NCBI RefSeq assembly: GCF_003002055.1
Contig: NZ_PVZF01000002.1
Coordinates: forward strand, 1-64,000
DNA length: 64,000 nt
Direction: 5' to 3'
Source of the DNA: Kineococcus rhizosphaerae
GTDB lineage: Bacteria; Actinomycetota; Actinomycetes; Actinomycetales; Kineococcaceae
Part shown: in pieces, positions 1 through 64,000 of the stretch
Position numbering within the stretch: the first letter of the stretch is position 1
How the letters are laid out: every line of letters begins with the position of its first letter
Translations under genes and position numbers: made by a program
The notes under the pieces: generated by a model
Database searches by the model: none
The model's input: the letters and a program-made list of their open reading frames with translations, nothing else
Told to the model about the DNA's origin: nothing

Positions 1-135
1 CACGCGTTCTACCTGGACTACAAGAACGTCAAGCCCGACTACGTCAAGGCGTGGTGGAACGTGGTGAACTGGGCCGACGCCCAGGCCCGCTTCGACCGCG
101 CCCGCACGCAGACCGTCGGGCTCATCGTCCCGTGA
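1..135 (+). CDS. 3' end of an unidentified protein (partial)
   Basis: The first 135 bases are an open frame ending in TGA, encoding the last 44 residues of a protein that begins outside the window. The tail is rich in Trp, Tyr and Asn (for example [19 protein letters not shown]), which suggests the end of a globular, possibly extracellular, enzyme. I do not recognise the family. A strong hairpin follows 28 bases downstream, in the short gap to the convergent mannanase gene, so this really is the gene end. The codons are G/C-ending, as in neighbouring real genes. Confidence 0.6.
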
Positions 136-163
136 TGCGCACCGCCTCCTGACGGGGGCACGA

Positions 164-200
164 CGAAGGGGTGGGGCCCGCGACGGGTCCCACCCCTTCG
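164..200. terminator. bidirectional terminator hairpin
   Basis: Two 16-base arms (164-179 and 185-200) pair completely with a single G-U pair around a 5-base loop. It lies between two convergent genes and can serve both. There is no U-tract, as is common in high-GC actinobacteria. Confidence 0.75.
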
Positions 201-205
201 CGCGT

Positions 206-1426
206 TCAGTACAGCAGGTCGTGGTCGGAGGGCTTCCAGGCCAGGACGGCGAACACCTGCACGACGGCGGCCTGCTCCAGCAGCAGCGTCGTCGTCCCGT
301 GCGAGTCCCCGGCGGGGAACCGGAACAGGCCCGAGGGCTGCCGCTTGGTGTCCCACACCCGCTGCGCGTAGCCGGCCGTGGCGTCGCGGTAGGTGTGCCC
401 GCCGGTCACCGACTCCAGCAGCAGCAGGTTCTTGAACCAGATCGAGTTGAAGTACGGCGGGTGGTCGTCGACCCGTCCGCCCGCCACGAAGAACTCCAGC
501 GACGCCCGCGCGATCCGCTGCGCCTCCCTCAGGTACCTCCGGTCGCGGGTGGCCTGGAACAGCAGCACGTTCACCCCGACGGGGACCCCCTGGTTGTACG
601 ACCACACGGTGGGGTCGGGGACGCCCTGGAGGTCCAGGTGGTCGGTGTACAGGCCGTCGTCCTGCTGCAGGTGGGTGTTCGTCCACGTGTAGTACTTGAG
701 CGCCCGGTCCAGGTATCGGCGCTCGCGGGTGAACTGGAACAGCCGCAGCGCGAGTTCGGCGCCGGGCATGTTCGAGACGGTGTTCCGGTCGTCGCTCCAC
801 GGGGCCTGCGTCCAGAACACCCCGCCGGGCGCGGCGTGCGTGGGGTCGGTGTCCCACCCGGACTCGACGAGGTCGGAGATCTTCCGGGCCTCGGCCAGGG
901 CCCGCCGGTCGCCGGTCATGGCGAACTGCTGGACGTCGAGCAGACCGACCCACTCGTTGTCGTCGTAGAACAGGTCCCCGCCGTTCAGGTACGGCGGCAT
1001 CGGGCCGGAGGCGAAACCCGGCAGTCCCGTCGTGGACGTCGGGTTCCAGTAGTACTGTTGCGCCGCAGCTAGATCGATCAGGTCGTCGCGGTACCTGCGG
1101 CCCGCCCCGGGGATCCCGGTGAGGTCGAGGGCGGCGACGTGGGCCTGCGAGAAGGGCCACTCGTAGGAGTACTTCGGATCCCCGGCGGCGACGGGGAACT
1201 GCTCGTGCAGCAGTCCCGAACCGTCGCCGACGGCGAAGTGGTCGAGCAGGGCCTGCCAGGACAGCGCGGCGCGGCCGGCCCAGTCGTGGTGCCGGCCCGG
1301 GGAGCGTTCCCCCGTCTCGGCGTGGGCGGGTGCGGCGGTTCCGGCGACCAGGGCCGAGGCGGTCAGGCCGGTCAGGACGGTGCGGCGGGACGAGGTTCTC
1401 ACGGGATCTCCAGACGTCGGCGTCAT
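206..1426 (-). CDS. secreted GH76 alpha-1,6-mannanase
   Basis: A 406-residue glycoside hydrolase of family 76, which cleaves alpha-1,6-mannan backbones of fungal walls or actinobacterial glycolipids. A Tat-type signal lies at the N-terminus (twin Arg at 14-15 in SSRRTVLTG, hydrophobic stretch, cleavage after AHA near 36), so the enzyme should be exported folded. The Asp-Asp catalytic pair typical of GH76 is visible at 155-156 in FYDDNEWVGL. The rest is the Trp/Tyr-rich alpha/alpha toroid expected of the family. The ATG at 1426 was chosen because CAGGA lies about 8 bases upstream and the signal peptide begins there; the frame stays open further upstream but reads as low-complexity. A LacI-type palindrome overlaps the leader, so sugar-responsive repression is likely (inference). 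Exact substrate unknown. Confidence 0.9.
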   Translation of the reverse strand: MTPTSGDPVRTSSRRTVLTGLTASALVAGTAAPAHAETGERSPGRHHDWAGRAALSWQALLDHFAVGDGSGLLHEQFPVAAGDPKYSYEWPFSQAHVAALDLTGIPGAGRRYRDDLIDLAAAQQYYWNPTSTTGLPGFASGPMPPYLNGGDLFYDDNEWVGLLDVQQFAMTGDRRALAEARKISDLVESGWDTDPTHAAPGGVFWTQAPWSDDRNTVSNMPGAELALRLFQFTRERRYLDRALKYYTWTNTHLQQDDGLYTDHLDLQGVPDPTVWSYNQGVPVGVNVLLFQATRDRRYLREAQRIARASLEFFVAGGRVDDHPPYFNSIWFKNLLLLESVTGGHTYRDATAGYAQRVWDTKRQPSGLFRFPAGDSHGTTTLLLEQAAVVQVFAVLAWKPSDHDLLY

Positions 1427-1428
1427 GG

Positions 1429-1446
1429 GTTCCTGAGAACGTTCCC
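1429..1446. repeat. 18-bp shared element, copy 1
   Basis: GTTCCTGAGAACGTTCCC occurs here and, with one change (A to T), at 12515-12532 upstream of nadA. In both places it lies just ahead of a minus-strand start codon and contains successive GAAC/GTTC half-sites. Confidence 0.6.
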
Positions 1447-1447
1447 A
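1434..1447 (-). promoter_or_regulatory. LacI-family-like operator before the GH76 gene
   Basis: TGAGAACGTTCCCA is a 14-bp palindrome with one mismatched pair, centred on AACGTT and ending 8 bases upstream of the mannanase ATG. Form and position resemble LacI/GalR-family operators controlling actinobacterial glycosidase genes. No LacI-family gene lies in the window, so the regulator would be elsewhere. Confidence 0.5.
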
Positions 1448-1583
1448 CCCGAACTCACGACGGTCAACCACCTCGCCGGCGGGACCGCAGGACCCCGCGG
1501 CCGGTCCCGCTCCGCCGGCGGCGTCGGCAGCGCGCCGCCGGACCGCTTGGACACCGCGGCGCGCGGCGGCGGAGGATGGGCCG

Positions 1584-2798
1584 GTGCTGACCCGACCCCT
1601 GCTGCTGCTGATGGCCGTGACGACGGGACTCACCGTCGGCGGCAACTACGTCAACCAGCCGCTCCTGGACACCATCGCGCGCGACTACGGGATCGGCGAC
1701 GGCCGGGCCGCCGCGCTGGTCACCGTCGCGCAGGTCTCCTACGGCCTGGGCCTGCTGCTCGTCGTCCCGCTGGGGGACCTGCTGGAACGCCGCCGCCTGC
1801 TCGTGGTCCTCGCGCTGCTCGCCGCGGCGGGGCACGCGGTGTGCGCGCTCGCCCCGACCTACCCCGTGCTCGTGGTGGGGACCGCGGTCGCGGGGTCGTT
1901 CTCCGTCGCCGCCCAGATCCTCGTCCCGTTCGCCGCCGAGCTCGCCGAACCCGGCCGCGAGGGGCGCGCGGTGGGGACCGTCATGAGCGGGCTGCTCATC
2001 GGCGCCCTGCTGGCCCGCAGCGTGTCCGGGGCCCTGGCCGCCCTCGCCGGCTGGCACGCGCCGTACGCCGTCGTCGCCGTGGGGTTGCTGCTCGTCTCCG
2101 TGGTGCTGGGCCGCCGCCTGCCGCGCAGCGAGCCGACGGCGGCCGGCGGGTACGTGGCGACCCTGCGCTCGGGGGCGAGCCTGGTGCGCGAGCTGCCGAG
2201 GCTGCGGACGCGGGCCCTGCTCGGCGGCCTGGGGTTCGCCGGGGTCTCCGTGCTCTTCGCGACCACGACCTTCCTGCTGTCGGGGCCGCGGTTCGGGCTC
2301 TCGGAGCTGCAGATCGGCCTCGTCGGGCTCGCGGGGGTGGCCGGGGCGTCGATGGCGAGCGTGGCCGGCCGCATGGCCGACGCGGGCCGGGGTCAGCTGG
2401 TCACGGGCCTGGGGGCGGCCGGGCTCGTCCTCACGTGGGGGGTGCTGGGGTTGTCGAGCTCGGTGTGGCTGACCTCGCTGCTGCTGTTCGTCCTCGGGTT
2501 CGGCCTGGCCGACATGTTCCTGCAGGCGGTGCACGTGTCGAACCAGAACGTCGTCTACCCGTTGCGGCCCGACGCCCGCTCCCGGCTCAACTCGGTCTAC
2601 ATGACGACGTACTTCGCCGGCGGCGCGGTGGGCTCGGCCGTCGGGTCGGCGGCCTGGGGTGCGGGCGGGTGGCCCCTGGTGACCGTCGCCGGGGCCGGGT
2701 TCGGCGTGCTCGTCGTCCTCGTGTGGCTCGTCGACGTCCGTCTCGGGCGGGCCGCGGCGCGGGGCGGCGTCAGCGACGTCGCCGCAGGTAGCCGATGA
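1584..2798 (+). CDS. MFS transporter (DHA1-like)
   Basis: A 404-residue major facilitator with about 12 hydrophobic helices and the inter-helix motif GDLLERRRLL after helix 2, the signature loop of the superfamily. The opening VGGNYVNQPLLDTIARDYGI is typical of drug/metabolite:H+ antiporters. The GTG start is preceded by GGAGG at a spacing of 8. Substrate not predictable. It is divergent from the mannanase, and its last 29 bases overlap the 3' end of the copper-protein gene on the other strand. Confidence 0.88.
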   Translation: MLTRPLLLLMAVTTGLTVGGNYVNQPLLDTIARDYGIGDGRAAALVTVAQVSYGLGLLLVVPLGDLLERRRLLVVLALLAAAGHAVCALAPTYPVLVVGTAVAGSFSVAAQILVPFAAELAEPGREGRAVGTVMSGLLIGALLARSVSGALAALAGWHAPYAVVAVGLLLVSVVLGRRLPRSEPTAAGGYVATLRSGASLVRELPRLRTRALLGGLGFAGVSVLFATTTFLLSGPRFGLSELQIGLVGLAGVAGASMASVAGRMADAGRGQLVTGLGAAGLVLTWGVLGLSSSVWLTSLLLFVLGFGLADMFLQAVHVSNQNVVYPLRPDARSRLNSVYMTTYFAGGAVGSAVGSAAWGAGGWPLVTVAGAGFGVLVVLVWLVDVRLGRAAARGGVSDVAAGSR

Positions 2799-3390
2799 CC
2801 CCGCCGATCCCGCCGACGACCACGACGACCGCGATCCCGACGCCGATGAGCGTGCTGTCGCCCTGACCCGCGACGGGGTTGGACGGGTCGACCGTGGCCG
2901 GGCTCGTGGCGGCCGAGCTCGTGCTGGACGAGGAGGGGGAGCCGGTGGCCGTGGACGGGGAGGCGCCGGACGCCGCCGCCGAGGCGGTGAAGGAGAACGT
3001 CCCCGAGACCGGGTGCCCGTCCGAGGAGGTGATCCGCCACTGCACCTCGTAGGTGCCGGCCGGCAGCGTCCCCGTCAGGGGTTCGGTGACGGTCGCGTCG
3101 ACGATCTGCGGGTCGCCGGAGGAGACCACGGTCCCGTCGGGCCCCTTCACCTGGACCTGGGTGCCGAGCGCGATCGGGGTGGAGGACATCGTCAGGACGA
3201 CGGCTGCGGGGGCCACGTCGACGACGGCGCCGTCGCCGGGGTTCGTGGACTCCAGCCGGTCGTGCGCCGCGGCCGGTGCGGCCGAGGCGAGCCCGGCGCC
3301 GAGCACGAGCAGGGCCCCCGCCCCGGTCCGCGCCCACCGTCGGCGACGGGTGGCGGTCGGGGTGCGGGAGGACAGCGGGGGAGTCGGCAC
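2770..3390 (-). CDS. CopC-domain copper-binding membrane-anchored protein
   Basis: A 206-residue exported protein. A Sec signal ends in APAAA, followed immediately by His43 (HDRLESTNPGDG); in CopC the new N-terminal His is a Cu(II) ligand. The CopC beta-sandwich follows, with the conserved segment SSDGHPVSGTFSF. A Ser/Thr-rich linker then leads to one C-terminal membrane helix and an RRRR cytoplasmic tail, as in YcnJ/CopC proteins. No CopD-like partner is adjacent. The GTG at 3390 was chosen because TAGTCT (3398-3403) lies 7 bases upstream with no ribosome-binding site, fitting a leaderless transcript; the longer frame upstream has no signal-peptide logic. The 3' end overlaps the convergent MFS gene by 29 bases. 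Confidence 0.85.
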   Translation of the reverse strand: MPTPPLSSRTPTATRRRRWARTGAGALLVLGAGLASAAPAAAHDRLESTNPGDGAVVDVAPAAVVLTMSSTPIALGTQVQVKGPDGTVVSSGDPQIVDATVTEPLTGTLPAGTYEVQWRITSSDGHPVSGTFSFTASAAASGASPSTATGSPSSSSTSSAATSPATVDPSNPVAGQGDSTLIGVGIAVVVVVGGIGGVIGYLRRRR

Positions 3391-3571
3391 GCACCGAAGA
3401 CTACGCAGCGTCGTGGACGTCTTCCCGGACCCGTGCGCGGCGGTTGCCCGCAGCAACCCTTGACGCCACGCCCGTCACCCGATTGGCTGCACCGGGTTGT
3501 CACAGGTTCACCGACCGTCACGACCGTCGCAGGGTCAGTCGTTCACCACTCAGCACCAGCAGGAGGCCGCC

Positions 3572-6500
3572 ATGGTCCCCCCCAGGAACCGTCGACGGCT
3601 CGCGCGGCCGCTGCTCGCGACGGGGGTGGGCCTCCTGCTCGCCGCCGTCCCGGGCCTGCCCGCCGTCGCCGTCACCCCCCCGACCACCCCCACGACCACT
3701 CCCACGGCCCCCGGGTCCGCTCTCACCGTCGTGCCCGCCGCCCAGGGGAGGCACTACGACGCGGGGAACTACGTCGTCACGCTCGCGCAGGACCCCATCG
3801 CGAAGTACGACGGGTCGCTGCCCGGCATCCCGCAGCTGAAGTCCGCCACGGGCGGCCTGGACCTGTCGCGGGCCACGACCCGGCGCTACCGCGACCTGCT
3901 GCTCGGCGCGCAGCAGAAGATCGCCGACGCGGTCGGCGTCCAGCCCGAGCAGCGGTACACCGTCGCGCTCAACGGCTTCAGCGCGAAGCTGACGTCGGCG
4001 CAGGCCGGCAAGCTCGCCGCAACCCCTGGCGTCGTCTCCGTGGTCCCCGACAGCGTGCGCCACCTGACCGGCACGACCACCGACGGCACCGGGACCCCCG
4101 GCACGAGCGGTACCGCGGCGGCGGCGACGCAGGCCACCCCGCAGGCCGCCGCGCAGGCCGCCCCCCAGGCCGCCGCGCAGACCGGCGCGGCGCGGACCAC
4201 CGCCGACTACCTCGGCCTGAGCGGCGAGAACGGCGTCTGGGCCCAGCTCGGCGGCGTCGCGAAGGCCGGCAAGGGGGTCGTCGTCGCCGACCTCGACACC
4301 GGCCTGTGGCCCGAGCACCCCTCCGTCGCCGGTGCGAAGCTGCCCACCAGCGCCCCCGCGGACGACCCCTACGGCGCCTACCGCTCCGGGCAGACCATCC
4401 GGATGGCCAAGGCCGACGGGGGCACCTTCACCGGCGTCTGCGAGACCGGCCAGGGCTGGACCGCCGCGGACTGCACCACCAAGGTCGTCGGCGCCCGCGC
4501 CTTCGGCGAGGGCTTCAAGAGCGCCTACGACCTCGCGGGCACCGAGTTCGACTCCGCCCGCGACAGCGACGGGCACGGCACGCACACCGCGACGACGGCC
4601 GTCGGCCTGAACGGGGTCCCGGCCACCATCGGCGGGGTGTCCTACGGCGACGTCACGGGCATCGCCCCCGCGGCGGCCGTCGCCGTCTACAAGGTCTGCT
4701 GGACCGGTGACGACGGCGACAACTCCTGCATGACCTCCGACCTCGTCGCCGCGATCGACCAGGCCGTGGCCGACGACGTCGACGTCATCAACTACTCCAT
4801 CGGCGGCGGCGCCAGCGCCGACCCGGCCGACCCGGTCAGCCTGGCGTTCCTCAGCGCCGCCTCGGCCGGCATCTTCGTGTCCGCCTCGGCGGGCAACTCC
4901 GGCCCGGGCGCCTCGACCGTCGAGAACACCTCCCCGTGGATCACCACGGTCGCCGCGGCCACCTCCGTCCTGCGCGAGGGCACCGTCGTCCTGGGCGACG
5001 GCACCAAGCTCGTCGGGGCCCGCCTGCAGCAGTCCCCGTTGCCGCGCACGCCCCTCGTCCTCGGCTCGGCCGTCGCCGCCGCCGGGCACAGCGCCGACGA
5101 CGCGGCCAAGTGCTTCGCCGACTCCCTCGACCCGGCCAGGACCAAGGGCAAGGTCGTCGTCTGCCAGCGGGCCGTGACCGCGCGCGTCGACAAGTCCAAG
5201 GAGGTCGCCCGCGCCGGCGGCGCCGGGATGGTCCTCTACAACCCGACCCCGAACTCCCTCGAACCCGACGCGCACTCCGTGCCGACGGTCCACCTGGACA
5301 CCGCCGCGGGCGAGCAGGTCGTGGCCTACGTCAAGGGCACGCGCAACCCCACGGTGACGTTCCAGCCGGGCAACACCACCGGGAAGGCCACGCCCGCACC
5401 GCAGATCGCGGCCTTCTCCGGGCGCGGGCCGGCGCTCGTCGACGGCGGTGACGTCCTCAAGCCCGACCTGGCGGCCCCCGGCTCGGGGGTCGTCGCCGGG
5501 TACTCGCCCGTCGCGGCGACGAACGGCGAGGACCTGTTCGCCCCCGAGTCGGGCACGTCCATGTCGGCCCCGCACGTCACGGGCCTGGCGGCCCTCTACA
5601 CCGCGGCGCACCCGGAGTTCTCGCCGCTGCAGGTCAAGTCGGCGCTCATGACCACCAGCCGCAGCCCCCTGGGCCCCGACGGCAAGCCCCTGGACCACGT
5701 CTTCCCCGCCGGCGCGGGCTTCGTGGACCCGACGAAGATGCTCACGCCCGGTCTGGTCTACGACTCCACCCCGGTCGACTGGCTGCGCTTCCTCGAAGGG
5801 TCCTCCGTCGGGACGGGGACGGGCCTGACGGCGCTGGACCCGAGCGAGCTGAACCAGGCCTCCCTCGCGGTCGCCGACCTCGCCGGGACCCGCACGCTCA
5901 CCCGGTCGGTGACGGCCACCACCGGCGGGCTCTACTACGCCAAGGCCTGGGTCCAGGGCTTCGACGTGAAGGTGTCGCCGAGCGTGCTGTCCCTGCAGCC
6001 CGGCCAGACCGCCCAGTTCCGGGTCACCTTCACCCGCACGACCGCGCAGCTGGGCAACTGGACGTCCGGGTTCCTGACCTGGACCGGCGGGGCGAACCTG
6101 ACCGTGCGCTCGCCCATCGCCCTGCGGCCCGTCACGCTGACGGCCCCGGCCGAGCTCGACGCCCCCCTCGGGGCGACGTCGGTCACCGGGACGGTCTCCT
6201 CGGGGACCTCCGGTCGCACCGCGGTGCGCGCCACCGGGCTCGTGGCCGGGGACGACTACCAGGGCCGGCTGCCCGCCGGGTACGTCGCCGAGCTGCCCGT
6301 CACGATCGGGAAGGGCACGGTGTTCACCCGCTTCGACGTGAAGGGTGAGGCCGGCGCCGACCTCGACCTGTACCTGTTCACCGCGGACGGGGACCTCGTC
6401 GCGCAGTCGGCGACGACGTCGGCGGACGAGCGGATCGACGGGTACGTCACGCCCGGCGACTACGTCCTGCAGCTCGACGGGTACGCGGCCGCACCGGGCA

Positions 6501-6712
6501 AGCAGGACATCGGGTTCGACCTGAGCAGCTACGTCCTGCCGCCCGGGACCGGCGCCGGGGCGTTCACCGTGACGCCGAACCCGCTGCCCCTGACGCAGGG
6601 CCGGTCGACGACCTTCACGGCGTCCTGGAAGGGGCTGGCGCCCGGCACGCGCTACCTCGGCACGCTGGGGTACGCCGGCACCTCGGCGCGCACGGTCGTG
6701 AGCATCGGCTGA
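3572..6712 (+). CDS. secreted subtilisin-like serine protease (S8) with PA insert
   Basis: A 1046-residue exported protease. After a signal peptide comes an I9-type propeptide (about 50-160, YTVALNGFSAKLTSAQAGKL), an Ala/Gln/Thr-rich linker, then the S8 catalytic domain with Asp242 (DLDTG), His335 (DGHGTHT) and Ser663 (GTSMSAPH). A protease-associated (PA) insertion lies around 490-600. The C-terminus has a subtilase Fn3-like beta domain and a PPC-like domain (DLDLYLFTADGDLV). This matches large actinobacterial and plant-type subtilases. AGGAGG sits 5 bases before the ATG. The upstream 180 bases contain repeated GTCAC motifs. Target proteins unknown; likely nutritional or surface processing. 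Confidence 0.92.
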   Translation: MVPPRNRRRLARPLLATGVGLLLAAVPGLPAVAVTPPTTPTTTPTAPGSALTVVPAAQGRHYDAGNYVVTLAQDPIAKYDGSLPGIPQLKSATGGLDLSRATTRRYRDLLLGAQQKIADAVGVQPEQRYTVALNGFSAKLTSAQAGKLAATPGVVSVVPDSVRHLTGTTTDGTGTPGTSGTAAAATQATPQAAAQAAPQAAAQTGAARTTADYLGLSGENGVWAQLGGVAKAGKGVVVADLDTGLWPEHPSVAGAKLPTSAPADDPYGAYRSGQTIRMAKADGGTFTGVCETGQGWTAADCTTKVVGARAFGEGFKSAYDLAGTEFDSARDSDGHGTHTATTAVGLNGVPATIGGVSYGDVTGIAPAAAVAVYKVCWTGDDGDNSCMTSDLVAAIDQAVADDVDVINYSIGGGASADPADPVSLAFLSAASAGIFVSASAGNSGPGASTVENTSPWITTVAAATSVLREGTVVLGDGTKLVGARLQQSPLPRTPLVLGSAVAAAGHSADDAAKCFADSLDPARTKGKVVVCQRAVTARVDKSKEVARAGGAGMVLYNPTPNSLEPDAHSVPTVHLDTAAGEQVVAYVKGTRNPTVTFQPGNTTGKATPAPQIAAFSGRGPALVDGGDVLKPDLAAPGSGVVAGYSPVAATNGEDLFAPESGTSMSAPHVTGLAALYTAAHPEFSPLQVKSALMTTSRSPLGPDGKPLDHVFPAGAGFVDPTKMLTPGLVYDSTPVDWLRFLEGSSVGTGTGLTALDPSELNQASLAVADLAGTRTLTRSVTATTGGLYYAKAWVQGFDVKVSPSVLSLQPGQTAQFRVTFTRTTAQLGNWTSGFLTWTGGANLTVRSPIALRPVTLTAPAELDAPLGATSVTGTVSSGTSGRTAVRATGLVAGDDYQGRLPAGYVAELPVTIGKGTVFTRFDVKGEAGADLDLYLFTADGDLVAQSATTSADERIDGYVTPGDYVLQLDGYAAAPGKQDIGFDLSSYVLPPGTGAGAFTVTPNPLPLTQGRSTTFTASWKGLAPGTRYLGTLGYAGTSARTVVSIG

Positions 6713-6720
6713 CCCTCGAC

Positions 6721-6757
6721 CGGCCGTCGGTCGGCCGTCGGTCGGCCGTCGGTCGGC
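6721..6757. repeat. 11-bp tandem repeat
   Basis: CGGCCGTCGGT is repeated three times in perfect tandem (6721, 6732, 6743), followed by a 4-base partial copy. It sits in the short gap after the subtilase gene. It may vary in copy number; no hairpin function is evident beyond short self-complementarity. Confidence 0.85.
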
Positions 6758-6791
6758 GAGGCCCCCCGGGGGCGCGTGGCACAGTGGGCGC

Positions 6792-7040
6792 GTGCAGCAG
6801 CAGAAGGCGCAACCCACCAACACCGGCGCCCTCGGGGGGATCGTCGCCTCCGTCGCGGGGCTGGTCGTCTCCGTGGCGCTGGCCCCGTTGTCGATCGTCA
6901 TGGGGCTCGTCGTCCTCGTCCTGGCCGTGCGGGCCCTGCGGTCGGGGCACCCCGACCGGGGCTGGTGGACGGCGGCCCTGGTCCTGTCGGTGCTGTGCCT
7001 GGCCGCCGGGGTCGGCGGGACGGTGCTCCCCCTGCTGTGA
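6792..7040 (+). CDS. small two-helix membrane protein
   Basis: An 82-residue protein with a short polar N-terminus (MQQQKAQPTNTG), two membrane helices (about 14-48 and 60-82) and a charged loop RALRSGHPDRGWW between them. The layout resembles DUF4190-type small membrane proteins, but I cannot assign a function. A GTG start without a ribosome-binding site lies 6 bases after CACAGT, a weak -10-like hexamer, so translation may be leaderless. The stop overlaps the start of the next gene (GTGA), implying coupled expression. Confidence 0.7.
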   Translation: MQQQKAQPTNTGALGGIVASVAGLVVSVALAPLSIVMGLVVLVLAVRALRSGHPDRGWWTAALVLSVLCLAAGVGGTVLPLL

Positions 7041-7537
7041 ACGCCCTCATCGTCGCCGCCGCCTTCGACCCCGCGACGCAGCAGCGGCTGGACGAACTGC
7101 GCCGCACGTACTTCCCGCCCGAGCGCAACCGGCTGCCCGCCCACCTCACGCTGTTCCACGCCCTGCCCGGCGACGCCCTCGCGGAGGTCGTCGACGCCGT
7201 GCGGCAGGCGTGCTCGACCCCACGGCCCCGGGCCGAGGTGCGCTCCGTGCGCTCCCTCGGCCGCGGGGCCGCTCTCGTCCTCGACAGCCCCGGCCTCGCC
7301 GCCGCCCGCGGCCGCGTCGCCGCCGCCTTCCCGGGACGGCTCACGCGGCAGGACGGGCAGGGTTTCCGGCCGCACGTGACGGTGCAGAACTTCGTCGACC
7401 CGGCCGTGGCGCGCGCCACCGTCGCCGAGCTCACCGCGGGCTTCGCCCCGTGGGGCTTCGACGTGCAGGGGCTGGACGTGCACCGCTACGCGGGCGGGCC
7501 GTGGGAGTTGCTGGAGAGCGTCGCCTTCGAGGCGTGA
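7037..7537 (+). CDS. 2'-5' RNA ligase-family 2H phosphoesterase
   Basis: A 166-residue protein with the two HxTx motifs of the 2H phosphoesterase superfamily: HLTLF (about 36) and HVTVQ (about 115). These pair to form the cyclic-phosphodiester active site seen in the LigT/ThpR group. The length is normal for the family. Its biological substrate cannot be told; RNA or nucleotide 2',3'-cyclic phosphates are the known ones. The GTG at 7037 overlaps the stop of the upstream membrane protein by 4 bases. It converges on the NAD operon. Confidence 0.82.
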   Translation: MNALIVAAAFDPATQQRLDELRRTYFPPERNRLPAHLTLFHALPGDALAEVVDAVRQACSTPRPRAEVRSVRSLGRGAALVLDSPGLAAARGRVAAAFPGRLTRQDGQGFRPHVTVQNFVDPAVARATVAELTAGFAPWGFDVQGLDVHRYAGGPWELLESVAFEA

Positions 7538-7617
7538 GCGCCCGGGGCACGGGGTCGGTGGCGACGCCGTGGCAGGCCCGGACCACGGTCGCAGGGCGCG
7601 ACAGACCCGCTTGATCT

Positions 7618-7635
7618 CCGCCTCGGCCGAGGCGG
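7618..7635. terminator. palindromic terminator at end of NAD operon
   Basis: CCGCCTCGGCCGAGGCGG is a perfect 18-bp palindrome lying 2 bases after the cysteine desulfurase stop on the minus strand and 80 bases after the convergent phosphoesterase gene. It can end transcription from either side. Confidence 0.65.
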
Positions 7636-7636
7636 G

Positions 7637-8770
7637 TCAGCCGCGCGCGGCCGCCACGGCGGCCGGGAGCGCCGCCAGCACCGCGTCGACGTCCGCGTCG
7701 CCCGAACCGTGGCCCAGCGTGAACCGCACCGCGGTGCGCGCCACGTCGGCGGACAGGCCCGTGGCGAGCAGCACGTGGGAGGCGTCGTCGGAGTCGGCGG
7801 CGCACGCCGACCCGCTGGAGCACGTGATCCCCGCCGCCTCGACCTCGGCCAGCACGGTCTCGCCCCCCACGCCCGCGAACGTGAACGAGGCGTGCCCGGG
7901 CAGCCGTCGCGTGCGGTGACCCGTCAGCGCGGCTCCCTCCACGGTGGCCAGCACCCCGTCGATCAGCCGGTCGCGCAGCGCCGTCAGCCGGGGGACCTCC
8001 TGCGCCCGGGCCTGCGCCGCCAGGTGCAGCGCCACGGCCGTGCCGACGGCCGAGGCCACGTCCGTCGTCCCCGAACGCCGGCCGCGTTCCTGCCCGCCAC
8101 CGTGCAGGACGGGTTCGAGGGGCACCGCGGAGCGGACCCAGAGGAACCCCGCGCCGCGCAGCCCGCCGAACTTGTGCGCCGAGGCCGACAGCGCGTCCAC
8201 CCCCAGCGCGGCGACGTCGAGGTCGAGGTGCCCCGCGGCCTGCACGGCGTCGGTGTGGAAGGGCACGCCCAGGGCCCGGCAGCGGGCGGCGATCTCCGCG
8301 AGCGGCTGGACCGTGCCGATCTCGTTGTTGGCGTACATGACCGACACGAGGGTCGTGTCGGGGCGCAGGACCGCGTCGAGCGCGTCGAGGTCGAGGAGGC
8401 CGTCGGCGTCGACGCCCACGACGTCCACCGTGAAACCGTCGCGCTGCAACGCCTTCGCCGTCTCGAGCACGGCCGGGTGCTCGATCGCCGAGACCACCAG
8501 GTGCCGGCCGCGGGGGTCCGCCCGCGCGATGCCGGTGACCGCCAGGTTGTCGGCCTCGGTGCCCCCGGACGTCAGGACGACCTCGCCGGGGCGGGCCCCG
8601 AGGACGTCGGCGATGGCGGCGCGGGCCGCGTCGAGCCCGGCGCGGGCGGTGCGGCCCACCTCGTGCGCGCTGGAGGGGTTGCCCGTGACCTGCGTCAGGT
8701 ACGGCCAGACCGCCTCGAGGACCTCGCGGCGCGGCGGGGACGTGGCCGCGTGGTCGAGGTAGACGCTCAC
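7637..8770 (-). CDS. cysteine desulfurase (NifS/IscS family)
   Basis: A 377-residue class V PLP aminotransferase-fold enzyme that takes sulfur from cysteine. Seen: His98 (SAIEHPA), PLP-binding Lys200 (SASAHKFGG), and Cys323 in SGSAC, the persulfide-forming residue. The opening YLDHAATSPP is the family signature. It is the last gene of the NAD operon and its GTG overlaps the nadC stop by 4 bases. In this context it probably supplies sulfur for the [4Fe-4S] cluster of NadA (inference from linkage), so it may be a dedicated desulfurase rather than the housekeeping SufS. Confidence 0.92.
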   Translation of the reverse strand: MSVYLDHAATSPPRREVLEAVWPYLTQVTGNPSSAHEVGRTARAGLDAARAAIADVLGARPGEVVLTSGGTEADNLAVTGIARADPRGRHLVVSAIEHPAVLETAKALQRDGFTVDVVGVDADGLLDLDALDAVLRPDTTLVSVMYANNEIGTVQPLAEIAARCRALGVPFHTDAVQAAGHLDLDVAALGVDALSASAHKFGGLRGAGFLWVRSAVPLEPVLHGGGQERGRRSGTTDVASAVGTAVALHLAAQARAQEVPRLTALRDRLIDGVLATVEGAALTGHRTRRLPGHASFTFAGVGGETVLAEVEAAGITCSSGSACAADSDDASHVLLATGLSADVARTAVRFTLGHGSGDADVDAVLAALPAAVAAARG

Positions 8771-9639
8771 GCCGAGACCGTGGTGTCCAGGCCCAGGTCG
8801 AGCGTGCGGGAGTTCTGGGTCAGCGCCCCCACCGAGATCAGGTCGACCCCCGTCCCGGCGATCGCGCGGACCGTCGAGAGGTTCACCCCTCCGCTGGCCT
8901 CCACGAGCGCGCGCGAACGTTCCCTGACGACCCGGACCCCTTCGGTGAGGTCGGCCAGGGAGAAGTTGTCGAGCATCACGACGTCCACGCCGGCGGCGAG
9001 CACCGCCTCGAGCTGGTCGAGGCGGTCGACCTCCACCTCGATGACGGTGGTGTGCGACACGCTGTCCCGCACCGACTTCAGGGCCGTCGTGACGTCCAGC
9101 CCGGCGGCCAGCAGCACGGCGAGGTGGTTGTCCTTGACGAGCACCGCGTCCGAGAGGGACCACCGGTGGTTGTGCCCGCCGCCGGCGCGGACGGCGGCGC
9201 GTTCGAGGGCGCGCAGCCCGGGCGTCGTCTTGCGGGTGTCGACGATGCGGGCGTTCGTGCCGGCCACGGCCTCGACGAACGCCGCGGTGTGCGTCGCGAC
9301 GCCGGACAGGTGCTGCAGCAGGTTCAGCGCGATCCGCTCGGCGCGCAGCACGCCGCGGGCGGTGCCCCGGACGTGACCGAGGACGTCGCCGGCGGCGAAC
9401 CGGGTCCCGTCCGGGGCCAGCTCGAGGAGTTCCAGCGACCCGGCGGTCAGGTGAGCGGTCTGCGTGAACGCCTCGCGGGCGGCCCCGGTGCCGGCCAGGA
9501 CCCCGGGTTCGCGGGCCACGAGCTGGGCGTCGGCGACGGCGTCGGCGGGCAGCAGGGCCTCGCTCGTGACGTCGCCCCAGGGGGCGTCCTCGGCGAGGGC
9601 GAGGGTGACGACCTCGGCTGCTGGGGCGGCGGTTCTCAC
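8767..9639 (-). CDS. nadC: nicotinate-nucleotide pyrophosphorylase (carboxylating)
   Basis: A 290-residue quinolinate phosphoribosyltransferase that converts quinolinate and PRPP to nicotinate mononucleotide, the third step of de novo NAD synthesis. Recognised from ALAEDAPWGDVTSEALLP at the N-terminus, RIALNLLQHLSGVAT, IVDTRKTTPGLRALERAAVRAGGG split over its substrate loop, NHRWSLSDAVLVKDNH, and the C-terminal barrel strands VMLDNFSL and SVGALTQN. Length is normal. The GTG start and the TGA stop each overlap the neighbouring genes by 4 bases, so translation is coupled along nadA-nadB-nadC-nifS. Confidence 0.95.
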   Translation of the reverse strand: MRTAAPAAEVVTLALAEDAPWGDVTSEALLPADAVADAQLVAREPGVLAGTGAAREAFTQTAHLTAGSLELLELAPDGTRFAAGDVLGHVRGTARGVLRAERIALNLLQHLSGVATHTAAFVEAVAGTNARIVDTRKTTPGLRALERAAVRAGGGHNHRWSLSDAVLVKDNHLAVLLAAGLDVTTALKSVRDSVSHTTVIEVEVDRLDQLEAVLAAGVDVVMLDNFSLADLTEGVRVVRERSRALVEASGGVNLSTVRAIAGTGVDLISVGALTQNSRTLDLGLDTTVSA

Positions 9640-11204
9640 GGGGTCCTCCGGAAGCTGCGGCGGGTGGGGCGGTCGGGGGTGCGCGGGTGGTCGCCGCGGA
9701 AGTGCGCCCCCAGGCTCTCCTCGCGCCGGGTCGCGGCCGCGACGAGCAGGTGGGCCGCGAGCACGAGGTTGGAGTCCTCCCGCGCGCCGCGGGGCACGCC
9801 GAGGTCGTCGGGCCGGATCTCGACCGGGTCCTCCTGCGGGGTCAGGAGCTTGGTCGCGACCGCCAGCCCGGCCTCGTCGCGCACGAGCCCGGCGTGCTCC
9901 CACAGCGTCGCCTGGACGTCGCGCCGGCCCACGTGCGCGGCGACGGGCAGGGCGGGTTCGGCGACGTCGACGACCTCGTCCTCGAACCCGGCGGCGGTAC
10001 CGCCGCGGGCGATGTCGGCGACGACGGCCCCGCCGATGACGAGCGCCTCCAGCAGGGAGTTCGAGGCGAGCCGGTTCGCGCCGTGCACCCCGGAGCAGGC
10101 GACCTCGCCGGCGGCCCACAACCCGGGCAGGGAGGTGCGGCCGGCGGCGTCGGTGCGGACGCCGCCCATCCAGTAGTGGGCGGCGGGGGTCACCGGGACG
10201 GGCGTGGTCTCGGGGTCGATCCCGGCGCGCGCGCACAGCTGCGCGATGCCGGGGAACCGCTGGGCGAACGTGCGGCCCAGGGCGCCCGACACCCCGGTCG
10301 CGTCGAGCAGGACGGGGGCGCCGCCGTGCTCGGCCATCGCCGTCCCGATGGCCCGCGCGACGACGTCGCGGGGGGCCAGTTCGGCGCGCGGGTCGACCGC
10401 GGGCATGAACCGGTGCCCGGCGGCGTCGAGCAGCACGGCCCCCTCCCCGCGGACGGCCTCGGAGACGAGGAACGGGTCGGCGACGGCGGCCACGGTCGGG
10501 TGGAACTGGAAGAACTCCAGGTCCGCGACGAGGGCCCCGGCGCGGAACGCGGCGGCCAGCCCGTCGGCCGTGGCGACCACCGGGTTCGTGGTGCGGCTGT
10601 ACAGCTGCCCGGCGCCGCCGGTGGCCAGGACGACGGCGTCGGCGCGGACCCGCAGCAGGTGCGGGTGCTCGACCCCCTCGAGGAACTCGGCGCCGACGAC
10701 CCGGCCGTGCTCGGTGAGGAGGCCGACGAGGAACGCGTCCTCGTGGACCGCCGCGTCGCTGCGCCGCACGGCCGCGGCCAGGGCCTGCGAGATCGCCGCC
10801 CCCGTGCGGTCCCCGCCCGCGTGCAGGATGCGCGAGGTGGTGTGCGCCGCCTCCAGGCCGAGGGCCCAGCCGCCGGAGCGGCCGCGGTCGAAGTCCACGC
10901 CGCGTTCGGCCAGCACCCGCACGGCGGCCGGACCGGCCGCGCACAGCGCCCGCACGGCCGCCGGGCTGGACAGGCCCGCCCCCGCGGCGAGGGTGTCGGC
11001 GACGTGGACGGGGACGTCGGCGGCGCCCGTCGCCGCCGCGATCCCGCCCTGGGCGTAGTGGGTGCTGCCGTCGCCGAGGGAGGTCTTGGTGGCCAGGACG
11101 ACCCGCCCGGTCCGGGCGGCCTCCAGGGCCGCCGTCATCCCGGCGACCCCGGCCCCGACGACGAGGACGTCGGTGCGCAGCTCCACCGGCTCCGGGGACC
11201 TCAC
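9636..11204 (-). CDS. nadB: L-aspartate oxidase
   Basis: A 522-residue FAD enzyme oxidising aspartate to iminoaspartate for NadA. The N-terminal dinucleotide fold VVGAGVAGM (about 15-23), the active-site block STHYAQGGIAAA, HTTSRILHAGGDRTG and the C-terminal GLWAAGEVACSGVHGANRLASNSLLE are the succinate dehydrogenase/fumarate reductase flavoprotein signatures as found in NadB. A helical C-terminal domain follows (EDSNLVLAAHLLVAAATRREES). The final 30 residues are Arg/Pro-rich and variable. GTG start overlaps the nadA stop by 4 bases. Confidence 0.95.
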   Translation of the reverse strand: MRSPEPVELRTDVLVVGAGVAGMTAALEAARTGRVVLATKTSLGDGSTHYAQGGIAAATGAADVPVHVADTLAAGAGLSSPAAVRALCAAGPAAVRVLAERGVDFDRGRSGGWALGLEAAHTTSRILHAGGDRTGAAISQALAAAVRRSDAAVHEDAFLVGLLTEHGRVVGAEFLEGVEHPHLLRVRADAVVLATGGAGQLYSRTTNPVVATADGLAAAFRAGALVADLEFFQFHPTVAAVADPFLVSEAVRGEGAVLLDAAGHRFMPAVDPRAELAPRDVVARAIGTAMAEHGGAPVLLDATGVSGALGRTFAQRFPGIAQLCARAGIDPETTPVPVTPAAHYWMGGVRTDAAGRTSLPGLWAAGEVACSGVHGANRLASNSLLEALVIGGAVVADIARGGTAAGFEDEVVDVAEPALPVAAHVGRRDVQATLWEHAGLVRDEAGLAVATKLLTPQEDPVEIRPDDLGVPRGAREDSNLVLAAHLLVAAATRREESLGAHFRGDHPRTPDRPTRRSFRRTP

Positions 11205-12493
11205 GCCCCGACCGCCAGCATCCGTTCCACCGCCGTGCGCGCGTGCCCGGCGACGACGGGGTCGACGCTGACCTGGTTCACGACGCGGCCCTCGACGAGG
11301 GACTCCAGCACCCACGCGAGGTAGGCGGGGTGGATCCGGTACATCGTGGAGCAGGGGCACACGACCGGGTCCAGGCACTCGATCGTCAGGTCCGGGCGGG
11401 TGTCGGCCAGGCGCCGGACCATGTTGATCTCGGTGCCGACCGCGAACGCCTCACCGGGCTGCGCCGCGTCGATCGCGAGCTGGATGTAGCGCGTCGAACC
11501 GGCCTCGTCGGCGGCGTCGACGACCTCCATCGGGCACTCGGGGTGCACGATGACGCGGACGTCGGGGTTCTTGGCCCGCGCCTGCGCGATCTGGTCGACG
11601 GTGAACCGCTGGTGCACCGAGCACCAGCCGCGCCACAGGACGACGCGGGCGTCGCGCAGGGACTCCTCGGAGTTCCCGCCGCGGGGTTTGCGGGGGTCCC
11701 ACAACGGCATGTCGGCCACGTCGACGCCCATGGCCTTGGCGGTGTTGCGGCCCAGGTGCTGGTCGGGGAAGAACAGGACGCGCTGCCCGCGCTCGAACGC
11801 CCACTCCAGGACCTCGCGCGCGTTGGAACTGGTGCAGACGATGCCGCCGTGCTCGCCGCAGAAACCCTTGAGGTTCGCGGCGGAGTTCATGTACGTCACG
11901 GGGATGACGGGGACCCTGCCGTCGGCGTCGGGTTCGGTGCCGTAGACCGCCTCGAGCTGTTCCCAGCAGGCCTGCACGGCGTCGATGTCGGCCATGTCGG
12001 CCATCGAGCAGCCCGCCGCGAGGTTGGGCAGGATGACGGGCTGGTCGTCGGTGGTGAGCAGGTCCGCCGTCTCGGCCATGAAGTGCACGCCGCAGAACAC
12101 GACGAACTCGGCCTCGGGGTGCTGCTGCGACTGCTGGGCGAGCTGGAAGGAGTCGCCCACGAAGTCGGCGTACTGGACGATCTCGTCGCGCTGGTAGGCG
12201 TGGCCGAGGATCGTGACGCGCGAGCCGAGGGTCTGCCGGGCCGTGCGGATGCGGCGGTCGAGCTCGTCGGCGGGCAGCAACCGGTACTGCGCGGGGATCT
12301 GCTGCTGCACCGGCGCGTCGGCCGGGACGGGGTCCTGCCGGGACGCGCCCGCGCCGTACGTGGGCGCCGGCAGGGGCTGCCCCGGGACGGCGTCGAACTG
12401 CCACGGCGCGGTCGGCAGGTCGGGGTCGCAGGTGCTGTCGGCTCCGCCCGGCGCGCGGGTGAGCAGGGCGATCTGCGTGGGGACGGACGCCAT
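11201..12493 (-). CDS. nadA: quinolinate synthase
   Basis: A 430-residue long-form NadA that condenses iminoaspartate with dihydroxyacetone phosphate. It needs a [4Fe-4S] cluster; the likely ligands are Cys134 (VVFCGVHFMAE), Cys220 (HGGIVCTSSN) and Cys381 (CPCSTMYRIHP). Other family motifs: GHAYQRDEIVQYADFVGDS and CPMEVVDAAD. About 70 extra N-terminal residues before the conserved core are typical of actinobacterial NadA. ATG start; AAAGG about 9 bases upstream is a weak ribosome-binding site. It follows nrtR after 46 bases holding the 18-bp element shared with the mannanase leader. Confidence 0.95.
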   Translation of the reverse strand: MASVPTQIALLTRAPGGADSTCDPDLPTAPWQFDAVPGQPLPAPTYGAGASRQDPVPADAPVQQQIPAQYRLLPADELDRRIRTARQTLGSRVTILGHAYQRDEIVQYADFVGDSFQLAQQSQQHPEAEFVVFCGVHFMAETADLLTTDDQPVILPNLAAGCSMADMADIDAVQACWEQLEAVYGTEPDADGRVPVIPVTYMNSAANLKGFCGEHGGIVCTSSNAREVLEWAFERGQRVLFFPDQHLGRNTAKAMGVDVADMPLWDPRKPRGGNSEESLRDARVVLWRGWCSVHQRFTVDQIAQARAKNPDVRVIVHPECPMEVVDAADEAGSTRYIQLAIDAAQPGEAFAVGTEINMVRRLADTRPDLTIECLDPVVCPCSTMYRIHPAYLAWVLESLVEGRVVNQVSVDPVVAGHARTAVERMLAVGA

Positions 12494-12514
12494 CGTGCAG
12501 CCTTTTCTCGAGGA

Positions 12515-12532
12515 GTTCCTGTGAACGTTCCC
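12515..12532. repeat. 18-bp shared element, copy 2 (nrtR-nadA gap)
   Basis: GTTCCTGTGAACGTTCCC matches 17 of 18 bases with 1429-1446. It lies 22-39 bases upstream of the nadA start, in the untranslated gap after nrtR. The core GAACGTTC is a perfect palindrome and could be an operator or an internal promoter element. Confidence 0.6.
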
Positions 12533-12539
12533 GGACCGC

Positions 12540-13232
12540 TCAGGCGAGCGGGCCGGCGGACTGCAGCGGGCCGGCGGATCCCTCGGGGACCACGGCTCGG
12601 TAGAGCTTGGGGGGACGGTGGCGACCGCCGGTCTGGCGCTCGCCGGTCTCCACGACCGTCCCCGACCCCTCCACCTGCCGGCGGAAGTTCGCCGGGTCGA
12701 GGTGGCGCTGGAGGACGGCCTCGTGCACCTCGCGCAGCTGCGCGAGGGAGAACTGCTCGTCGAGGAAGTGCTGGGCCACGTGCGCGTGCTGGACCTTGGT
12801 CCGCAACCGCCACAGCGCGTACTGCACGATCTCGTCGTGGTCGAAGGCCAGGCCCGTGCAGTCGTCGGCCGAGGTCCAGCGGACGTTCTCGCCCTCGACG
12901 GCGGCGGCCGCCTCGTGGTTGCGCACGAGGGCGGAGTAGACGACGGACACGACGCGCTGGCCGGGGGAGCGGTCCGGGCGGCCGAAGGTGTAGAGCTGCT
13001 CCAGGTAGCTCGGCCGCAACCCGGTCGTCTCGGCCAGGGTCCGGCGCCCGGCCCCGCTCAGGCTCTCGGACGTGCGCACCCACCCCCCGGGCAGGGCCCA
13101 CTGGTCCGCGAACGGGTCCCGCGTGCGGCGCACCAGCGGGAGGTGCACGCGCACGTCGCCGCCCCGGTCGGGCAGCAGGGCGAAGATCACCGTCGAGACC
13201 GCGACGAGGATCGCCTGCTGGGAGGTGCTCAT
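12540..13232 (-). CDS. nrtR: NrtR-type Nudix transcriptional regulator of NAD synthesis
   Basis: A 230-residue protein with an N-terminal Nudix fold (DPFADQWALPGGWVRTSESL) and a C-terminal winged helix (FSLAQLREVHEAVLQRHLDPANFRRQVEGSG). The Nudix box is degenerate (GRRTLAETTGL in place of the REUXEE core), which fits NrtR regulators that sense ADP-ribose or NAD metabolites instead of hydrolysing them. It heads the same-strand nadABC-desulfurase cluster, the expected NrtR regulon. A 17-bp imperfect palindrome 28 bases upstream of its ATG is the candidate operator, implying autoregulation. No strong ribosome-binding site. It could also be annotated as a plain NUDIX hydrolase. Confidence 0.87.
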   Translation of the reverse strand: MSTSQQAILVAVSTVIFALLPDRGGDVRVHLPLVRRTRDPFADQWALPGGWVRTSESLSGAGRRTLAETTGLRPSYLEQLYTFGRPDRSPGQRVVSVVYSALVRNHEAAAAVEGENVRWTSADDCTGLAFDHDEIVQYALWRLRTKVQHAHVAQHFLDEQFSLAQLREVHEAVLQRHLDPANFRRQVEGSGTVVETGERQTGGRHRPPKLYRAVVPEGSAGPLQSAGPLA

Positions 13233-13260
13233 GGGAACTCAGGACCCCGGATCAGTAAGG

Positions 13261-13277
13261 GTGGTTCTGACAACAAC
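13261..13277. promoter_or_regulatory. candidate NrtR operator
   Basis: GTGGTTCTGACAACAAC reads GTTGTTGTCAGAACCAC on the nrtR strand, a 17-bp palindrome of form GTnGTTnTnAnAACnAC. Its place between the nrtR start and any upstream promoter suits autorepression of nrtR and the nad genes. Confidence 0.5.
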
Positions 13278-13385
13278 TGCGTCGGCGAGCACTGTAGGGC
13301 CGAGGGGGCCGGGGCCACAAGCCGTGCCCGGGGTCGGGGGCGGGACGCCCGCCGGGGCTTCGTCGCGATCGGCGCCGAATTCGGG

Positions 13386-13415
13386 GTGACAAGTCCGCGG
13401 GAGCAGTCGTACCGT
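13386..13415 (+). promoter_or_regulatory. promoter of the 13.4-kb leader transcript
   Basis: GTGACA (13386-13391), an 18-base spacer and TACCGT (13410-13415) form a sigma-70-like promoter. The same arrangement, GTGACA-18-TATGGT, occurs at 19086-19115 before the riboswitch. Predicted start is near 13422, just before a strong Shine-Dalgarno and the 12-codon ORF. Confidence 0.45.
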
Positions 13416-13447
13416 CGTAGGACACGGGAAGGAGGTGGTCCGAACAC

Positions 13448-13486
13448 ATGGTTTCTCATCGGACGCGTGAGGTGGCTGCCAGCTAG
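13448..13486 (+). CDS. possible 12-codon leader peptide
   Basis: A mini-ORF MVSHRTREVAAS ending in TAG. It is preceded by AAGGAGGTG (13429-13437), an almost ideal anti-16S match, and by a promoter-like pair. The stretch ACACATGGTTTCTCATCGG is markedly AT-richer than anything nearby, as expected if its sequence is constrained. After the TAG the frame stays open for 70 codons to a TGA at 13697-13699. It may be a regulatory leader for a downstream RNA or for the MFS gene; the MFS gene also has its own -10 and leaderless start. Not identified; confidence is limited by size. Confidence 0.35.
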   Translation: MVSHRTREVAAS

Positions 13487-13704
13487 CAGCTGCGCGACAG
13501 GACGCGGACCGCTCTGGTCGCCCCGCGCAGCGCGGCGAATCCACGGCAGTCACCGGGTCCCCGGGCGCCGGTCTGTCCAACCGGACCGCCCCGACGGTGT
13601 GATCACCGGCGGGCGGGAAGCGCCCGGGGACTTTCCTGCGTCCCCGCCGGCCCGCGCGAGCGCCGCCGGGAAGTTCCCCCGGACAACCACCTAGGCTGAG
13701 GCCC

Positions 13705-14991
13705 GTGACCTCACCACCCGTCGCCCGGCGACGGTTCCTCGCCGACACCACGCCGCTGCGCGAGGTCCCCGCCTTCCGGTGGTTGTGGATCGGGCAGTCG
13801 CTGGCCGGCATCGGGACCCAGCTGACCGTCGTCACCGTCGGGTTGCAGGTCTACGCCCTGACCTCCTCGACGTTCTCCGTCGGGCTCGTCGGGGTCTTCG
13901 CCCTCGTGCCCCTCGTCGGGCTCGGGCTGTACGGCGGGGCGCTCGTCGACGCCCACGACCGCCGCCGCGTCGCCCTGCTCGCCTCCGTCGTCCTGTGGGT
14001 CGTCTCCCTGGCCATCGCCGCGCAGGCCTGGTGGCACGTGGACTCCGTCGAACTGCTCTACGGCCTCGTCGCCGTGCAGAGCGCCGCCTTCGCGGTGAAC
14101 AACCCCGCGCGCTCGGCGATCGTCCCCGGGATCGTCCCCCGCCACCTGCTCCCGGCCGCGAACGCGCTGTCCGGCACGACCAACGCCATCGCCCTGACCG
14201 TGGGGCCGCTGCTGGCCGGCTTCCTCGTCGGCGGGTGGGGCTTCCAGGCCGCCTACACCGTGGACGCCGTGACCTTCGTCGCCGCGCTGGCCGGGGTGTG
14301 GCGCCTGCCCCCCATGCCGCCCGACGCTGGGGAGGAGGTGCGCCGGCCCGGGCTGCGCTCGGTCCTGGAGGGCATCGCGTTCCTCGGGACGCGGCCCAAC
14401 ATCCGGGCGACGTTCCTGGCCGACCTGTGCGCCATGGTGTTCGCGATGCCGCGCGTGCTGTACCCGGCCCTGGGGGCCGTCGAGCTCGGCGGCGGGGCCC
14501 GGACGGTCGGGATCCTCGGCGCGGGGTTCGCCGTGGGCTCGGTGCTGGCGGGGCTGTTCTCCGGCCGGCTGGGGGCGGTGCGCCGCCAGGGGGCCTTCGT
14601 CGTCGGGTGCGTGGTCGCCTACGGCGCGGCCGTCGCCGCCTTCGGGCTCGTGCTCGTGCTCGCCCCCGACGGGGCGGACTGGAAGCTGTGGCTGTGCGTC
14701 GTCCTGCTCGCCGCCTCGGGCGCGGCGGACGCCGTGAGCTCGATCTTCCGCGGGACCATCCTGCAGGTGGCCACCCCCGACGCCCTGCGCGGCCGGTTGC
14801 AGGGCGTGTTCATCGTCGTGGTGGCCGGCGGGCCCCGGCTCGGCGACCTCGTCCTCGGTTCGGCCGCCGACGGGATCGGCGAGGGCTTCGCGGCGCTGGC
14901 GGGGGGCGCGGCGTGCGTCGCCGGGGTCCTGGTGCTGGCGAACCGGCAGCGGGGGTTCCTGCGCTACGACGCGCGCCACCCCACGGCCTGA
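13705..14991 (+). CDS. MFS transporter (EntS/DHA3-like exporter)
   Basis: A 428-residue major facilitator. The opening LREVPAFRWLWIGQSLAGIGTQLTVV, the loop DAHDRRRVALLAS after helix 2, and the segment FAVNNPARSAIVPGIVPRHLLPAANAL are typical of the DHA3 group that includes enterobactin exporter EntS. Substrate is unknown; a siderophore or drug is possible, and ideR lies 3 kb away. The GTG at 13705 stands 7 bases after TAGGCT (13692-13697) without a ribosome-binding site, so it looks leaderless. A 7-bp hairpin follows the stop. Confidence 0.88.
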   Translation: MTSPPVARRRFLADTTPLREVPAFRWLWIGQSLAGIGTQLTVVTVGLQVYALTSSTFSVGLVGVFALVPLVGLGLYGGALVDAHDRRRVALLASVVLWVVSLAIAAQAWWHVDSVELLYGLVAVQSAAFAVNNPARSAIVPGIVPRHLLPAANALSGTTNAIALTVGPLLAGFLVGGWGFQAAYTVDAVTFVAALAGVWRLPPMPPDAGEEVRRPGLRSVLEGIAFLGTRPNIRATFLADLCAMVFAMPRVLYPALGAVELGGGARTVGILGAGFAVGSVLAGLFSGRLGAVRRQGAFVVGCVVAYGAAVAAFGLVLVLAPDGADWKLWLCVVLLAASGAADAVSSIFRGTILQVATPDALRGRLQGVFIVVVAGGPRLGDLVLGSAADGIGEGFAALAGGAACVAGVLVLANRQRGFLRYDARHPTA

Positions 14992-15030
14992 ACGGGGGAC
15001 GGCCCGCGGCGGACGCGGGCGCCGCTGCTG

Positions 15031-15048
15031 GGACCCGGTCACGGGTCC
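15031..15048 (+). terminator. hairpin after MFS gene
   Basis: GGACCCG GTCA CGGGTCC is a perfect 7-bp stem with a 4-base loop, 40 bases after the MFS stop. Another GC-rich hairpin (15003-15019) precedes it. No U-tract. Confidence 0.45.
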
Positions 15049-15194
15049 GCTGTGGGGATCCTGAGCCGTGGGTGAGCGCCGCCCGAGGGGTGGCGCGACC
15101 GGTTGCCGCAGTGGGGATCCCGCCCTCGTCGGCCGCGGTCCGGGTGACGTCCGGGATCGATCCCCGAATCCCCTCCGGGATCGCGGCGGAGCAG

Positions 15195-15200
15195 TACTGT
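15195..15200 (+). promoter_or_regulatory. -10 box for the NfeD-like/flotillin operon
   Basis: TACTGT fits TANNNT and lies 19-31 bases ahead of the two possible GTG starts of the NfeD-like gene. Immediately after it, GTGAGC at 15206 would give a different, non-conserved frame. No clear -35. Two GTGGGGATCC direct repeats (about 15051 and 15111) occur further upstream. Confidence 0.4.
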
Positions 15201-15230
15201 GCGGCGTGAGCGGACGAAGTGGGGGCACGC

Positions 15231-15476
15231 GTGGACCGCGAGGTGGTGGGTCGTCAGGGACGGGTCACGGTCCGCATCCGCGGGGCCGGCAGGCCGGGTG
15301 AGGTGACCGTGCAGGTCCGCGGCGCCACCGAGACCTTCATCGCCTACTGCGACGGCGAGGTGCTGCTCGGCGAGGCCGTGCTGGTGGCGGCCAGCCGGGG
15401 GGACCGGGCCGTCGAGGTGTACCCCGTCAACCAGTTGCGGGTGCCGCCGCGCACCCCGCCGGCCGAGGAGGACTGA
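15231..15476 (+). CDS. short NfeD-like OB-fold protein
   Basis: An 81-residue protein that appears to be only the C-terminal OB-fold of NfeD proteins (REVVGRQGRVTVRIRGAGRPGEV ... GEVLLGEAVLVAASRGDRAVEVYPV). It has no protease domain and no membrane helices. NfeD domains partner SPFH/flotillin proteins, and the flotillin gene starts 1 base after this stop, supporting the assignment. GTG at 15231 has GGGGG about 6 bases upstream; GTG at 15219 is an in-frame alternative adding 4 residues. Role: probable partner in membrane microdomain organisation (inference). Confidence 0.75.
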   Translation: MDREVVGRQGRVTVRIRGAGRPGEVTVQVRGATETFIAYCDGEVLLGEAVLVAASRGDRAVEVYPVNQLRVPPRTPPAEED

Positions 15477-15477
15477 C

Positions 15478-16626
15478 GTGTTCGGGTACCGCATCCCGCA
15501 GCCGGACGAGGCGCTGCTGATCTCCGGTCGTCGATCGCGCGACGGCGGGGAGACCCCCTTCCGCATCGTCACCGGCCACGGCGTGTTCGTCGTGCCGGTC
15601 CTGCGCCGCGCCAGCACGCTGACCCTGGCGATGCAGGAGGCCGAGGTCGACGAGGACTGCTACACGACCCAGGGGCTGGCGGTGCACGTCCGCGCGGTCA
15701 TCGCCTTCAAGGTCGGCGACGACACGGACAGCATCACCAAGGCGGCCCGCAGGTTCCGCCGCGACCAGCGGCAGATGCCGGCCCTCGTGGGCCGCATCTT
15801 CTCCGGCCACCTGCGCTCCATCGTCGGCAGCATGACGGTCGAGAGCATCATCCGCGACCAGCAGGCGCTGGCGGAGAACATCGTCGGCGCCTCCAAGCCC
15901 GAGCTGGCCCGGATCGGCCTGGTCGTCGACTCCCTGCAGATCAGCCAGATCGACGACAAGGACATCGGGTACATCGCGGCCCTGGCCAAACCCCACCAGG
16001 CCGAGGTCGACAAGGCCGCGGCGGTGGCCGCGGCCCGGGCGGCGCAGCAGGCCGCGGCGGCGGAGCAGGAGAGCGCCCGCAACCAGTCCGAGTACGCCCG
16101 TCAGACCGCCATCGTCCGGGCGCAGTACCAGGCGGAGGTGGACGCCGAGCAGCGCAAGGCCGCCGCGGCCGGGCCGCTCGCGGACGCCAGGGCGCAGCAG
16201 GCCGTCATCGAGGCCCAGCAGGAGGTCGCCCGGCGCAACGCCGAACTGCGGCGCGAGCAGCTGACGGCCGAGGTCGTCCGGCCCGCGGAGGCCGAGGCCG
16301 CCCGGGTCCGCATCGCCGCCGAGGCGGAGGCCGACGCGATCCGGCGCCGCGCGGAGGCGGCGGCCAGCAGCGACCGGATCGCCCTGGAGCAGCGCTTGAT
16401 CGAGCTGCTGCCCGAGATGGTCCGCGCGGCCGGTGCGGGCCTGGGGGGCGCGAACGTGACGGTCCTCAACGGGGCGACGGGGTTGAACGAGGTCGTCGCG
16501 CAGCTGGCGGGCCAGGGGTCGGCGGTCCTGCGGGCGGTGCTGGAGAACCTCGGGTCCGACGAACGGTCCGGCCCGGAGCCGGCGCGCGAGGAGGACGCCC
16601 GCCCCCGGGCCCAGCTCGAGCCCTGA
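15478..16626 (+). CDS. flotillin-like SPFH-domain protein
   Basis: A 382-residue flotillin homologue. An SPFH/band 7 domain (about 10-180, ending LARIGLVVDSLQISQIDDKDIGYI) is followed by a long Ala/Glu/Gln coiled coil (about 185-300) and a short hydrophobic tail (AAGAGLGGANVTVLNGATGLNEVVAQLAG split by Gly). Flotillins scaffold ordered membrane regions. Unlike FloA/FloT there is no obvious N-terminal membrane helix: the protein begins MFGYRIPQPDEALLISG. Membrane contact may need its own amphipathic segments or a partner. It is co-transcribed with the NfeD-like gene (1-base gap) and ends in a palindrome shared with the convergent photolyase gene. Confidence 0.88.
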   Translation: MFGYRIPQPDEALLISGRRSRDGGETPFRIVTGHGVFVVPVLRRASTLTLAMQEAEVDEDCYTTQGLAVHVRAVIAFKVGDDTDSITKAARRFRRDQRQMPALVGRIFSGHLRSIVGSMTVESIIRDQQALAENIVGASKPELARIGLVVDSLQISQIDDKDIGYIAALAKPHQAEVDKAAAVAAARAAQQAAAAEQESARNQSEYARQTAIVRAQYQAEVDAEQRKAAAAGPLADARAQQAVIEAQQEVARRNAELRREQLTAEVVRPAEAEAARVRIAAEAEADAIRRRAEAAASSDRIALEQRLIELLPEMVRAAGAGLGGANVTVLNGATGLNEVVAQLAGQGSAVLRAVLENLGSDERSGPEPAREEDARPRAQLEP

Positions 16627-16642
16627 CCGGCGCCGGTCAGGG
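16621..16642. terminator. 22-bp perfect palindrome between convergent genes
   Basis: The sequence from 16621 to 16642 is fully self-complementary, with core TGACCGGCGCCGGTCA, and includes the flotillin stop codon. It sits 25 bases before the photolyase stop and should terminate transcription from both sides. Confidence 0.7.
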
Positions 16643-16666
16643 TTCGCACTGGGCCCGGGGGAGGGG

Positions 16667-18037
16667 TCAGCCCTTGACGCGGGCGTACTCGTCGAGGGCG
16701 ACCCGGCGCTCCTCGGCGTGGTCGACGATGCGCTCGGGGTACCCGTGCGCGTAGCCGTCGGCCGCCTCCCAGGGCGTGTGGGCGACCTTGCCGGGCAGGT
16801 GCCGCAGCTCGGGGACGTAGCGGCGGACGTAGTCGCCGTCGGGGTCGAACTTCTGCCCCTGGGTCACGGGGTTGAAGACCCGGAAGAACGGCGAGGCGTC
16901 GGTCCCCGACCCGGCGACCCACTGCCAGCCGTGCATGTTGCTGGCCAGGTCGCCGTCGCGCAGCCAGTGCATGAACTCGCGCCCGCCGTGCTGCCACTCC
17001 ACGTGCAGGTCCTTGACGAGGAAGCTGGCCACGATCATCCGGACCCGGTTGTGGACCCACCCGACCGCCCGCAGCTGCCGCATCCCGGCGTCGACGATCG
17101 GGTACCCCGTGCGGCCCTCGGCCCAGGCGCGGAACTGCTCACCGGGTTCGGCGTAGCGCAGCCCGGCCAGCTGCGGCTTGTAGTACTCGCGGGCGGTGTC
17201 GGGCCGGTTCCACAGGACGTCGGCGTAGAAGTCGCGCCAGCACAGCTCGGTGCGGAACATGTCCGCACCGGCGGACCGCTTGCGCCGCAACCCGGCCAGC
17301 AGGGTCCGCGGGTGCAGCTCGCCCCACTTCAGCGCGTGCGAGAGCTGGGAGGTGCCGTCGTGGTCGGGCCGGTTCCGCTCCTCGCCGTAGCCGGCGACGG
17401 CGTGCTCGAGGAAGTCCTCCCACCGCTCGTGGGCGGCCCGCTCGCCGGCCTCGGGCAGCTCCAGGTCGCCCAGGTCGGGTTCGGCCGGCCAGTGCGCGCC
17501 GTCGACGCCCTCGCCCTCGCCGACCCAGGTGACGCGCCCGGGGTCGTCGGCCGGTGCGGGCCAGCCGTGCTCGTTCCACGCGCGCGAGAAGGGGGTGAAG
17601 ACCTGGAACGGCTTGCCGGAGCCGTTGAGGATCGTGCCCGGGCCGATGGCGTAGGGGGTGCCGGTGCGCACCAGTTCGCGCTCGTGCCCGGCCAGGGCCT
17701 GCTCCACGGCGTCGTCGCGGCGGCGGCCGTACGGACCGGCGTCGGCCGTGACGTGCACGCGGCGCGCGCCGACCCGGGCCGCCGCGCGCGCGACCACGTC
17801 GGCGGGGTCACCGCGCTCGACCACGAGCGCACCGCCCAGGTCGGCGTCGAGGGCGCGCAGCGAGCGCAGCAGGTAGGTGCGGCGGACGTCGCCCGAGGGG
17901 CCCCACAGGGCGGGGTCGACGACGAACAGGGGGAGGACGTCGCCGTCGGCCGCGGCCGCGAGCAGCGCGGGGTGGTCGCCGAGCCGCAGGTCGCGCCGGA
18001 ACCACAGGACACTCGTGCTCTTCTCGCGCGCCGCCAC
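16667..18037 (-). CDS. phr: deoxyribodipyrimidine photo-lyase
   Basis: A 456-residue class I CPD photolyase that repairs UV dimers using FADH- and blue light. The N-terminal antenna domain starts SVLWFRRDLRLGDHPALL; the FAD domain carries GTSQLSHALKWGELHPRTL, FRTELCWRDFYADVL, GYPIVDAGMRQLRAVGWVHNR, SFLVKDLHVEWQHG and the terminal DGDYVRRYVPEL. The start GTG at 18037 was preferred over an ATG 18 codons upstream because TAGCGT (18046-18051) lies 8 bases ahead, fitting leaderless expression, and the conserved domain begins 10 residues in. A perfect 8+8 inverted repeat overlaps the expected spacer and -35 region, so repression in the dark or without stress is plausible. Confidence 0.93.
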   Translation of the reverse strand: MAAREKSTSVLWFRRDLRLGDHPALLAAAADGDVLPLFVVDPALWGPSGDVRRTYLLRSLRALDADLGGALVVERGDPADVVARAAARVGARRVHVTADAGPYGRRRDDAVEQALAGHERELVRTGTPYAIGPGTILNGSGKPFQVFTPFSRAWNEHGWPAPADDPGRVTWVGEGEGVDGAHWPAEPDLGDLELPEAGERAAHERWEDFLEHAVAGYGEERNRPDHDGTSQLSHALKWGELHPRTLLAGLRRKRSAGADMFRTELCWRDFYADVLWNRPDTAREYYKPQLAGLRYAEPGEQFRAWAEGRTGYPIVDAGMRQLRAVGWVHNRVRMIVASFLVKDLHVEWQHGGREFMHWLRDGDLASNMHGWQWVAGSGTDASPFFRVFNPVTQGQKFDPDGDYVRRYVPELRHLPGKVAHTPWEAADGYAHGYPERIVDHAEERRVALDEYARVKG

Positions 18038-18054
18038 GATCGGCGACGCTATCC

Positions 18055-18072
18055 GCGGTGCGTGCGCACCGC
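18055..18072. promoter_or_regulatory. operator-like inverted repeat upstream of photolyase
   Basis: GCGGTGCG TG CGCACCGC is a perfect 8-bp inverted repeat with a 2-base spacer, beginning 4 bases upstream of the TAGCGT -10 box of the photolyase. It lies where a repressor, or a MerR-type activator of light genes, would bind. No candidate regulator is adjacent except IdeR, whose known box differs. Confidence 0.45.
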
Positions 18073-18179
18073 TATCGGGAGCCGTTCGCACCAGCGCGGG
18101 GCGGGCGCCCGGCCGGCGGGGTCCCGCGGCGGCGGGTCAGGGGTGCGACCACCGCCCGCGATGTCGGATGATGTGCCCC

Positions 18180-18863
18180 GTGAGCGATCTCATCGACACC
18201 ACCGAGATGTACCTCAAGACGGTCTTCGAACTTCAAGAGGAAGGCATCGTGCCGATGCGCGCTCGCATCGCCGAGCGGCTGCACCACTCCGGCCCCACGG
18301 TCTCGCAGACCGTGGCGCGCATGGAGCGCGACGGCCTCCTGCACGTGGGGACCGACCGGCGCCTGGAGCTCACCGAGGCGGGGACGACCAAGGCCATGCG
18401 CGTCATGCGCAAGCACCGCCTGACCGAGCGTCTGCTGACCGACGTCATCGGGCTGGAGTGGAGCCTCGTGCACGAGGAGGCGTGCCGCTGGGAGCACGTC
18501 GTGTCCGAGGAGGTCGAGAAGCGGCTCGTGGCGATCCTGGACCACCCCCACTTCGACCCGTACGGCAACCCGATCCCTGGGCTGACGGAACTGGGGGAGG
18601 ACGTCGACTCCGAGGCCTTCCGCTCCGGCGTCAAGCCGCTGACCGCCCCCGACGTCGAGGGCCGGCCGGTCGTCGTGCGCCGGCTGGGCGAGCCCCTGCA
18701 GACCGACGTCCCGCTGCTGGTCCGGTTCCGCGAGGCCGGTCTGGTCCCGGGCGTCGAGGTCGTGGCGAAGCCGTCGGCGACGGGGGTCGAGGTCTCGATC
18801 GGCGACGTCGTGATCGACCTCACGGCGGCCGAGGCCGGGCACATCTTCGTCGCCCCGCGCTGA
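18180..18863 (+). CDS. ideR: iron-dependent regulator (DtxR/IdeR)
   Basis: A 227-residue metal-dependent repressor. The start MSDLIDTTEMYLKT is the family hallmark; an N-terminal winged helix (SGPTVSQTVARMERDGL), dimerisation domain and C-terminal SH3-like domain follow. All metal ligands sit at the DtxR positions: Met10, Cys102, Glu105, His106 and His79, Glu83, His98. It should act as an Fe(II)-activated repressor of iron uptake and oxidative-stress genes. GTG at 18180 aligns exactly with DtxR residue 1; an in-frame ATG 9 bases upstream is possible. It is divergent from the photolyase and followed by a very large hairpin. Confidence 0.92.
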   Translation: MSDLIDTTEMYLKTVFELQEEGIVPMRARIAERLHHSGPTVSQTVARMERDGLLHVGTDRRLELTEAGTTKAMRVMRKHRLTERLLTDVIGLEWSLVHEEACRWEHVVSEEVEKRLVAILDHPHFDPYGNPIPGLTELGEDVDSEAFRSGVKPLTAPDVEGRPVVVRRLGEPLQTDVPLLVRFREAGLVPGVEVVAKPSATGVEVSIGDVVIDLTAAEAGHIFVAPR

Positions 18864-18922
18864 GCCCGTGGACGGTCCCGGCGTGAGCACGGTGTGACCA
18901 GGATCTCCCCAGCACCACCCGC

Positions 18923-18978
18923 ACGGCCCCCGGGCCGGGCCACGACCGGCTGGTCGTGACGCCCGGTGCGGGGGCCGT
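18923..18978 (+). terminator. large stem-loop after ideR
   Basis: Outer arms 18923-18940 and 18961-18978 pair over 16 of 18 bases; inside, 18941-18947 pairs with 18952-18958 around loop GGCT. The rod of about 23 bp lies 60 bases after the ideR stop. No U-tract follows. Confidence 0.65.
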
Positions 18979-19085
18979 CGCTCGTCCGGCGCTCACCCAG
19001 ATCGGCGTTCGGTGCCTGGTCGTCACTGTGCGTATATCACTGTCGACCACCTGTCACACGCCCGGCACCTGTTCGTCACCGGGTC

Positions 19086-19115
19086 GTGACATCCAGGTCG
19101 CGAACGGGTTATGGT
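19086..19115 (+). promoter_or_regulatory. promoter of the riboswitch-NlpC/P60 transcript
   Basis: GTGACA (19086-19091), 18-base spacer, TATGGT (19110-19115); start expected near 19122, leaving a leader of roughly 230 bases. Upstream, GTCAC motifs recur (about 19021, 19052, 19076), reminiscent of MtrA-type direct repeats that control cell-wall hydrolases in actinobacteria (inference). Confidence 0.55.
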
Positions 19116-19154
19116 CCACCCGCCACCACGTCAACGCACGCGGTAGCCCTCGCA

Positions 19155-19340
19155 CGGACGCCGAGCCCTGCCACCGCGACGAGGTCCCCGAGACAGCTCA
19201 TGGCAGGGGTGGGGGAACCACGTTTCCCGGGCGAGACCCGACCAGCCGGTCGAGTCGAGTCCTTGGGGTGAAGCCGGTGCGAACCGGCCGGGCGATACTC
19301 CCGCCCGAACCCGACAGCTCACCTCGCAGGCGTCGGAGAG
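19155..19340 (+). ncRNA. c-di-AMP riboswitch (ydaO-yuaA class)
   Basis: The leader carries the conserved blocks of the actinobacterial ydaO-yuaA riboswitch in order: GCCGAGCCCTG (19160-19170), CAGGGGTGGGGGAACCA (19204-19220), TTGGGGTGAAG (19263-19273) and GACAGCTCACCTCGCAGG (19313-19330). The gene behind it, an NlpC/P60 cell-wall hydrolase, is the usual partner of this class in actinobacteria. Binding of cyclic di-AMP normally turns expression off. The ribosome-binding site GAGAGG follows directly, so either termination or occlusion could be the output. Ends are approximate. Confidence 0.88.
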
Positions 19341-19349
19341 GCCACCACC

Positions 19350-20228
19350 TTGACGACTCGCGTCCAGGCGCGCCACCGCGCCGCCGTCCGTCCCCTCACG
19401 CCCCTGACCGATCTGTCGGACAGCGTCGCCCGCACCGCCGGAGGAGCCGCTCGCAGCGGTGCCGTGGCGCTCGCGGCCGGTGGTCTGCTCGTCTCGATCG
19501 CCCTGCCCGCCGGCGCCGCCCCCCAGGCCGCGCCCGCCGCGGTCGACACCAGCGTCGGCACGGTCACCACCGCCGTGCCCGCCGCCTTCGGCAGCACCGC
19601 CGCCGGTGTCGTCTCCGCCCCGGCCACCGTCGCCGCCCCGGCCACGACCGTGACCTTCGCCAGCGCCCCGGTCGCCGCCGTGGTCGCCGCCCCGGTCCTG
19701 GTGCGCTCCACGCGCTCGGCCGACACCGCCCCCGCCGTCGCCTCCAGCGTCGACGAGAGCGCCATCGCCGCCGCGTCCGCTCCGGCTCCCGCCGCGCTCG
19801 CCGCCCCCGTGGCCGTGGAGGCCCCGGCTCCGGCGCCCGCCCCGGCCCCGGCGCCCGCTCCCGCCCCCCTCGGCCAGCGGATCCTCGAGGTCGCCGACGA
19901 CTACGCCGGTGTCCCCTACGTCTACGGCGGCACCACGCCCTCCGGGTTCGACTGCTCCGGCTACACGAGCTACGTCTACCGCCAGATCGGCGTGAACATC
20001 CCCCGCACCGCGGCCGCCCAGAAGAACGCCGCCCAGACGATCTCGCGCGGCGCAGCCGTCCCCGGCGACCTCGTCTTCTTCTCCAGCGGGTCCGGCCGGG
20101 CCTACCACGTCGGCATCTACGCCGGCGGCAACATGATGTGGGACGCCCCCCGCACCGGCAAGCCCGTCCAGCTGCGCGCCATCTGGACCGACGCCGTCAG
20201 CTTCGGGCGCCTCGCGCCCACCGCCTGA
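19350..20228 (+). CDS. secreted NlpC/P60 peptidoglycan endopeptidase
   Basis: A 292-residue exported hydrolase. A long N-terminal signal (hydrophobic AVALAAGGLLVSIALPAGA near 38-57) is followed by an Ala/Pro/Val-rich low-complexity spacer with (AP)n near 157-172. The C-terminal NlpC/P60 domain has Cys202 (GFDCSGYTS) and His253 (AYHVGIY), the catalytic pair that cuts D-Glu-meso-DAP stem peptides. The start is TTG with GAGAGG upstream; the codon was chosen because the signal peptide and riboswitch end there. c-di-AMP control links it to turgor and wall growth. A strong terminator follows. Confidence 0.9.
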   Translation: MTTRVQARHRAAVRPLTPLTDLSDSVARTAGGAARSGAVALAAGGLLVSIALPAGAAPQAAPAAVDTSVGTVTTAVPAAFGSTAAGVVSAPATVAAPATTVTFASAPVAAVVAAPVLVRSTRSADTAPAVASSVDESAIAAASAPAPAALAAPVAVEAPAPAPAPAPAPAPAPLGQRILEVADDYAGVPYVYGGTTPSGFDCSGYTSYVYRQIGVNIPRTAAAQKNAAQTISRGAAVPGDLVFFSSGSGRAYHVGIYAGGNMMWDAPRTGKPVQLRAIWTDAVSFGRLAPTA

Positions 20229-20244
20229 GCGCACCCGCACCACC

Positions 20245-20288
20245 CGACCGCCGGTTCCCGGGGACTCCTCCCCGGGGGCCGGCGGTCG
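20245..20288 (+). terminator. terminator of the NlpC/P60 gene
   Basis: Nineteen-base arms (20245-20263, 20270-20288) pair fully with two G-U pairs around a 6-base loop, 17 bases after the stop codon. Confidence 0.8.
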
Positions 20289-20370
20289 TGCGTTCCGCGG
20301 GGGCGTGCCGACTCGTCGACGGGGCCGTGGGCGGAGTCGGCCCCGGGAGGACGCTCCGGGTGCCCGACCG

Positions 20371-20406
20371 CCCGTGACCGCTCGTGCACGACAGGGCGGT
20401 CACGGG
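20371..20406 (-). terminator. hairpin downstream of vapC
   Basis: CCCGTGACCGC (20371-20381) pairs perfectly with GCGGTCACGGG (20396-20406). It is 91 bases beyond the vapC stop on the minus strand and about 80 beyond the preceding terminator. The rest of the 20229-20496 gap shows no gene. Confidence 0.55.
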
Positions 20407-20496
20407 AAAGACCCTCGCGGCCGTCCACCGGCGACCGCTCGGACGCCGGGATGACCGTGACGTCGACCCGGTCGATCGAAGGCCGCCTCGTCGAGG

Positions 20497-20913
20497 TCAG
20501 GCAGTGGGTGCTTCCCGGGGGACGACGCGCTCTTGCCGCAAGGAGCTGACACGGGCGATCAGCTCGAAGTCCTTGTCCAGGTGCAGGAGCGTCAGTTCGT
20601 GCTCGATGGCCGTGGCTGCGAGCAGGAGGTCCACCGGACCTGGTGCCCGGTGCCACCCCTGGTGGGTGAGACGTTCCTGCAGGTCTTGTGCGCGGACGCT
20701 GATCTCAGTGCTGACCTCGATGACGGTCATGGCCTCGGTGACGTCGGCGATGACCTCGCGGTAGTCCTGAGGAGAACGGGCGGAGAACCCGATCTCCAGC
20801 ACGCTGGGTCGGGCGATGCTCAGCAGGTCCTCGCGCAGGAGATCGTTCAGCCGGGCGGCCACGACCGGTTGGTGCCAGCGGGCGTGGGCGGACTTGTCGA
20901 GCAGGAAGCTCAC
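20497..20913 (-). CDS. vapC: PIN-domain ribonuclease toxin (VapC family)
   Basis: A 138-residue PIN-domain protein. The acidic active site is visible: Asp6 (FLLDKSA), Glu40 (PSVLEIG), Asp95 (PVDLLLAATA) and Asp113 (LHLDKDF). These bind Mg2+/Mn2+ and cleave RNA, often tRNA or 23S rRNA, in VapC toxins. The GTG start overlaps the antitoxin stop by 4 bases, the normal antitoxin-toxin order. Codons include more CTT/CGA/GTT-type choices than neighbours, suggesting acquisition from elsewhere. Confidence 0.88.
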   Translation of the reverse strand: MSFLLDKSAHARWHQPVVAARLNDLLREDLLSIARPSVLEIGFSARSPQDYREVIADVTEAMTVIEVSTEISVRAQDLQERLTHQGWHRAPGPVDLLLAATAIEHELTLLHLDKDFELIARVSSLRQERVVPREAPTA

Positions 20914-21170
20914 GCAGCGCCTTGCGTTCGACCGTCGGTGCCCGGTGCCTCGGTGTCCTCACCGGTGGCCTCCGGGTGCTCTTGGAGGAGGGGGGCGAAG
21001 TAGCCGCTCTCACCGCGGGTGATGAGGCGTTCGGCGGCAGCGCGGCGACGTTCTTGGCGCAGGGTGGTGCGCAGGGCGGCTTCGACGGTGTCGCGCTTGG
21101 TGGTCGTCCCGGTGATGGCGGCCACCTGAGCCAGCAGGTCGTCGTCGATGTCGATGTGTGTCTTGCTCAT
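20910..21170 (-). CDS. vapB: VapB-family antitoxin
   Basis: An 86-residue protein starting MSKTHIDIDDDLLAQVAAITG, the VapB ribbon-helix-helix-like DNA-binding opening, followed by a coiled segment (RQERRRAAAERLITRGESGYFAPLL) that should wrap the toxin, and a variable acidic tail. AGGAGG lies 5 bases before the ATG. Two TGTACATGT boxes upstream flank a TACCCT -10 box, consistent with autorepression by the toxin-antitoxin complex. Confidence 0.88.
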   Translation of the reverse strand: MSKTHIDIDDDLLAQVAAITGTTTKRDTVEAALRTTLRQERRRAAAERLITRGESGYFAPLLQEHPEATGEDTEAPGTDGRTQGAA

Positions 21171-21187
21171 GGCGGACCTCCTCGGTG

Positions 21188-21218
21188 TGTACATGTCGAG
21201 GGTAGCTGATGTACATGT
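21188..21218 (-). promoter_or_regulatory. vapBC promoter with twin operator boxes
   Basis: TGTACATGT occurs at 21188-21196 and 21210-21218, 22 bp apart (two helical turns). Between them lies the minus-strand -10 hexamer TACCCT (21199-21204). Binding of VapB dimers to both boxes would cover the promoter. Confidence 0.7.
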
Positions 21219-21429
21219 GGGTGGTCGTGACTGCAGCGCTGGCCGTGGGCGTGGGGTGCTGGTGGGCGTGAGACGTGCCCGGCGCACGACCTGACCAGCG
21301 CGATGATCGTGCACCCGCGCACCGCGGGATGACCGTGAAGTCGCCAGGTGCTCGTGCCGGCCTCGAGGTCGGTGGTTCCCGGGTCTGCACGCATCGTGTG
21401 GCTTCGCCGGGCATCGTCGAGGCTGAGCC

Positions 21430-21636
21430 GATGACGGTCGAGGCTGTCCTGGTGCTGGTCGGGGTGGTGCTGGTGGTCATCGCGCTCTCCACCCGCGCGG
21501 TGCTGCGTCTGCGCCGACGCGCGGTCCCGATGACACCCTGCGCGCAGGCCGGGAGGAAGAGGTCGAGGGCAAGGCCGCGGCGCTGCGGTCGATGGGGCGC
21601 AACACGTGGGTGTGCGGGAGCAGCGGCGGGGTCTGA
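21430..21636 (+). pseudogene. probable frameshifted small membrane protein
   Basis: From ATG 21430 one frame reads MTVEAVLVLVGVVLVVIALS, then TRAVLRLRRRAV: one membrane helix and a basic flank, with strongly G/C-ending codons. Near 21526-21530 coding character passes to a second frame, DDTLRAGREEEVEGKAAALR then SMGRNTWVCGSSGGV, ending at TGA 21636. Together they make a plausible 68-residue single-pass protein broken by a one-base shift, or a base-calling error. I do not recognise the family. It stands alone in a roughly 1-kb gap next to vapBC. Confidence 0.4.
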
Positions 21637-22003
21637 GCCTGCCGGAGATCTTCTGGCACACGCCCCTTCAGCCCGGGATGTCGAAGGCGCGCGTCAGGCG
21701 GGTCGACCGGCAGCAGGGTGGCACGACCGTTCGTCCGGACAGTTGGCTCAGGCGACGCCAGGTGATCGACCGCTCCTCGGCGAGACCGCGCCGTCGTCGA
21801 GCACACCACCCGCCGGGAGGGCCCTCCCGGCGGGACGTCCACGACCGGGACCTCCCGGAACGGGAGCCGGTGCGTCCCGCCGCCGGGGAACCTCGCCCCC
21901 GCCCCGGAGATTCACGGGAAAGTTGCTGACTCACGCACCTCGCGCGACGTACCCTCCCTCCAAGGACGACACCAGCGACCGGACGCACGGAGCGGGAGGG
22001 CCG
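21637..22003. other. gap without convincing gene
   Basis: Open frames here are short or lack coding character and no family is recognisable. The stretch contains the perfect palindrome at 21807-21832 and, near 21940, a TACCCT hexamer. It may be remnant DNA from an insertion carrying vapBC. Confidence 0.4.
21807..21832. terminator. 26-bp perfect palindrome
   Basis: Arms 21807-21819 and 21820-21832 are exact complements with no spacer (core CCGGGAGGGCCCTCCCGG). Likely a terminator for whatever was transcribed in this gap, in either direction. Confidence 0.55.
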
Positions 22004-22198
22004 ATGACCACGAGTCCGATCGGCGCGACCCCCGGACGGGGGACAGCGATACCCCACGGCCAGTTCGCTGCGCAGGGAGTGGGGCACCACCGCGTGCACC
22101 ACCACCATGTGACCGTCGTCGCTCTCAGAGGCGCCTCTCCCGTCGGGGAAGGCGCCTCTTGTCGTCTCAGGAGGTGGATGTGCGCACGCTCGTGCTGA
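22004..22198 (+). CDS. possible His-rich leader ORF before the HNH gene
   Basis: A 64-codon frame from ATG 22004 (GGGAGGG 3 bases upstream) contains the run GVGHHRVHHHHVTVVAL (22079-22126): six His codons in nine. It is followed at once by the 22127-22159 hairpin and runs through the HNH start to 22198. The arrangement of a His-codon cluster followed by a stem-loop is that of a ribosome-mediated attenuator, although the downstream gene is not a his gene. Start codons at 22079 or 22094 would give a shorter leader. Evidence is positional only. Confidence 0.3.
   Translation: MTTSPIGATPGRGTAIPHGQFAAQGVGHHRVHHHHVTVVALRGASPVGEGASCRLRRWMCARSC
22127..22159 (+). promoter_or_regulatory. attenuator-like hairpin in the HNH leader
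   Basis: AGAGGCGCCT (22127-22136) pairs perfectly with AGGCGCCTCT (22150-22159); the interior TCCC/GGGA extends the rod. It ends in TT 10 bases before the AGGAGG of the HNH gene. It could be a terminator or attenuator controlling read-through into that gene. Confidence 0.55.
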
Positions 22199-22677
22199 AC
22201 GCCGGCTACGAACCCCTCGCGGTGGTGTCCTTCCGCAGGGCCCTGGTCCTGGTGCTGAACGGGAAGGCGTCGGTGGTCCTGGCCGACGCCGAGGACCCCG
22301 TCGTGGGCGCCACGGTGAGCCTGGAACGGCCCTCCGTCATCCTCCTCACCCGCTACGTCCGCGTCCCGCGCGGACAGGTCGTCCCGGTGAGCCGGCGCGG
22401 GGTCCTGCGCCGCGACCACCAGCGGTGCGCCTACTGCCGCGGCCACGCCACGACCATCGACCACGTCCTGCCCCGCAGCCGCCGGGGCCCGGACACGTGG
22501 GAGAACCTCGTCGCGGCGTGCGTGCGCTGCAACAACGCCAAGGGCGACCGGACGCCGGAGGAGATGGGCTGGCACCTGCCGTTCCGTCCCGCCGCCCCCC
22601 GCGGGGCGTCCTGGGCCGTGCGGGGGGCCGAGCAGCCCGACCCGCGCTGGGACGAGTTCCTCGCCACCGCCGCCTGA
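22180..22677 (+). CDS. HNH endonuclease
   Basis: A 165-residue protein with an N-terminal conserved region (TLVLNAGYEPLAVVSFRRAL) and an HNH nuclease domain: zinc-binding Cys83/Cys86 (CAYC) and Cys114/Cys117 (CVRC), catalytic His95 in IDHVLPRS, Asn109 in WENL and the CNNAKG end. This architecture is widely conserved in actinobacteria as a stand-alone gene, not as a homing element. GTG at 22180 follows AGGAGG by 5 bases. A structured leader with a hairpin precedes it. The cellular role is not established. Confidence 0.88.
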   Translation: MRTLVLNAGYEPLAVVSFRRALVLVLNGKASVVLADAEDPVVGATVSLERPSVILLTRYVRVPRGQVVPVSRRGVLRRDHQRCAYCRGHATTIDHVLPRSRRGPDTWENLVAACVRCNNAKGDRTPEEMGWHLPFRPAAPRGASWAVRGAEQPDPRWDEFLATAA

Positions 22678-22718
22678 GCGCGCCCGAAAACCGGGGGCAC
22701 CGCACCGGTCCGCCTCGC

Positions 22719-22724
22719 TAGCGT
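22719..22724 (+). promoter_or_regulatory. -10 box of the ABC exporter gene
   Basis: TAGCGT lies 52 bases before the GTG; unlike many genes here, the exporter has an untranslated leader with AGGAGG. No convincing -35. Confidence 0.4.
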
Positions 22725-22775
22725 CGACGGGAGCCGCGGCACACCGCCGCGGTTCCCGCCGTCCCAGGAGGACCC

Positions 22776-25700
22776 GTGACGAGCCCGGCCGTCCGGCCGA
22801 CCCTGTCCCTGCGCCGTCTCGCCGGCCCCGTCGCGACGGGTGCGCTCGTCCTCGGGGTGCTGGCCGCCGTGGGGGAGACCCTCGGCGCCGTCGTCGTCGG
22901 CCGGCTCGCGCAGGCCCCCGGGGCCGGGCTCCTGCTCGTCCTGGCCGTCCTCATCGTGGGGGCCAGCGCCCTCGACACCCTCGGGCGCGTCGCCCTGGCC
23001 ACCGCCGTCGGCCGCGCCGAGGGTGCGCTGCGCACCGACCTGCTCGCCGCGGCCTTCGCCCAGCCCCTGCCCGTCCTCGGCGAGCAGGCCGTCGGGGAGG
23101 TCATCGACCGCGTCGACGACGACCCGCGCCAGCTCGCCACCCTCGTGCGCGACGCCGTGTGGCAGCTGGGCCGCGGCACCCTGCGGTGCCTGCTCGGCTG
23201 GGTCGTCGCCGGGCTCGTCTGGTGGCCCGCCTGGATCGCGTTCCCCGTCGTCGCCGCCGTCGTCTGGCTCACCGTGCGCCGCCTCACCGCCGTCCTCGTG
23301 CGCCGCAAGGTCGCCGAGGAGGTCGCCTGGACCGACCACGCCGCCCAGCTGGAGGAGGCCGTCGCCGGCCGCGACGACGTCCGCTCCAGCCTCGGCCAGC
23401 CGCACGTCGTGCGCCGCTACGCCGCCCTGGCCGCCGAGGTCCTCGACCGCGTGCGCGCCACCACCACCGTCTCCGCGGCCGTCGCCCGGCGCACCATCGT
23501 CGTCCTCGCCCTGCTGTGCTCGGCGGTCGTCGTCGGCGGGGTCTGGCTCGTCGGCGAGGGCCGGATGTCCGTCGCGGTCCTGGTCACCGTCTGGCTGCTG
23601 TGCTCCGGCTTCGCCGGGGACGTGACCGAGATCAGCGAGCGCCTGCCCGAGGTCCAGGCCGGACTCGGTGCGGTGCAGCGCATCCGCTCGCTGCTGGCGG
23701 CCCCGGCCGAACCCGCCGGAGGAGAACCGGTCCCCGACGGACCGCTCGGCGTGCAGTTCCGCGACCTCACCTTCCACCACGGGGACCCCGACGAGGACGG
23801 CTTCCGCCTCGACGCCGTCACGTTCACCGTGCCCGCCGGCACGACCTGCGCCCTCGTCGGGCGCAGCGGGTCCGGCAAGTCGACCCTGGCGGCGCTGCTC
23901 TCCCGCGCCCTCGAGGTGCCCCGCGGGGCGCTGTTCCTCGGCGGGACCGACGTCACCGACCTCGACCTCGCCGACCTGCGCCGCACCGTCGGCGTCGTCA
24001 CCCAGCGCACCGAGATCCTCACCGGCACGCTGCGGCAGAACATCACCCTCGACGCCGACGTCCCCGCCGCCCGGGTCGACCTCGCCGTCGCCACGCTCGG
24101 CCTGCGCGAGTGGGTCGACGCCCTGCCCGACGGCCTGCAGACCCGCCTCGGGCCCGGCGGCACCACCCTGTCGGCCGGGGAGGAGCAGCTCGTGGCCTTC
24201 GCCCGCCTCCTCGTGCGCGACGTGCGCGTCGTCGTCCTCGACGAGGCGACCGCGCGCATGGACCCCGTCACCGAGCACCTCGTCACCACCGCCGCGCAGC
24301 GCCTGCTCACCGGGCGCACCGGCCTGCTCATCGCCCACCGCCTCTCGACCACCGCCCGCGCCGACACCGTCGCGGTCCTCGACGGCGGACGGCTCCTGCA
24401 GCACGGACCCCGCGCCGAGCTCGCGAGCGCCCCCGGCCCGTTCGCCGACCTGCTGCGCGCCAGCGGTCACGACGACGACGGCCCGGGCCTCGACGTGCCG
24501 CACCAGGACGTGCTCGTGGCCCGGCCCCGCCGGCCCCGCGACCCCGACCCGGCCCCGCCCCCGGCCCGGCTCGCCCGCGCCGTGCGCACGGCGCTGACCC
24601 GGCACAAGGCCTGGGGGATGCTCGGCGCGGGGCTGTTCGCCCTCGTCTCCGTCATCGGGATCTACGGCGTCGTCGTCGGCTGGCTGTGGGGCCTGGTCGT
24701 CCAGACCCTGCGCGACGGCGGCACCCTCACCGACGCGTGGCTGCCCGTCACGGCCCTCGTCGTGGAGCTGCTGGCCATCCCGTACGTCCTGTCCGTCGCC
24801 CTGCGCGTCTACCCGCTGTGGTGGAACGCCGTCACCCTCGGCACCCGCCTGGCCGTCCTGCGCGGGCAGACCCGTCAGCACCGCCTCGCCCGCGTCCCCG
24901 CCGGGGAGGTCGCCGCCCGCTGCCTGGACTCCGAGCGGTTCGTCCTCTACGCCGACCGCTGCGTCGACGTCGTCATCGGGGTCTTCGTCGCCACCGTCAC
25001 GGCCCTCGTCGCGCGCGACCTGACCGCCGGTGCCGTCGTGGCCGCCGTCATGGTCGGCTCCGCCGCCGTGTCCGTCGCCGGGGCCCCCGTCTCCGGGCGC
25101 CGGGGCCGGACCGCCGGGGACGCGCGCGCCGTGTTCGGCCGCGACCTCGGCTCGGCCGTCGACGCCGCCCGCACCGTCAAGCTCGCCGCCGCCGTCGGTG
25201 ACGTCCTCACCCACCTGGCCCGCGTCGACGAGCGCCGTGTGCGCGCCTCCGTCGCGGAGTTCCGGGTCCGGGCCCTGCTCGAGGGCGTGCCCGGCGTCCT
25301 CGTGCAGACCGGGGTCGTCGCGACCTGGGCCCTGCACCTGGCCGGCTGGTGGACGCTGGCCGACGCCCTGCTCGTGTCCACCGCCGTCGCCGGCGCCTCC
25401 TACTACGGCACCGTCGCCGGGGCCGTCATCACCGAGGCCCCCGTCGCCCGCACCTGGCTGTCGGCGGTCACGGCGCTCGCGGGCACCGAGGACGTCGTGC
25501 GGGTGCCGGCCGGCGTCGACCTCGTCCGCGGCACCGCGCCCGCCCCGCCGCTGCCGCCCAAGCAGGGGTTGCGCCGCTTCAGTGTCACGGGGTTCAGTGC
25601 CGTGCACGACGACGGCACCGTCGGCGTCGAGGACGTCGACCTGGAGGTCGAGGCGGGCGAGCTGGTCCTGCTCACCGGCCGCGTCGGGTCGGGCAAGTCG

Positions 25701-26258
25701 TCGTTGCTGGCGGCGCTGGCGGGGCTCGTCGACCACGAGGGGACGGTGCGCTGGAACGGGTCCGACGTCGCCGACCCGCAGACGTTCCTGCGCCCGGGCC
25801 AGGTCAGCTACGTGGCCCAGGTGCCCCGGGTGCTGTCCGGCTCGTTCGCCGACAACGTCGCCCTCGACCACGCCCACGCCCGGGCGCTGGCCGGGTTCGC
25901 GGTGCGCGACGCCCGGCTCGAACGGGACGTCGCCGACGCCGGCGGGCACGACGCGCTCGTCGGGCACCGCGGGGTGCGTTTGTCCGGCGGCCAGGTCCAG
26001 CGCCTGGCCCTGGCACGGGCCCTGGCCACCGGGGCGGACCTGCTGGTGGCCGACGACGTGTCCTCCGCGCTCGACGCGCGCACGGAGCTGGAGCTGTGGG
26101 AGTCGCTGCGCGACCGCGGGACCACGGTCATCGGGTCCAGCTCGAAGCGCTCGGCACTGCTGGCCGCCGACCGGGTCGTCGTCCTGACCGACGGCCGGGT
26201 CGCCGCGGTCGGGCCGTGGAAGGAGCTCGAGGCGGACTGGGGGCACCTGGCGGGGTAG
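22776..26258 (+). CDS. fused heterodimeric-type ABC exporter (TMD-NBD-TMD-NBD)
   Basis: An 1160-residue protein in which two ABC exporter halves are joined. TMD1 (about 15-300) precedes NBD1 with Walker A GRSGSGKST (362-370), signature LSAGE and Walker B with catalytic Glu490 (VVLDEATARMD), H-loop LLIAHRLS. TMD2 (about 600-880) precedes NBD2 with Walker A GRVGSGKSS (968-976), a normal LSGGQ, but Asp1094 where the catalytic Glu belongs (VADDVSSALD) and Ser1123 where the H-loop His belongs (VIGSSSKRS). One ATP site should therefore be non-hydrolytic, as in asymmetric exporters. Substrate unknown. GTG start with AGGAGG 4 bases upstream. Confidence 0.92.
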   Translation: MTSPAVRPTLSLRRLAGPVATGALVLGVLAAVGETLGAVVVGRLAQAPGAGLLLVLAVLIVGASALDTLGRVALATAVGRAEGALRTDLLAAAFAQPLPVLGEQAVGEVIDRVDDDPRQLATLVRDAVWQLGRGTLRCLLGWVVAGLVWWPAWIAFPVVAAVVWLTVRRLTAVLVRRKVAEEVAWTDHAAQLEEAVAGRDDVRSSLGQPHVVRRYAALAAEVLDRVRATTTVSAAVARRTIVVLALLCSAVVVGGVWLVGEGRMSVAVLVTVWLLCSGFAGDVTEISERLPEVQAGLGAVQRIRSLLAAPAEPAGGEPVPDGPLGVQFRDLTFHHGDPDEDGFRLDAVTFTVPAGTTCALVGRSGSGKSTLAALLSRALEVPRGALFLGGTDVTDLDLADLRRTVGVVTQRTEILTGTLRQNITLDADVPAARVDLAVATLGLREWVDALPDGLQTRLGPGGTTLSAGEEQLVAFARLLVRDVRVVVLDEATARMDPVTEHLVTTAAQRLLTGRTGLLIAHRLSTTARADTVAVLDGGRLLQHGPRAELASAPGPFADLLRASGHDDDGPGLDVPHQDVLVARPRRPRDPDPAPPPARLARAVRTALTRHKAWGMLGAGLFALVSVIGIYGVVVGWLWGLVVQTLRDGGTLTDAWLPVTALVVELLAIPYVLSVALRVYPLWWNAVTLGTRLAVLRGQTRQHRLARVPAGEVAARCLDSERFVLYADRCVDVVIGVFVATVTALVARDLTAGAVVAAVMVGSAAVSVAGAPVSGRRGRTAGDARAVFGRDLGSAVDAARTVKLAAAVGDVLTHLARVDERRVRASVAEFRVRALLEGVPGVLVQTGVVATWALHLAGWWTLADALLVSTAVAGASYYGTVAGAVITEAPVARTWLSAVTALAGTEDVVRVPAGVDLVRGTAPAPPLPPKQGLRRFSVTGFSAVHDDGTVGVEDVDLEVEAGELVLLTGRVGSGKSSLLAALAGLVDHEGTVRWNGSDVADPQTFLRPGQVSYVAQVPRVLSGSFADNVALDHAHARALAGFAVRDARLERDVADAGGHDALVGHRGVRLSGGQVQRLALARALATGADLLVADDVSSALDARTELELWESLRDRGTTVIGSSSKRSALLAADRVVVLTDGRVAAVGPWKELEADWGHLAG

Positions 26259-26327
26259 TCCCTCCGGCCCGGCGGGGTGCGACCGGGGGCGGACGCGGCC
26301 CGGCGTCGCGGGTGCCAGGCTTGGCCC

Positions 26328-26702
26328 ATGACACAGGGCAGGGACGAGAACAGGTGGCAGGGCGAGTCGGTCGACTCCGTGCTGCGCAAGCTGCTGGCGC
26401 AAGGGCGGCTGGACCCGCAGGCCGAGCGGCTCGCCGAGCAGGGCATCGACCGGTTGCGGTCGTTCTTCGGCGCGGCGACGGGACCGGCGCAGGCGCCCGA
26501 GGAGGCCGAGGTCGCCGACGTCGAGGTGGCCGACGTCGAGGTGGCCGAGGCGTCGGAGGTCCCGGGGGGACGGAGCATGCTCATGCACACGATCCCGCTG
26601 GCCGACGGCACCCGCGTGGAGGTGCTGGTGCCCGAACGGCTGACCCGGGCCGAGGCCGACCGCGTCGCCGGCGTGCTGGGCGCGCTGGCGGTCGAGGAGT
26701 GA
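26328..26702 (+). CDS. hypothetical protein with acidic repeat
   Basis: A 124-residue protein not recognised. A charged helical N-terminal half (SVDSVLRKLLAQGRLDPQAERLAEQGIDRLRSFF split into two helices) leads to an acidic linker with a repeated VADVEVADVEV, encoded by a 15-bp direct repeat, and a C-terminal part (LADGTRVEVLVPERLTRAEADRVAGVLGAL) that looks like a compact alpha/beta unit. No signal or membrane helix. ATG lies 6 bases after CAGGCT, so leaderless translation is likely. Its stop overlaps the start of the S4 protein, suggesting a shared function. Confidence 0.6.
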   Translation: MTQGRDENRWQGESVDSVLRKLLAQGRLDPQAERLAEQGIDRLRSFFGAATGPAQAPEEAEVADVEVADVEVAEASEVPGGRSMLMHTIPLADGTRVEVLVPERLTRAEADRVAGVLGALAVEE

Positions 26703-26914
26703 GCACGGTCGACGTCGAGGTCGACGGTACCGTCCGGCTGGGGCAGTTCCTCAAGCTGGCCGGTGCCGTCGACTCCGGGGGCCAGGCCCGCGAGGTGCTG
26801 CAGGCCGGGGAGGTCACGGTCAACTCCGAACCCGAGGACCGCCGGGGGCGTCAGCTCTCCGACGGGGACGTCGTGGCGCTGGGGGAGGGGTCCTGGCGGG
26901 TCCTGGTCAACTGA
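26699..26914 (+). CDS. small S4-domain RNA-binding protein
   Basis: A 71-residue protein made of one S4 RNA-binding fold: VRLGQFLKLAGAVDSGGQAR, EVLQAGEVTVNSEPEDRRGRQ, LSDGDVVAL. It resembles YbcJ/RlbA-type small S4 proteins that bind structured RNA or ribosomal particles. GTG overlaps the upstream stop by 4 bases. Converges on the dehydrogenase gene with a 3-base gap. Confidence 0.85.
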   Translation: MSTVDVEVDGTVRLGQFLKLAGAVDSGGQAREVLQAGEVTVNSEPEDRRGRQLSDGDVVALGEGSWRVLVN

Positions 26915-26917
26915 CCC

Positions 26918-27850
26918 TCACGTGAGTACCCGCACGGGATCGCCTGCGGCCCAGGCGGTCACGTCCTCGACGGCGTCGGCGTACATGCGCTCGTAGGACG
27001 GTTCGGTGACGTACCCCAGGTGCGGGGTCAGGACGGTGCGCGGGGCGCTGCGCAGCGGGTGGCCGGCGGGCAGCGGCTCGACGTCGAACACGTCGAGGCC
27101 CGCGCCGGCGATCGTCCCGGCGTGCAGCGCCGCCACCAGGGCGTCGGTGTCGACGATCGGCCCGCGCGAGGTGTTCAGCAGGAACGCGGTGGGTTTGCAC
27201 AGGGCCAGTTCGCGCGCGCCGATCAGCCCCCGGGTCCGCTCGGACAGCCGGGTGTGGATCGAGACGACGTCGCTGCGGCGCAGCAGGTCGTCCTTCCCGA
27301 CGGGGTCGACGCCGAGGTCGCGGGCGTGCGCGGGGTCGAGGTGCTGCGACCACGCCAGCACGCGCATCCCGAACGCCTGCGCGATGCCGGCGACCTTCGC
27401 CCCCAGCCGCCCGAGGCCGATCGTGCCGAAGGTCAGGCCCTCCAGCGTCAGCCCCAGCCCGGTCTGCCAGCGCCCGGCGCGCAGGGCCGCGTCCTCGGCC
27501 GGGATCCGCCGCACCAGCGCGAGCAGCAGCCCGAAGGTCAGCTCGGCGGTGGGGTTGCCCACCATCCGCGTGCCGCAGACCACGACACCGTGCCCGCGGG
27601 CGGCGTCCAGGTCGATCGCGGCGTTCGCCGTCCCCGTCGTCACGAGCAGCCGCAGGTCCGGCAGGCCGGCGAACTCCGCCGCGCCGAACGCCGTCCGCTC
27701 GCGCATCGCGACGACCACCTCCACGCCGGACAGCCTGTCCCGCAGCGCCTCCGGTGCCAGGTGCTCGTGGACGAAGTCGACGTCGAGACCGGACCAGTCC
27801 GCGCAGCGGTGCGCGACGCGCTGGTAGTCGTCGAGGACGGCGACCCTCAC
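26918..27850 (-). CDS. D-2-hydroxyacid dehydrogenase family protein
   Basis: A 310-residue NAD(P)-dependent enzyme of the SerA/phosphoglycerate-dehydrogenase superfamily. The Rossmann loop GTIGLGRLGAKVA is present, and the catalytic trio can be read: Arg in LLNTSRGPIVD, Glu in FDVEPLP, His in LTPHLGY. The substrate lobe begins VAVLDDYQRVAHRCADWSGL, typical of the group annotated as hydroxyacid dehydrogenases without ACT domain. Substrate unknown. It follows the aldo/keto reductase gene by 7 bases and is probably in one operon with it. Confidence 0.88.
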   Translation of the reverse strand: MRVAVLDDYQRVAHRCADWSGLDVDFVHEHLAPEALRDRLSGVEVVVAMRERTAFGAAEFAGLPDLRLLVTTGTANAAIDLDAARGHGVVVCGTRMVGNPTAELTFGLLLALVRRIPAEDAALRAGRWQTGLGLTLEGLTFGTIGLGRLGAKVAGIAQAFGMRVLAWSQHLDPAHARDLGVDPVGKDDLLRRSDVVSIHTRLSERTRGLIGARELALCKPTAFLLNTSRGPIVDTDALVAALHAGTIAGAGLDVFDVEPLPAGHPLRSAPRTVLTPHLGYVTEPSYERMYADAVEDVTAWAAGDPVRVLT

Positions 27851-27857
27851 GCGCCGC

Positions 27858-28634
27858 TCACCGGCCCAGCCCGTCGAGCGCGGACATCTCCTCGGCGGAC
27901 AGGGCGAAGCCGTCGACGTCGCGGTTGCGCGCCTGCCGGCCCGGGTCGCCGGACTTCGGGATGGCGATCACCCCGTGCTGGACGTGCCAGCGGATGACGA
28001 CCTGCTCGGCGCTGACGCCGTGCGCCCGGGCGATCCCCGTCAGGACGGGGGCGTCGAGCGGGGTCGCCTTGAACGGCGAGTAGCCCTCCAGCACGACACC
28101 GCGCTGCCGGTGGCCCTCCAGGAACGCCGCGTCGAACAGCGCCGGACCCCACCTCACCTGGTTGACGGCGGGGGTGACACCGGTGGCGGCGGTCAGCTCG
28201 TCCAGCTGGTCCAGGGAGTAGTTGCTCACCCCGACCGCCCGGACGCGGCCGGCGGCCTGCGCGGCGACGAGCTGCTCCCACACGTCCGGGCGGGCCTGCC
28301 CGCCCGGCGGCCAGTGGACGAGCCACAGGTCCAGGACGTCCACGCGCAGCAGCCGCAGGCTCCTGTCGCAGAACTCCTGCTCGCGCCCGGCGTCCTGCTG
28401 GCGCAGCTTGGTCGTGATCCGCACGTCGTCGAGCCCGGAGTCGGCGACCGCGCGGCCGACCTCGTCCTCGTTCTCGTACATCGTCGCGGTGTCCAGCAGG
28501 CGGTAGCCGGCCTCCAGGGCGCTGCGCAGCGAGCGGTAGCCGGCCTCGCCGCGCAGGCCGTACGTGCCCAGGCCCACCAGGGGCAGGTCGAGGACCCCGT
28601 CGCGGGCGCGGACGGGGGTCGTCAGGGTGCTCAC
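27858..28634 (-). CDS. aldo/keto reductase
   Basis: A 258-residue NADPH-dependent carbonyl reductase of the AKR5-like group. Catalytic tetrad: Asp48 (LLDTA), Tyr53 (TMYEN), Lys76 (ITTKL), His107 (LVHWPP). Cofactor segment near the end: IPKSGDPGRQARN. The GTG at 28634 is placed by TAGCGT (28642-28647), 7 bases upstream; a longer frame exists but has no supporting signal. Notably, the TAG of that -10 box is also the stop codon of the upstream hydrolase. It probably detoxifies aldehydes or reduces 2,5-diketogluconate-type sugars. Confidence 0.88.
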   Translation of the reverse strand: MSTLTTPVRARDGVLDLPLVGLGTYGLRGEAGYRSLRSALEAGYRLLDTATMYENEDEVGRAVADSGLDDVRITTKLRQQDAGREQEFCDRSLRLLRVDVLDLWLVHWPPGGQARPDVWEQLVAAQAAGRVRAVGVSNYSLDQLDELTAATGVTPAVNQVRWGPALFDAAFLEGHRQRGVVLEGYSPFKATPLDAPVLTGIARAHGVSAEQVVIRWHVQHGVIAIPKSGDPGRQARNRDVDGFALSAEEMSALDGLGR

Positions 28635-28644
28635 CCGCACGACG

Positions 28645-29487
28645 CTACGGCCGCCCGTCGCGGCCCGCAGCCGCCAGCACCGCCTCACCCACCGCGTCGG
28701 CCACCGCCCCGGGGGCCAGCTCGGGGATCCAGTGACCCGTGTCGAGGTCGACGCGCCGGTACGGGCCGCGGACCAGCCCGGCGGTCCGCGCGACGGCGGT
28801 GGCCGAGTAGAACGGGTCGCGCAGGCCCCGCAGGTACGTCACGGGGACGGTGACGGGGCCCACGGGACCGGCCAGGGGCAGGGCCCGGTACCAGGCCAGG
28901 GCGCCGGTGAGGCTGCCCGGGGCGAGGTGACGCCGGGCGTACCCGTCGGCCAGCGCCGCGGGCAGCCCGCTGCGCCGCAACGCCTGCGACAGCACGGCCC
29001 CGCGGCGGGCCAGCAGCACGCGCTCGGGCAGCCGCGGCAGCAGGAAGAACCCCAGGTAGGCCGAGCGCAGCGGCTGCGTCGAGCGGGTCATCGCCGCGCC
29101 GAACGCCGCCGGGTGCGCCTGCGAGAGCACCGTCAGGGACACCAGGCGCCCGGGGTGGCGGGCCGCGAACGCCCACGCCACGACCCCGCCCCAGTCGTGG
29201 CCCACGAGGTGCGCGCGCCGCACCCCGGCCGCGTCCAGCAGCGCCAGCACGTCGGCGACCAGCTCGCCCAGGGCGTGGTCGCGGCGGTGCGGGGGACGGG
29301 CGGTGGGGCAGTAGCCGCGCTGCTCGGGGACCAGCACGCGCAGGCCCCGCGCGGTCAGCAGCGGGGTCACGGCCGCGTACGCCTCCGGTCCCTGCGGGAA
29401 GCCGTGCAGGCACACCACCACGTCACCGTCGGGCGGGCCGTCGTCGAGCACGGAGAACGTCAGGCCGTCCCGGGCGAAGCTGCGCAC
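28645..29487 (-). CDS. alpha/beta hydrolase (epoxide hydrolase-like)
   Basis: A 280-residue alpha/beta-hydrolase. Oxyanion-hole motif HGFPQ (28-32) and nucleophile elbow GHDWGG with Asp98 place it with epoxide hydrolases and haloalkane/fluoroacetate dehalogenases, not Ser esterases. The terminal DTGHWIPELAP supplies the catalytic His. The lid carries the acid partner. GTG at 29487 stands 6 bases after CAGGCT (leaderless-like). It lies between tRNA-Arg and the aldo/keto reductase on the same strand. Confidence 0.85.
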   Translation of the reverse strand: MRSFARDGLTFSVLDDGPPDGDVVVCLHGFPQGPEAYAAVTPLLTARGLRVLVPEQRGYCPTARPPHRRDHALGELVADVLALLDAAGVRRAHLVGHDWGGVVAWAFAARHPGRLVSLTVLSQAHPAAFGAAMTRSTQPLRSAYLGFFLLPRLPERVLLARRGAVLSQALRRSGLPAALADGYARRHLAPGSLTGALAWYRALPLAGPVGPVTVPVTYLRGLRDPFYSATAVARTAGLVRGPYRRVDLDTGHWIPELAPGAVADAVGEAVLAAAGRDGRP

Positions 29488-29519
29488 GGACCCAGCCTGC
29501 GGCCGGGGAGGGCCGGGGG

Positions 29520-29592
29520 CGCGCTCGGAGGGATTCGAACCCCCAACCAACCGGGTAGAAGCCGGTCGCTCTATCCGTTGAGCTACGAGCGC
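29520..29592 (-). tRNA. tRNA-Arg (anticodon UCU)
   Basis: A full cloverleaf on the minus strand: acceptor GCGCTCG/CGAGCGC, D arm GCTC/GAGC, anticodon stem ACCGG/CCGGT with loop CTTCTAC (anticodon TCT, reads AGA), a 5-base variable loop and T arm GGGGG/CCCTC with loop TTCGAAT. Discriminator G; CCA is not encoded. AGA is a rare codon in such GC-rich genomes, so this is a minor isoacceptor. Confidence 0.95.
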
Positions 29593-29618
29593 AGGGCCGG
29601 CCGGAGCCGACGCGGCCC

Positions 29619-29624
29619 AGCCTA
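29619..29624 (-). promoter_or_regulatory. -10 box of tRNA-Arg
   Basis: TAGGCT on the minus strand, 26 bases upstream of the mature tRNA 5' end. No clear -35. Confidence 0.4.
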
Positions 29625-29709
29625 GCGAGCGCGGGGCGTCCGGGCGCGCGCCGCGGGGTGCTCACCGCGGATTGGCGGGGTCCGGGGGCACCTCGACTAG
29701 GCTCCCTGC

Positions 29710-31392
<1,683 letters not shown>

Positions 31393-31395
31393 GCC

Positions 31396-31477
31396 GTTGC
31401 GGCACGTTGTCCAGCGCTGCGCGCTGGCTCCATCCCCGGTCCCGTTCAAAGGGACCGGGGAGTCAACGTGCCGAAAC
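31396..31477. terminator. three-way-junction element between convergent genes
   Basis: Outer arms 31396-31409 and 31464-31477 pair over 13 of 14 bases (core CGGCACGTTG/CAACGTGCCG). Inside stand two perfect hairpins: CCAGCGC TGC GCGCTGG (31411-31427) and CCCCGGTCCC/GGGACCGGGG (31434-31460) with loop GTTCAAA, which looks like a tRNA T-loop. It probably terminates ettA and the convergent monooxygenase gene, but it is far more elaborate than needed. Confidence 0.7.
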
Positions 31478-31485
31478 CGGTCCCC

Positions 31486-32640
31486 TCAGCCGGCAGGCAG
31501 GTAGCGCCGGGTCGTCGTCCCGTTGAGCTCGAAGTCGCCGATCGCGCGGCGGCGGTGGATCGCCGGGTTGTGGGTGGCGATGGTGCGGGCGTTGCGCCAG
31601 TGCCGGTCCAGGCCGAGGTCCACGTCGACGGCCGAGGCGCCGCCCACCTCGAACAACCGGGCCGTCGCGTCGACGACCAGGGGCAGCACGACCTGCTGGG
31701 CCCGGTACACCTCCAGCTGCGCGCCCGCCAGCAGCGAGGAGTCCCCGCGCAGGTGCGCGTGCAGCGCCGCGTCGAGGGTCCGCGCGGCCTGCAGCACGAT
31801 CGCCCGGGCCGCCGAGGCCGCGCTCGAGAGGGCACCCACCTCGGCCTGGACCAGGTGGTGCTCGCGCGGTAGCGCCTCCCCGGCGTACCCGAAGATCCGC
31901 CGCCGGCCGCGCACGTACTCGACGGTGTCGTCCAGGGCCGCGAACCCGATGCCGGCCACCACGGCCAGCAGCACGTTCTGGAAGAACCCCAGCGCGTACG
32001 TCTGCAGGTCGTCGTCGGGGTCGATGGTCCGCACGTGGCCGGGCTCGACCGCGACGTCGGTGAACGTCGTGGTGCCGCTGCCGGTCAGCCGCTGACCGAA
32101 CCCCTTCCAGTCGTCGACGACCTCGACCCCGGGCGCCCTGGTCGGGACGAACACCTGCACGCTGACGTCGCCGAAGGCGGCGGAGGTGTCGATCCAGTCC
32201 GCGTAGATCGACCCGGTCGTGTAGAACTTGCGGCCGTCCAGCCGCAGCCCGGCGTCGGTCTCGCGCAGGACGGTCGACAGGTCCGAGGTGGCCGAGGCCT
32301 CCGAGACGGCGTTGCCGACGAGGTCGCCGGCCAGCACCCGGGCCCACCACGCCTCGCGCACCGCCGGGTCGGGCTCGAAGTACTGCTTCTCCACGAACGC
32401 CAGGTGCCCGCGGAAGACGTGCGCGACGTTCGCGTCCGCGCGCGCGAGCCGGATCAACCGGTCGAACAGCGTCTCCAGGTCGGCGCCCTCACCGCCGGCC
32501 GAGGCCGGGACGTGGGCGTTGGGGAAACCCGCCGCGGCCAGTTCCCGGACCAGCGCCGTGGGCAGCTCCCGGTCCCGTTCGCGCTGCGCGGCCCCGGCCC
32601 GCACCCGCGCGAGGAGGTCCTCGAAGGTCTTCTCGTCCAT
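31486..32640 (-). CDS. DszC/SfnC-like flavin-dependent monooxygenase (acyl-CoA dehydrogenase fold)
   Basis: A 384-residue acyl-CoA-dehydrogenase-fold protein. The C-terminal block DRHWRNARTIATHNPAIHRR followed by AIGDFELNGT, and the core GNAVSEASATSDLSTVLRET and GRKFYTTGSIYADWI, are those of the DszC/SfnC group, which use FMNH2 and O2 to oxidise organosulfur or nitrogen compounds rather than dehydrogenating acyl-CoA. No flavin reductase is adjacent. ATG at 32640 is used; in-frame GTG codons 27-33 bases upstream are alternatives, one 6 bases after CACCGT. Same strand as tesB. Confidence 0.85.
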   Translation of the reverse strand: MDEKTFEDLLARVRAGAAQRERDRELPTALVRELAAAGFPNAHVPASAGGEGADLETLFDRLIRLARADANVAHVFRGHLAFVEKQYFEPDPAVREAWWARVLAGDLVGNAVSEASATSDLSTVLRETDAGLRLDGRKFYTTGSIYADWIDTSAAFGDVSVQVFVPTRAPGVEVVDDWKGFGQRLTGSGTTTFTDVAVEPGHVRTIDPDDDLQTYALGFFQNVLLAVVAGIGFAALDDTVEYVRGRRRIFGYAGEALPREHHLVQAEVGALSSAASAARAIVLQAARTLDAALHAHLRGDSSLLAGAQLEVYRAQQVVLPLVVDATARLFEVGGASAVDVDLGLDRHWRNARTIATHNPAIHRRRAIGDFELNGTTTRRYLPAG

Positions 32641-32701
32641 CGTCGGGTCGTTCGTGGTCGCAGGCACCGGGACACGGTGCCACACGGGCGCGGCGGGCCC
32701 G

Positions 32702-33556
32702 TCAGCTCCGGGGGACGCGGACCATGCCCTCCTGCGCCACGGTCGCGACGAGCCGGCGGTCCCGGTCGTACATCCGGCCCGTCGCCAGCCCCCGCGCCCC
32801 CGAGGCGTTCGGGCTCTCGGTGACGTACAGGACCCAGTCGTCGGCGCGGGCCGGGCGGTGCCACCACATCGCGTGGTCCAGGCTCGCCACGCTCATCCCC
32901 GGCGTCGCCCACGCCAGCCCGCCGCGGCGCAGGACCGGTTCGAGGATGCTCAGGTCACTGGCGTAGGCCAGCGCCGCGCGGTGCAGCAGGTCCGGTCCCG
33001 GCAGCGCACCCTCCAGGCGCACCCAGACCGACTGCCGCGCAGGGCGTCCAGGGTCGGGGTCGGTGTACACGGTCGGCTCGACGTGGCGCACCTCGACGTG
33101 CCGGCCCCGGCCCATCTGACGGGCCATCGGGTGCTCGGAGGCGTCCAGCACCTCCAGGTCGCTGCGCAGCTCCTCGGGGTCGGGGACGTCGGGGGCCGGT
33201 TCGGCGTGGTCCAGGCCGTCGGCGGGGGTCTGGAAGGAGACGATGCCGGACAGGATGGGCACGCCGTTCTGGGTGGCCTGCACGCGGCGGGCCGAGAACG
33301 AGCGGCCGTCGCGCAACCGCTCGACGGCGAACGCGACGGGCACCTGCGGGTCGCCCGGGCGCAGGAAGTAGGCGTGCAGGGAGTGCAGGGCGCGGTCCTC
33401 GGCGACGGTGCGCCCGGCGGCGACCGCGACCTGCCCCAGCACCTGGCCCCCGAACAGCCGGGCCCGCCAGTGGGGCAGGTTCGGCCCGGTGAACACGTCG
33501 AGCGCGTCGGCGGCCGGTTGCACGTCCAGGACGTCGAGCAGGGGCGAGACCATCAC
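32702..33556 (-). CDS. tesB: acyl-CoA thioesterase II
   Basis: A 284-residue double-hotdog thioesterase that hydrolyses medium- to long-chain acyl-CoA. Family landmarks: LFGGQVLGQVAVAAGRTV, SLHAYFLRPGDPQVPVAFAVE split by the core helix, SFSARRVQATQNGVPI, and in the second hotdog MSVASLDHAMWWHRPARAD with the catalytic Asp. GTG at 33556 is 6 bases after TACGGT (33563-33568); an ATG one codon later is equivalent. Divergent from the MDR oxidoreductase, with only 65 bases between. Confidence 0.93.
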   Translation of the reverse strand: MMVSPLLDVLDVQPAADALDVFTGPNLPHWRARLFGGQVLGQVAVAAGRTVAEDRALHSLHAYFLRPGDPQVPVAFAVERLRDGRSFSARRVQATQNGVPILSGIVSFQTPADGLDHAEPAPDVPDPEELRSDLEVLDASEHPMARQMGRGRHVEVRHVEPTVYTDPDPGRPARQSVWVRLEGALPGPDLLHRAALAYASDLSILEPVLRRGGLAWATPGMSVASLDHAMWWHRPARADDWVLYVTESPNASGARGLATGRMYDRDRRLVATVAQEGMVRVPRS

Positions 33557-33562
33557 GTCCGC

Positions 33563-33615
33563 ACCGTACCGAGCGAGGGACGCGCCGAGCGCTGGCCCCG
33601 GGGCGCCGGTAGCGT
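33563..33615. promoter_or_regulatory. divergent leaderless promoters tesB / MDR oxidoreductase
   Basis: Minus-strand TACGGT (33563-33568) and plus-strand TAGCGT (33610-33615) each lie exactly 6 bases from their GTG start codons. The two promoters share 41 bp, so one bound protein could affect both. Confidence 0.6.
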
Positions 33616-33621
33616 CGGCGC

Positions 33622-34587
33622 GTGCTCGCCGCCCGCGCCGTCCGCGCCCGTCCCGACGACCCGCTGTCCGCGCTGGAGGTCGCCGACGCCCCGGCCGCCG
33701 AGCCGCCGCCGGGGTGGGTGCGGGTCACGGTGGGCGCCGCGGCCCTGAACCGCCACGACCTGTGGAGCCTGCGCGGGGTGGGGCTGCCCGCCGAGCGGCT
33801 GCCGATGGTCCTCGGCTGCGACGCCGCGGGGACGACCGACGACGGCACCGAGGTCGTGGTCCACGCGGTCGTCTCCGACGAGGACTTCCGCGGTGACGAG
33901 ACGCTGGACCCGCGCCGGACCCTGCTGTCCGAGCTGCACCCCGGCACCCTGGCCGAGCACGTGTGGGTCCCGCGCCGCAACCTCCTGCCCCGCCCCGCCG
34001 GGTGGAGCGTGGAGCGGGCGGCCTCGCTGGGCACGGCGTGGCTGACGGCGTACCGGATGCTGTTCACGCAGGCGCGCGCCGTGCCCGGGCAGACGGTGCT
34101 CGTGCAGGGCGCGGCCGGGGGCGTGGCGAACGCGCTGATCGCGCTGGGGTCGGCGGCGGGTCTGCGGGTCTGGGTCACCGGACGGTCGCCGGAGCGCCTG
34201 GAGAAGGCCCGGGCGTGGGGCGCGACGGCGACGTTCGCGACCGGTGAGCGGTTGCCCGCCCGCGTCGACGCCGTGTTCGAGACGGTCGGCAAGGCGACGT
34301 GGAAGCACTCGGTGCAGGCGCTGAAACCGGGCGGGTGCGTCGTCGTGTCGGGGGCGACCACGGGGGGCGACGCGCCGGCCATGCTGGAGAACGTGTTCTT
34401 CAAGCAGTTGCGCGTGCTGGGCTCGACGATGGGCACGCGCGAGGAGTTCGAGCGGCTGCTGCAGTTCTGCGAGACGGCCGACCTCGCCCCCGAGGTCGAC
34501 TCGGTGCACGCCCTCGCCGACGCGCGGGACGCGTTCGCCCGGCTGGAGTCCGGCGAGGCCGTGGGCAAGGTGCTGGTCCGCCCCTGA
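33622..34587 (+). CDS. zinc-independent MDR alcohol dehydrogenase/quinone oxidoreductase
   Basis: A 321-residue medium-chain dehydrogenase. GroES-like N-terminus (VRVTVGAAALNRHDLWSLRGV, MVLGCDAAG) and Rossmann domain with VLVQGAAGGVANALIALGSAAG. The Cys cluster of structural zinc is absent and the catalytic Cys position lacks its usual GHE partner, so it belongs with the quinone oxidoreductase/YhdH-like group. Typical close: AFARLESGEAVGKVLVRP. Electron acceptor unknown. Leaderless GTG start; converges on pckG across two hairpins. Confidence 0.87.
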   Translation: MLAARAVRARPDDPLSALEVADAPAAEPPPGWVRVTVGAAALNRHDLWSLRGVGLPAERLPMVLGCDAAGTTDDGTEVVVHAVVSDEDFRGDETLDPRRTLLSELHPGTLAEHVWVPRRNLLPRPAGWSVERAASLGTAWLTAYRMLFTQARAVPGQTVLVQGAAGGVANALIALGSAAGLRVWVTGRSPERLEKARAWGATATFATGERLPARVDAVFETVGKATWKHSVQALKPGGCVVVSGATTGGDAPAMLENVFFKQLRVLGSTMGTREEFERLLQFCETADLAPEVDSVHALADARDAFARLESGEAVGKVLVRP

Positions 34588-34606
34588 CCGGCTCCCGAGG
34601 GGCTCT

Positions 34607-34636
34607 CGCCCGTCTCGCGAGCCGTGGAGACGGGCG
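34607..34636. terminator. terminator hairpin 1 between MDR gene and pckG
   Basis: CGCCCGTCTC (34607-34616) pairs perfectly with GAGACGGGCG (34627-34636), 10-base loop, 20 bases after the MDR stop. Confidence 0.7.
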
Positions 34637-34662
34637 CCGGGCCCCCGGGAACCGGGGCGGTG

Positions 34663-34718
34663 CACCGCCGCCACGTCCTCCCGGCGAGCCCGGTGCCCGG
34701 AGGGACGTGACGGCGGTG
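34663..34718. terminator. terminator hairpin 2, pckG side
   Basis: Arms 34663-34678 and 34703-34718 pair over 15 of 16 bases. It is 16 bases past the pckG stop on the minus strand. Confidence 0.65.
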
Positions 34719-34733
34719 GTCGGTGGGGACGGG

Positions 34734-36632
34734 TCAGTCGACCCGCCAGTCGAGCCAGCGCTGCGCGGTCCAGCGCTGCTCGCGCAGCCCGGCGCGGACG
34801 CGCTCGACGTCGCGGCCGATCTGCGCGGGCAGCTTGTCGCCGAACCGCGCGAAGTACGTCTCGAGCCGGTCCAGCTCGGCCGACCACGCGGCGGGGTCGA
34901 CGCGGAACAGTTCCTCGAGGTCGGCGGCGGGCACGTCGAGACCGTCGAGGGTGAGCCCGTCGGCGGTCGGGACGAGGCCCAGGGGGGTCTCGTGGGCCCC
35001 GGCGGTGCCCTCGACGCGGCGGCAGATCCACTCCAGCACCCGGGAGTTCTCCCCGAACCCCGGCCACAGGAACCGGCCGTCGTCCCCGCGACGGAACCAG
35101 TTCACCCCGAACACGAGGGGCAGTTCCTCCAGGCGGTCCTGCATCGAGAGCCAGTGCCCGAAGTAGTCGGCCATGTCGTAGCCCGCGAACGGAAGCATCG
35201 CGAAGGGGTCGTGCCGCAGTTCCCCGACGGTGCCCTCGGCCGCCGCGGTCTGCTCGCTGGAGATCGAGGCGCCGAGGAACACCCCCGCCGACCAGTCGGC
35301 CGCCTGCGTCACGAGCGGGACGTTCGAGCGGCGGCGGCCGCCGAACAGGATCGCGTCGACCGGCACCCCGGCGGGGTCGTCGATGTCGTCGGCGATGCTC
35401 GGGCACTGCGAGGCGGCCACCGTGAACCGGGCGTTGGGGTGGGCCGCGGGCCGGCCGCTGTCCGGGGTCCAGTCCCGGCCCTGCCAGTCGATCAGGTGCT
35501 GCGGGGCCTGCTCGGTCATCCCCTCCCACCACACGTCACCGTCGTCGGTCAGGGCGACGTTGGTGAAGATGACGTTCTCGGACAGCATCTCCATGGCCGT
35601 CGGGTTCGTGGCCCACCCCGTCCCCGGCGCGACGCCGAAGAACCCCGCCTCGGGGTTGATGGCCCGCAGCCGGCCCTCGGGGTCCGGGCGCATCCACGCG
35701 ATGTCGTCGCCGATCGTCTCGACCTGCCAGCCGGGGATCGTGGGCCGCAGCATCGCCAGGTTCGTCTTGCCGCACGCCGAGGGGAACGCCGCGGCCAGGT
35801 GGAACACCCGCTGCTCGGGGGAGGTGACCTTCAGCAGCAGCATGTGCTCGGCCAGCCACCCCTCCTGGCGGCCCATCGCCGAGGCGATCCGCAGCGCGAA
35901 GCACTTCTTGCCCAGCAACGCGTTGCCGCCGTACCCGGACCCGAAGGACCAGATCTCGCGGGACTCGGGGAAGTGGGCGATGTACTTCAGGTCGTTGCAC
36001 GGCCACGGCACGTCGGGGCGCACCCGCCCGATCGCGTCGACCAGCGGGAACCCCACCGAGTGCACCGCCGGGACCCACGGCGCCCCGGCCTCGATCGCGG
36101 CCAGCGCCTGCGCCCCCATCCGCGTCATGACGCCCATGGACACCACGGCGTACGGGGAGTCGGTGACCTGGACCCCCAGCTGGGAGATCGGCCCGCCGAC
36201 CGGGCCCATCGAGAACGGCACCACGTACATCGTCCGCCCGCGCATGGACCCGGCGAACACCCCGTGCAGCTCCTCGCGCAGGGCGCCCGGTTCGCGCCAG
36301 TTGTTCGTCGGGCCCGCGTCCTCGCGGCGGTGCGAGGCGATGAACGTGCGCGACTCCACCCGCGCCACGTCGGTGGGCGCCGAGCGGGCCAGGAACGAGT
36401 TCGGCCGCAGGACGGGGTCCAGCCGGATCAGCGTCCCGGTCGCCACCATCAGGTCGGTCAGCCGCTCGAACTCCGCCGGCGACCCGTCGCACCAGACCAC
36501 CTCGTCGGGCTGGGTCAGCTCCGCGGTGCCCCGGACCCAGGCCAGCAGCGCGGCGTCCGTCGTCGGGGCGGCGGTCAGGCTCAGGGTGTCCGTGGCGGGA
36601 CCGGTGACGTCCCGGGTCAGTTCGATGGTCAC
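34734..36632 (-). CDS. pckG: phosphoenolpyruvate carboxykinase (GTP)
   Basis: A 632-residue GTP-dependent PEPCK that converts oxaloacetate to PEP in gluconeogenesis. The P-loop [14 protein letters not shown] contains the reactive hyper-conserved Cys; kinase-2 motif GDDIAWM, metal and substrate loops ([40 protein letters not shown] in pieces, [20 protein letters not shown]) are all present. Full length. GTG start with AGGAGG 8 bases upstream. The gene diverges from ramB, and TTCACC/GGTGAA repeats fill the space, so RamB-type carbon control is likely. Confidence 0.97.
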
Positions 36633-36666
36633 GTCGCGTGCCTCCTCTGGAGCGGCGTTCGGCTGG

Positions 36667-36747
36667 TTTCACCACCTTGTGCCCGCCCCAGCCCCTCCGC
36701 AACGACTCAGGAGGGTGAAGATCGGACGTTCTTCACGTACGGTGAAG
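36667..36747. promoter_or_regulatory. RamB-type operator cluster between pckG and ramB
   Basis: Four related heptamers lie in the 118-base divergent gap: TTTCACC (36667-36673), GGTGAAG (36714-36720), CTTCACG (36731-36737) and GGTGAAG (36741-36747). The last two form CTTCAC-N5-GTGAAG and enclose the ramB -10 box TACGGT (36738-36743), 7 bases before the ATG. Autoregulation plus control of pckG is the simplest reading. Confidence 0.65.
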
Positions 36748-36750
36748 CGC

Positions 36751-38262
36751 ATGGCTCCGCTGCGCGTCGCTGCGCTCGAACCGCTGACCGACCCCGCCTC
36801 GGCCCCGCCCGCCCCCGAGACCGGCCTGGACGCGCTCATGGTGGGCCGGCGCATCCGCCACCACCGGCAGGCGAAGGGGTGGACGCTGGCCCGGCTGGGG
36901 GAGGAGGTCGGCGCGGCGCAGAGCCAGCTGTCCCAGGTCGAGAACGGCAAGCGCGAACCCCGCCTGTCGCTGATCACCGCCGTCGCCCGGGCGCTGGGCG
37001 TCCCCCCGTCCGACCTGCTCGACCCGGCCCCGCCGCCGAGCCGGCGCGCCGCCCTCGAGATCGAGCTCGACCACGCGCAGCGTTCCCCGCTGGCCCGCAC
37101 GCTCGGGCTGACCGAGGTGCGCTCGAGCCGGAAACTGCCCACCGACGCCCTCGAGGCCCTCGTCGGGCTGCACCGCGAACTCGCCCGCCGGCACGACGCG
37201 TCGAACGCGACGCCGGAGGAGGCGCGCCGGGCCAACACCGAGATCCGCCACCTCATGCGCGCCTCGGACAACCACCTGCCCGAGATCGAGGAACTAGCCG
37301 AGGACCTCGTCCGCTCGGCCGGGTACACCGTGGGGGCCCTGACCCACCGGCAGGTCGCGCGGATGGCCGCCGACCTGGGGTTCAACATCATCCACGTCGA
37401 CGACCTGCCGCACTCCGCGCGCACCGTCACCGACCTCGCCAACGGCCGGATCTACCTGCCGCCGGCCTCCATCCCCGGCGGTCACGGCCTGCGGTCGCTG
37501 GCGCTGCAGGCCATCGCGCACCGGGTCCTGGAGCACGAGCGTCCCGCGAGCTACACGCAGTTCCTGCGCCAGCGCCTGGAGATCAACTACTTCGCCGCGT
37601 GCTGCCTGCTGCCGCGCAGCGCCGCCGTGGAGTTCCTGTCCGCGGCCAAGGCCGACAAGGACCTCGCGGTGGAGGACTTCCGCGACGCGTTCGGCGTGAC
37701 CCACGAGGCCGCCGCGCACCGCCTGACGAACCTGCTGACCTCGCACCTGGGCATCCCCGTGCACTTCCTGCGCGTCGGCGACGACGGGGCGCTGTACCGC
37801 GGGTACGAGAACGACGGCGTCCCGTTCCCCGAGGACTCCTCCGGCGCCATCGAGGGCCAGCCGGTGTGCCGGAAGTGGACCGCGCGCACGGTGTTCGACG
37901 TGCGCAACCGCACCACCGAGAACTACCAGTACACCGACACCCCGGCCGGGACGTTCTGGTGCTCCTCGCAGACGGGCACCAGCGACGACGGGGGTTTCTC
38001 CATCACCGTCGGCGTGCCCTACGCGCACGCGAAGTGGTTCCGCGGCAGGGACACCCGTGTCCGCACCGTCAGCACGTGCCCGGAGGCGGCGTGCTGCCGG
38101 CGGCCGCCGGTGGAGATGGTGGAGCGCTGGGCGGACGCGGCCTGGCCGAGCGCGCGCCTGCACGCCCAGACCCTCGCCCCGCTGCCGTCGGGACGCTTCC
38201 CCGGCGTGGACGACCTGGAGGTCTACTCGTTCCTGTCCTCGCACGCCCCGCGGGACGTCTGA
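36751..38262 (+). CDS. ramB: RamB-like transcriptional regulator of acetate/propionate metabolism
   Basis: A 503-residue regulator. After about 30 residues, an HTH_3 domain (IRHHRQAKGWTLARLGEEVG, SQLSQVENGKREP) is followed by an ImmA/IrrE-like domain in which the zinc-protease HExxH is degraded (IAHRVLEHE), and a C-terminal short-chain fatty acyl regulator domain (DUF2083) with Cys-rich segment VSTCPEAACCRRPP. RamB in corynebacteria and mycobacteria controls glyoxylate-cycle, acetate and PEPCK genes; its pairing here with pckG agrees. ATG start 7 bases after TACGGT inside the operator: leaderless and autoregulated. Confidence 0.88.
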   Translation: MAPLRVAALEPLTDPASAPPAPETGLDALMVGRRIRHHRQAKGWTLARLGEEVGAAQSQLSQVENGKREPRLSLITAVARALGVPPSDLLDPAPPPSRRAALEIELDHAQRSPLARTLGLTEVRSSRKLPTDALEALVGLHRELARRHDASNATPEEARRANTEIRHLMRASDNHLPEIEELAEDLVRSAGYTVGALTHRQVARMAADLGFNIIHVDDLPHSARTVTDLANGRIYLPPASIPGGHGLRSLALQAIAHRVLEHERPASYTQFLRQRLEINYFAACCLLPRSAAVEFLSAAKADKDLAVEDFRDAFGVTHEAAAHRLTNLLTSHLGIPVHFLRVGDDGALYRGYENDGVPFPEDSSGAIEGQPVCRKWTARTVFDVRNRTTENYQYTDTPAGTFWCSSQTGTSDDGGFSITVGVPYAHAKWFRGRDTRVRTVSTCPEAACCRRPPVEMVERWADAAWPSARLHAQTLAPLPSGRFPGVDDLEVYSFLSSHAPRDV

Positions 38263-38340
38263 GCGGCCGGACAGGGTGGTCCGGGCAGGGTGAGGGGGCG
38301 CCGTTGCGGGCCCCGCACCCGCGTGCGAGGGTGACGCCGA

Positions 38341-38356
38341 AGCCAGCGCGCTGGCT
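38341..38356. promoter_or_regulatory. 16-bp palindrome upstream of egtA
   Basis: AGCCAGCGCGCTGGCT is a perfect palindrome 59 bases before the egtA start. Fourteen bases, GCGCGCTGGCTCCA (38346-38359), are identical to 31419-31432 in the element after ettA. It may be an operator or a copy of a small dispersed repeat. Confidence 0.4.
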
Positions 38357-38414
38357 CCACGCCGACCCGCGGTCCCCCCAGGACCGGTCCGGACCAGGAA
38401 GGGGCCCGCACGCC

Positions 38415-39680
38415 GTGTCGACCACCGTGCCCACCGCTGTTCCCGCCGTCGAGACCACCGACGGACCCGTGACGCTCGACGCCGTCCGCGAGCACGTCGC
38501 CGCCCGGGCGCTGACCCCCTCGGGCACCGGTACGGTCGGCCTGGAGCTCGAACGCCACGTGGCCGACGTGCGCGCACCGGGCCGCCGCGTGCCGTGGGAC
38601 CGGCTGACGTCCGTGCTCGCCGGGTTCAGCCCACCGGCCGGCTCCCGGATCACCCTCGAACCCGGCGGCCAGGTGGAGCTGTCCACCCCGCCGGGCGACC
38701 TCGCGGGCGCCGTCGCCGGGCTCGAGCGCGACGCGGCCGCCGTCGCCGACGTGCTGGCCGCCGACGGGCTCGTCCTGAACTCCACGGGCCTGGACCCGCT
38801 GCGCCCGCCGCAGCGGGTGAACCCCGCCTCGCGGTACCGGGCGATGGCCGGCCACTTCGACGCCGCCGGCCACCACGACGACGGCGCGACCATGATGTGC
38901 TCCACCGCCTCCCTGCAGGTCAACCTCGACGCCGGGCCGGCCACCGGCTGGGCCGACCGGCTCGCCCACGTGCACCGGCTGACGCCCGTCCTCGTCGCGC
39001 TGGCCGCCAGCTCACCCGTGCGCCGCGGCACCGCGACGGGCGCGGTCTGCGGCCGGCAGGGGGTGTGGGGCCGTCTGGAACCGGGGCGGTGCCGGATGCC
39101 CGGCGGGGGCGCGGACCCGGTGGGGGACTGGACGGGGTTCGCGCTGGCCGCGCCCGTCATGTTCGTCCGCTCCCGGCGCACGGGGGAGTGCGAACCGGTG
39201 CGCGCAGGCGTGGCGCTGGCCGACTGGGCCGCCGGGCGGGTGCTGCTGGACGACCGGGCGCCGACCGCGGCCGACGTCGACGCGCACCTGAGCACCCTGT
39301 GGCCCCCGGTGCGGTTGCGGGGCTTCCTGGAGCTGCGCTTCCTCGACGCGGTCCCGGCGCCGCTGCGCCCGGGCCTGGCCGCGGTCGTCGCCACCGTCGT
39401 CGACGACCCGGTCGCCGCCGACGCCGCCGCCGAGGCGGCCGCACCGGTGGCGCACCGGCAGGCCGAGGCCGTGCGCGACGGGCTGGGCGACGACGGCCTG
39501 CGCCGGGCGGCGCTGGCCGTCCTGACCGCGGCCGCCGCCCGGCTCACGCCCGCCCTCGCGGCGTCGGTGCACCCCTGGATCGACCTCGTCGAGCGCGGCC
39601 GCGGGCCGGCCGACCTGGTGCTGGAACGGTTCCACGCGGGCGGCCCGGCCGCCTGCCTGATCGCGGAGGACGCCCGGTGA
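38415..39680 (+). CDS. egtA: glutamate-cysteine ligase EgtA
   Basis: A 421-residue ligase making gamma-glutamylcysteine for ergothioneine synthesis. GCS2-type fold recognised by GTVGLELERHVADV, ITLEPGGQVELSTPPG, the AGHFDAAGHHDDGATMMCST block and LQVNLDAGPATGW, followed by LRGFLELRFLDAVP. GTG start with AGGAAGGGG about 9 bases upstream. It overlaps egtB by 4 bases. The first gene of egtABC; no egtD or egtE in the window. Confidence 0.92.
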   Translation: MSTTVPTAVPAVETTDGPVTLDAVREHVAARALTPSGTGTVGLELERHVADVRAPGRRVPWDRLTSVLAGFSPPAGSRITLEPGGQVELSTPPGDLAGAVAGLERDAAAVADVLAADGLVLNSTGLDPLRPPQRVNPASRYRAMAGHFDAAGHHDDGATMMCSTASLQVNLDAGPATGWADRLAHVHRLTPVLVALAASSPVRRGTATGAVCGRQGVWGRLEPGRCRMPGGGADPVGDWTGFALAAPVMFVRSRRTGECEPVRAGVALADWAAGRVLLDDRAPTAADVDAHLSTLWPPVRLRGFLELRFLDAVPAPLRPGLAAVVATVVDDPVAADAAAEAAAPVAHRQAEAVRDGLGDDGLRRAALAVLTAAAARLTPALAASVHPWIDLVERGRGPADLVLERFHAGGPAACLIAEDAR

Positions 39681-40972
39681 CCACCCTGGAGGACGCCGTC
39701 GCGGCGCTGGAAGGAGCCCGGCGGACCACGACCCGGCTCACCGAGGCCGCCGACGCGGAGCTGACCGCCCAGCACTCCCCGCTCATGAGCCCGCTGGTGT
39801 GGGACCTCGCGCACGTGGGGCAGCAGGAGGAGCTGTGGCTGCTGCAGCACGGCCCGGGCCGGGCCCCGGATCGCACCCCGGTCTTCCACCCCACCATCGC
39901 CTGCCTGTACGACGCCGCCGAGCACCCGCGGGCCGCGCGCACGCAGCTGCCCCTGCTGGACCCGCGCGCCTCCCGGCGCGCGATCGCCGACGTCCGCCGG
40001 CAGGTCCTGGACCGGCTGGCCGGGCCCGGGGGCGGCGCTCCCGGGGCGGTGTTCGCGGCGGCGATGGTGGCCCAGCACGAGCACCAGCACGACGAGACGA
40101 TGTTCGCCACGCACGACCTGCGCGCGGGCGACCCGCTGCTGGCCGCCGAGCCCACCCCGCCGGGGCGGCTGGTCCCGGCCGAGCCGGTGCTCGTGCCGGC
40201 CGGTGAGTTCCTGCTGGGCGTCGACCCCGCCGAGGAACCCTGGGCGCTGGACAACGAGCACCCGCAGCACCGCGTCCACGTCCCGGCGTTCCGCATCGGC
40301 CGGGTGCCGGTGACCAACGGGGAGTGGGCGCAGTTCGTCGCCGACGGCGGCTACGACGACCCCCGCCACTGGAGCGCCGAGGGCTGGGCGCACCGCACGG
40401 CCGAGGACGTGCGGGTGCCGCTGGGCTGGAGCGCGGACGGGGCCGGGGGGTGGACGCGGCGCAGCTTCGGCGTCGAGGCCGCCGTGGACCCCGCCGAACC
40501 CGTGCAGCACGTGGACTTCCACGAAGCCGCCGCGTACGCCCGCTGGGCCGGGGCCCGGCTGCCGACCGAGGTGGAGTGGGAGAAGGCCGCGGCCTGGGAC
40601 CCCGTGCTGGGCCGGCGGCGGCGCTGGCCGTGGGGGTCGGACGCCCCGACGGCGCGGCACGCCAACCTCGGTGGCCGGGCGCTGGGCCCCGCGCAGGTCG
40701 GGGCGTACCCGGCGGGGGCCAGCGCCTACGGCGTGGAGCAGCTGATGGGCGACGTGTGGGAGTGGACGTCCTCGGAGTTCGCGCCGTGGCCGGGGTTCTC
40801 CCCGATGCTCTACGACACGTACTCCGCGCCCTGGTTCGGCGGCGGCTACCGGGTGCTGCGCGGCGGGTCGTGGGCCAGCGACGCCGTCGCCGTGCGCCCC
40901 TCGTTCCGCAACTGGGACTGGCCGGTGCGGCGGCAGATCTTCACCGGGCTGCGCCTGGCCTGGGACGTCTGA
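39677..40972 (+). CDS. egtB: ergothioneine sulfoxide synthase EgtB
   Basis: A 431-residue non-haem iron enzyme that joins gamma-glutamylcysteine (or cysteine) to hercynine with O2. The N-terminal DinB_2 domain supplies iron ligands His46 (WDLAHVGQQEE), His134 and His138 (QHEHQHDETM). The C-terminal FGE-sulfatase fold has VPAGEFLLGVD, ARLPTEVEWEKAAAWD, MGDVWEWTSSEF and GYRVLRGGSWAS. It needs hercynine from an EgtD encoded elsewhere. GTG overlaps the egtA stop; egtC starts 12 bases after. Confidence 0.95.
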   Translation: MTTLEDAVAALEGARRTTTRLTEAADAELTAQHSPLMSPLVWDLAHVGQQEELWLLQHGPGRAPDRTPVFHPTIACLYDAAEHPRAARTQLPLLDPRASRRAIADVRRQVLDRLAGPGGGAPGAVFAAAMVAQHEHQHDETMFATHDLRAGDPLLAAEPTPPGRLVPAEPVLVPAGEFLLGVDPAEEPWALDNEHPQHRVHVPAFRIGRVPVTNGEWAQFVADGGYDDPRHWSAEGWAHRTAEDVRVPLGWSADGAGGWTRRSFGVEAAVDPAEPVQHVDFHEAAAYARWAGARLPTEVEWEKAAAWDPVLGRRRRWPWGSDAPTARHANLGGRALGPAQVGAYPAGASAYGVEQLMGDVWEWTSSEFAPWPGFSPMLYDTYSAPWFGGGYRVLRGGSWASDAVAVRPSFRNWDWPVRRQIFTGLRLAWDV

Positions 40973-40984
40973 GGGGGTTCGCGG

Positions 40985-41677
40985 GTGTGTCGTCACACGG
41001 CCTGGCTGGGGCAGCCCCGGACGCTGGCCGGGTTGCTGCTGGAGCAGCCGTCGGGGTTGCTGCAGCAGAGCTGGGCCCCGCGCCGGCAGGCGCACGGGAC
41101 GGTGAACGCCGACGGCTGGGGCACGGCCTGGTGGAGCGCGGCGCGGGCCGAACCCGCCCGCTGGCGCAGCCCGGGCCCGGTGTGGTCCGACGCGTCGCTG
41201 GCCTCGGTCGCCCCGCACGTCAGCGCCGGGTGCGTCCTGGCCGCGGTGCGCGACGCCACGACCGGGATGCCGGCCGACGAGACGGCCTGCGCGCCCTTCG
41301 TGCGGGGCCGCTGGGCGTTGTCCCACAACGGGGTCGTCGACCGCGCGGTGCTGCCCGCCCGGGCGTGGCCGGCGGCGGAGTCGGTGTGCGACTCCGCCGT
41401 CCTGGCCGCGTGGCTGCTGGCCGCGCCCGAGGAGATCGGCCCGCGCGTGCGGGACGTGGCCGCCGCCGATCCGGGGGCGCGCCTGAACGTGCTGGCCGCG
41501 GACGGTTCCCGCCTGGTCGCGACCGCCTGGGGCGACACCCTCAGCGTCCTGCGGACCGCCGAGGGGGTCGTCGTCGCCAGCGAACCGCACGACGACGACC
41601 CGCGCTGGGAGGACGTCCCCGACCGCTCCCTCGTCGAGGTCGACGCGGCCGGGGTGCGGGTCAGCCCGCTGGGCTGA
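40985..41677 (+). CDS. egtC: gamma-glutamyl hercynylcysteine sulfoxide amidase EgtC
   Basis: A 230-residue class II (Ntn) glutamine amidotransferase-like hydrolase that removes the gamma-glutamyl group during ergothioneine synthesis. Cys2 becomes the N-terminal nucleophile after Met removal (MCRHTAWLG); NADGWGTAWW, RDATTGMP, PFVRGRWALSHNGVV are family markers. GTG start, no strong ribosome-binding site, 12 bases after egtB. A stem-loop covers its stop codon. Confidence 0.93.
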   Translation: MCRHTAWLGQPRTLAGLLLEQPSGLLQQSWAPRRQAHGTVNADGWGTAWWSAARAEPARWRSPGPVWSDASLASVAPHVSAGCVLAAVRDATTGMPADETACAPFVRGRWALSHNGVVDRAVLPARAWPAAESVCDSAVLAAWLLAAPEEIGPRVRDVAAADPGARLNVLAADGSRLVATAWGDTLSVLRTAEGVVVASEPHDDDPRWEDVPDRSLVEVDAAGVRVSPLG

Positions 41678-41678
41678 C
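41660..41678. terminator. hairpin at the egtC stop
   Basis: GTCAGCCC GCT GGGCTGAC, a perfect 8-bp stem containing the TGA; a second CCGCCG/CGGCGG hairpin (41679-41698) follows at once, before the convergent nitroreductase stop. Confidence 0.65.
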
Positions 41679-41704
41679 CCGCCGGACCGGTGCGGCGGAC
41701 CGGG

Positions 41705-42316
41705 TCAGGCGAAGCGGACGACGTCCTCGTGCGGCAGGCGGGGCAGGCGCGGGCGGAAGGCGTCGGGGCCGGGGTGGCCGATGTTCACGACGAGGCTGGA
41801 GCGCCACGACGTGCCCGCGAAGAACTCCGCGTCCACGCCCGCCTTGTCGAAGCCGGCCATGGGCCCGGCGGCCAGGCCGAGGGAGCGGACGGCGAGGATG
41901 AAGTACCCGGCCTGCAGGGCCGCGCTGTAGGAGCCCATCTCCGCGCGGACCGCGGCGTTCTCGTCGAGGAAGCCCTGGCGGGGGACCATGAACGGCGCCA
42001 CCGTCGGGATGGTGTCGTGGAAGCGGTCGTCGACGGCGAGGACGGCCGTGACGGGTGCGCTGGCCGCGCGGTCGCGGTTGGTGTCGGCCAGCAGGGGCAG
42101 CAGGCGCTGCTTGCCCTCCTCGGAGCGCACGAACAGCACGCGCAGCGGCTGCAAGTTGGCCCCCGTGGGCGCCCAGCGGGTCAGTTCCCAGATCTGCGTG
42201 AGCTCTTCGTCGCGCACGGGCGTGGCGGCGAAGGTGTTGGCGGTGTGGGCCTCGCTGAACAGGGCCGCGCGGGCGGCCTCGTCGAGACCGGCGGGGCGTT
42301 CGTCCAGGGTGGTCAT
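41705..42316 (-). CDS. nitroreductase family protein (RutE/HadB-like malonic semialdehyde reductase)
   Basis: A 203-residue FMN oxidoreductase. The segments EAHTANTFAATPVRDEELTQIWELTRWAPTGANLQPLR (in pieces) and LGLAAGPMAGFDKAGVDAEFF are typical of the RutE/HadB subgroup, which reduces malonic semialdehyde to 3-hydroxypropionate. No other rut genes are present. ATG with GAGGAG 8 bases upstream. Divergent from the HxlR regulator; a TTGACA-16-TACTCT promoter with a CTTGA/TCAAG inverted repeat over the -35 suggests direct repression. Confidence 0.88.
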   Translation of the reverse strand: MTTLDERPAGLDEAARAALFSEAHTANTFAATPVRDEELTQIWELTRWAPTGANLQPLRVLFVRSEEGKQRLLPLLADTNRDRAASAPVTAVLAVDDRFHDTIPTVAPFMVPRQGFLDENAAVRAEMGSYSAALQAGYFILAVRSLGLAAGPMAGFDKAGVDAEFFAGTSWRSSLVVNIGHPGPDAFRPRLPRLPHEDVVRFA

Positions 42317-42366
42317 GAGCTGTTCTCCTCGCATCGACTAGCTGTGGCGGTGCTGCTTCGAAAAAC

Positions 42367-42404
42367 AGAGTAGCACCAGAGCTTGAAGTGTCAAGGAGTA
42401 CAGT
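42367..42404. promoter_or_regulatory. divergent nitroreductase/hxlR promoters with operator
   Basis: Minus strand: -35 TTGACA (42389-42394), 16-base spacer, -10 TACTCT (42367-42372). Plus strand: -10 TACAGT (42399-42404), 7 bases before the hxlR GTG. The inverted repeat CTTGA AGTG TCAAG (42382-42395) covers the minus -35. This is the only consensus TTGACA promoter I found here. Confidence 0.75.
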
Positions 42405-42411
42405 GGGGCCC

Positions 42412-42780
42412 GTGAGCGAGCAGACGCAGCACGACGCCCGGGCGTGCGACGGTGCGCTCGCCCGCGCCTTCGGGTTCCTCGGCAAGCGCTGGAACGGCAT
42501 CCTGCTCGCGACGCTGGCCAACGGTCCGGCGGGGTTCTCCGACCTGCGCCGCAGCGTCGCCGGCATCAGCGACTCGGTGCTCTCCGACCGCCTCGGCGAG
42601 CTCGCCCGCGCGGGCCTGGTGACCCGGACCGTCCACCCCGGCCCGCCCGTCGCGGTGGTCTACGAGCTCACCGGCTCCGGACGCGCGCTGGCCCCCGCGC
42701 TGGCCGAGCTGACGACGTGGGCGCGCGAGAACCTGCCGGCGCAGGAGTGCGCGCGCGAGGGAGAGCGCCAGGAGGCGTGA
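42412..42780 (+). CDS. HxlR-family winged-helix regulator
   Basis: A 122-residue HxlR/MarR-like repressor: CDGALARAFGFLGKRWNGILLATL with the conserved N-terminal Cys10-like residue, then SDLRRSVAGISDSVLSDRLGELARAGLV recognition helix and wing. HxlR proteins sense quinones, diamide or aldehydes through that Cys. It should control itself and the divergent nitroreductase. GTG lies 7 bases after TACAGT (leaderless). Its stop TGA abuts the globin stop with no gap. Confidence 0.92.
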   Translation: MSEQTQHDARACDGALARAFGFLGKRWNGILLATLANGPAGFSDLRRSVAGISDSVLSDRLGELARAGLVTRTVHPGPPVAVVYELTGSGRALAPALAELTTWARENLPAQECAREGERQEA

Positions 42781-43230
42781 TCAGTCCTCGAAGGTGTTGA
42801 GCATGCTGTGGGCGGCGCGGTCCAGGTAGTCCCACAGGACGCTCTCCTGCGCGGGCGCGAGCCCGAGGGACTCCACCGCCGCCCGCATGTGCCCGAGCCA
42901 GCGGTCGCGGGCGTCCGGGTTGACCTTGAAGGGTGCGTGCCGCATCCGCAGCCGCGGGTGCCCCCGCTCCTCGGAGTACGTCGTCGGCCCGCCCCAGTAC
43001 TGCTCCAGGAACATCAGCATGCGGCGTTCGGCGGGGCCCAGGTCGGCCTCGGGGTACATGGGGCGCAGCACCTCGTCGGCCGCCACGCCCTCGTAGAACC
43101 GGGCGACGAGCCGCACGAACGTCTCGTGACCGCCGACCTCGTCGTAGAACGTGCCCGCCCCGCCGTCCGGCCCGGACGGCTGACGGCCCAGGAGGTTCTG
43201 CGGGCGGACGAACGGCAGGTCGGGGCTCAC
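42781..43230 (-). CDS. glbO: group II truncated haemoglobin
   Basis: A 149-residue 2/2 globin of the GlbO class. [25 protein letters not shown] carries the B10 Tyr, [21 protein letters not shown] carries the proximal His and G8 Trp, [18 protein letters not shown] the CD/E region. GlbO binds O2 tightly and takes part in O2/NO or peroxide chemistry at the membrane. The GTG overlaps the stop of the upstream NmrA-like gene by 4 bases; both start codons stand 6 bases after GACACT. Confidence 0.93.
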
Positions 43231-44783
43231 CGCACCAGTGTCGCCCCCGCGCGGACGTCGACCGGCTCCGGGGCGCCGGCGGCCGGGCCCTCACCGCGCG
43301 CCGCGGCCTCCGCCGCCTCCTTGACGTTCTTCTGCATCCCGCCGAACACCACGTCGTGGAACGGGCTGATCGCGGCCCAGTACGCCTGCCCCGCCAGGCC
43401 CTTCGGGTGGAACAGGGCCCGCTGGTGGAACAACGTGCGCCCCACCGCGTCCGTCTCGACCCGCAGGTCCAGCCAGGCCAGCCCCGGCAGCTTCATCTCC
43501 GCGCGCAGGCGCAGCAGCTCGTCCTGCTGGCGGTCCTCCACCCGCCACCAGTCCACGGCGTCGCCGATGATCAGGTGCTTGGGGTCGCGCCGGCCCCGAC
43601 GCAGCCCCGGGCCCCCGGAGAACCGGTCCATGACGCCGCGCACCGCCCACGCCATGGGCCAGGAGTACCAGCCCTGCTCCCCGCCGATGCCCTCCAGCAC
43701 CCGCCACAGCACGTGCGGCGGGGCGTCGACGACCGTCGTCCGGTCGTCGACGTAGAGGTTGCCGCCGGCCCAGTCCGGGTCGCTGGGCAGCGGGTCGCTC
43801 GGTGCCCCCGGCACCGACGCCGAGCTCCAGCGCGTCGTGACGTTCGCCTCCTGGATGCGCTGCAGCGCCAGCTGCACGGCCCGGCGGAACGGGGTGAGCC
43901 CCTCCGGCGGGTCGGGCACGTACTTCTCGACGTCCTTCTCCTTGCAGACCACCTCGTGCACCAGGGACTCCACCAGCGGTCGCGCGATCGAGCCCGGCAC
44001 GGGGGTGATCGTCCCGACCCAGTGGCTGGACAGCTTGGGGGACATGACCTTCACGGGCAGGACGTGGCGCTTGGGCAGCCCGGCGACCTCGGCGTACCCG
44101 CGCATCATGTCCAGGTACGTCATGACGTCCGGACCGCCGATGTCGAAGGTGCGGTTCACGTCGGCCGGCATGGAGGCCGACCCGACGAGGTAGCGCAGCA
44201 CGTCGCGCACGGCGATGGGCTGGATGCGGTTGTTCACCCACGCCGGGCAGACCATGACGGGCAGCCGCTCGGTGAGGTAGCGCATCATCTCGAAGCTCGC
44301 CGACCCTGACCCGAGGATCACCGCGGCCTGCAGGACCGTCGCCGGCACGGGGGAGTCGAGCAGGATCTCCCCGACCTCCCGGCGCGACTCCAGGTGGGTC
44401 GACAGCTCCTCGCCCTCGGGGTGCAGACCCCCCAGGTAGACGATGCGGCCCACCCCGCGCTCGGCCGCGGCCCGGGCGAACGTGCGGGCCGTGCGCCGGT
44501 CCTTGGAGGAGAACGACCCCCCGGCGCTCATGGCGTGGATGAGGTAGTAGGCCACGTCGACGCCCTCCAGCGCCGCGCGCACCTGGTCGGGCTCGGAGGC
44601 GTCGGCCTGCACGACCTCGACGTCGCCGACCCACGGCCGGTCCCGCAGCGACTCCGGGCGCCGGGCCATGGCCCGCACCCGGAACCCGGCCTCCAGCAGC
44701 TCCGGGACCAGCCGGCCGCCGATGTAGCCGGTCACCCCGGTCACCAGCGCCAGCCGTCCGTCCCCCGCCGCGATCTCGCTCAT
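43227..44783 (-). CDS. NmrA/SDR-like NAD(P)-binding protein with DUF2867 domain
   Basis: A 518-residue two-domain protein. N-terminal atypical short-chain dehydrogenase fold with [21 protein letters not shown] (in two parts) and [13 protein letters not shown], of the NmrA/complex-I-subunit-like group. The C-terminal DUF2867 region (about 330-500, [48 protein letters not shown]) is a START/SRPBCC-like lipid- or quinone-binding fold. Function unproven; possibly quinone-related. Translationally coupled to glbO. Confidence 0.85.
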
Positions 44784-44927
44784 GGGACCAGTGTCGGAGC
44801 GCCCGCCCCCGCGCGCGAGCCGGCGCGACCCCCGCGGGGCACCCCGCGGGCGACCGCGGGCCGGACGTCGCGCACGCGTGACGTTCGGCCCTGGCGTGTC
44901 GCCGCCGGGGCGGGCGAGGGTGGTCCC

Positions 44928-47306
44928 GTGGTCCTCGAGACGATCCCCGAACCCCTGTCCACGGAAGAACTCGCCACCGTCGACGCCTGGTGGCGGGCCG
45001 CGAACTACCTGACCATCGGCCAGATCTACCTGCAGGACAACGCGTTGCTGCGCCGGCCGCTGGAACCGGCCGACGTCAAGCCCCGGTTGCTGGGCCACTG
45101 GGGCACCAGCACGGGGCTGTCCTTCGTCTACGCGCACGTGTCGCGGCTGATCCGGCGCACCGGCCAGGAGACGGTCTACCTGGCCGGTCCCGGGCACGGC
45201 GGACCCGCGCTGGTGGCCGCCGGCTGGCTCGAGGGGACGTACACCGAGTCCTTCCCCGCCGTCACCCGGGACGGCGACGGGATGCACCGGTTGTTCCGGC
45301 AGTTCTCCTCCCCGGGCGGCATCCCCTCGCACGCCTCGGTGACCACCCCCGGTTCGATCCACGAGGGCGGTGAACTCGGCTACGTCCTCGTCCACGCGTT
45401 CGGCGCCGTGATGGACAACCCCGACCTGCTCGCCGTCGCCGTCGTGGGGGACGGGGAGGCCGAGACCTCGCCGCTGGAGGGCGCCTGGAAGGGGATCTCG
45501 TTCCTCAACCCCGCCCGCGACGGGGCGGTGCTGCCCGTCCTGGACCTCAACGGGTACAAGATCTCCGGCCCGACCGTCCTGGCCCGCAAGGACCCCGCCC
45601 TGGTCCGGTCCCTGCTGGAGGGGCACGGCTACCACGTGCTCGAGGTCACCGGTGAGGACCTGCCGGGCATGCACCACCGGTTCGCCGGGGCGCTCGCCGA
45701 GGCCCACCACCGGATCCGCGCCATCCAGCACGCCGCCCGCACCGGGCAGGCCCCCGACGGGGTCCCCGCCTGGCCCGTCGTCGTGCTGCGCTCGCCCAAG
45801 GGCTGGACCGGGCCCTCCGTCGTCGACGGGGAGCAGGTCGAGGGGACGTGGCGCGCCCACCAGGTCCCGCTGTCGGGCGTGAAGGAGAACCCCGAGCACC
45901 TGCGGCTGCTCGAGGCGTGGATGCGGTCCTACCGGCCCGGGGAGCTGTTCGACGCCGACGGCCGGCCCACGGAGCTGGTGCATGCCAACGACCCCGCGGG
46001 GGACCTGCGGATGTCGGCCACCCCGCACGCCAACGGCGGCCTGCTGACGCGCGACCTCGTCCTGCCGCCCGTCGCCGACCACGCGCTGCAGGTCGACCGG
46101 CCCGGGACGACGCGGGCGGAGTCGACGCGCCGCCTCGGGGAGTACCTGCGCGAGGTCTACCGCGCCAACCCCACGACCTTCCGGCTGTTCTGCCCCGACG
46201 AGACGAACAGCAACCGGCTCGGGGCGGTGTTCGAGGTCAGCGACCGGACGTGGATGGAGCGGGTCGTGCCCGGGGACGTGTCGCTATCGGCCTCGGGCCG
46301 GGTCGTCGAGGTCCTCTCCGAGCACAACTGCCACGGCTGGCTCGAGGGGTACACGCTCACCGGCCGGCACGGGGTGTTCGCCACGTACGAGGCGTTCGCG
46401 ATGGTCAGCGCGTCGCAGACCGTGCAGCACGGCAAGTGGCTGGAGGAGGCCGAGCACCTGCCCTGGCGCGCACCCGTCCCCAGCCTGAACGTCCTGCTCA
46501 CCTCGACGGCCTGGCGCAACGACCACAACGGGTTCAGCCACCAGGGGCCCGGGCTGATCCAGACCGCCCTGACCCAGCGCGCCGCCGTGTCCCGCATCTA
46601 CCTGCCGCCGGACGCCAACTGCCTGCTGGAGGTGGCCGACCACTGCCTGCGGACCCGCTCGCGGATCAACCTGGTCGTCATCGACAAGCAGCCGCAGCTG
46701 CAGTACCTGGCGCCGGCCGCGGCCGCCGAGCACGTCCGCCGGGGCGCGGGCGTGTGGGACTGGGCCGGGACCGACGACGGCACCCAGGACCCCGACGTCG
46801 TGCTGGCCTGCGCCGGTGACGTCGTGACGATGGAGACCGTCGCGGCCGCCGCCGTCCTGCGCGAGAGGCTGCCGCAGCTGCGGGTGCGGGTCGTGAACGT
46901 CGTCGACCTGATGCGCCTGCGCCGGCCCGCCGACCACCCGCACGGCGTGGACGAGTTCACCTTCCGGGAACTGTTCACCGACCACGTCGACGTCGTCTTC
47001 GCCTTCCACGGCTTCCCGGGCGCCGTCCACCAGCTCGTGCACGGCCGCCCGCACGCCGACCGCTTCCACGTGCGGGGGTTCATCGAGGAGGGGACGACGA
47101 CCACCCCCTTCGACATGACGGTGCGCAACCGGGTGTCCCGCTACGACCTCGTCCTGGACGCGCTGAACAACGCCTCCCGGCTGCCCGTCGGGGCGGGGGA
47201 CCTGCGGGCCTGGTGCCAGGGGCAGCTCGAGCGCCACCGCGCCTACGTCGTGGAGCACCTCGAGGACATGCCCGAGGTGCGCGACTGGACGCTGCCCGTC
47301 GGCTGA
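44928..47306 (+). CDS. xfp: xylulose-5-phosphate/fructose-6-phosphate phosphoketolase
   Basis: A 792-residue TPP enzyme splitting xylulose-5-P (and often fructose-6-P) to acetyl-phosphate and an aldose phosphate. Diagnostic blocks: YLQDNALLRRPLEPADVKPRLLGHWG (in parts), GPGHGGPALVA, GSIHEGGELGYVL, VGDGEAETSPL, KGWTGP, ETNSNRL and VIDKQPQLQYL. Full length. GTG preceded by GAGGGTGG. No acetate kinase or phosphotransacetylase is adjacent. It converges with a 4-base gap on the glyoxalase gene. Confidence 0.97.
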   Translation: MVLETIPEPLSTEELATVDAWWRAANYLTIGQIYLQDNALLRRPLEPADVKPRLLGHWGTSTGLSFVYAHVSRLIRRTGQETVYLAGPGHGGPALVAAGWLEGTYTESFPAVTRDGDGMHRLFRQFSSPGGIPSHASVTTPGSIHEGGELGYVLVHAFGAVMDNPDLLAVAVVGDGEAETSPLEGAWKGISFLNPARDGAVLPVLDLNGYKISGPTVLARKDPALVRSLLEGHGYHVLEVTGEDLPGMHHRFAGALAEAHHRIRAIQHAARTGQAPDGVPAWPVVVLRSPKGWTGPSVVDGEQVEGTWRAHQVPLSGVKENPEHLRLLEAWMRSYRPGELFDADGRPTELVHANDPAGDLRMSATPHANGGLLTRDLVLPPVADHALQVDRPGTTRAESTRRLGEYLREVYRANPTTFRLFCPDETNSNRLGAVFEVSDRTWMERVVPGDVSLSASGRVVEVLSEHNCHGWLEGYTLTGRHGVFATYEAFAMVSASQTVQHGKWLEEAEHLPWRAPVPSLNVLLTSTAWRNDHNGFSHQGPGLIQTALTQRAAVSRIYLPPDANCLLEVADHCLRTRSRINLVVIDKQPQLQYLAPAAAAEHVRRGAGVWDWAGTDDGTQDPDVVLACAGDVVTMETVAAAAVLRERLPQLRVRVVNVVDLMRLRRPADHPHGVDEFTFRELFTDHVDVVFAFHGFPGAVHQLVHGRPHADRFHVRGFIEEGTTTTPFDMTVRNRVSRYDLVLDALNNASRLPVGAGDLRAWCQGQLERHRAYVVEHLEDMPEVRDWTLPVG

Positions 47307-47310
47307 CCCC

Positions 47311-47682
47311 TCAGGACCGGGCGCGGGCCTGCTCGGTGAGGGGGGTGAACAGGTTCACCAGGTTGTCGTCGGGGTCGCGGAACAGCGCCGACCGGTTCCC
47401 CCACGGCATCGTGGTCGGTCCCTGCACCACCTCGGCGGGGTCGAGGCGCGCGAACTCCGCGTCGACGTCCTCGACGCGGAACTCCAGCAGCACCGACCGG
47501 TTCGCCGCCGCCTGCGCGGCGGGGACGGTCGAGGCGTCCGCCACGGCCAGGGTCGTGGACCCGGGGTGGCGGATCTCGGCGAACACGGGCGCGAGCCGGT
47601 CGGCCGTGCGGCCGGTGAGGCGTTCGTAGAAGGCGACGAGCGTGTCGACGTCGCGGGTCAGGAGCCGGATCGAGGTGAGCAC
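47311..47682 (-). CDS. glyoxalase/VOC-fold protein
   Basis: A 123-residue vicinal-oxygen-chelate protein (SIRLLTRDVDTLVAFYERLTG ... SVLLEFRVEDVDAEFARL ... RSALFRDPDDNLVNLFTPL). Two beta-alpha-beta-beta-beta modules are present; the metal ligands of true glyoxalase I are not clear, so the reaction is unknown. GTG 6 bases after TACCGT (47689-47694), leaderless. The WYL regulator diverges upstream. Confidence 0.83.
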   Translation of the reverse strand: MLTSIRLLTRDVDTLVAFYERLTGRTADRLAPVFAEIRHPGSTTLAVADASTVPAAQAAANRSVLLEFRVEDVDAEFARLDPAEVVQGPTTMPWGNRSALFRDPDDNLVNLFTPLTEQARARS

Positions 47683-47748
47683 GCGCCGACGGTAGGACGG
47701 CAAGCGGACAGGAACCGCCCGGATTTAACGTGACCTCGTGAAGACGTC

Positions 47749-48693
47749 GTGACCCGGCCCACCGCGCGGGTGCTGGCCCTGCTGGAACTCCTGCAGTCCG
47801 GCGGCCTGCGCACCGTCGGCGAGCTCGCCGACCGCCTCGGCGTCGACGACCGGACCGTCCGCCGGTACGTGGACCACCTGCGCGACCTCGACCTGCCCGT
47901 GGAGTCGGTGCGCGGCCGCCACGGCGGGTACCGGCTGGCCCGCAGCCACCGGCTGCCCCCGCTGATGCTCACCGACGACGAGGCGCTCGCCGTCGCCCTC
48001 GCGCTACGCGCTGCGACCGGCACCGCGGGGGCCGCGGCCGCCGCGAAGGTGCGCCGGGTGCTGCCCGCACCCCTGGCCCGGCGGCTCGAGCAGGTGCTCG
48101 ACGCCACCACGACCACCGGGCCGCCCGGGCAGGGCGCCGCACCCGACGCGGACGTCCTGCTGCCGCTGGCCGACGCTGTCGAGCACGCCCGGCCCGTCAC
48201 GTTCACCTACGCCGGCGGGCAGGGCCCGTCCGAACGGGTCGTGCACCCCCACGCCCTCGTCGAGCACCGCGGCCGCTGGTACCTGCGCGCCGCCGACCAG
48301 GGGCGCTCGGGACAGGAGCGCACGTTCCGGCTCGAGCGCACCACGCGGGTCCGGACGCTGCCCGGGCGCTTCGAGCGGCCCGCGGCGCCCACCGGCGAGG
48401 ACTTCCTCGACACCCTGGCCCGGGCCCCGCGCCGGTACGCCGTGCGGGTGCGCGTGCAGGCCGACCCGGCGCACGTGCACCGGTACCTGCCCGCCTCCGT
48501 GGCCGTCGTCGGGGACGCCGACGAGCAGGGGTGGCGACCCGTCGACGTGCAGGCCGAGGACCTCGGCTGGCTGCCGCCGCTCCTGCTGGCCCTGGGCCGG
48601 CCCTTCACCGTCGAACGCCCCGCCGCCCTGCACGCCGAACTGGCCGCCGCCGCGGCCCGCCTGGTGGCGGCCGGCCCGGGTGGGGACGGCTGA
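47749..48693 (+). CDS. WYL-domain transcriptional regulator
   Basis: A 314-residue regulator: N-terminal HTH_11/DeoR-type helix-turn-helix (LRTVGELADRLGVDDRTVRRYVDHL, with GGYRLARSHRLPPLMLTDDEA), then a WYL domain (RVVHPHALVEHRGRWYLRAADQG) and a WCX-like C-terminus. Such proteins answer nucleic-acid or nucleotide ligands. TAACGT is 17 bases before the GTG, and GTGACC repeats twice, 23 bp apart, around the start, a possible self-operator. Divergent from the glyoxalase-like gene, its possible target. Confidence 0.88.
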   Translation: MTRPTARVLALLELLQSGGLRTVGELADRLGVDDRTVRRYVDHLRDLDLPVESVRGRHGGYRLARSHRLPPLMLTDDEALAVALALRAATGTAGAAAAAKVRRVLPAPLARRLEQVLDATTTTGPPGQGAAPDADVLLPLADAVEHARPVTFTYAGGQGPSERVVHPHALVEHRGRWYLRAADQGRSGQERTFRLERTTRVRTLPGRFERPAAPTGEDFLDTLARAPRRYAVRVRVQADPAHVHRYLPASVAVVGDADEQGWRPVDVQAEDLGWLPPLLLALGRPFTVERPAALHAELAAAAARLVAAGPGGDG

Positions 48694-48695
48694 GG

Positions 48696-49766
48696 TCACA
48701 ACCCCCGGTCGGTGCGCGCGGGGTCGGCCGCCGCGGCGTCCTGGGCGGCCACGTCGGCCTCGCTGGGCGGCGGCGGCTGCGGGGTGACCGCCGCGGCCGG
48801 GTCCGGCAGCCGGTGGGCCTGGCGCGGGCCGTCGTCGTGGCGCAGGAAGACCGTGCGCTGGGCCAGCGGGAACTCGATGCCCTCGGCGTCGAACACGCCC
48901 TTCACCCGGCGCTTGAGCTCGCGCTGCACCGCCCACTGCTGCATGGGCGCCGTCTTGACGACCAGCCGCAGGACGATCCCGTCCGTCGTCATCTGCTCCA
49001 CGCCCCACACCTCCGGCGCGTCCAGGACGAGGGGTTTCCAGTCGTCCTCGGCGACCAGGCCGTCGGCGATGCGCTGCAGCACCTGCTGGGCCCGCGTGAG
49101 GTCCTCGCCGTAGGCCACCGAGACGTCCACGACGGCCCGGGCCCAGCCCTGGCTCATGTTCCCGACCCGCAGGATCTCGCCGTTGCGCACGTACCAGACG
49201 GTGCCCTTGACGTCGCGCAGGCGCGTGACGCGCAAGCCCACCGCCTCCACCGTTCCTGAGGCGTCGCCGAGGTCGACCGAGTCGCCCACGCCGTACTGGT
49301 CCTCGGCCAGCATGAAGATCCCCGACAGGAAGTCCTTCACGAGCGCCTGCGCCCCGAAACCCAGTGCCACCCCGGCGATCCCCGCCGAGGCCAGGAACGG
49401 GGCGATGGCGATGCCGACGGTGTCGAGCACCACGAGGACCGCGAGGATCCCCAGCACGAACGTCACCGTGCTCTTCAGGACCGAGGCCAGGGTCTCGGCC
49501 CGCTGCTGACGGCGTTCGTTGAGCAACGGCGAGGAGTCCAGCAGACCGTTCCTGCGGCCGCCGCCGAGCTTGCCCGCACCCGTCGCGATCCCCGCGGCGA
49601 CGCGGCCGATGAGCCGCATGAGCACGAAGCGCGCGACCCAGCACACGAGCAGGACGACGACGATCTTCAGGGGTTTGTCGAGCAGGAACGAGGCGACGTC
49701 GTGGGCCCCCGCCGTGGCGTCGGCGGTGTCGACCGCCTCCAGGGTGCGCGAGATCGAGTTCAGCAA
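48696..49766 (-). CDS. small-conductance mechanosensitive channel (MscS family)
   Basis: A 356-residue MscS-type channel. Three to four membrane helices (about 35-60, 95-120, 122-140), pore helix TM3 GIAGVALGFGAQALVKDFLSGIF and the beta domain YGVGDSVDLGDASGTVEAVGLRVTRLR. Pro/Ala-rich cytosolic tail. Relieves turgor on hypo-osmotic shock. A TTG start at 49766 follows AGGA by 9 bases; the gene starts 10 bases after the peptidase stop, same strand. Confidence 0.9.
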   Translation of the reverse strand: MLNSISRTLEAVDTADATAGAHDVASFLLDKPLKIVVVLLVCWVARFVLMRLIGRVAAGIATGAGKLGGGRRNGLLDSSPLLNERRQQRAETLASVLKSTVTFVLGILAVLVVLDTVGIAIAPFLASAGIAGVALGFGAQALVKDFLSGIFMLAEDQYGVGDSVDLGDASGTVEAVGLRVTRLRDVKGTVWYVRNGEILRVGNMSQGWARAVVDVSVAYGEDLTRAQQVLQRIADGLVAEDDWKPLVLDAPEVWGVEQMTTDGIVLRLVVKTAPMQQWAVQRELKRRVKGVFDAEGIEFPLAQRTVFLRHDDGPRQAHRLPDPAAAVTPQPPPPSEADVAAQDAAAADPARTDRGL

Positions 49767-49776
49767 CGAGGGGTCC

Positions 49777-51909
49777 TCAGTCCTTCAGTTCCAGTCCGGT
49801 GGCCCGCGCGGCGAACGCGAGGGTGTCGCGCACGAGCCCGGCGCTGCGCGAGACCGAGCGCGCGCCGTGCCCCACGTCCTTCTCCCGGCGCAGCAGCACG
49901 GGGCGCACCGCCGGGTCCGAGCTCGTCGCGTGCTGCAGCGCCGCGCACAACTTCCTGGCGTGCAACGGGTCGACGCGACTGTCGGAGTCGAACACCGTGA
50001 ACAGCACCGCCGGGTACGCCGTCCCCTCCACGGTGCGGTGGTAGGGGGAGTACGCGTGCAGCCAGCCGAACTCCTCGGCGACCGCGGCGCTGCCGTACTC
50101 CTCGCTCCACGTCGCCCCGAGGCCGTGCAGCTCGTAGCGGACCATGTCCAGCAGCGGGGCCGAGCAGACCACCCCCGCGAACAGCGCGGGTTCCTGCGTC
50201 AGCGCCGCCCCGACGAGCAGTCCCCCGTTCGACCCGCCGTGCACGCACAACTGCTGCGGGGTGGTGAAACCCCGCGCGATCAGGAACCGGGCCGCGGCGT
50301 GGAAGTCGTCGAACACGTTCTGCTTGTGCCCGCGCATCCCCGCGCGGTGCCAGTCCTCGCCCTCCTCACCGCCGCCGCGCAGGTTCGCGACGGCGTACAC
50401 GCCGCCGGCCTCGACCCAGGCCAGGGCGTCGGGGGCGTAGTGCGGGGACAGGCTGATCCCGAAACCCCCGTAGCCGTAGAGGATCGTCGGTGCGCTCCGG
50501 CGCGGGACCCCGTCGGCGTCCAGCAGGTCGGCCCGGGCGGTGACCTGCAACCGCACGACCGTCCCGTCCAGGCTGGGGTACTCCAGCAACCGGCTCACGA
50601 CGGCCGGGACCTGCACGGCCCCCGGCGGGGCGGACTCCACCGCGAGTTCCCGCGTGCGGCCGTCGAGGTGCCACACGTGCGCCGGGGTCGTGGTGTCGCT
50701 GTAGGAGAACCACAGGTCGTGCCCGCCCTCGGGACGGCCGACCAGACCCCCGATCGACCCCGTCCCGGGCAGTTCGACGCGACCCGCGGCCCCTTCCAGC
50801 CGGGTTCCCGTCGCGAGGTCGTGCACGGTCACCGAACTCACCGCGTGCTCGGTCCAGCCGACCACCAGCAGGGGTTCGGGCAGGTCCGGGCCGTCGAGGA
50901 CCGCGACGTCGTCGAGCAGGGCCGGTCCCTGGGGCACGAGGTCGCTCCAGTTCTCCACCTGCGGCGCGTGCGGGTCCGCCACCGCGAGCCGGCCCCGCGG
51001 CGCGTCGAGATCGGTGAACACGTACAACCGGCCGTCGCGGCCGACCCACGCGCTCGTGTTCGCGTCGCGCCCCTCGACGACCGTGCGGAACTCCGGCCGC
51101 GCCGGGTCGCCCGCCGACAGGTCCGCGATCCACACGTCGTTGCGCGGGGCCGTCCCGTCCGAGCTCGTCACGACCAGCCAGCGCCCGTCGCGCGAGGTCC
51201 ACACGCCGTAGTAGTTCGTCATCGACCGCCCGTCGCCGAAGACCTCGACGTCGGTGTCCGGGTCCGTGCCGACGACGTGCAGGTACACCCGGCGGTGGTA
51301 CTGGCGCTCGTGCTCGGGCAGCCGCTCGGGTGGCAGCCGGCGCACGTAGTAGAACGCCTTCACCCCGGCGCGCTCGGGCAGCCAGGCGACGGGGGAGTAC
51401 CGGGCCCGGTCGATCGGGCCGTCGACGACCTCACCGGTCGTGGCGTCCAGGACCCGCAGGACGCTCTCCTCGCTGCCGCCCTCGGACAGCTGGTAGGCGA
51501 CCAGGTCCCCCTCCACGTCGGGGCGCCACGCGTCGAGGGTCGTCGTGCCGGACGGGTCCAGGGCGACGGGGTCCACCAGGACCCGCGACCCGTCCCCGTC
51601 GCTCACCAGCAGCACCCCGTGCTCGGCCGTCGGCTCGCGCCGCGTGCGGAACTCGCGGGCGCCGCGGTGCACGGGGGTCCCCACCGACCCGGTCGCCATG
51701 AGCTCGCGCACCCGCCGCTCGAGCCGAGCCCGGCCCGGCAGGGTCGCCGCCCACGCCGCCCACGCCTCGTCCTGGGCCGCCGACCACGCCACCGTGCGCT
51801 CGTCGCCGGCGTCCTCCAGCCAGCGGTAGGGGTCCGGGACGGCCACGCCGTGCAGCTCGTCCACGACGTCCTCGCGCGGCGCGGCCGGCCGCTGCTGGGG
51901 GGTGCTCAT
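49777..51909 (-). CDS. prolyl oligopeptidase family serine peptidase (S9A)
   Basis: A 710-residue cytosolic peptidase: N-terminal segment [21 protein letters not shown], beta-propeller (about 80-430), and alpha/beta hydrolase domain with Ser560 (HGGSNGGLL), Asp in [12 protein letters not shown] and His in [20 protein letters not shown] and [13 protein letters not shown] are S9A markers. Cleaves short Pro-containing peptides. ATG 8 bases after TAGGGT (51918-51923), leaderless. mscS follows in the same direction. Confidence 0.94.
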
Positions 51910-52024
51910 GGCCGACCACCCTAGGTCGGGTGCCGTGCGTCTCGCCGGGGACCCGTGCCGGACCCGGCGGGGGTTCCGGGACCGCGGACGGGCAGTGGCC
52001 GACCACCTCTGGCAGAGTCGCCGG

Positions 52025-54163
52025 GTGGCCACCGACGTGCCGAGCGCCGAACTGCGCGCCGACCTCATCGACCTCGCGACCGCCTGCGGGGTCGCCACCA
52101 CCTTCGACGACTGGCAGGGACGGAAGACCACCGTCCCCGCCGCGACGATCACCGCGGTGCTCACCGCGATGGGACTGGACGTCTCCACGCCCCTCGCGAC
52201 GCGCGAGGCGCTGCACGAGGTCAAGCTCCGGCCGTGGCGGCGCGTCCTGCCGCCCGTCGTCGTGGCCCGCGAGGGGCGGCTGCACCAGGTGCCCGTCCAC
52301 GTCCCCCACGGCGACCCCGTCGACGTCGTCGTCGAGCTCGAGGGGGGCGACTGGGCCCCGCTGCGCCAGGTCGACCGCTGGGTGGACCCCGTCCACGTCG
52401 ACGGCGTCCTGACGGGCCGGGCGACGTTCGAGCTGCCCGACGACCTGCCGCTGGGGTGGCACGTGCTGCGCGCCCGCACCCCCGCGGGGGTCAGCGAGTG
52501 CCCCTGCGTCGTCACCCCCGACGTCCTGGACCTGCCGCTCACGCTGCAGACCGGCCGCAGCTGGGGGTACCAGACCCAGCTGTACTCCGTGCGGTCCTCA
52601 CGGTCCTGGGGCGTCGGCGACCTCGCCGACCTCGCCGAGCTGAGCGCCGTCGCGGCCGGGCAGGGCGCGGGGTGGATCCTCGTGAACCCGCTCGCCGCGG
52701 CGCAGCCGGTCCCGCCCATGGAGGCCTCGCCCTACCTGCCGACGACCCGCCGCTTCGTGAACCCGCTCTACCTGCGCGTCGAGGACGTCCGCGAGGTCGC
52801 CTACCTGACGCCGGGGGACCGGGCGCTCGTGGAGCGCCTCGCCGAGCGGGTCCGGCCCGCCGACCACGACCCGGGGCAGATCGACCGCGACGCGGCCTGG
52901 GCCGCGAAGAAGCAGGCCCTCGAGGTGGTCTTCGCCCACGGCCGCACCCCCGCCCGCGAGGCCGCCTTCCGGCGCTACGTCGCCGCCGAGGACCCCGGGC
53001 TCACCGGGTTCGCCACCTGGTGCGCCCTGGCCGAGCGGTTCGGGCTGCCGGCCGCCGACTGGCCGGCCGAGGCCGCCTCCCCGGCCGCCGCCGAGGCCTC
53101 CGGCCTGAGCGCCGAGCTCGCCGAGCGCGTCGAGTTCCACCGCTGGCTGCAGTGGCAGTGCGACGAGCAGCTGCGCACCGCCCAGGACGCCGCCACCGCA
53201 CCCGGCACCGGGCCGGGCATCGTCCACGACCTCGCCGTCGGCGTGCACCCCGACGGCGCCGACGTGTGGTCCCTCGGGGACGCCCTCGCGCACGGCGTGA
53301 CGGTCGGCGCGCCGCCGGACGCCTTCAACCAGCAGGGGCAGGACTGGAGCCAGCCGCCGTGGCGTCCCGACCGCCTCGCCGAGCTTGCCTACGTGCCCTT
53401 CCGCGACATGGTCCGCACGATCCTGCGCCACGCCGGCGGGTTGCGCGTCGACCACGTCATCGGCCTGTTCCGGCTGTGGTGGATCCCGCAGGACGCCTCC
53501 CCGGCCGCGGGCACCTACGTGCGCTTCGACCACGAGGCGCTCATCGGCATCCTCGCCCTGGAGGCCCAGCGGGCCGGGGCGGTGCTCGTGGGGGAGGACC
53601 TCGGGACGGTCGAGCCGTGGGTGCGCGACTACCTCGCCGACCGCGGGATCCTCGGCAGCGCCGTCCTGTGGTTCGAGTACGACGGCGAGCGCCCCAAGGC
53701 GCCGGAGGCCTACCGCGAGCTCGCCCTGGCCAGCGTCACCGTCCACGACCTGCCGCCCACGGCGGGCTACCTCGCCCAGGAGCACGTGGCGCTGCGCGAC
53801 CGCCTCGGTCTGCTCACCCGGCCCGTGGAGCAGGAGCGGGCGCAGGACGCCGCCGAGCAGGAACGGATCCTCGGCCTGGTCCGCGACCGCGGGCTGCTCG
53901 CCGAGGACGCCGACGAGCAGGCGACCGTCGAGGCCCTGCACCGCTACCTGGCGCTGTCGCCGTCGCTGCTCGTGGGGGTCTCCCTCGTCGACGCCGTCGG
54001 GGACCGGCGCACGCAGAACCAGCCCGGGACCTCCCTGGAGTACCCGAACTGGCGGATGCCGCTGACCGGCCCCGACGGCGAGGTCGTCCTGCTCGACGAC
54101 CTCGCGTCCAACCCCCGGGCGCGGTCGCTGGCCCGGGCGGTGGACGAGGCGCTGCGGGACTGA
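52025..54163 (+). CDS. malQ: 4-alpha-glucanotransferase (amylomaltase)
   Basis: A 712-residue GH77 enzyme with the N-terminal extension (about 1-170) typical of actinobacterial MalQ. Catalytic core: SWGYQTQLYSVRSSRSWGVGD, EASPYLPTTRRFVNPLYLRV, VDHVIGLFRLWWIP with the nucleophile Asp, VGEDLGTVEPWV with the acid/base Glu, and VTVHDLPPTAGYL with the third Asp. Transfers maltooligosaccharide segments in glycogen/maltose use. GTG 6 bases after CAGAGT; divergent from the S9 peptidase. Confidence 0.95.
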   Translation: MATDVPSAELRADLIDLATACGVATTFDDWQGRKTTVPAATITAVLTAMGLDVSTPLATREALHEVKLRPWRRVLPPVVVAREGRLHQVPVHVPHGDPVDVVVELEGGDWAPLRQVDRWVDPVHVDGVLTGRATFELPDDLPLGWHVLRARTPAGVSECPCVVTPDVLDLPLTLQTGRSWGYQTQLYSVRSSRSWGVGDLADLAELSAVAAGQGAGWILVNPLAAAQPVPPMEASPYLPTTRRFVNPLYLRVEDVREVAYLTPGDRALVERLAERVRPADHDPGQIDRDAAWAAKKQALEVVFAHGRTPAREAAFRRYVAAEDPGLTGFATWCALAERFGLPAADWPAEAASPAAAEASGLSAELAERVEFHRWLQWQCDEQLRTAQDAATAPGTGPGIVHDLAVGVHPDGADVWSLGDALAHGVTVGAPPDAFNQQGQDWSQPPWRPDRLAELAYVPFRDMVRTILRHAGGLRVDHVIGLFRLWWIPQDASPAAGTYVRFDHEALIGILALEAQRAGAVLVGEDLGTVEPWVRDYLADRGILGSAVLWFEYDGERPKAPEAYRELALASVTVHDLPPTAGYLAQEHVALRDRLGLLTRPVEQERAQDAAEQERILGLVRDRGLLAEDADEQATVEALHRYLALSPSLLVGVSLVDAVGDRRTQNQPGTSLEYPNWRMPLTGPDGEVVLLDDLASNPRARSLARAVDEALRD

Positions 54164-54306
54164 TCCCGCCCCCGCGCCCCGTCCCCGCTGCCGTGGCCGG
54201 GACGTCCTCCCGGACCGTCCCGACCTCCCCTCCTGCGCTGCCCACCGTGCCGGGCCCGCCTTGCGGTCGGCTTGCCGACGGCTGCCATCCGGCGGCGTGC
54301 GGAGTT

Positions 54307-54359
54307 CGGACCGTTGACGCGACGGTACGAACCTTCCGCACCGCCGCGTCAACGGTCCG
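54307..54359. promoter_or_regulatory. large inverted repeat before the SARP-like gene
   Basis: CGGACCGTTGACGCG (54307-54321) and CGCGTCAACGGTCCG (54345-54359) are exact complements; inner CGGT/ACCG extends the stem after one mismatch, loop 13 bases. It ends 44 bases before the SARP -10 box TACGGT (54404-54409). It may terminate malQ or act as operator for the regulator. Confidence 0.55.
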
Positions 54360-54416
54360 GAGCCGTCCTCCGGGAACACGCCCCGGAACGAGACCGCGCT
54401 GGCTACGGTGTGCCGC

Positions 54417-57398
54417 GTGGGCGGGCGCACGACAGCCGGACGCGAGCGCGGGGACGACCTCCGGGACGGTCCCGGGCCCGCGCCCGAGGACGTGGAGGTC
54501 CGCGTCCTGGGCACCGTCGACGTGCTCGTCGGCGGCCGTCCCGTGCCGCTCAGCCCCTCCCAGCGCACCCTGCTCGCCGCCCTCACCCTCGACGCCGGCC
54601 GCGTCGTCGACGTCGACGTGCTGACCGACCGGCTCTGGGGCCCGGACGGGCCGCGGCCCGCGGCCTCCACGATGCACAGCTCCGTCTCGCGCCTGCGCCG
54701 GGCGATGGCCCCGGCAGGAGCCCGGGTCCTGCGCACCCGCGCGCCCGGCTACCAGCTCGACCTGACCGGCGGGTCCGACGCCGCCGGCTTCGAGCGCGAC
54801 TTGGCCCGCGCCCACGCCGACCCCGACCCCGCCGGCGCGCACCGGGCCGTCACCGCCGCGCTGGCCCGCTGGCGCGGACCGGCCTACGCCGACGTCGGCG
54901 CCGACTTCGCCCGCGACGAGGCGCGGCGCCTGGAGGGACGGCGGCTGGAGGCCCTCGAACTGCGCGCCCGGCTCGACCTGGCCGTCGGCCGGCACCGCGA
55001 GGTCCTGGCCGACCTCGCCGACCTCGTCGCCCAGCACCCCCTGCACGAGGACCTGCGCGCCTCCCTGGCCCTGGCCCTCTACCGCAGCTCCCGGCAGGCC
55101 GAGGCGCTCGCGGTCCTCGACGCCGGCCGGCGCGTGCTGGCCGAGGAGCTGGGCATCGACCCCGGTCCGTCGCTGCGCCGGCTGCGCGAGCAGGTGCTGC
55201 GGCAGGACCACGCCCTGGACGCCCCCGCCGCTGCCCCCGCCGCTGCCCCCGCCGCTGCCCCCGCCGCTGCCCCCGCCGCCGTTCCCGTCCCCGCGGCCGG
55301 TGGGGTCCCCGACGCCCGCACGTCCCTGGTCGGTCGCGACGCCGAGGTCGCCGCCCTCGGCGCCGTCGTCCGCTCGGCGCGGCTCGTGACGCTGACCGGC
55401 ACGGGCGGGGTGGGCAAGACCCGCCTCGCGGGCGCTGTGCTGGAGACGCTGCGAGCGCACCACGACGGGGCGTGGTTCGTCCCGCTGGCGACCCTGACGC
55501 ACCCCGGCGCCGTGCTGCCCGCCGTCGCCCGCGCCGTCGGGCTGCCGACGGCCACCGACGCCGACGGGCTCGACGACGTCGTGGACCGGCTCGCCCAGGG
55601 CCGGAACCTGCTGGTGCTGGACAACTGCGAGCACCTGCTGGGAGCGGCCACCCGGATCGCCGAGCTGGTGGACCGCTGCCCGCAGCTGTCGGTGGTGGTG
55701 ACCTCCCGGGCGCCCCTGCGCGTCGGCGGGGAGGTCGAGCACCGCGTCGACCCGCTGCCGCCCGCTGCGGCGCGGGAGCTGTTCGTCACCCGCGCCGCAG
55801 CCGTCGCGCCCGGGTTCGTCCTCGACGAGCGGACCACCCCGGCCGTCGACGCCGTCTGCCGGGCCGTCTCGGGGATCCCGCTGGCCCTCGAGCTGGCCGC
55901 CGCGCGGGTCCGCGTGCTGGACGTCGAGGACCTCCTGCAGCGCCTCGACCAGGCCCTGGCCGACGGCCCGCGCGACCTGCCCGAGCGCCAGCGCAGCGTC
56001 CGCGCCACGCTGGAGTGGAGCTACGGCCTCCTCGACGCCGACAGCCGGGGCCTGTTCCGCCGGCTGGGCGTCTTCACCGGCGGGTGGACCCTCGACGTGC
56101 TCGAGGACGTCGAGGGTCCCGACGTCCTGACCCCGCTGCAGCGCCTCGTCGAGCACTCGCTGGTCACGGTGGACTTCTCCGGCGTCGCGCAGGGGCTGCC
56201 GGCGCGCTACGGCGTGCTCGAGCCGACGCTGCAGCACGCCCGCCGGCTGCTGGCCCACCCCGAGCACGCGGCCGAGCGCGAGGCCGCCGCCCGCGCGCAC
56301 GCGCAGGCCCTCACCCGGCTCGCCGAACGGGCCGCCACCGCCTACCGGGGCGCGGACCAGGTCCGGTGGCTGGCTCGCATGGACCTCGAGCACCCCAACG
56401 TCCTCGCCGCGCTGGAGTGGGCGCGCGCGGCGGGCGAGGCCGACCTCGGCGGGCGGCTGGTGTGGGCCAGCTGGCTCCACTGGTGGCTGCGGGGGCAGCT
56501 GCGCACCGGGCGGCGCTGGGCGGAGGCGCTGGCCGCACCGGCCGGAGCGACCCCGACGCTCGCGACGGTGCACGCCCGGCTGGCGGCCGCTGCCATGGCG
56601 TTCGCGCAGGGGGACGAGGCCGCGTCCCGGGCCGGCTGGCGGGAGGCCCTGGACGGGATCGAGCGGGTGCGCGGGTGCTCGGACCTGGAACGGCAGGAGG
56701 TGCGGGCCCAGGGCGAGGCCGGGCTGGGGATCACCGCCCTGGTCGAGGGGGACACCGCCACCGCGGCCCGTCAGCACCGCCGGGCCGTCGAGCTGGCGGC
56801 GCCGCTGCCCGCGGACACCTGGGGGCCGTGGATCGTGCGGCTGAACCTCGTCTGGGGCGCGACCGCGGCCTGGCGCGAGGGCCGGTCGAGCGAGGCCCGA
56901 ACCGACCTGGAGGCCGCGCTCGGCCTGGCGCGCGGCGTCGGCGACCGGCTCGCGACCTACATGGCCCTGTACAACCTGGCCCTCGTCGAGCGCGACGTCG
57001 ACCCGGGCCGCGCCGCCCGGACCCTCCTGGAGGGGGTGCGGCTGTCCGAGCAGATGCGGGACCTGGCCAACCTGTCGTACTTCCTGGAGTCCCTCGTCGT
57101 GCTGCTGGCGCCCGGCGGCGACGTCGCCGCGGCCCGGGCGCTGGCGACCCTCGCCGCCGTGGCCGGGGCCGCCCGCGAAACGGTGGGCTTCGAGGTGTAC
57201 CGCTACTACCCGCGGGACGCGGCGGCCGCCCGCGCGGCCGTCGAGTCGGTGCGGGCGAGGCTGACCGCGCACCAGCTGCAGCAGGCCACCGCCCGCGGGG
57301 AGGCGGCGTCGCTGGCCGAGGCGGTGGCGCTGGCGACGGAGGTCGTCGCCTCGACGCTCACGCCGGGGCCGCCAGCTGCGCCCACTGCGACCAGCTGA
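54417..57398 (+). CDS. SARP/BTAD-type transcriptional regulator with NB-ARC-like ATPase
   Basis: A 993-residue AfsR-like regulator. OmpR-type winged helix (VEVRVLGTVDVLVGGRPVPL, LLAALTLDAGRVVDVDVL), BTAD tetratricopeptide domain (about 100-250), a (PAAA)n linker, then a STAND ATPase with P-loop TLTGTGGVGKTRLA, LLVLDNCEHLL, VVVTSRAPLRVGGE, followed by helical repeats. Such proteins activate specialised-metabolite or stress genes. No biosynthetic cluster is adjacent. GTG at 54417 is chosen as it is 7 bases after TACGGT; GTG 54408 is in frame. Its 3' end overlaps the GNAT gene by 41 bases. Confidence 0.9.
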   Translation: MGGRTTAGRERGDDLRDGPGPAPEDVEVRVLGTVDVLVGGRPVPLSPSQRTLLAALTLDAGRVVDVDVLTDRLWGPDGPRPAASTMHSSVSRLRRAMAPAGARVLRTRAPGYQLDLTGGSDAAGFERDLARAHADPDPAGAHRAVTAALARWRGPAYADVGADFARDEARRLEGRRLEALELRARLDLAVGRHREVLADLADLVAQHPLHEDLRASLALALYRSSRQAEALAVLDAGRRVLAEELGIDPGPSLRRLREQVLRQDHALDAPAAAPAAAPAAAPAAAPAAVPVPAAGGVPDARTSLVGRDAEVAALGAVVRSARLVTLTGTGGVGKTRLAGAVLETLRAHHDGAWFVPLATLTHPGAVLPAVARAVGLPTATDADGLDDVVDRLAQGRNLLVLDNCEHLLGAATRIAELVDRCPQLSVVVTSRAPLRVGGEVEHRVDPLPPAAARELFVTRAAAVAPGFVLDERTTPAVDAVCRAVSGIPLALELAAARVRVLDVEDLLQRLDQALADGPRDLPERQRSVRATLEWSYGLLDADSRGLFRRLGVFTGGWTLDVLEDVEGPDVLTPLQRLVEHSLVTVDFSGVAQGLPARYGVLEPTLQHARRLLAHPEHAAEREAAARAHAQALTRLAERAATAYRGADQVRWLARMDLEHPNVLAALEWARAAGEADLGGRLVWASWLHWWLRGQLRTGRRWAEALAAPAGATPTLATVHARLAAAAMAFAQGDEAASRAGWREALDGIERVRGCSDLERQEVRAQGEAGLGITALVEGDTATAARQHRRAVELAAPLPADTWGPWIVRLNLVWGATAAWREGRSSEARTDLEAALGLARGVGDRLATYMALYNLALVERDVDPGRAARTLLEGVRLSEQMRDLANLSYFLESLVVLLAPGGDVAAARALATLAAVAGAARETVGFEVYRYYPRDAAAARAAVESVRARLTAHQLQQATARGEAASLAEAVALATEVVASTLTPGPPAAPTATS
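55221..55280 (+). repeat. 12-bp in-frame tandem repeat in the regulator linker
   Basis: GCCCCCGCCGCT is repeated four times and a fifth time with one change, encoding Ala-Pro-Ala-Ala units between BTAD and ATPase domains. Copy number can change without breaking the frame. Confidence 0.9.
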
Positions 57399-57879
57399 CG
57401 TCCACGCCCACGTACCGGGGCCGGCGGAACGGCCACTCCCGGGCCACCCAGCCGGGCAGCACGCTGCGCAGCTCCTCCTCCAGCGCCGTCCCGGCCGGTG
57501 CGGTGACCGTCCACCAGGACACGTCGACGTCGGCGGCACCCGTCCCGCCCCGCGGGGGGTCCAGGTAGACGCAGCCGACCAGGGTGTCCTCCGGCTCGTC
57601 GAGCACGCCGTAGGTGAACGAGACGTGCTCAGCGGTCTCGCGCTCCTGGCGTTCGAGGTCCCGGCGGTCGGACTCGGCGTCCAGGTCGGCGGGCGGCCAG
57701 CCCCACGCCGCCCCGAAGCGCCGCCACAGCGCGGCCCGCGAACCGAGGACGGCGGGCAGGTCGAGGCCGACGTCCACCGCGCGCAGGGGGCGCAGGTGGA
57801 ACCCGCTGTCGAGCTCGAGGTGCGGCGGGTGGGTGAACCAGGGCGGCAGCCACGCGGCGGCCTGGGGCGGGGTGCTCAT
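57358..57879 (-). CDS. GNAT-like N-acetyltransferase domain protein
   Basis: A 173-residue protein with N-terminal aromatic/Pro-rich segment and a GNAT-like core (GFHLRPLRAVDVGLDLPAV, TYGVLDEPEDTLVGCVYLDP, ADVDVSWWTV, LRSVLPGWVAREWPF). The acetyl-CoA loop Q/RxxGxG/A is not evident, so activity is uncertain. ATG 6 bases after CACCGT, leaderless-like. The last 41 bases overlap the convergent regulator gene. Confidence 0.72.
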   Translation of the reverse strand: MSTPPQAAAWLPPWFTHPPHLELDSGFHLRPLRAVDVGLDLPAVLGSRAALWRRFGAAWGWPPADLDAESDRRDLERQERETAEHVSFTYGVLDEPEDTLVGCVYLDPPRGGTGAADVDVSWWTVTAPAGTALEEELRSVLPGWVAREWPFRRPRYVGVDVSWSQWAQLAAPA

Positions 57880-57976
57880 GCCCCCACGGTGGCGGGCCCG
57901 CCTTGCTGGTCCCTTGCCGCGCGGCCCGGGGGCACCGCGCGGCCCGGGGGTGGCGGCCCACCCCCGGGCGGTCGCC

Positions 57977-60532
57977 TCAGCGCGCGTCGCGCTCCTGGGC
58001 CCGCAGGGCGCGGGCCACCCCGTCGCGGTTCTCCAGCACCAGCCGGCGCAACGCCGGCGGGGCGTCGGTCTCGGCCGCCAGCCACGCGTCGGTCCGCTCC
58101 ACCAGCGCCGCGTCGGCGAGGTCGATCGGGTAGAGCCCCGTGACGATCTGCTGGGCCATCTCGTTGGTGCGCTCGGCCCAGACCGTGCGCAGGGCGGCGA
58201 AGTACGGCTCGACGAACGGGCGCAGCAGCGCCTCGTCGTGCACCCGGCCGAACCCGGCGATGACCGAGGCCTGCACGGCGTTCGGCAGGTCGCCCTTCTC
58301 CACGACGTCCGCCCACGCCCGCTGCTTGGCCTCGGGGGTCGGCACGGCCGCCCGGGCCGCCGCGGCCGAGCGCTGACCCGTCGCCGTGGCGTCGCGGGCC
58401 AGTTCGGCGTCGATCGCGTCGGCGCCCAGCGCACCCCCGGCCACGAGCGAGGTCAGCAGGACCCAGCGCATGTCCGCGTCGACCTCGAGCCCCTCGATGA
58501 CGCCCGAGCCGTCGTAGAGCCCGGACACCACCGCGAGGTGCTCGGCGCTGCGGGCGAACGCGGCGAAGGACCGCGCGAACTGCAGCTGCGTGTCGCTGCC
58601 CGGTGCGGCCGCGCGCAGCAGCTCCAGCAGCGTCGCGGCGGTCCGCGCCCGGACCTGCTCGCGGTGGGCGGGGGCGGTGTACAGCTCGACCGTCGTCGTC
58701 AGCTGGCGCAGCAGGACGAGGGCGACCGTCGAGTCCGCCCGCGCCGCGTCACCCGGCAGCAGCCGCGTCAGCAGCAGGTCGACGTAGTCGCGGGCGGGCG
58801 ACTCCCCGTCGCGCGTCATGTCCCACAGCGCGGCCGCGACCAGGGAGCGGGGCAGGGAGTCGCGGAAGGCGTCGAGGTGCTGCAGCGCCGTGGCGAGCGA
58901 GGCGTCGTCGAGCCGGATCTTGGCGTAGGCCAGGTCGTCGTCGTTGACCAGCAGCAGGTCGGGACGCTTGCGGCCCACGAGCTGCGGCAGGTCGGTGCTC
59001 GGCCCGGCCGCGTCGAGCTCGAGGCGGTCGGTCCGCTCGAAGCTGCCGTCCACCAGGTCGTAGCTGCCGATCGCGATGCGGTGGGCCCGCAGGTGCGGGT
59101 GCTCGGCCGGGGCCTCCTGCAGCAGCGAGGCCGCGGTGATCGTGCCGTCGGCGTCGACCTCCACGACCGGGCGCAGCGTCGCCACGCCCGCGGTCTCCAG
59201 CCACTCGCGCGACCACGCCGACAGGTCGCGGCCGGAGGTGGTCTCGAGCTCGCGCAGCAGGTCCACCAGCTCGGTGTTGCCGTAGGCGTGCCGCGCGAAG
59301 TACGCGCGGACCCCGGAGAGGAACTCCTCGCGGCCGACGTAGGCGACGAGCTGCTTGAGGACGCTGGCGCCCTTGGCGTAGGTGATGCCGTCGAAGTTCA
59401 CCTCGACGTCCTCGAGGTCGTTGATCTCGGCGACGATCGGGTGCGTCGTGGGCAGCTGGTCCTGCCGGTAGGCCCACGACTTCTCCAGGGAGTTGAAGGT
59501 CGTCCAGGACCCCTTCCACTCCGTGGCCTCGGCCGCGGCCAGGGTGGAGGCGAACTCCGCGAAGGACTCGTTGAGCCACAGGTCGTTCCACCAGCGCATG
59601 GTCACGAGGTCGCCGAACCACATGTGCGCCAGCTCGTGCAGCACCGTCACGACGCGGCGCTCGACGGTGGCCTGCGGGACCTTGGAGCGGAAGACGTAGC
59701 TCTCCACGAACGTCACCGCGCCGGCGTTCTCCATCGCCCCGGCGTTGAACTCCGGGACGAACACCTGGTCGTACTTGGCGAACGGGTACGGGCGGTCGAA
59801 CTCGCGTTCGAAGAACTCGAACCCCTGCTTCGTGGCCGCGACCACGTTGTGGGCGTCGAGGTGCTGCACGAGGGACTTGCGGCAGTAGACGCCCAGGGGG
59901 ATCGTCCGGCCGTCGGCGGACACGAGCGAGTCCTCGGACCCCTCGTAGGGCCCGGCGATGATCGCGGTCACGTACGACGACAGGCGCGGGGTCTTCTCGA
60001 ACGTCCAGCGGGTCCCGGCCTCGACGGGGTGCCGCCCGGCGACGGGGGAGTTCGAGACCACCCGCCAGTGCGCGGGCGCCGTGACCGTGAAGGAGAACTC
60101 GGCCTTGAGGTCGGGCTGCTCGAAGACGGCGTAGACGCGGCGGGAGTCGGCGACCTCGAACTGGGAGTACAGGTACACCTCGTCGTCGACCGGGTCGACG
60201 AAGCGGTGCAGCCCCTCGCCGGTGTTCATGTACCGGCAGTCGGCCACCACCAGGAGCTCGTTCTCGGCCGCCAGCCCGTCCAGCTGGATCCGCACCCCGT
60301 CGTCCACGGCGGCGACGTCCAGGGCCGTGCCGTTCAGGACGACCTCGTGGACCCGTGCGCTGATGAGGTCGACGAACGTGGAGGCACCGGCCGTCGCGCT
60401 GAAGCGCACCGTCGTCGTGGAGCGGAACGTCTCCGGCCCCGTCGTCAGGTCCAGGTCGACGTCGTAGTGCTCCACCTGCACGAGCTCGGCCCGGGTGCGG
60501 GCCTCCTCGCGCGTCAGGTTCTCGCCGGGCAC
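57977..60532 (-). CDS. pepN: aminopeptidase N (M1)
   Basis: An 851-residue zinc aminopeptidase. Exopeptidase motif GAMEN (265-269), zinc site His299-Glu300-x2-His303 and Glu322 (HELAHMWFGD, WLNESFAEF). C-terminal helical ERAP1-like domain. It releases N-terminal residues from peptides in the cytosol. GTG with GAGAGGA about 8 bases upstream. Divergent from the DsbA-like gene. Confidence 0.96.
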   Translation of the reverse strand: MPGENLTREEARTRAELVQVEHYDVDLDLTTGPETFRSTTTVRFSATAGASTFVDLISARVHEVVLNGTALDVAAVDDGVRIQLDGLAAENELLVVADCRYMNTGEGLHRFVDPVDDEVYLYSQFEVADSRRVYAVFEQPDLKAEFSFTVTAPAHWRVVSNSPVAGRHPVEAGTRWTFEKTPRLSSYVTAIIAGPYEGSEDSLVSADGRTIPLGVYCRKSLVQHLDAHNVVAATKQGFEFFEREFDRPYPFAKYDQVFVPEFNAGAMENAGAVTFVESYVFRSKVPQATVERRVVTVLHELAHMWFGDLVTMRWWNDLWLNESFAEFASTLAAAEATEWKGSWTTFNSLEKSWAYRQDQLPTTHPIVAEINDLEDVEVNFDGITYAKGASVLKQLVAYVGREEFLSGVRAYFARHAYGNTELVDLLRELETTSGRDLSAWSREWLETAGVATLRPVVEVDADGTITAASLLQEAPAEHPHLRAHRIAIGSYDLVDGSFERTDRLELDAAGPSTDLPQLVGRKRPDLLLVNDDDLAYAKIRLDDASLATALQHLDAFRDSLPRSLVAAALWDMTRDGESPARDYVDLLLTRLLPGDAARADSTVALVLLRQLTTTVELYTAPAHREQVRARTAATLLELLRAAAPGSDTQLQFARSFAAFARSAEHLAVVSGLYDGSGVIEGLEVDADMRWVLLTSLVAGGALGADAIDAELARDATATGQRSAAAARAAVPTPEAKQRAWADVVEKGDLPNAVQASVIAGFGRVHDEALLRPFVEPYFAALRTVWAERTNEMAQQIVTGLYPIDLADAALVERTDAWLAAETDAPPALRRLVLENRDGVARALRAQERDAR

Positions 60533-60639
60533 GGCACGTCCTCTCTCACGGCTGTTGCGATCTGACGAAGCACTCTGCCACGGCCTGCCGACACGGGCCC
60601 CGCGACCCGGGTGCCGGCGGCCGGGAGCACCATGTCCCC

Positions 60640-61266
60640 ATGACCACCGAGACTGCCCCCCAGAAGGCGCGCGCGGACTTCTGGTTCGACCCCCTGTGCC
60701 CGTGGGCCTGGATGACCTCCCGCTGGATCCTCGAGGTCGAGCAGGTCCGCGACATCTCCGTGCACTGGCACGTCATGAGCCTGTCGGTCCTCAACGAGGA
60801 CAAGCCCGACCTGCCGGAGGACTACCGCGAGATGCTGCAGCGCGGGTGGGGCCCGGTCCGCGTCGTGACGGCCGCGCGGATCCTGCACGGCGAGGACGTC
60901 GTCCTGCCGCTCTACACGGCGCTGGGCACCCGCCGCCACCCCGGCGGCCGCGACGACTGGGACGGCATCATCGCCGAGGCCCTCGCCGAGGTCGGGCTGC
61001 CGGCCGAGCTGGCCGAGTACGCGGGCCGGGACACCTACGACGCCGAGCTGCGGGCCTCGCACGCCGAGGGCATCTCCAAGGTCGGCGAGGACGTCGGCAC
61101 CCCCGTCGTCGCCTTCGAGGACGTCGCCTTCTTCGGGCCCGTGGTGACCCCCGCCCCCAAGGGCGAGGAGGCCGGCAAGCTGTGGGACGGCTGCGTCCTG
61201 GTGGCGAGCGTGCCGGGCTTCTTCGAGCTCAAGCGGACCCGCACGCAGGGCCCCGTCTTCGACTGA
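60640..61266 (+). CDS. mycothiol-type DsbA-family oxidoreductase (Rv2466c-like)
   Basis: A 208-residue thioredoxin-fold protein with alpha-helical insertion, similar to mycobacterial mycothiol-dependent nitroreductase Rv2466c (FWFDPLCPWAWMTSRWILEV, TPVVAFEDVAFFGPVV). The active site is Cys20-Pro-Trp-Ala23: only one thiol, whereas I recall CPWC in Rv2466c, so a monothiol, mycothiol-assisted mechanism is implied. ATG 6 bases after CACCAT, leaderless-like. Divergent from pepN. Confidence 0.85.
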   Translation: MTTETAPQKARADFWFDPLCPWAWMTSRWILEVEQVRDISVHWHVMSLSVLNEDKPDLPEDYREMLQRGWGPVRVVTAARILHGEDVVLPLYTALGTRRHPGGRDDWDGIIAEALAEVGLPAELAEYAGRDTYDAELRASHAEGISKVGEDVGTPVVAFEDVAFFGPVVTPAPKGEEAGKLWDGCVLVASVPGFFELKRTRTQGPVFD

Positions 61267-61303
61267 GGCGCGGCCGGACGCCGCGCCGGGCACCGTGCCG
61301 GGC

Positions 61304-62005
61304 TCACGTGACGACGCGCATCGGCAGCCCGCGCTCGTCCTCGTCGCCGCCGAGGACGACCGCGCCGCCCGCGGCCCAGCGCAGCGCCGAGTACGCGCAC
61401 GCGGCGGCGTCGAGGTGGTCCTCGCCCGGGGCGTCCTCCGAGGCCTGGTCGGGGTCCAGCCACCGGGCCAGCGCCGCGATCCGCGCGGCCCGGCCGGCCG
61501 CGGTCTTCTTCGAGGCCAGGACCTGCCCGGCCAGCGCGGCGAACGACAGCTCCGGGTGGGTCTCCACGACGTGCCCGCGGGCCCAGGGGTCGGCGGCGAG
61601 CAGCGCGTCGACGGCGAGCACCGGGCCGCGCAGCCCCCAGGTCTGCGCGGACAGCCCCTTGCCGTGCAGCACCGCGCGGCACCGGGTGCGGGCCGCGGCG
61701 TAGTCGTGGGCGGTCAGCACCTCGCGCGGGGGGACGAGGAACACGCGGGGGTGGGCGCGGCCGAGGGCCCGCTTGGCCAGCAGGTCCGCCGGGCGCCAGT
61801 CGGCACGGGGCAGGCCGACCGGCACGTCGATCCCGACCGCGGCGGCGCCGTGGGCGCGGGCGAGCGCGACGAGCGGTGCGGCGTCCTGGGCGGTGAACGT
61901 CTCCCACCCGCGCAGCGCGGCGCGCTCGGGCGTCCCCTCGACGACGGCCACCGCCCACCCGCCGCGCCGGCCGTCCACCCCGACGACCACCCGGCGCGCG
62001 TCCAC
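61304..62005 (-). CDS. DUF429 predicted RNase H-like protein
   Basis: A 233-residue DUF429 protein: VVVGVDGRRGGWAVAVVEG with the first acidic residue, AVGIDVPVGLP with the second, HVVETHPELSFAALAG and DHLDAAACAYSALRWA with the later acidics. The set resembles a ribonuclease-H-fold nuclease site; no activity is established. GTG 7 bases after GACCAT. Divergent from the phosphatase. Confidence 0.83.
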   Translation of the reverse strand: MDARRVVVGVDGRRGGWAVAVVEGTPERAALRGWETFTAQDAAPLVALARAHGAAAVGIDVPVGLPRADWRPADLLAKRALGRAHPRVFLVPPREVLTAHDYAAARTRCRAVLHGKGLSAQTWGLRGPVLAVDALLAADPWARGHVVETHPELSFAALAGQVLASKKTAAGRAARIAALARWLDPDQASEDAPGEDHLDAAACAYSALRWAAGGAVVLGGDEDERGLPMRVVT

Positions 62006-62093
62006 GTCCGCGATGGTCGCACCCCGGTCCGCACCGGGAGGCGACCCGCCCGAGCACGTGACCGGCGAGATGTCACTGTTCGTTGCTTCTAAC

Positions 62094-62115
62094 TACCCTG
62101 TGTCATGCGTACCCT
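62094..62115 (+). promoter_or_regulatory. duplicated -10 box before the SpoIIE phosphatase
   Basis: TACCCT occurs at 62094-62099 and 62110-62115. The first lies 5 bases before ATG 62105, the second 7 bases before ATG 62123. Either start may be used from its own leaderless transcript. Confidence 0.5.
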
Positions 62116-63238
62116 GGGGTCCATGGAGCGGAGGTCGGCGCCGCGGGCCCGGCCCGTCCACCACCCCTCCCTGTTCGGCGCAGCCCGGCGGGCAGACCTG
62201 CGTCGGCTGCTGACCCGCCCGCCCCAGGGCCTCGCGCTCGTCCTGCTCGTCGCGGTCGTGCTGGCCGTCGGCCTCGTGTCGGCCTCCACCCGGGTCGTCA
62301 CGCTGACCTCGCTGGTGCCCGTCGCCCTCGTCGGCTCGCTGGTCCTGCGCTACCGCCGGATGGTCGTGCTGGCGGTGGCGGTGATGGTCGCGGTGGCCGT
62401 GTCGGGCCTGTTGCGCCCGGCGAGCTGGCCACCGCTCACCCCCAGCTTCGTGGTCGTCACCGCGCTGACCGTCCTCATGGCCGTCGTCTTCGCCCGCGGC
62501 CGTGAGCGGCTGGGGCTGACCGGCTACCTCGGCGAGGCCATGCTCGTGGACCTGCGCGACCGGTTGCTGGCCCAGGGGCGACCGCCGCAGCTGCCGCCCG
62601 GCTGGCACGCCGAGGGGCTGCTGCGCCCGGCCCACGGCGACGCCTTCTCCGGGGACGTGCTGCTGTCCTCCGTCGTGGGCGACCACCTGGAGGTGGCGCT
62701 CGTCGACGTCTCCGGCAAGGGGCAGGACGCCGGCAGCCGGGGGTTGCTGCTGTCGGGTGCCTTCGGGGGCCTGCTCGGGGCCCTGCCCCCGCACGAGTTC
62801 CTCCCCGCCGCCAACCGGTACGTGCTCCGGCAGAACTGGTTCGAGGGCTTCGCGACGGCCGTCCACGTCGCCGTCGACCTCACCTCCGGCAAGGTCACGG
62901 TGTCCTCGGCCGGTCACCCGCCGGCCGTGCACGCCCACGGCGCGCACGACGCCGAGCTGCTCGAGGGCGCCGCGGGGCCGGTGCTGGGCCTGGTCCCCGA
63001 GGCCGAGTTCACCGCCGTCACGACGACCCTCGAACCCGGCGACGCCCTGCTCGTCTACTCCGACGGGGTCGTCGAGCAGCGCGACGTCGACCTCGGCGAG
63101 GGCATCGGCGCGCTCGTGCGCCGGCTGCTCACGCTGCCCGTGGGCCAGCGGACCGGTTCGCTGGGGCGCCTCGTCGACGACGTGGCACCGGGGGAGGCCG
63201 ACGACCGGACCGCGCTGATGCTCTGGCGCGACGCCTGA
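62105..63238 (+). CDS. membrane-bound PP2C/SpoIIE-family serine phosphatase
   Basis: A 377-residue protein: basic N-terminus, four hydrophobic segments (about 42-60, 65-82, 86-103, 113-130), then a SpoIIE/RsbU PPM phosphatase domain (AFSGDVLLSSVVGDHLEVALVDVSGKG in parts, SAGHPPAVH, LLVYSDGVVEQRD, DDRTALML), whose Asp residues bind Mn2+/Mg2+. Such enzymes dephosphorylate anti-anti-sigma factors. No partner nearby. ATG 62123 is an alternative start (371 residues) with better spacing to its -10. Confidence 0.88.
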   Translation: MRTLGSMERRSAPRARPVHHPSLFGAARRADLRRLLTRPPQGLALVLLVAVVLAVGLVSASTRVVTLTSLVPVALVGSLVLRYRRMVVLAVAVMVAVAVSGLLRPASWPPLTPSFVVVTALTVLMAVVFARGRERLGLTGYLGEAMLVDLRDRLLAQGRPPQLPPGWHAEGLLRPAHGDAFSGDVLLSSVVGDHLEVALVDVSGKGQDAGSRGLLLSGAFGGLLGALPPHEFLPAANRYVLRQNWFEGFATAVHVAVDLTSGKVTVSSAGHPPAVHAHGAHDAELLEGAAGPVLGLVPEAEFTAVTTTLEPGDALLVYSDGVVEQRDVDLGEGIGALVRRLLTLPVGQRTGSLGRLVDDVAPGEADDRTALMLWRDA

Positions 63239-63250
63239 GGGACCGCCCGG

Positions 63251-64000
63251 TCAGGACGGCGGGCGCTGCGCCGCCGCCCGCGCCCCGCGCTCGGCGCCCA
63301 GGTCCCGCGCCAGCCGCGCGAGCAGCGGCGCCGCGTCGCGCACGCAGACGGCGGGGTCGGGCTCGAGGTCGGTCAGGGCCCGGGCGTCGCTGAACCCGGC
63401 CGCCCGCCAGCGCGCCTCGGGCAGGGTCCGTCGGCCGCTGAGGACGACGACCGGGGCCGGGACGCGCGCAGCGGCGGCCGCCACGCCCACGGGGGTCTTC
63501 CCGCCGAGGGACTGCTCGTCGAAGCTGCCCTCGCCCGTGATGACGAGCGAGGCGTCCTTCGTCCGCTCCGACCAGCCCGCCAGTTCCAGGACGACCTCGA
63601 TGCCCGGCCGGCGGGTCGCGCCGAAGAACCCCAGGGCCAGGAAGCCGACCCCGCCCGCGGCCCCGGCCCCCGGGGCGTCCCGCGCGTCGAGCCCCGTCGT
63701 GGCGGCCAGCACGTCCGCGAACCGGGTCAGGGCCGCGTCCAGCAGGGCCACGTCGGCGGGGGAGGCGCCCTTCTGCGGGCCGAACACCGCGGCGGCGCCG
63801 CGCTCTCCCAGCAGCGGGTTGTCGACGTCGGCCGCGAGCGTCCAGCGGACCGCGCGCGCCCGGGGGTCCAGCCCGGACAGGTCGACGCGGTCCAGGTCCA
63901 GCAGCGCGGCCCCGCCGTCGGGCAGGTCGTGACCGGCGGCGTCGAGCAGCCGCGCCCCCAGTGCGACGAGGATCCCCGCGCCGCCGTCCGTCGTCGCGCT
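63251..64000 (-). CDS. glycerate kinase (partial, 5' end beyond window)
   Basis: The last 249 residues of a type I glycerate 2-kinase; the frame is open to the window edge. Markers: ATTDGGAGILVALGARLLDA, LAADVDNPLLGERGAAAVFG, PQKGAS, DAPGAGAAGGVGFLAL and VITGEGSFDEQSLGGKTPVG, covering both lobes around the nucleotide cleft. It phosphorylates D-glycerate, linking glyoxylate/serine breakdown to glycolysis. Converges on the SpoIIE gene with a 12-base gap. Confidence 0.93.
   Translation of the reverse strand, partial: SATTDGGAGILVALGARLLDAAGHDLPDGGAALLDLDRVDLSGLDPRARAVRWTLAADVDNPLLGERGAAAVFGPQKGASPADVALLDAALTRFADVLAATTGLDARDAPGAGAAGGVGFLALGFFGATRRPGIEVVLELAGWSERTKDASLVITGEGSFDEQSLGGKTPVGVAAAAARVPAPVVVLSGRRTLPEARWRAAGFSDARALTDLEPDPAVCVRDAAPLLARLARDLGAERGARAAAQRPPS

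Follow-up and report, generated by a model that had tools for sequence, protein, structure and literature searches.

What might a reading frame of just 12 codons be doing behind an unusually long ribosome-binding site, well short of the next gene? The question is raised by a locus of Kineococcus rhizosphaerae that lies within the 64,000-nucleotide stretch of DNA analysed here (the window; positions refer to it, and features lie on its + strand unless otherwise noted). A sequence-only reading had offered three answers: that the frame encodes a leader peptide, that it is part of a dual-function RNA, or that it is the beginning of a read-through product. Of these the dual-function RNA comes closest, as the locus belongs to a known family of small RNAs and its frame is conserved; the leader and the read-through product did not hold up.

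The locus and its ribosome-binding site

The elements that had been picked out by eye are all in the sequence: AAGGAGGTGGTCC (13429-13441), an extended Shine-Dalgarno (SD) sequence recognized by inspection and by a genome-wide count; an ATG at 13448-13450; the 12-codon micro-ORF MVSHRTREVAAS, which occupies 13448-13486 together with its TAG at 13484-13486; and then CAGCTG. The AT-rich core is also real, with a GC fraction of 0.45 at 13440-13459, as against 0.55 to 0.95 in the remaining 20-base segments of 13380-13719. Tests of conservation, given below, confirm by comparison with relatives that the micro-ORF goes beyond chance.

The ribosome-binding site had been called ideal, and this needs some qualification: its complement to the 16S tail is unusually long, but the end of GGAGG lies 12 nt upstream of the ATG, which is not the textbook arrangement. 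SD-to-start spacings of 9 to 13 nt are long by the standards of E. coli. Over 13 nt, one of them in a G-U pair, AAGGAGGTGGTCC is complementary to what we take to be the usual 3' tail of 16S rRNA. The 13-mer AAGGAGGTGRTCC is found twice in the 5.6-Mb assembly, once at the micro-ORF and once on one strand of an apparent coding stretch. The idea that the second genomic AAGGAGGTGATCC is 16S antisense was rejected, since that stretch is not 16S.

Upstream lies a promoter-like pair (13386-13415), GTGACA at 13386-13391 and TACCGT at 13410-13415, separated by 18 nt. The pair is present as had been claimed, but it matches the consensus weakly and a strict sigma-70 scan calls no promoter at the locus. 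A survey of 161 relatives shows that, at the same distance, TTG is enriched around -35 and TA..T around -10.

A member of a known family of small RNAs

The locus matches the Rfam family RF02471 (Ms_IGR-5) in sequence and structure over the full length of the model, at 13422-13639, with a covariance-model score of 92.7 bits (E = 2e-21) against a gathering threshold of 45 bits. A scan of the whole window finds no other match to that family. The model begins at 13422, the very position that had been guessed as the start of a transcript, and runs to after a long terminator-like hairpin (13555-13636, GGGTCCCCGGGCGC ... GCGCCCGGGGACTT), which is predicted by RNAfold and has a weak run of T. A scan for U-run terminators does not call this hairpin at the locus. 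The features of a stand-alone transcript, a promoter-like pair and a terminator-like hairpin, are therefore both present but neither passes a strict scan, and for this reason we infer them from the relatives and from the structure.

Ms_IGR-5 is a published actinobacterial sRNA, and the published RNA-seq and northern data pertain to relatives of the strain considered here. Expression of the family is reported in S. lividans (SLIV_16488, positive by RNA-seq), S. avermitilis, and M. smegmatis (ncMSMEG15794c) (PMC8079986, PMC8780764, PMC4974804, PMC10454040). Homologues of MS_IGR-5 are also said to draw significant ribosomal reads in ribosome profiling of M. abscessus and M. smegmatis, with the authors' caution that such reads occur as well on untranslated non-coding RNAs (PMC4974804). 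Among open-licence full texts, we found no paper that describes an ORF or a function for Ms_IGR-5 and no published function for the sRNA in mycobacteria or Streptomyces. Neither an ORF nor a function for the RNA appears in the passages of PMC4109619, PMC3828370, PMC13009471, PMC11133741, and PMC4633059, or in those of PMC8079986, PMC8780764, PMC4974804, and PMC10454040, and the main text of the original northern-blot paper (PMC3828370) does not contain the term "IGR-5".

A link to the Caulobacter sRNA CC2171 (RF01867), suggested by a weak overlap, was discarded: the score is 12.5 bits, where the gathering threshold is 75, and it falls below those of several chance-level sites in the same genome.

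Relation to the downstream gene

Downstream of the RNA, and outside it, lies a gene encoding an MFS transporter (MFS_3; 13705-14991; Pfam PF05977, E = 2.2e-37). It is on the same strand as the micro-ORF, with 218 nt from the stop codon to its start, an arrangement that fits a leader or attenuator. The fit ends there. The RNA's strong end hairpin stands in this sizeable gap and leaves about 70 nt to the start of the MFS gene. Nor is the gene a constant companion. Gene context was considered at 141 loci, including the window's own, by means of a home-made ORF caller, and a downstream gene was within range in 136. It is convergent in 69 of these and co-directional in 67, and the genes belong to many families (35 clusters plus 42 unclustered genes), so that no conserved co-directional gene follows the RNA in the 136 loci. 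It is scarcely credible, then, that the RNA serves the MFS gene as leader or attenuator.

The frame does remain open beyond the TAG for 70 codons, as had been observed, to a TGA just before the GTG of the MFS gene at 13705, but it does so because the GC content is high. In 12 loci from the window's family (its own included), the frame after the stop ends at no shared point, its length ranging from 6 codons to 95 or more, hence no conserved extension was found in this set. A read-through product would moreover have to cross the terminator hairpin, and the proposal was dropped.

Two other features of the neighborhood may be mentioned. Within 11201-13300 of the window lie nadA (PF02445) and a gene encoding an NrtR-type Nudix regulator (PF21906, PF00293), both on the - strand. 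Between genes, ahead of the one for the regulator, TTCTGACAACAACT looks like a possible NrtR operator. Farther downstream, at 19185-19347 (+), there is a c-di-AMP riboswitch (RF00379, 59.4 bits, cut-off 38).

Conservation of start, frame, and stop

Within the micro-ORF lies a second SD-like sequence, GAGGTG (13469-13474), 9 nt before the stop. To gather relatives, a pattern was used that required the SD (GGAGGTGRTY) and, downstream, [GA]AGGTGRC, and that imposed nothing on start, frame, or stop. It led to 162 distinct loci, after two planctomycete loci (L126 and L134) had been dropped; three more that the pattern missed (L045, L267, and L272) can also be read by eye as containing the ORF, L272 from an ATC. 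The raw tallies of the pattern contain chance hits and cannot serve as measures of prevalence. The search comes close to fixing GAGGTG and thus itself accounts for part of that motif's invariance.

In 160 of the 162 loci, which are related and therefore do not constitute independent trials, a stop codon occurs exactly five codons after GAG in the frame set by GAG. The identity of the stop is free to change (TAG in 138 of all 162 loci, TGA in 15, TAA in 9). In one locus, L242, a CAG stands in place of the TAG and is directly followed by a TAG codon, so that the stop comes one codon later. At the other end of the ORF, ATG, GTG, or TTG is found 9 to 13 nt after GGAGG in 149 of the 162. By eye, the remaining 13 have CTG (7), ATT or ATC (4), or ACG (1), or, in the case of L276, an ORF in another frame; the 12 with unusual starts all lie outside the class Actinomycetes, where kinship or title is given. 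ATT or ATC appears to be the start codon in several deep-branching members and CTG in others, the unusual starts having been kept in place (noted in L261, L262, L263, L268, L325, and L330). Ten deep-branching loci, also by eye, have the ORF in another frame relative to GAGGTG.

The distance from the start to GAG is only ever 21, 24, 27, or 18 nt (127, 11, 10, and 1 loci, respectively), while the adjacent distance from SD to start may be 9, 10, 11, 12, or 13 nt. Insertions and deletions thus come in threes inside the ORF and not beside it. Furthermore, codons 2 to 5 contain no in-frame stop in any of 130 distinct segments, whereas 28.6 segments with one were expected (500 shuffles, minimum 15). 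When the micro-ORF was sought in close relatives, as had been suggested, it turned up in every one of the 11 further members retrieved from the genus and family to which the window belongs. By these comparisons, the start codon, the frame, and the stop are shown to be under selection.

The peptide drifts

The same cannot be said of the amino acids. In a set of 113 distinct 12-codon ORFs, variation reaches every position of codons 2 to 4; codon 5 has the form NGG, encoding R, W, or G, and codon 6 (ACN) is alone in looking synonymous. Single-base codon changes in 66 close pairs were synonymous in 38 cases and nonsynonymous in 84, a synonymous share of 0.31 compared with 0.24 expected. Leaving out codon 6, the numbers are 29 and 83 (29/112). 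The comparison therefore finds no conserved functional peptide: substitutions outside codon 6 are near-neutral, and the residues that recur, T, E, and V, are encoded by nucleotides that have a second use in the helices P1 and P2 (described below) and in GAGGTG. The sequence of the peptide is, in short, hardly under selection. If the ORF is kept while the peptide drifts, then what is conserved is that a ribosome starts, keeps to its frame, and comes to a stop at one set position. That start, frame, and stop, and not the amino acids, are retained across much of the phylum and apparently beyond suggests that the RNA works through a ribosome that runs onto it.

The end of the ORF is one strand of a helix

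Two helices involve the ORF. The first, P1, is a hairpin (13438-13464) in which GTCCG (13438-13442) would pair with CGGAC (13460-13464), leaving the start codon in the loop; it appears in the Rfam structure and in the predictions of RNAfold and RNAalifold. P1 is so nearly invariant (98.4% of cells paired) that it is weakly tested: column-wise covariation gives weak signals, and when the loop of P1 is compared with shuffles the effect is modest (mean z -0.44, with 133 of 145 segments testable). P1 should thus be taken as a weakly supported hairpin.

The second helix, P2, joins GGTGGCTGCC (13471-13480), inside the last codons of the ORF, to GGCAGTCACC (13545-13554), directly before the terminator hairpin. 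It was seen by covariation in an alignment of 46 loci (A1, the window's locus included) and was recovered unaided by RNAalifold. In A1, P2 and the four pairs of P1 have 96.6% of their cells paired, while versions slid along the alignment have 27 to 48%. The rows of A1 were chosen partly for their likeness to a consensus of the 3' strand, a choice that favors the finding of P2. Cells in which both partners have changed number 20 (19 of them in P2), as against 4.4 in shuffles, and the covariation score of P1 and P2 together was reached in none of 500 shuffles. Finally, P2 strands from the same locus pair at 8.61 of 10 positions, compared with 8.20 when strands are swapped, the maximum in 1000 swaps being 8.375 (80 of 91 distinct strand pairs). 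Comparison among relatives thus shows a second role for the last four codons: they supply one side of the long-range helix P2, which closes immediately ahead of the terminator. The Rfam entry for RF02471 differs in this respect, having no ORF and no P2 and with part of the 5' strand of P2 paired elsewhere.

Before the 3' strand of P2, A1 contains a conserved unpaired stretch, GAATCC (13537-13542). A loop resembling GTCCAAC within the terminator hairpin, at about 13570-13590, recurs in several relatives and is in upper case in the Rfam consensus; it could pair with GGAC of P1.

A test on loci held out

The covariance model built from A1 (R1) gives 110.7 bits at 13420-13556 of the window, a locus that went into the model. 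At E <= 0.001, R1 matches 110 of 296 genomes across the phylum, once in 109 of them and twice in one. From 54 of the 110, none of which had been fetched before, came 56 held-out loci. These were examined with a script that made no use of the GAGGTG pattern and required only that a start lie 6 to 14 nt downstream of the SD, with a stop following 9 to 15 codons. It found an ORF beginning with ATG, GTG, or TTG in 49 of the 56, while shuffling of the ORF region led to a mean of 3.9 and a maximum of 13 (200 rounds). When CTG, ATT, ATC, ATA, and ACG were admitted as starts, all 56 had an ORF (shuffles: mean 8.4, maximum 20). The script based on GAGGTG could parse 50 of the 56, and in 44 of these the stop came five codons on; some of the exceptions form a subgroup whose ORF is in a different frame with respect to GAGGTG.

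At the same limit of E-value, RF02471 matches 70 of 396 genomes, and 35 of 396 over its own cut-off, the two samples of genomes being overlapping and not identical. Adding the P2 helix makes for a more sensitive model with which to find the RNA. The RNA seems to have been lost from four families of the window's order (f19, f6, f7, and f10), where the pattern is absent or chance-like only, and R1 finds nothing in the listed members of f6 and f19.

Likely relatives outside Actinomycetota

R1 was also scored on 77 named loci that carry the scan pattern and lie outside the actinobacterial set. Among the matches listed, the highest scores are those of L089 (an unclassified bacterium, 45.6 bits), L163 (Sumerlaeota, 42.1), L158 (Zixibacteriota, 29.9), L134 (Planctomycetota, 26.2), L083 (Pyrinomonadaceae, 25.5), L126 (Planctomycetota, 19.4), and L177 (Acidobacteria, 17.6), with the best of the others at 13.6. 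By eye, the ORF ends five codons after GAG in L083, L089, L158, L163, and L177, as it does in Actinomycetota, and lies in another frame in L126 and L134. The Rfam model RF02471 scores L158 at 42.5 bits and L083 at 28.2, both below its cut-off. It is likely, judging from these scores, that relatives of the RNA exist outside Actinomycetota. Their spread should be regarded as a lead, since the loci are metagenome-assembled contigs, one to two per phylum among the matches listed.

Two further look-alikes from outside the phylum, L140 and L178, picked out by eye, were set aside, as R1 does not back them (L140 absent, L178 with 10.1 bits). The two planctomycete loci, L126 (7573-7666, - strand) and L134 (4139-4232, + strand), share AAGGAGGTGGTCTAGTGAGTAGTGGTAACCAGAGGTGGCTGC, a short frame from a GTG, and a GCAGCCAC strand downstream; neither has an Rfam match at cut-off.

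A proposed ribosome-driven switch and its alternatives

What might the RNA gain by having a ribosome translate 12 codons of little consequence? A ribosome reading to the stop must open P2, and GAGGTG could hold it there; we therefore propose a switch driven by the ribosome. The long SD would capture a 30S subunit, and the resulting ribosome would read about 12 codons and halt at the stop codon. With the stop in the A site, the internal GAGGTG would be about as far from the P site as an SD normally is, and so might keep the terminating ribosome in place against competition from the 3' strand of P2. The ribosome, by opening P2, would free the conserved 3' strand (GAATCC ... GTCACC). The RNA might thus alternate between a closed form and one occupied by a ribosome, and might act or decay according to the efficiency with which ribosomes initiate and terminate. 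Our judgment inclines, by no great measure, toward a free-standing sRNA whose ancient micro-ORF loads a ribosome to a fixed spot and thereby opens P2 as a switch. The parking of the ribosome, the switch, and any effect downstream of it are inferred.

The strongest competitor takes the RNA to be bifunctional, encoding a peptide of 12 to 14 residues with an end like T-x-E-V-[A/T]-x-x that either has a job of its own or arrests the ribosome. It would account for the conserved translated frame and for the recurrence of T and EV toward the C-terminal side, but codons 2 to 4 are free at all three positions, codon 5 accepts residues as different as R, W, and G, the substitutions are close to neutral, and conservation is seen at residues whose nucleotides P1, P2, and GAGGTG require. 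A functional peptide is for these reasons unlikely. Alternatively, the RNA might be a decoy, its near-complete complement to the 16S tail sequestering 30S subunits and its short ORF merely permitting turnover. The conservation of the strong SD speaks for such a role, as does the rarity of the 13-mer, which has a single further occurrence in the assembly, but a decoy would leave unexplained the strict frame, the position of the stop, and the covariation of P2, and we find it rather unlikely.

Or perhaps there is nothing to explain, the sRNA being purely non-coding, as it is described by Rfam and in the papers found, and the ORF fortuitous in GC-rich DNA that is poor in stops. Such an accident is very hard to reconcile with stop codons that swap among TAG, TGA, and TAA in place, with indels in threes, and with the ORFs of the held-out loci (49 of 56, where shuffles give 3.9), and its probability must be slight.

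The ribosome-driven switch might also reach beyond the phylum. On a wider and decidedly more tentative reading, RF02471 would be one arm of an ancient, multi-phylum RNA whose working part is a micro-ORF that is translated but unconstrained in sequence, the switch being driven by a ribosome parked at the stop. The anti-SD of the ribosome and the RNA's own 3' strand would then compete for the same GAGGUG. This extension, which we consider possible but doubtful, draws on single contigs from Acidobacteriota, Planctomycetota, Zixibacteriota, and Sumerlaeota, beside Actinomycetota.

Comparison with known systems and significance

In some respects the RNA resembles systems already described. By the standard of dual-function RNAs, a translated ORF within a regulatory RNA, the conservation found here indicates probable translation. 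The sRNAs SgrS/SgrT and SR1/SR1P, which PMC11133741 names, are stable sRNAs that are also translated, as this one appears to be, but their peptides are functional, while that of the micro-ORF is close to unconstrained in sequence. Attenuator leader peptides and uORFs share with it a short ORF, a strong SD, and translation that would rearrange a helix next to a terminator; unlike them, the RNA is followed by no conserved gene that it could regulate in cis. The extended SD sites of Staphylococcus aureus, as presented in PMC13009471, likewise have SD-aSD pairing beyond the core and a longer spacing to the start, but they are a general feature of mRNA, whereas here the feature belongs to one small RNA.

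A family treated as non-coding by Rfam and by annotation pipelines thus carries a 12-codon ORF whose start, frame, and stop are conserved across a phylum. The combination of conserved translation and an unconserved peptide leads to a clear and testable hypothesis for the sRNA. If the multi-phylum reading is true, the RNA would report the capacity of the ribosome pool for initiation and termination.
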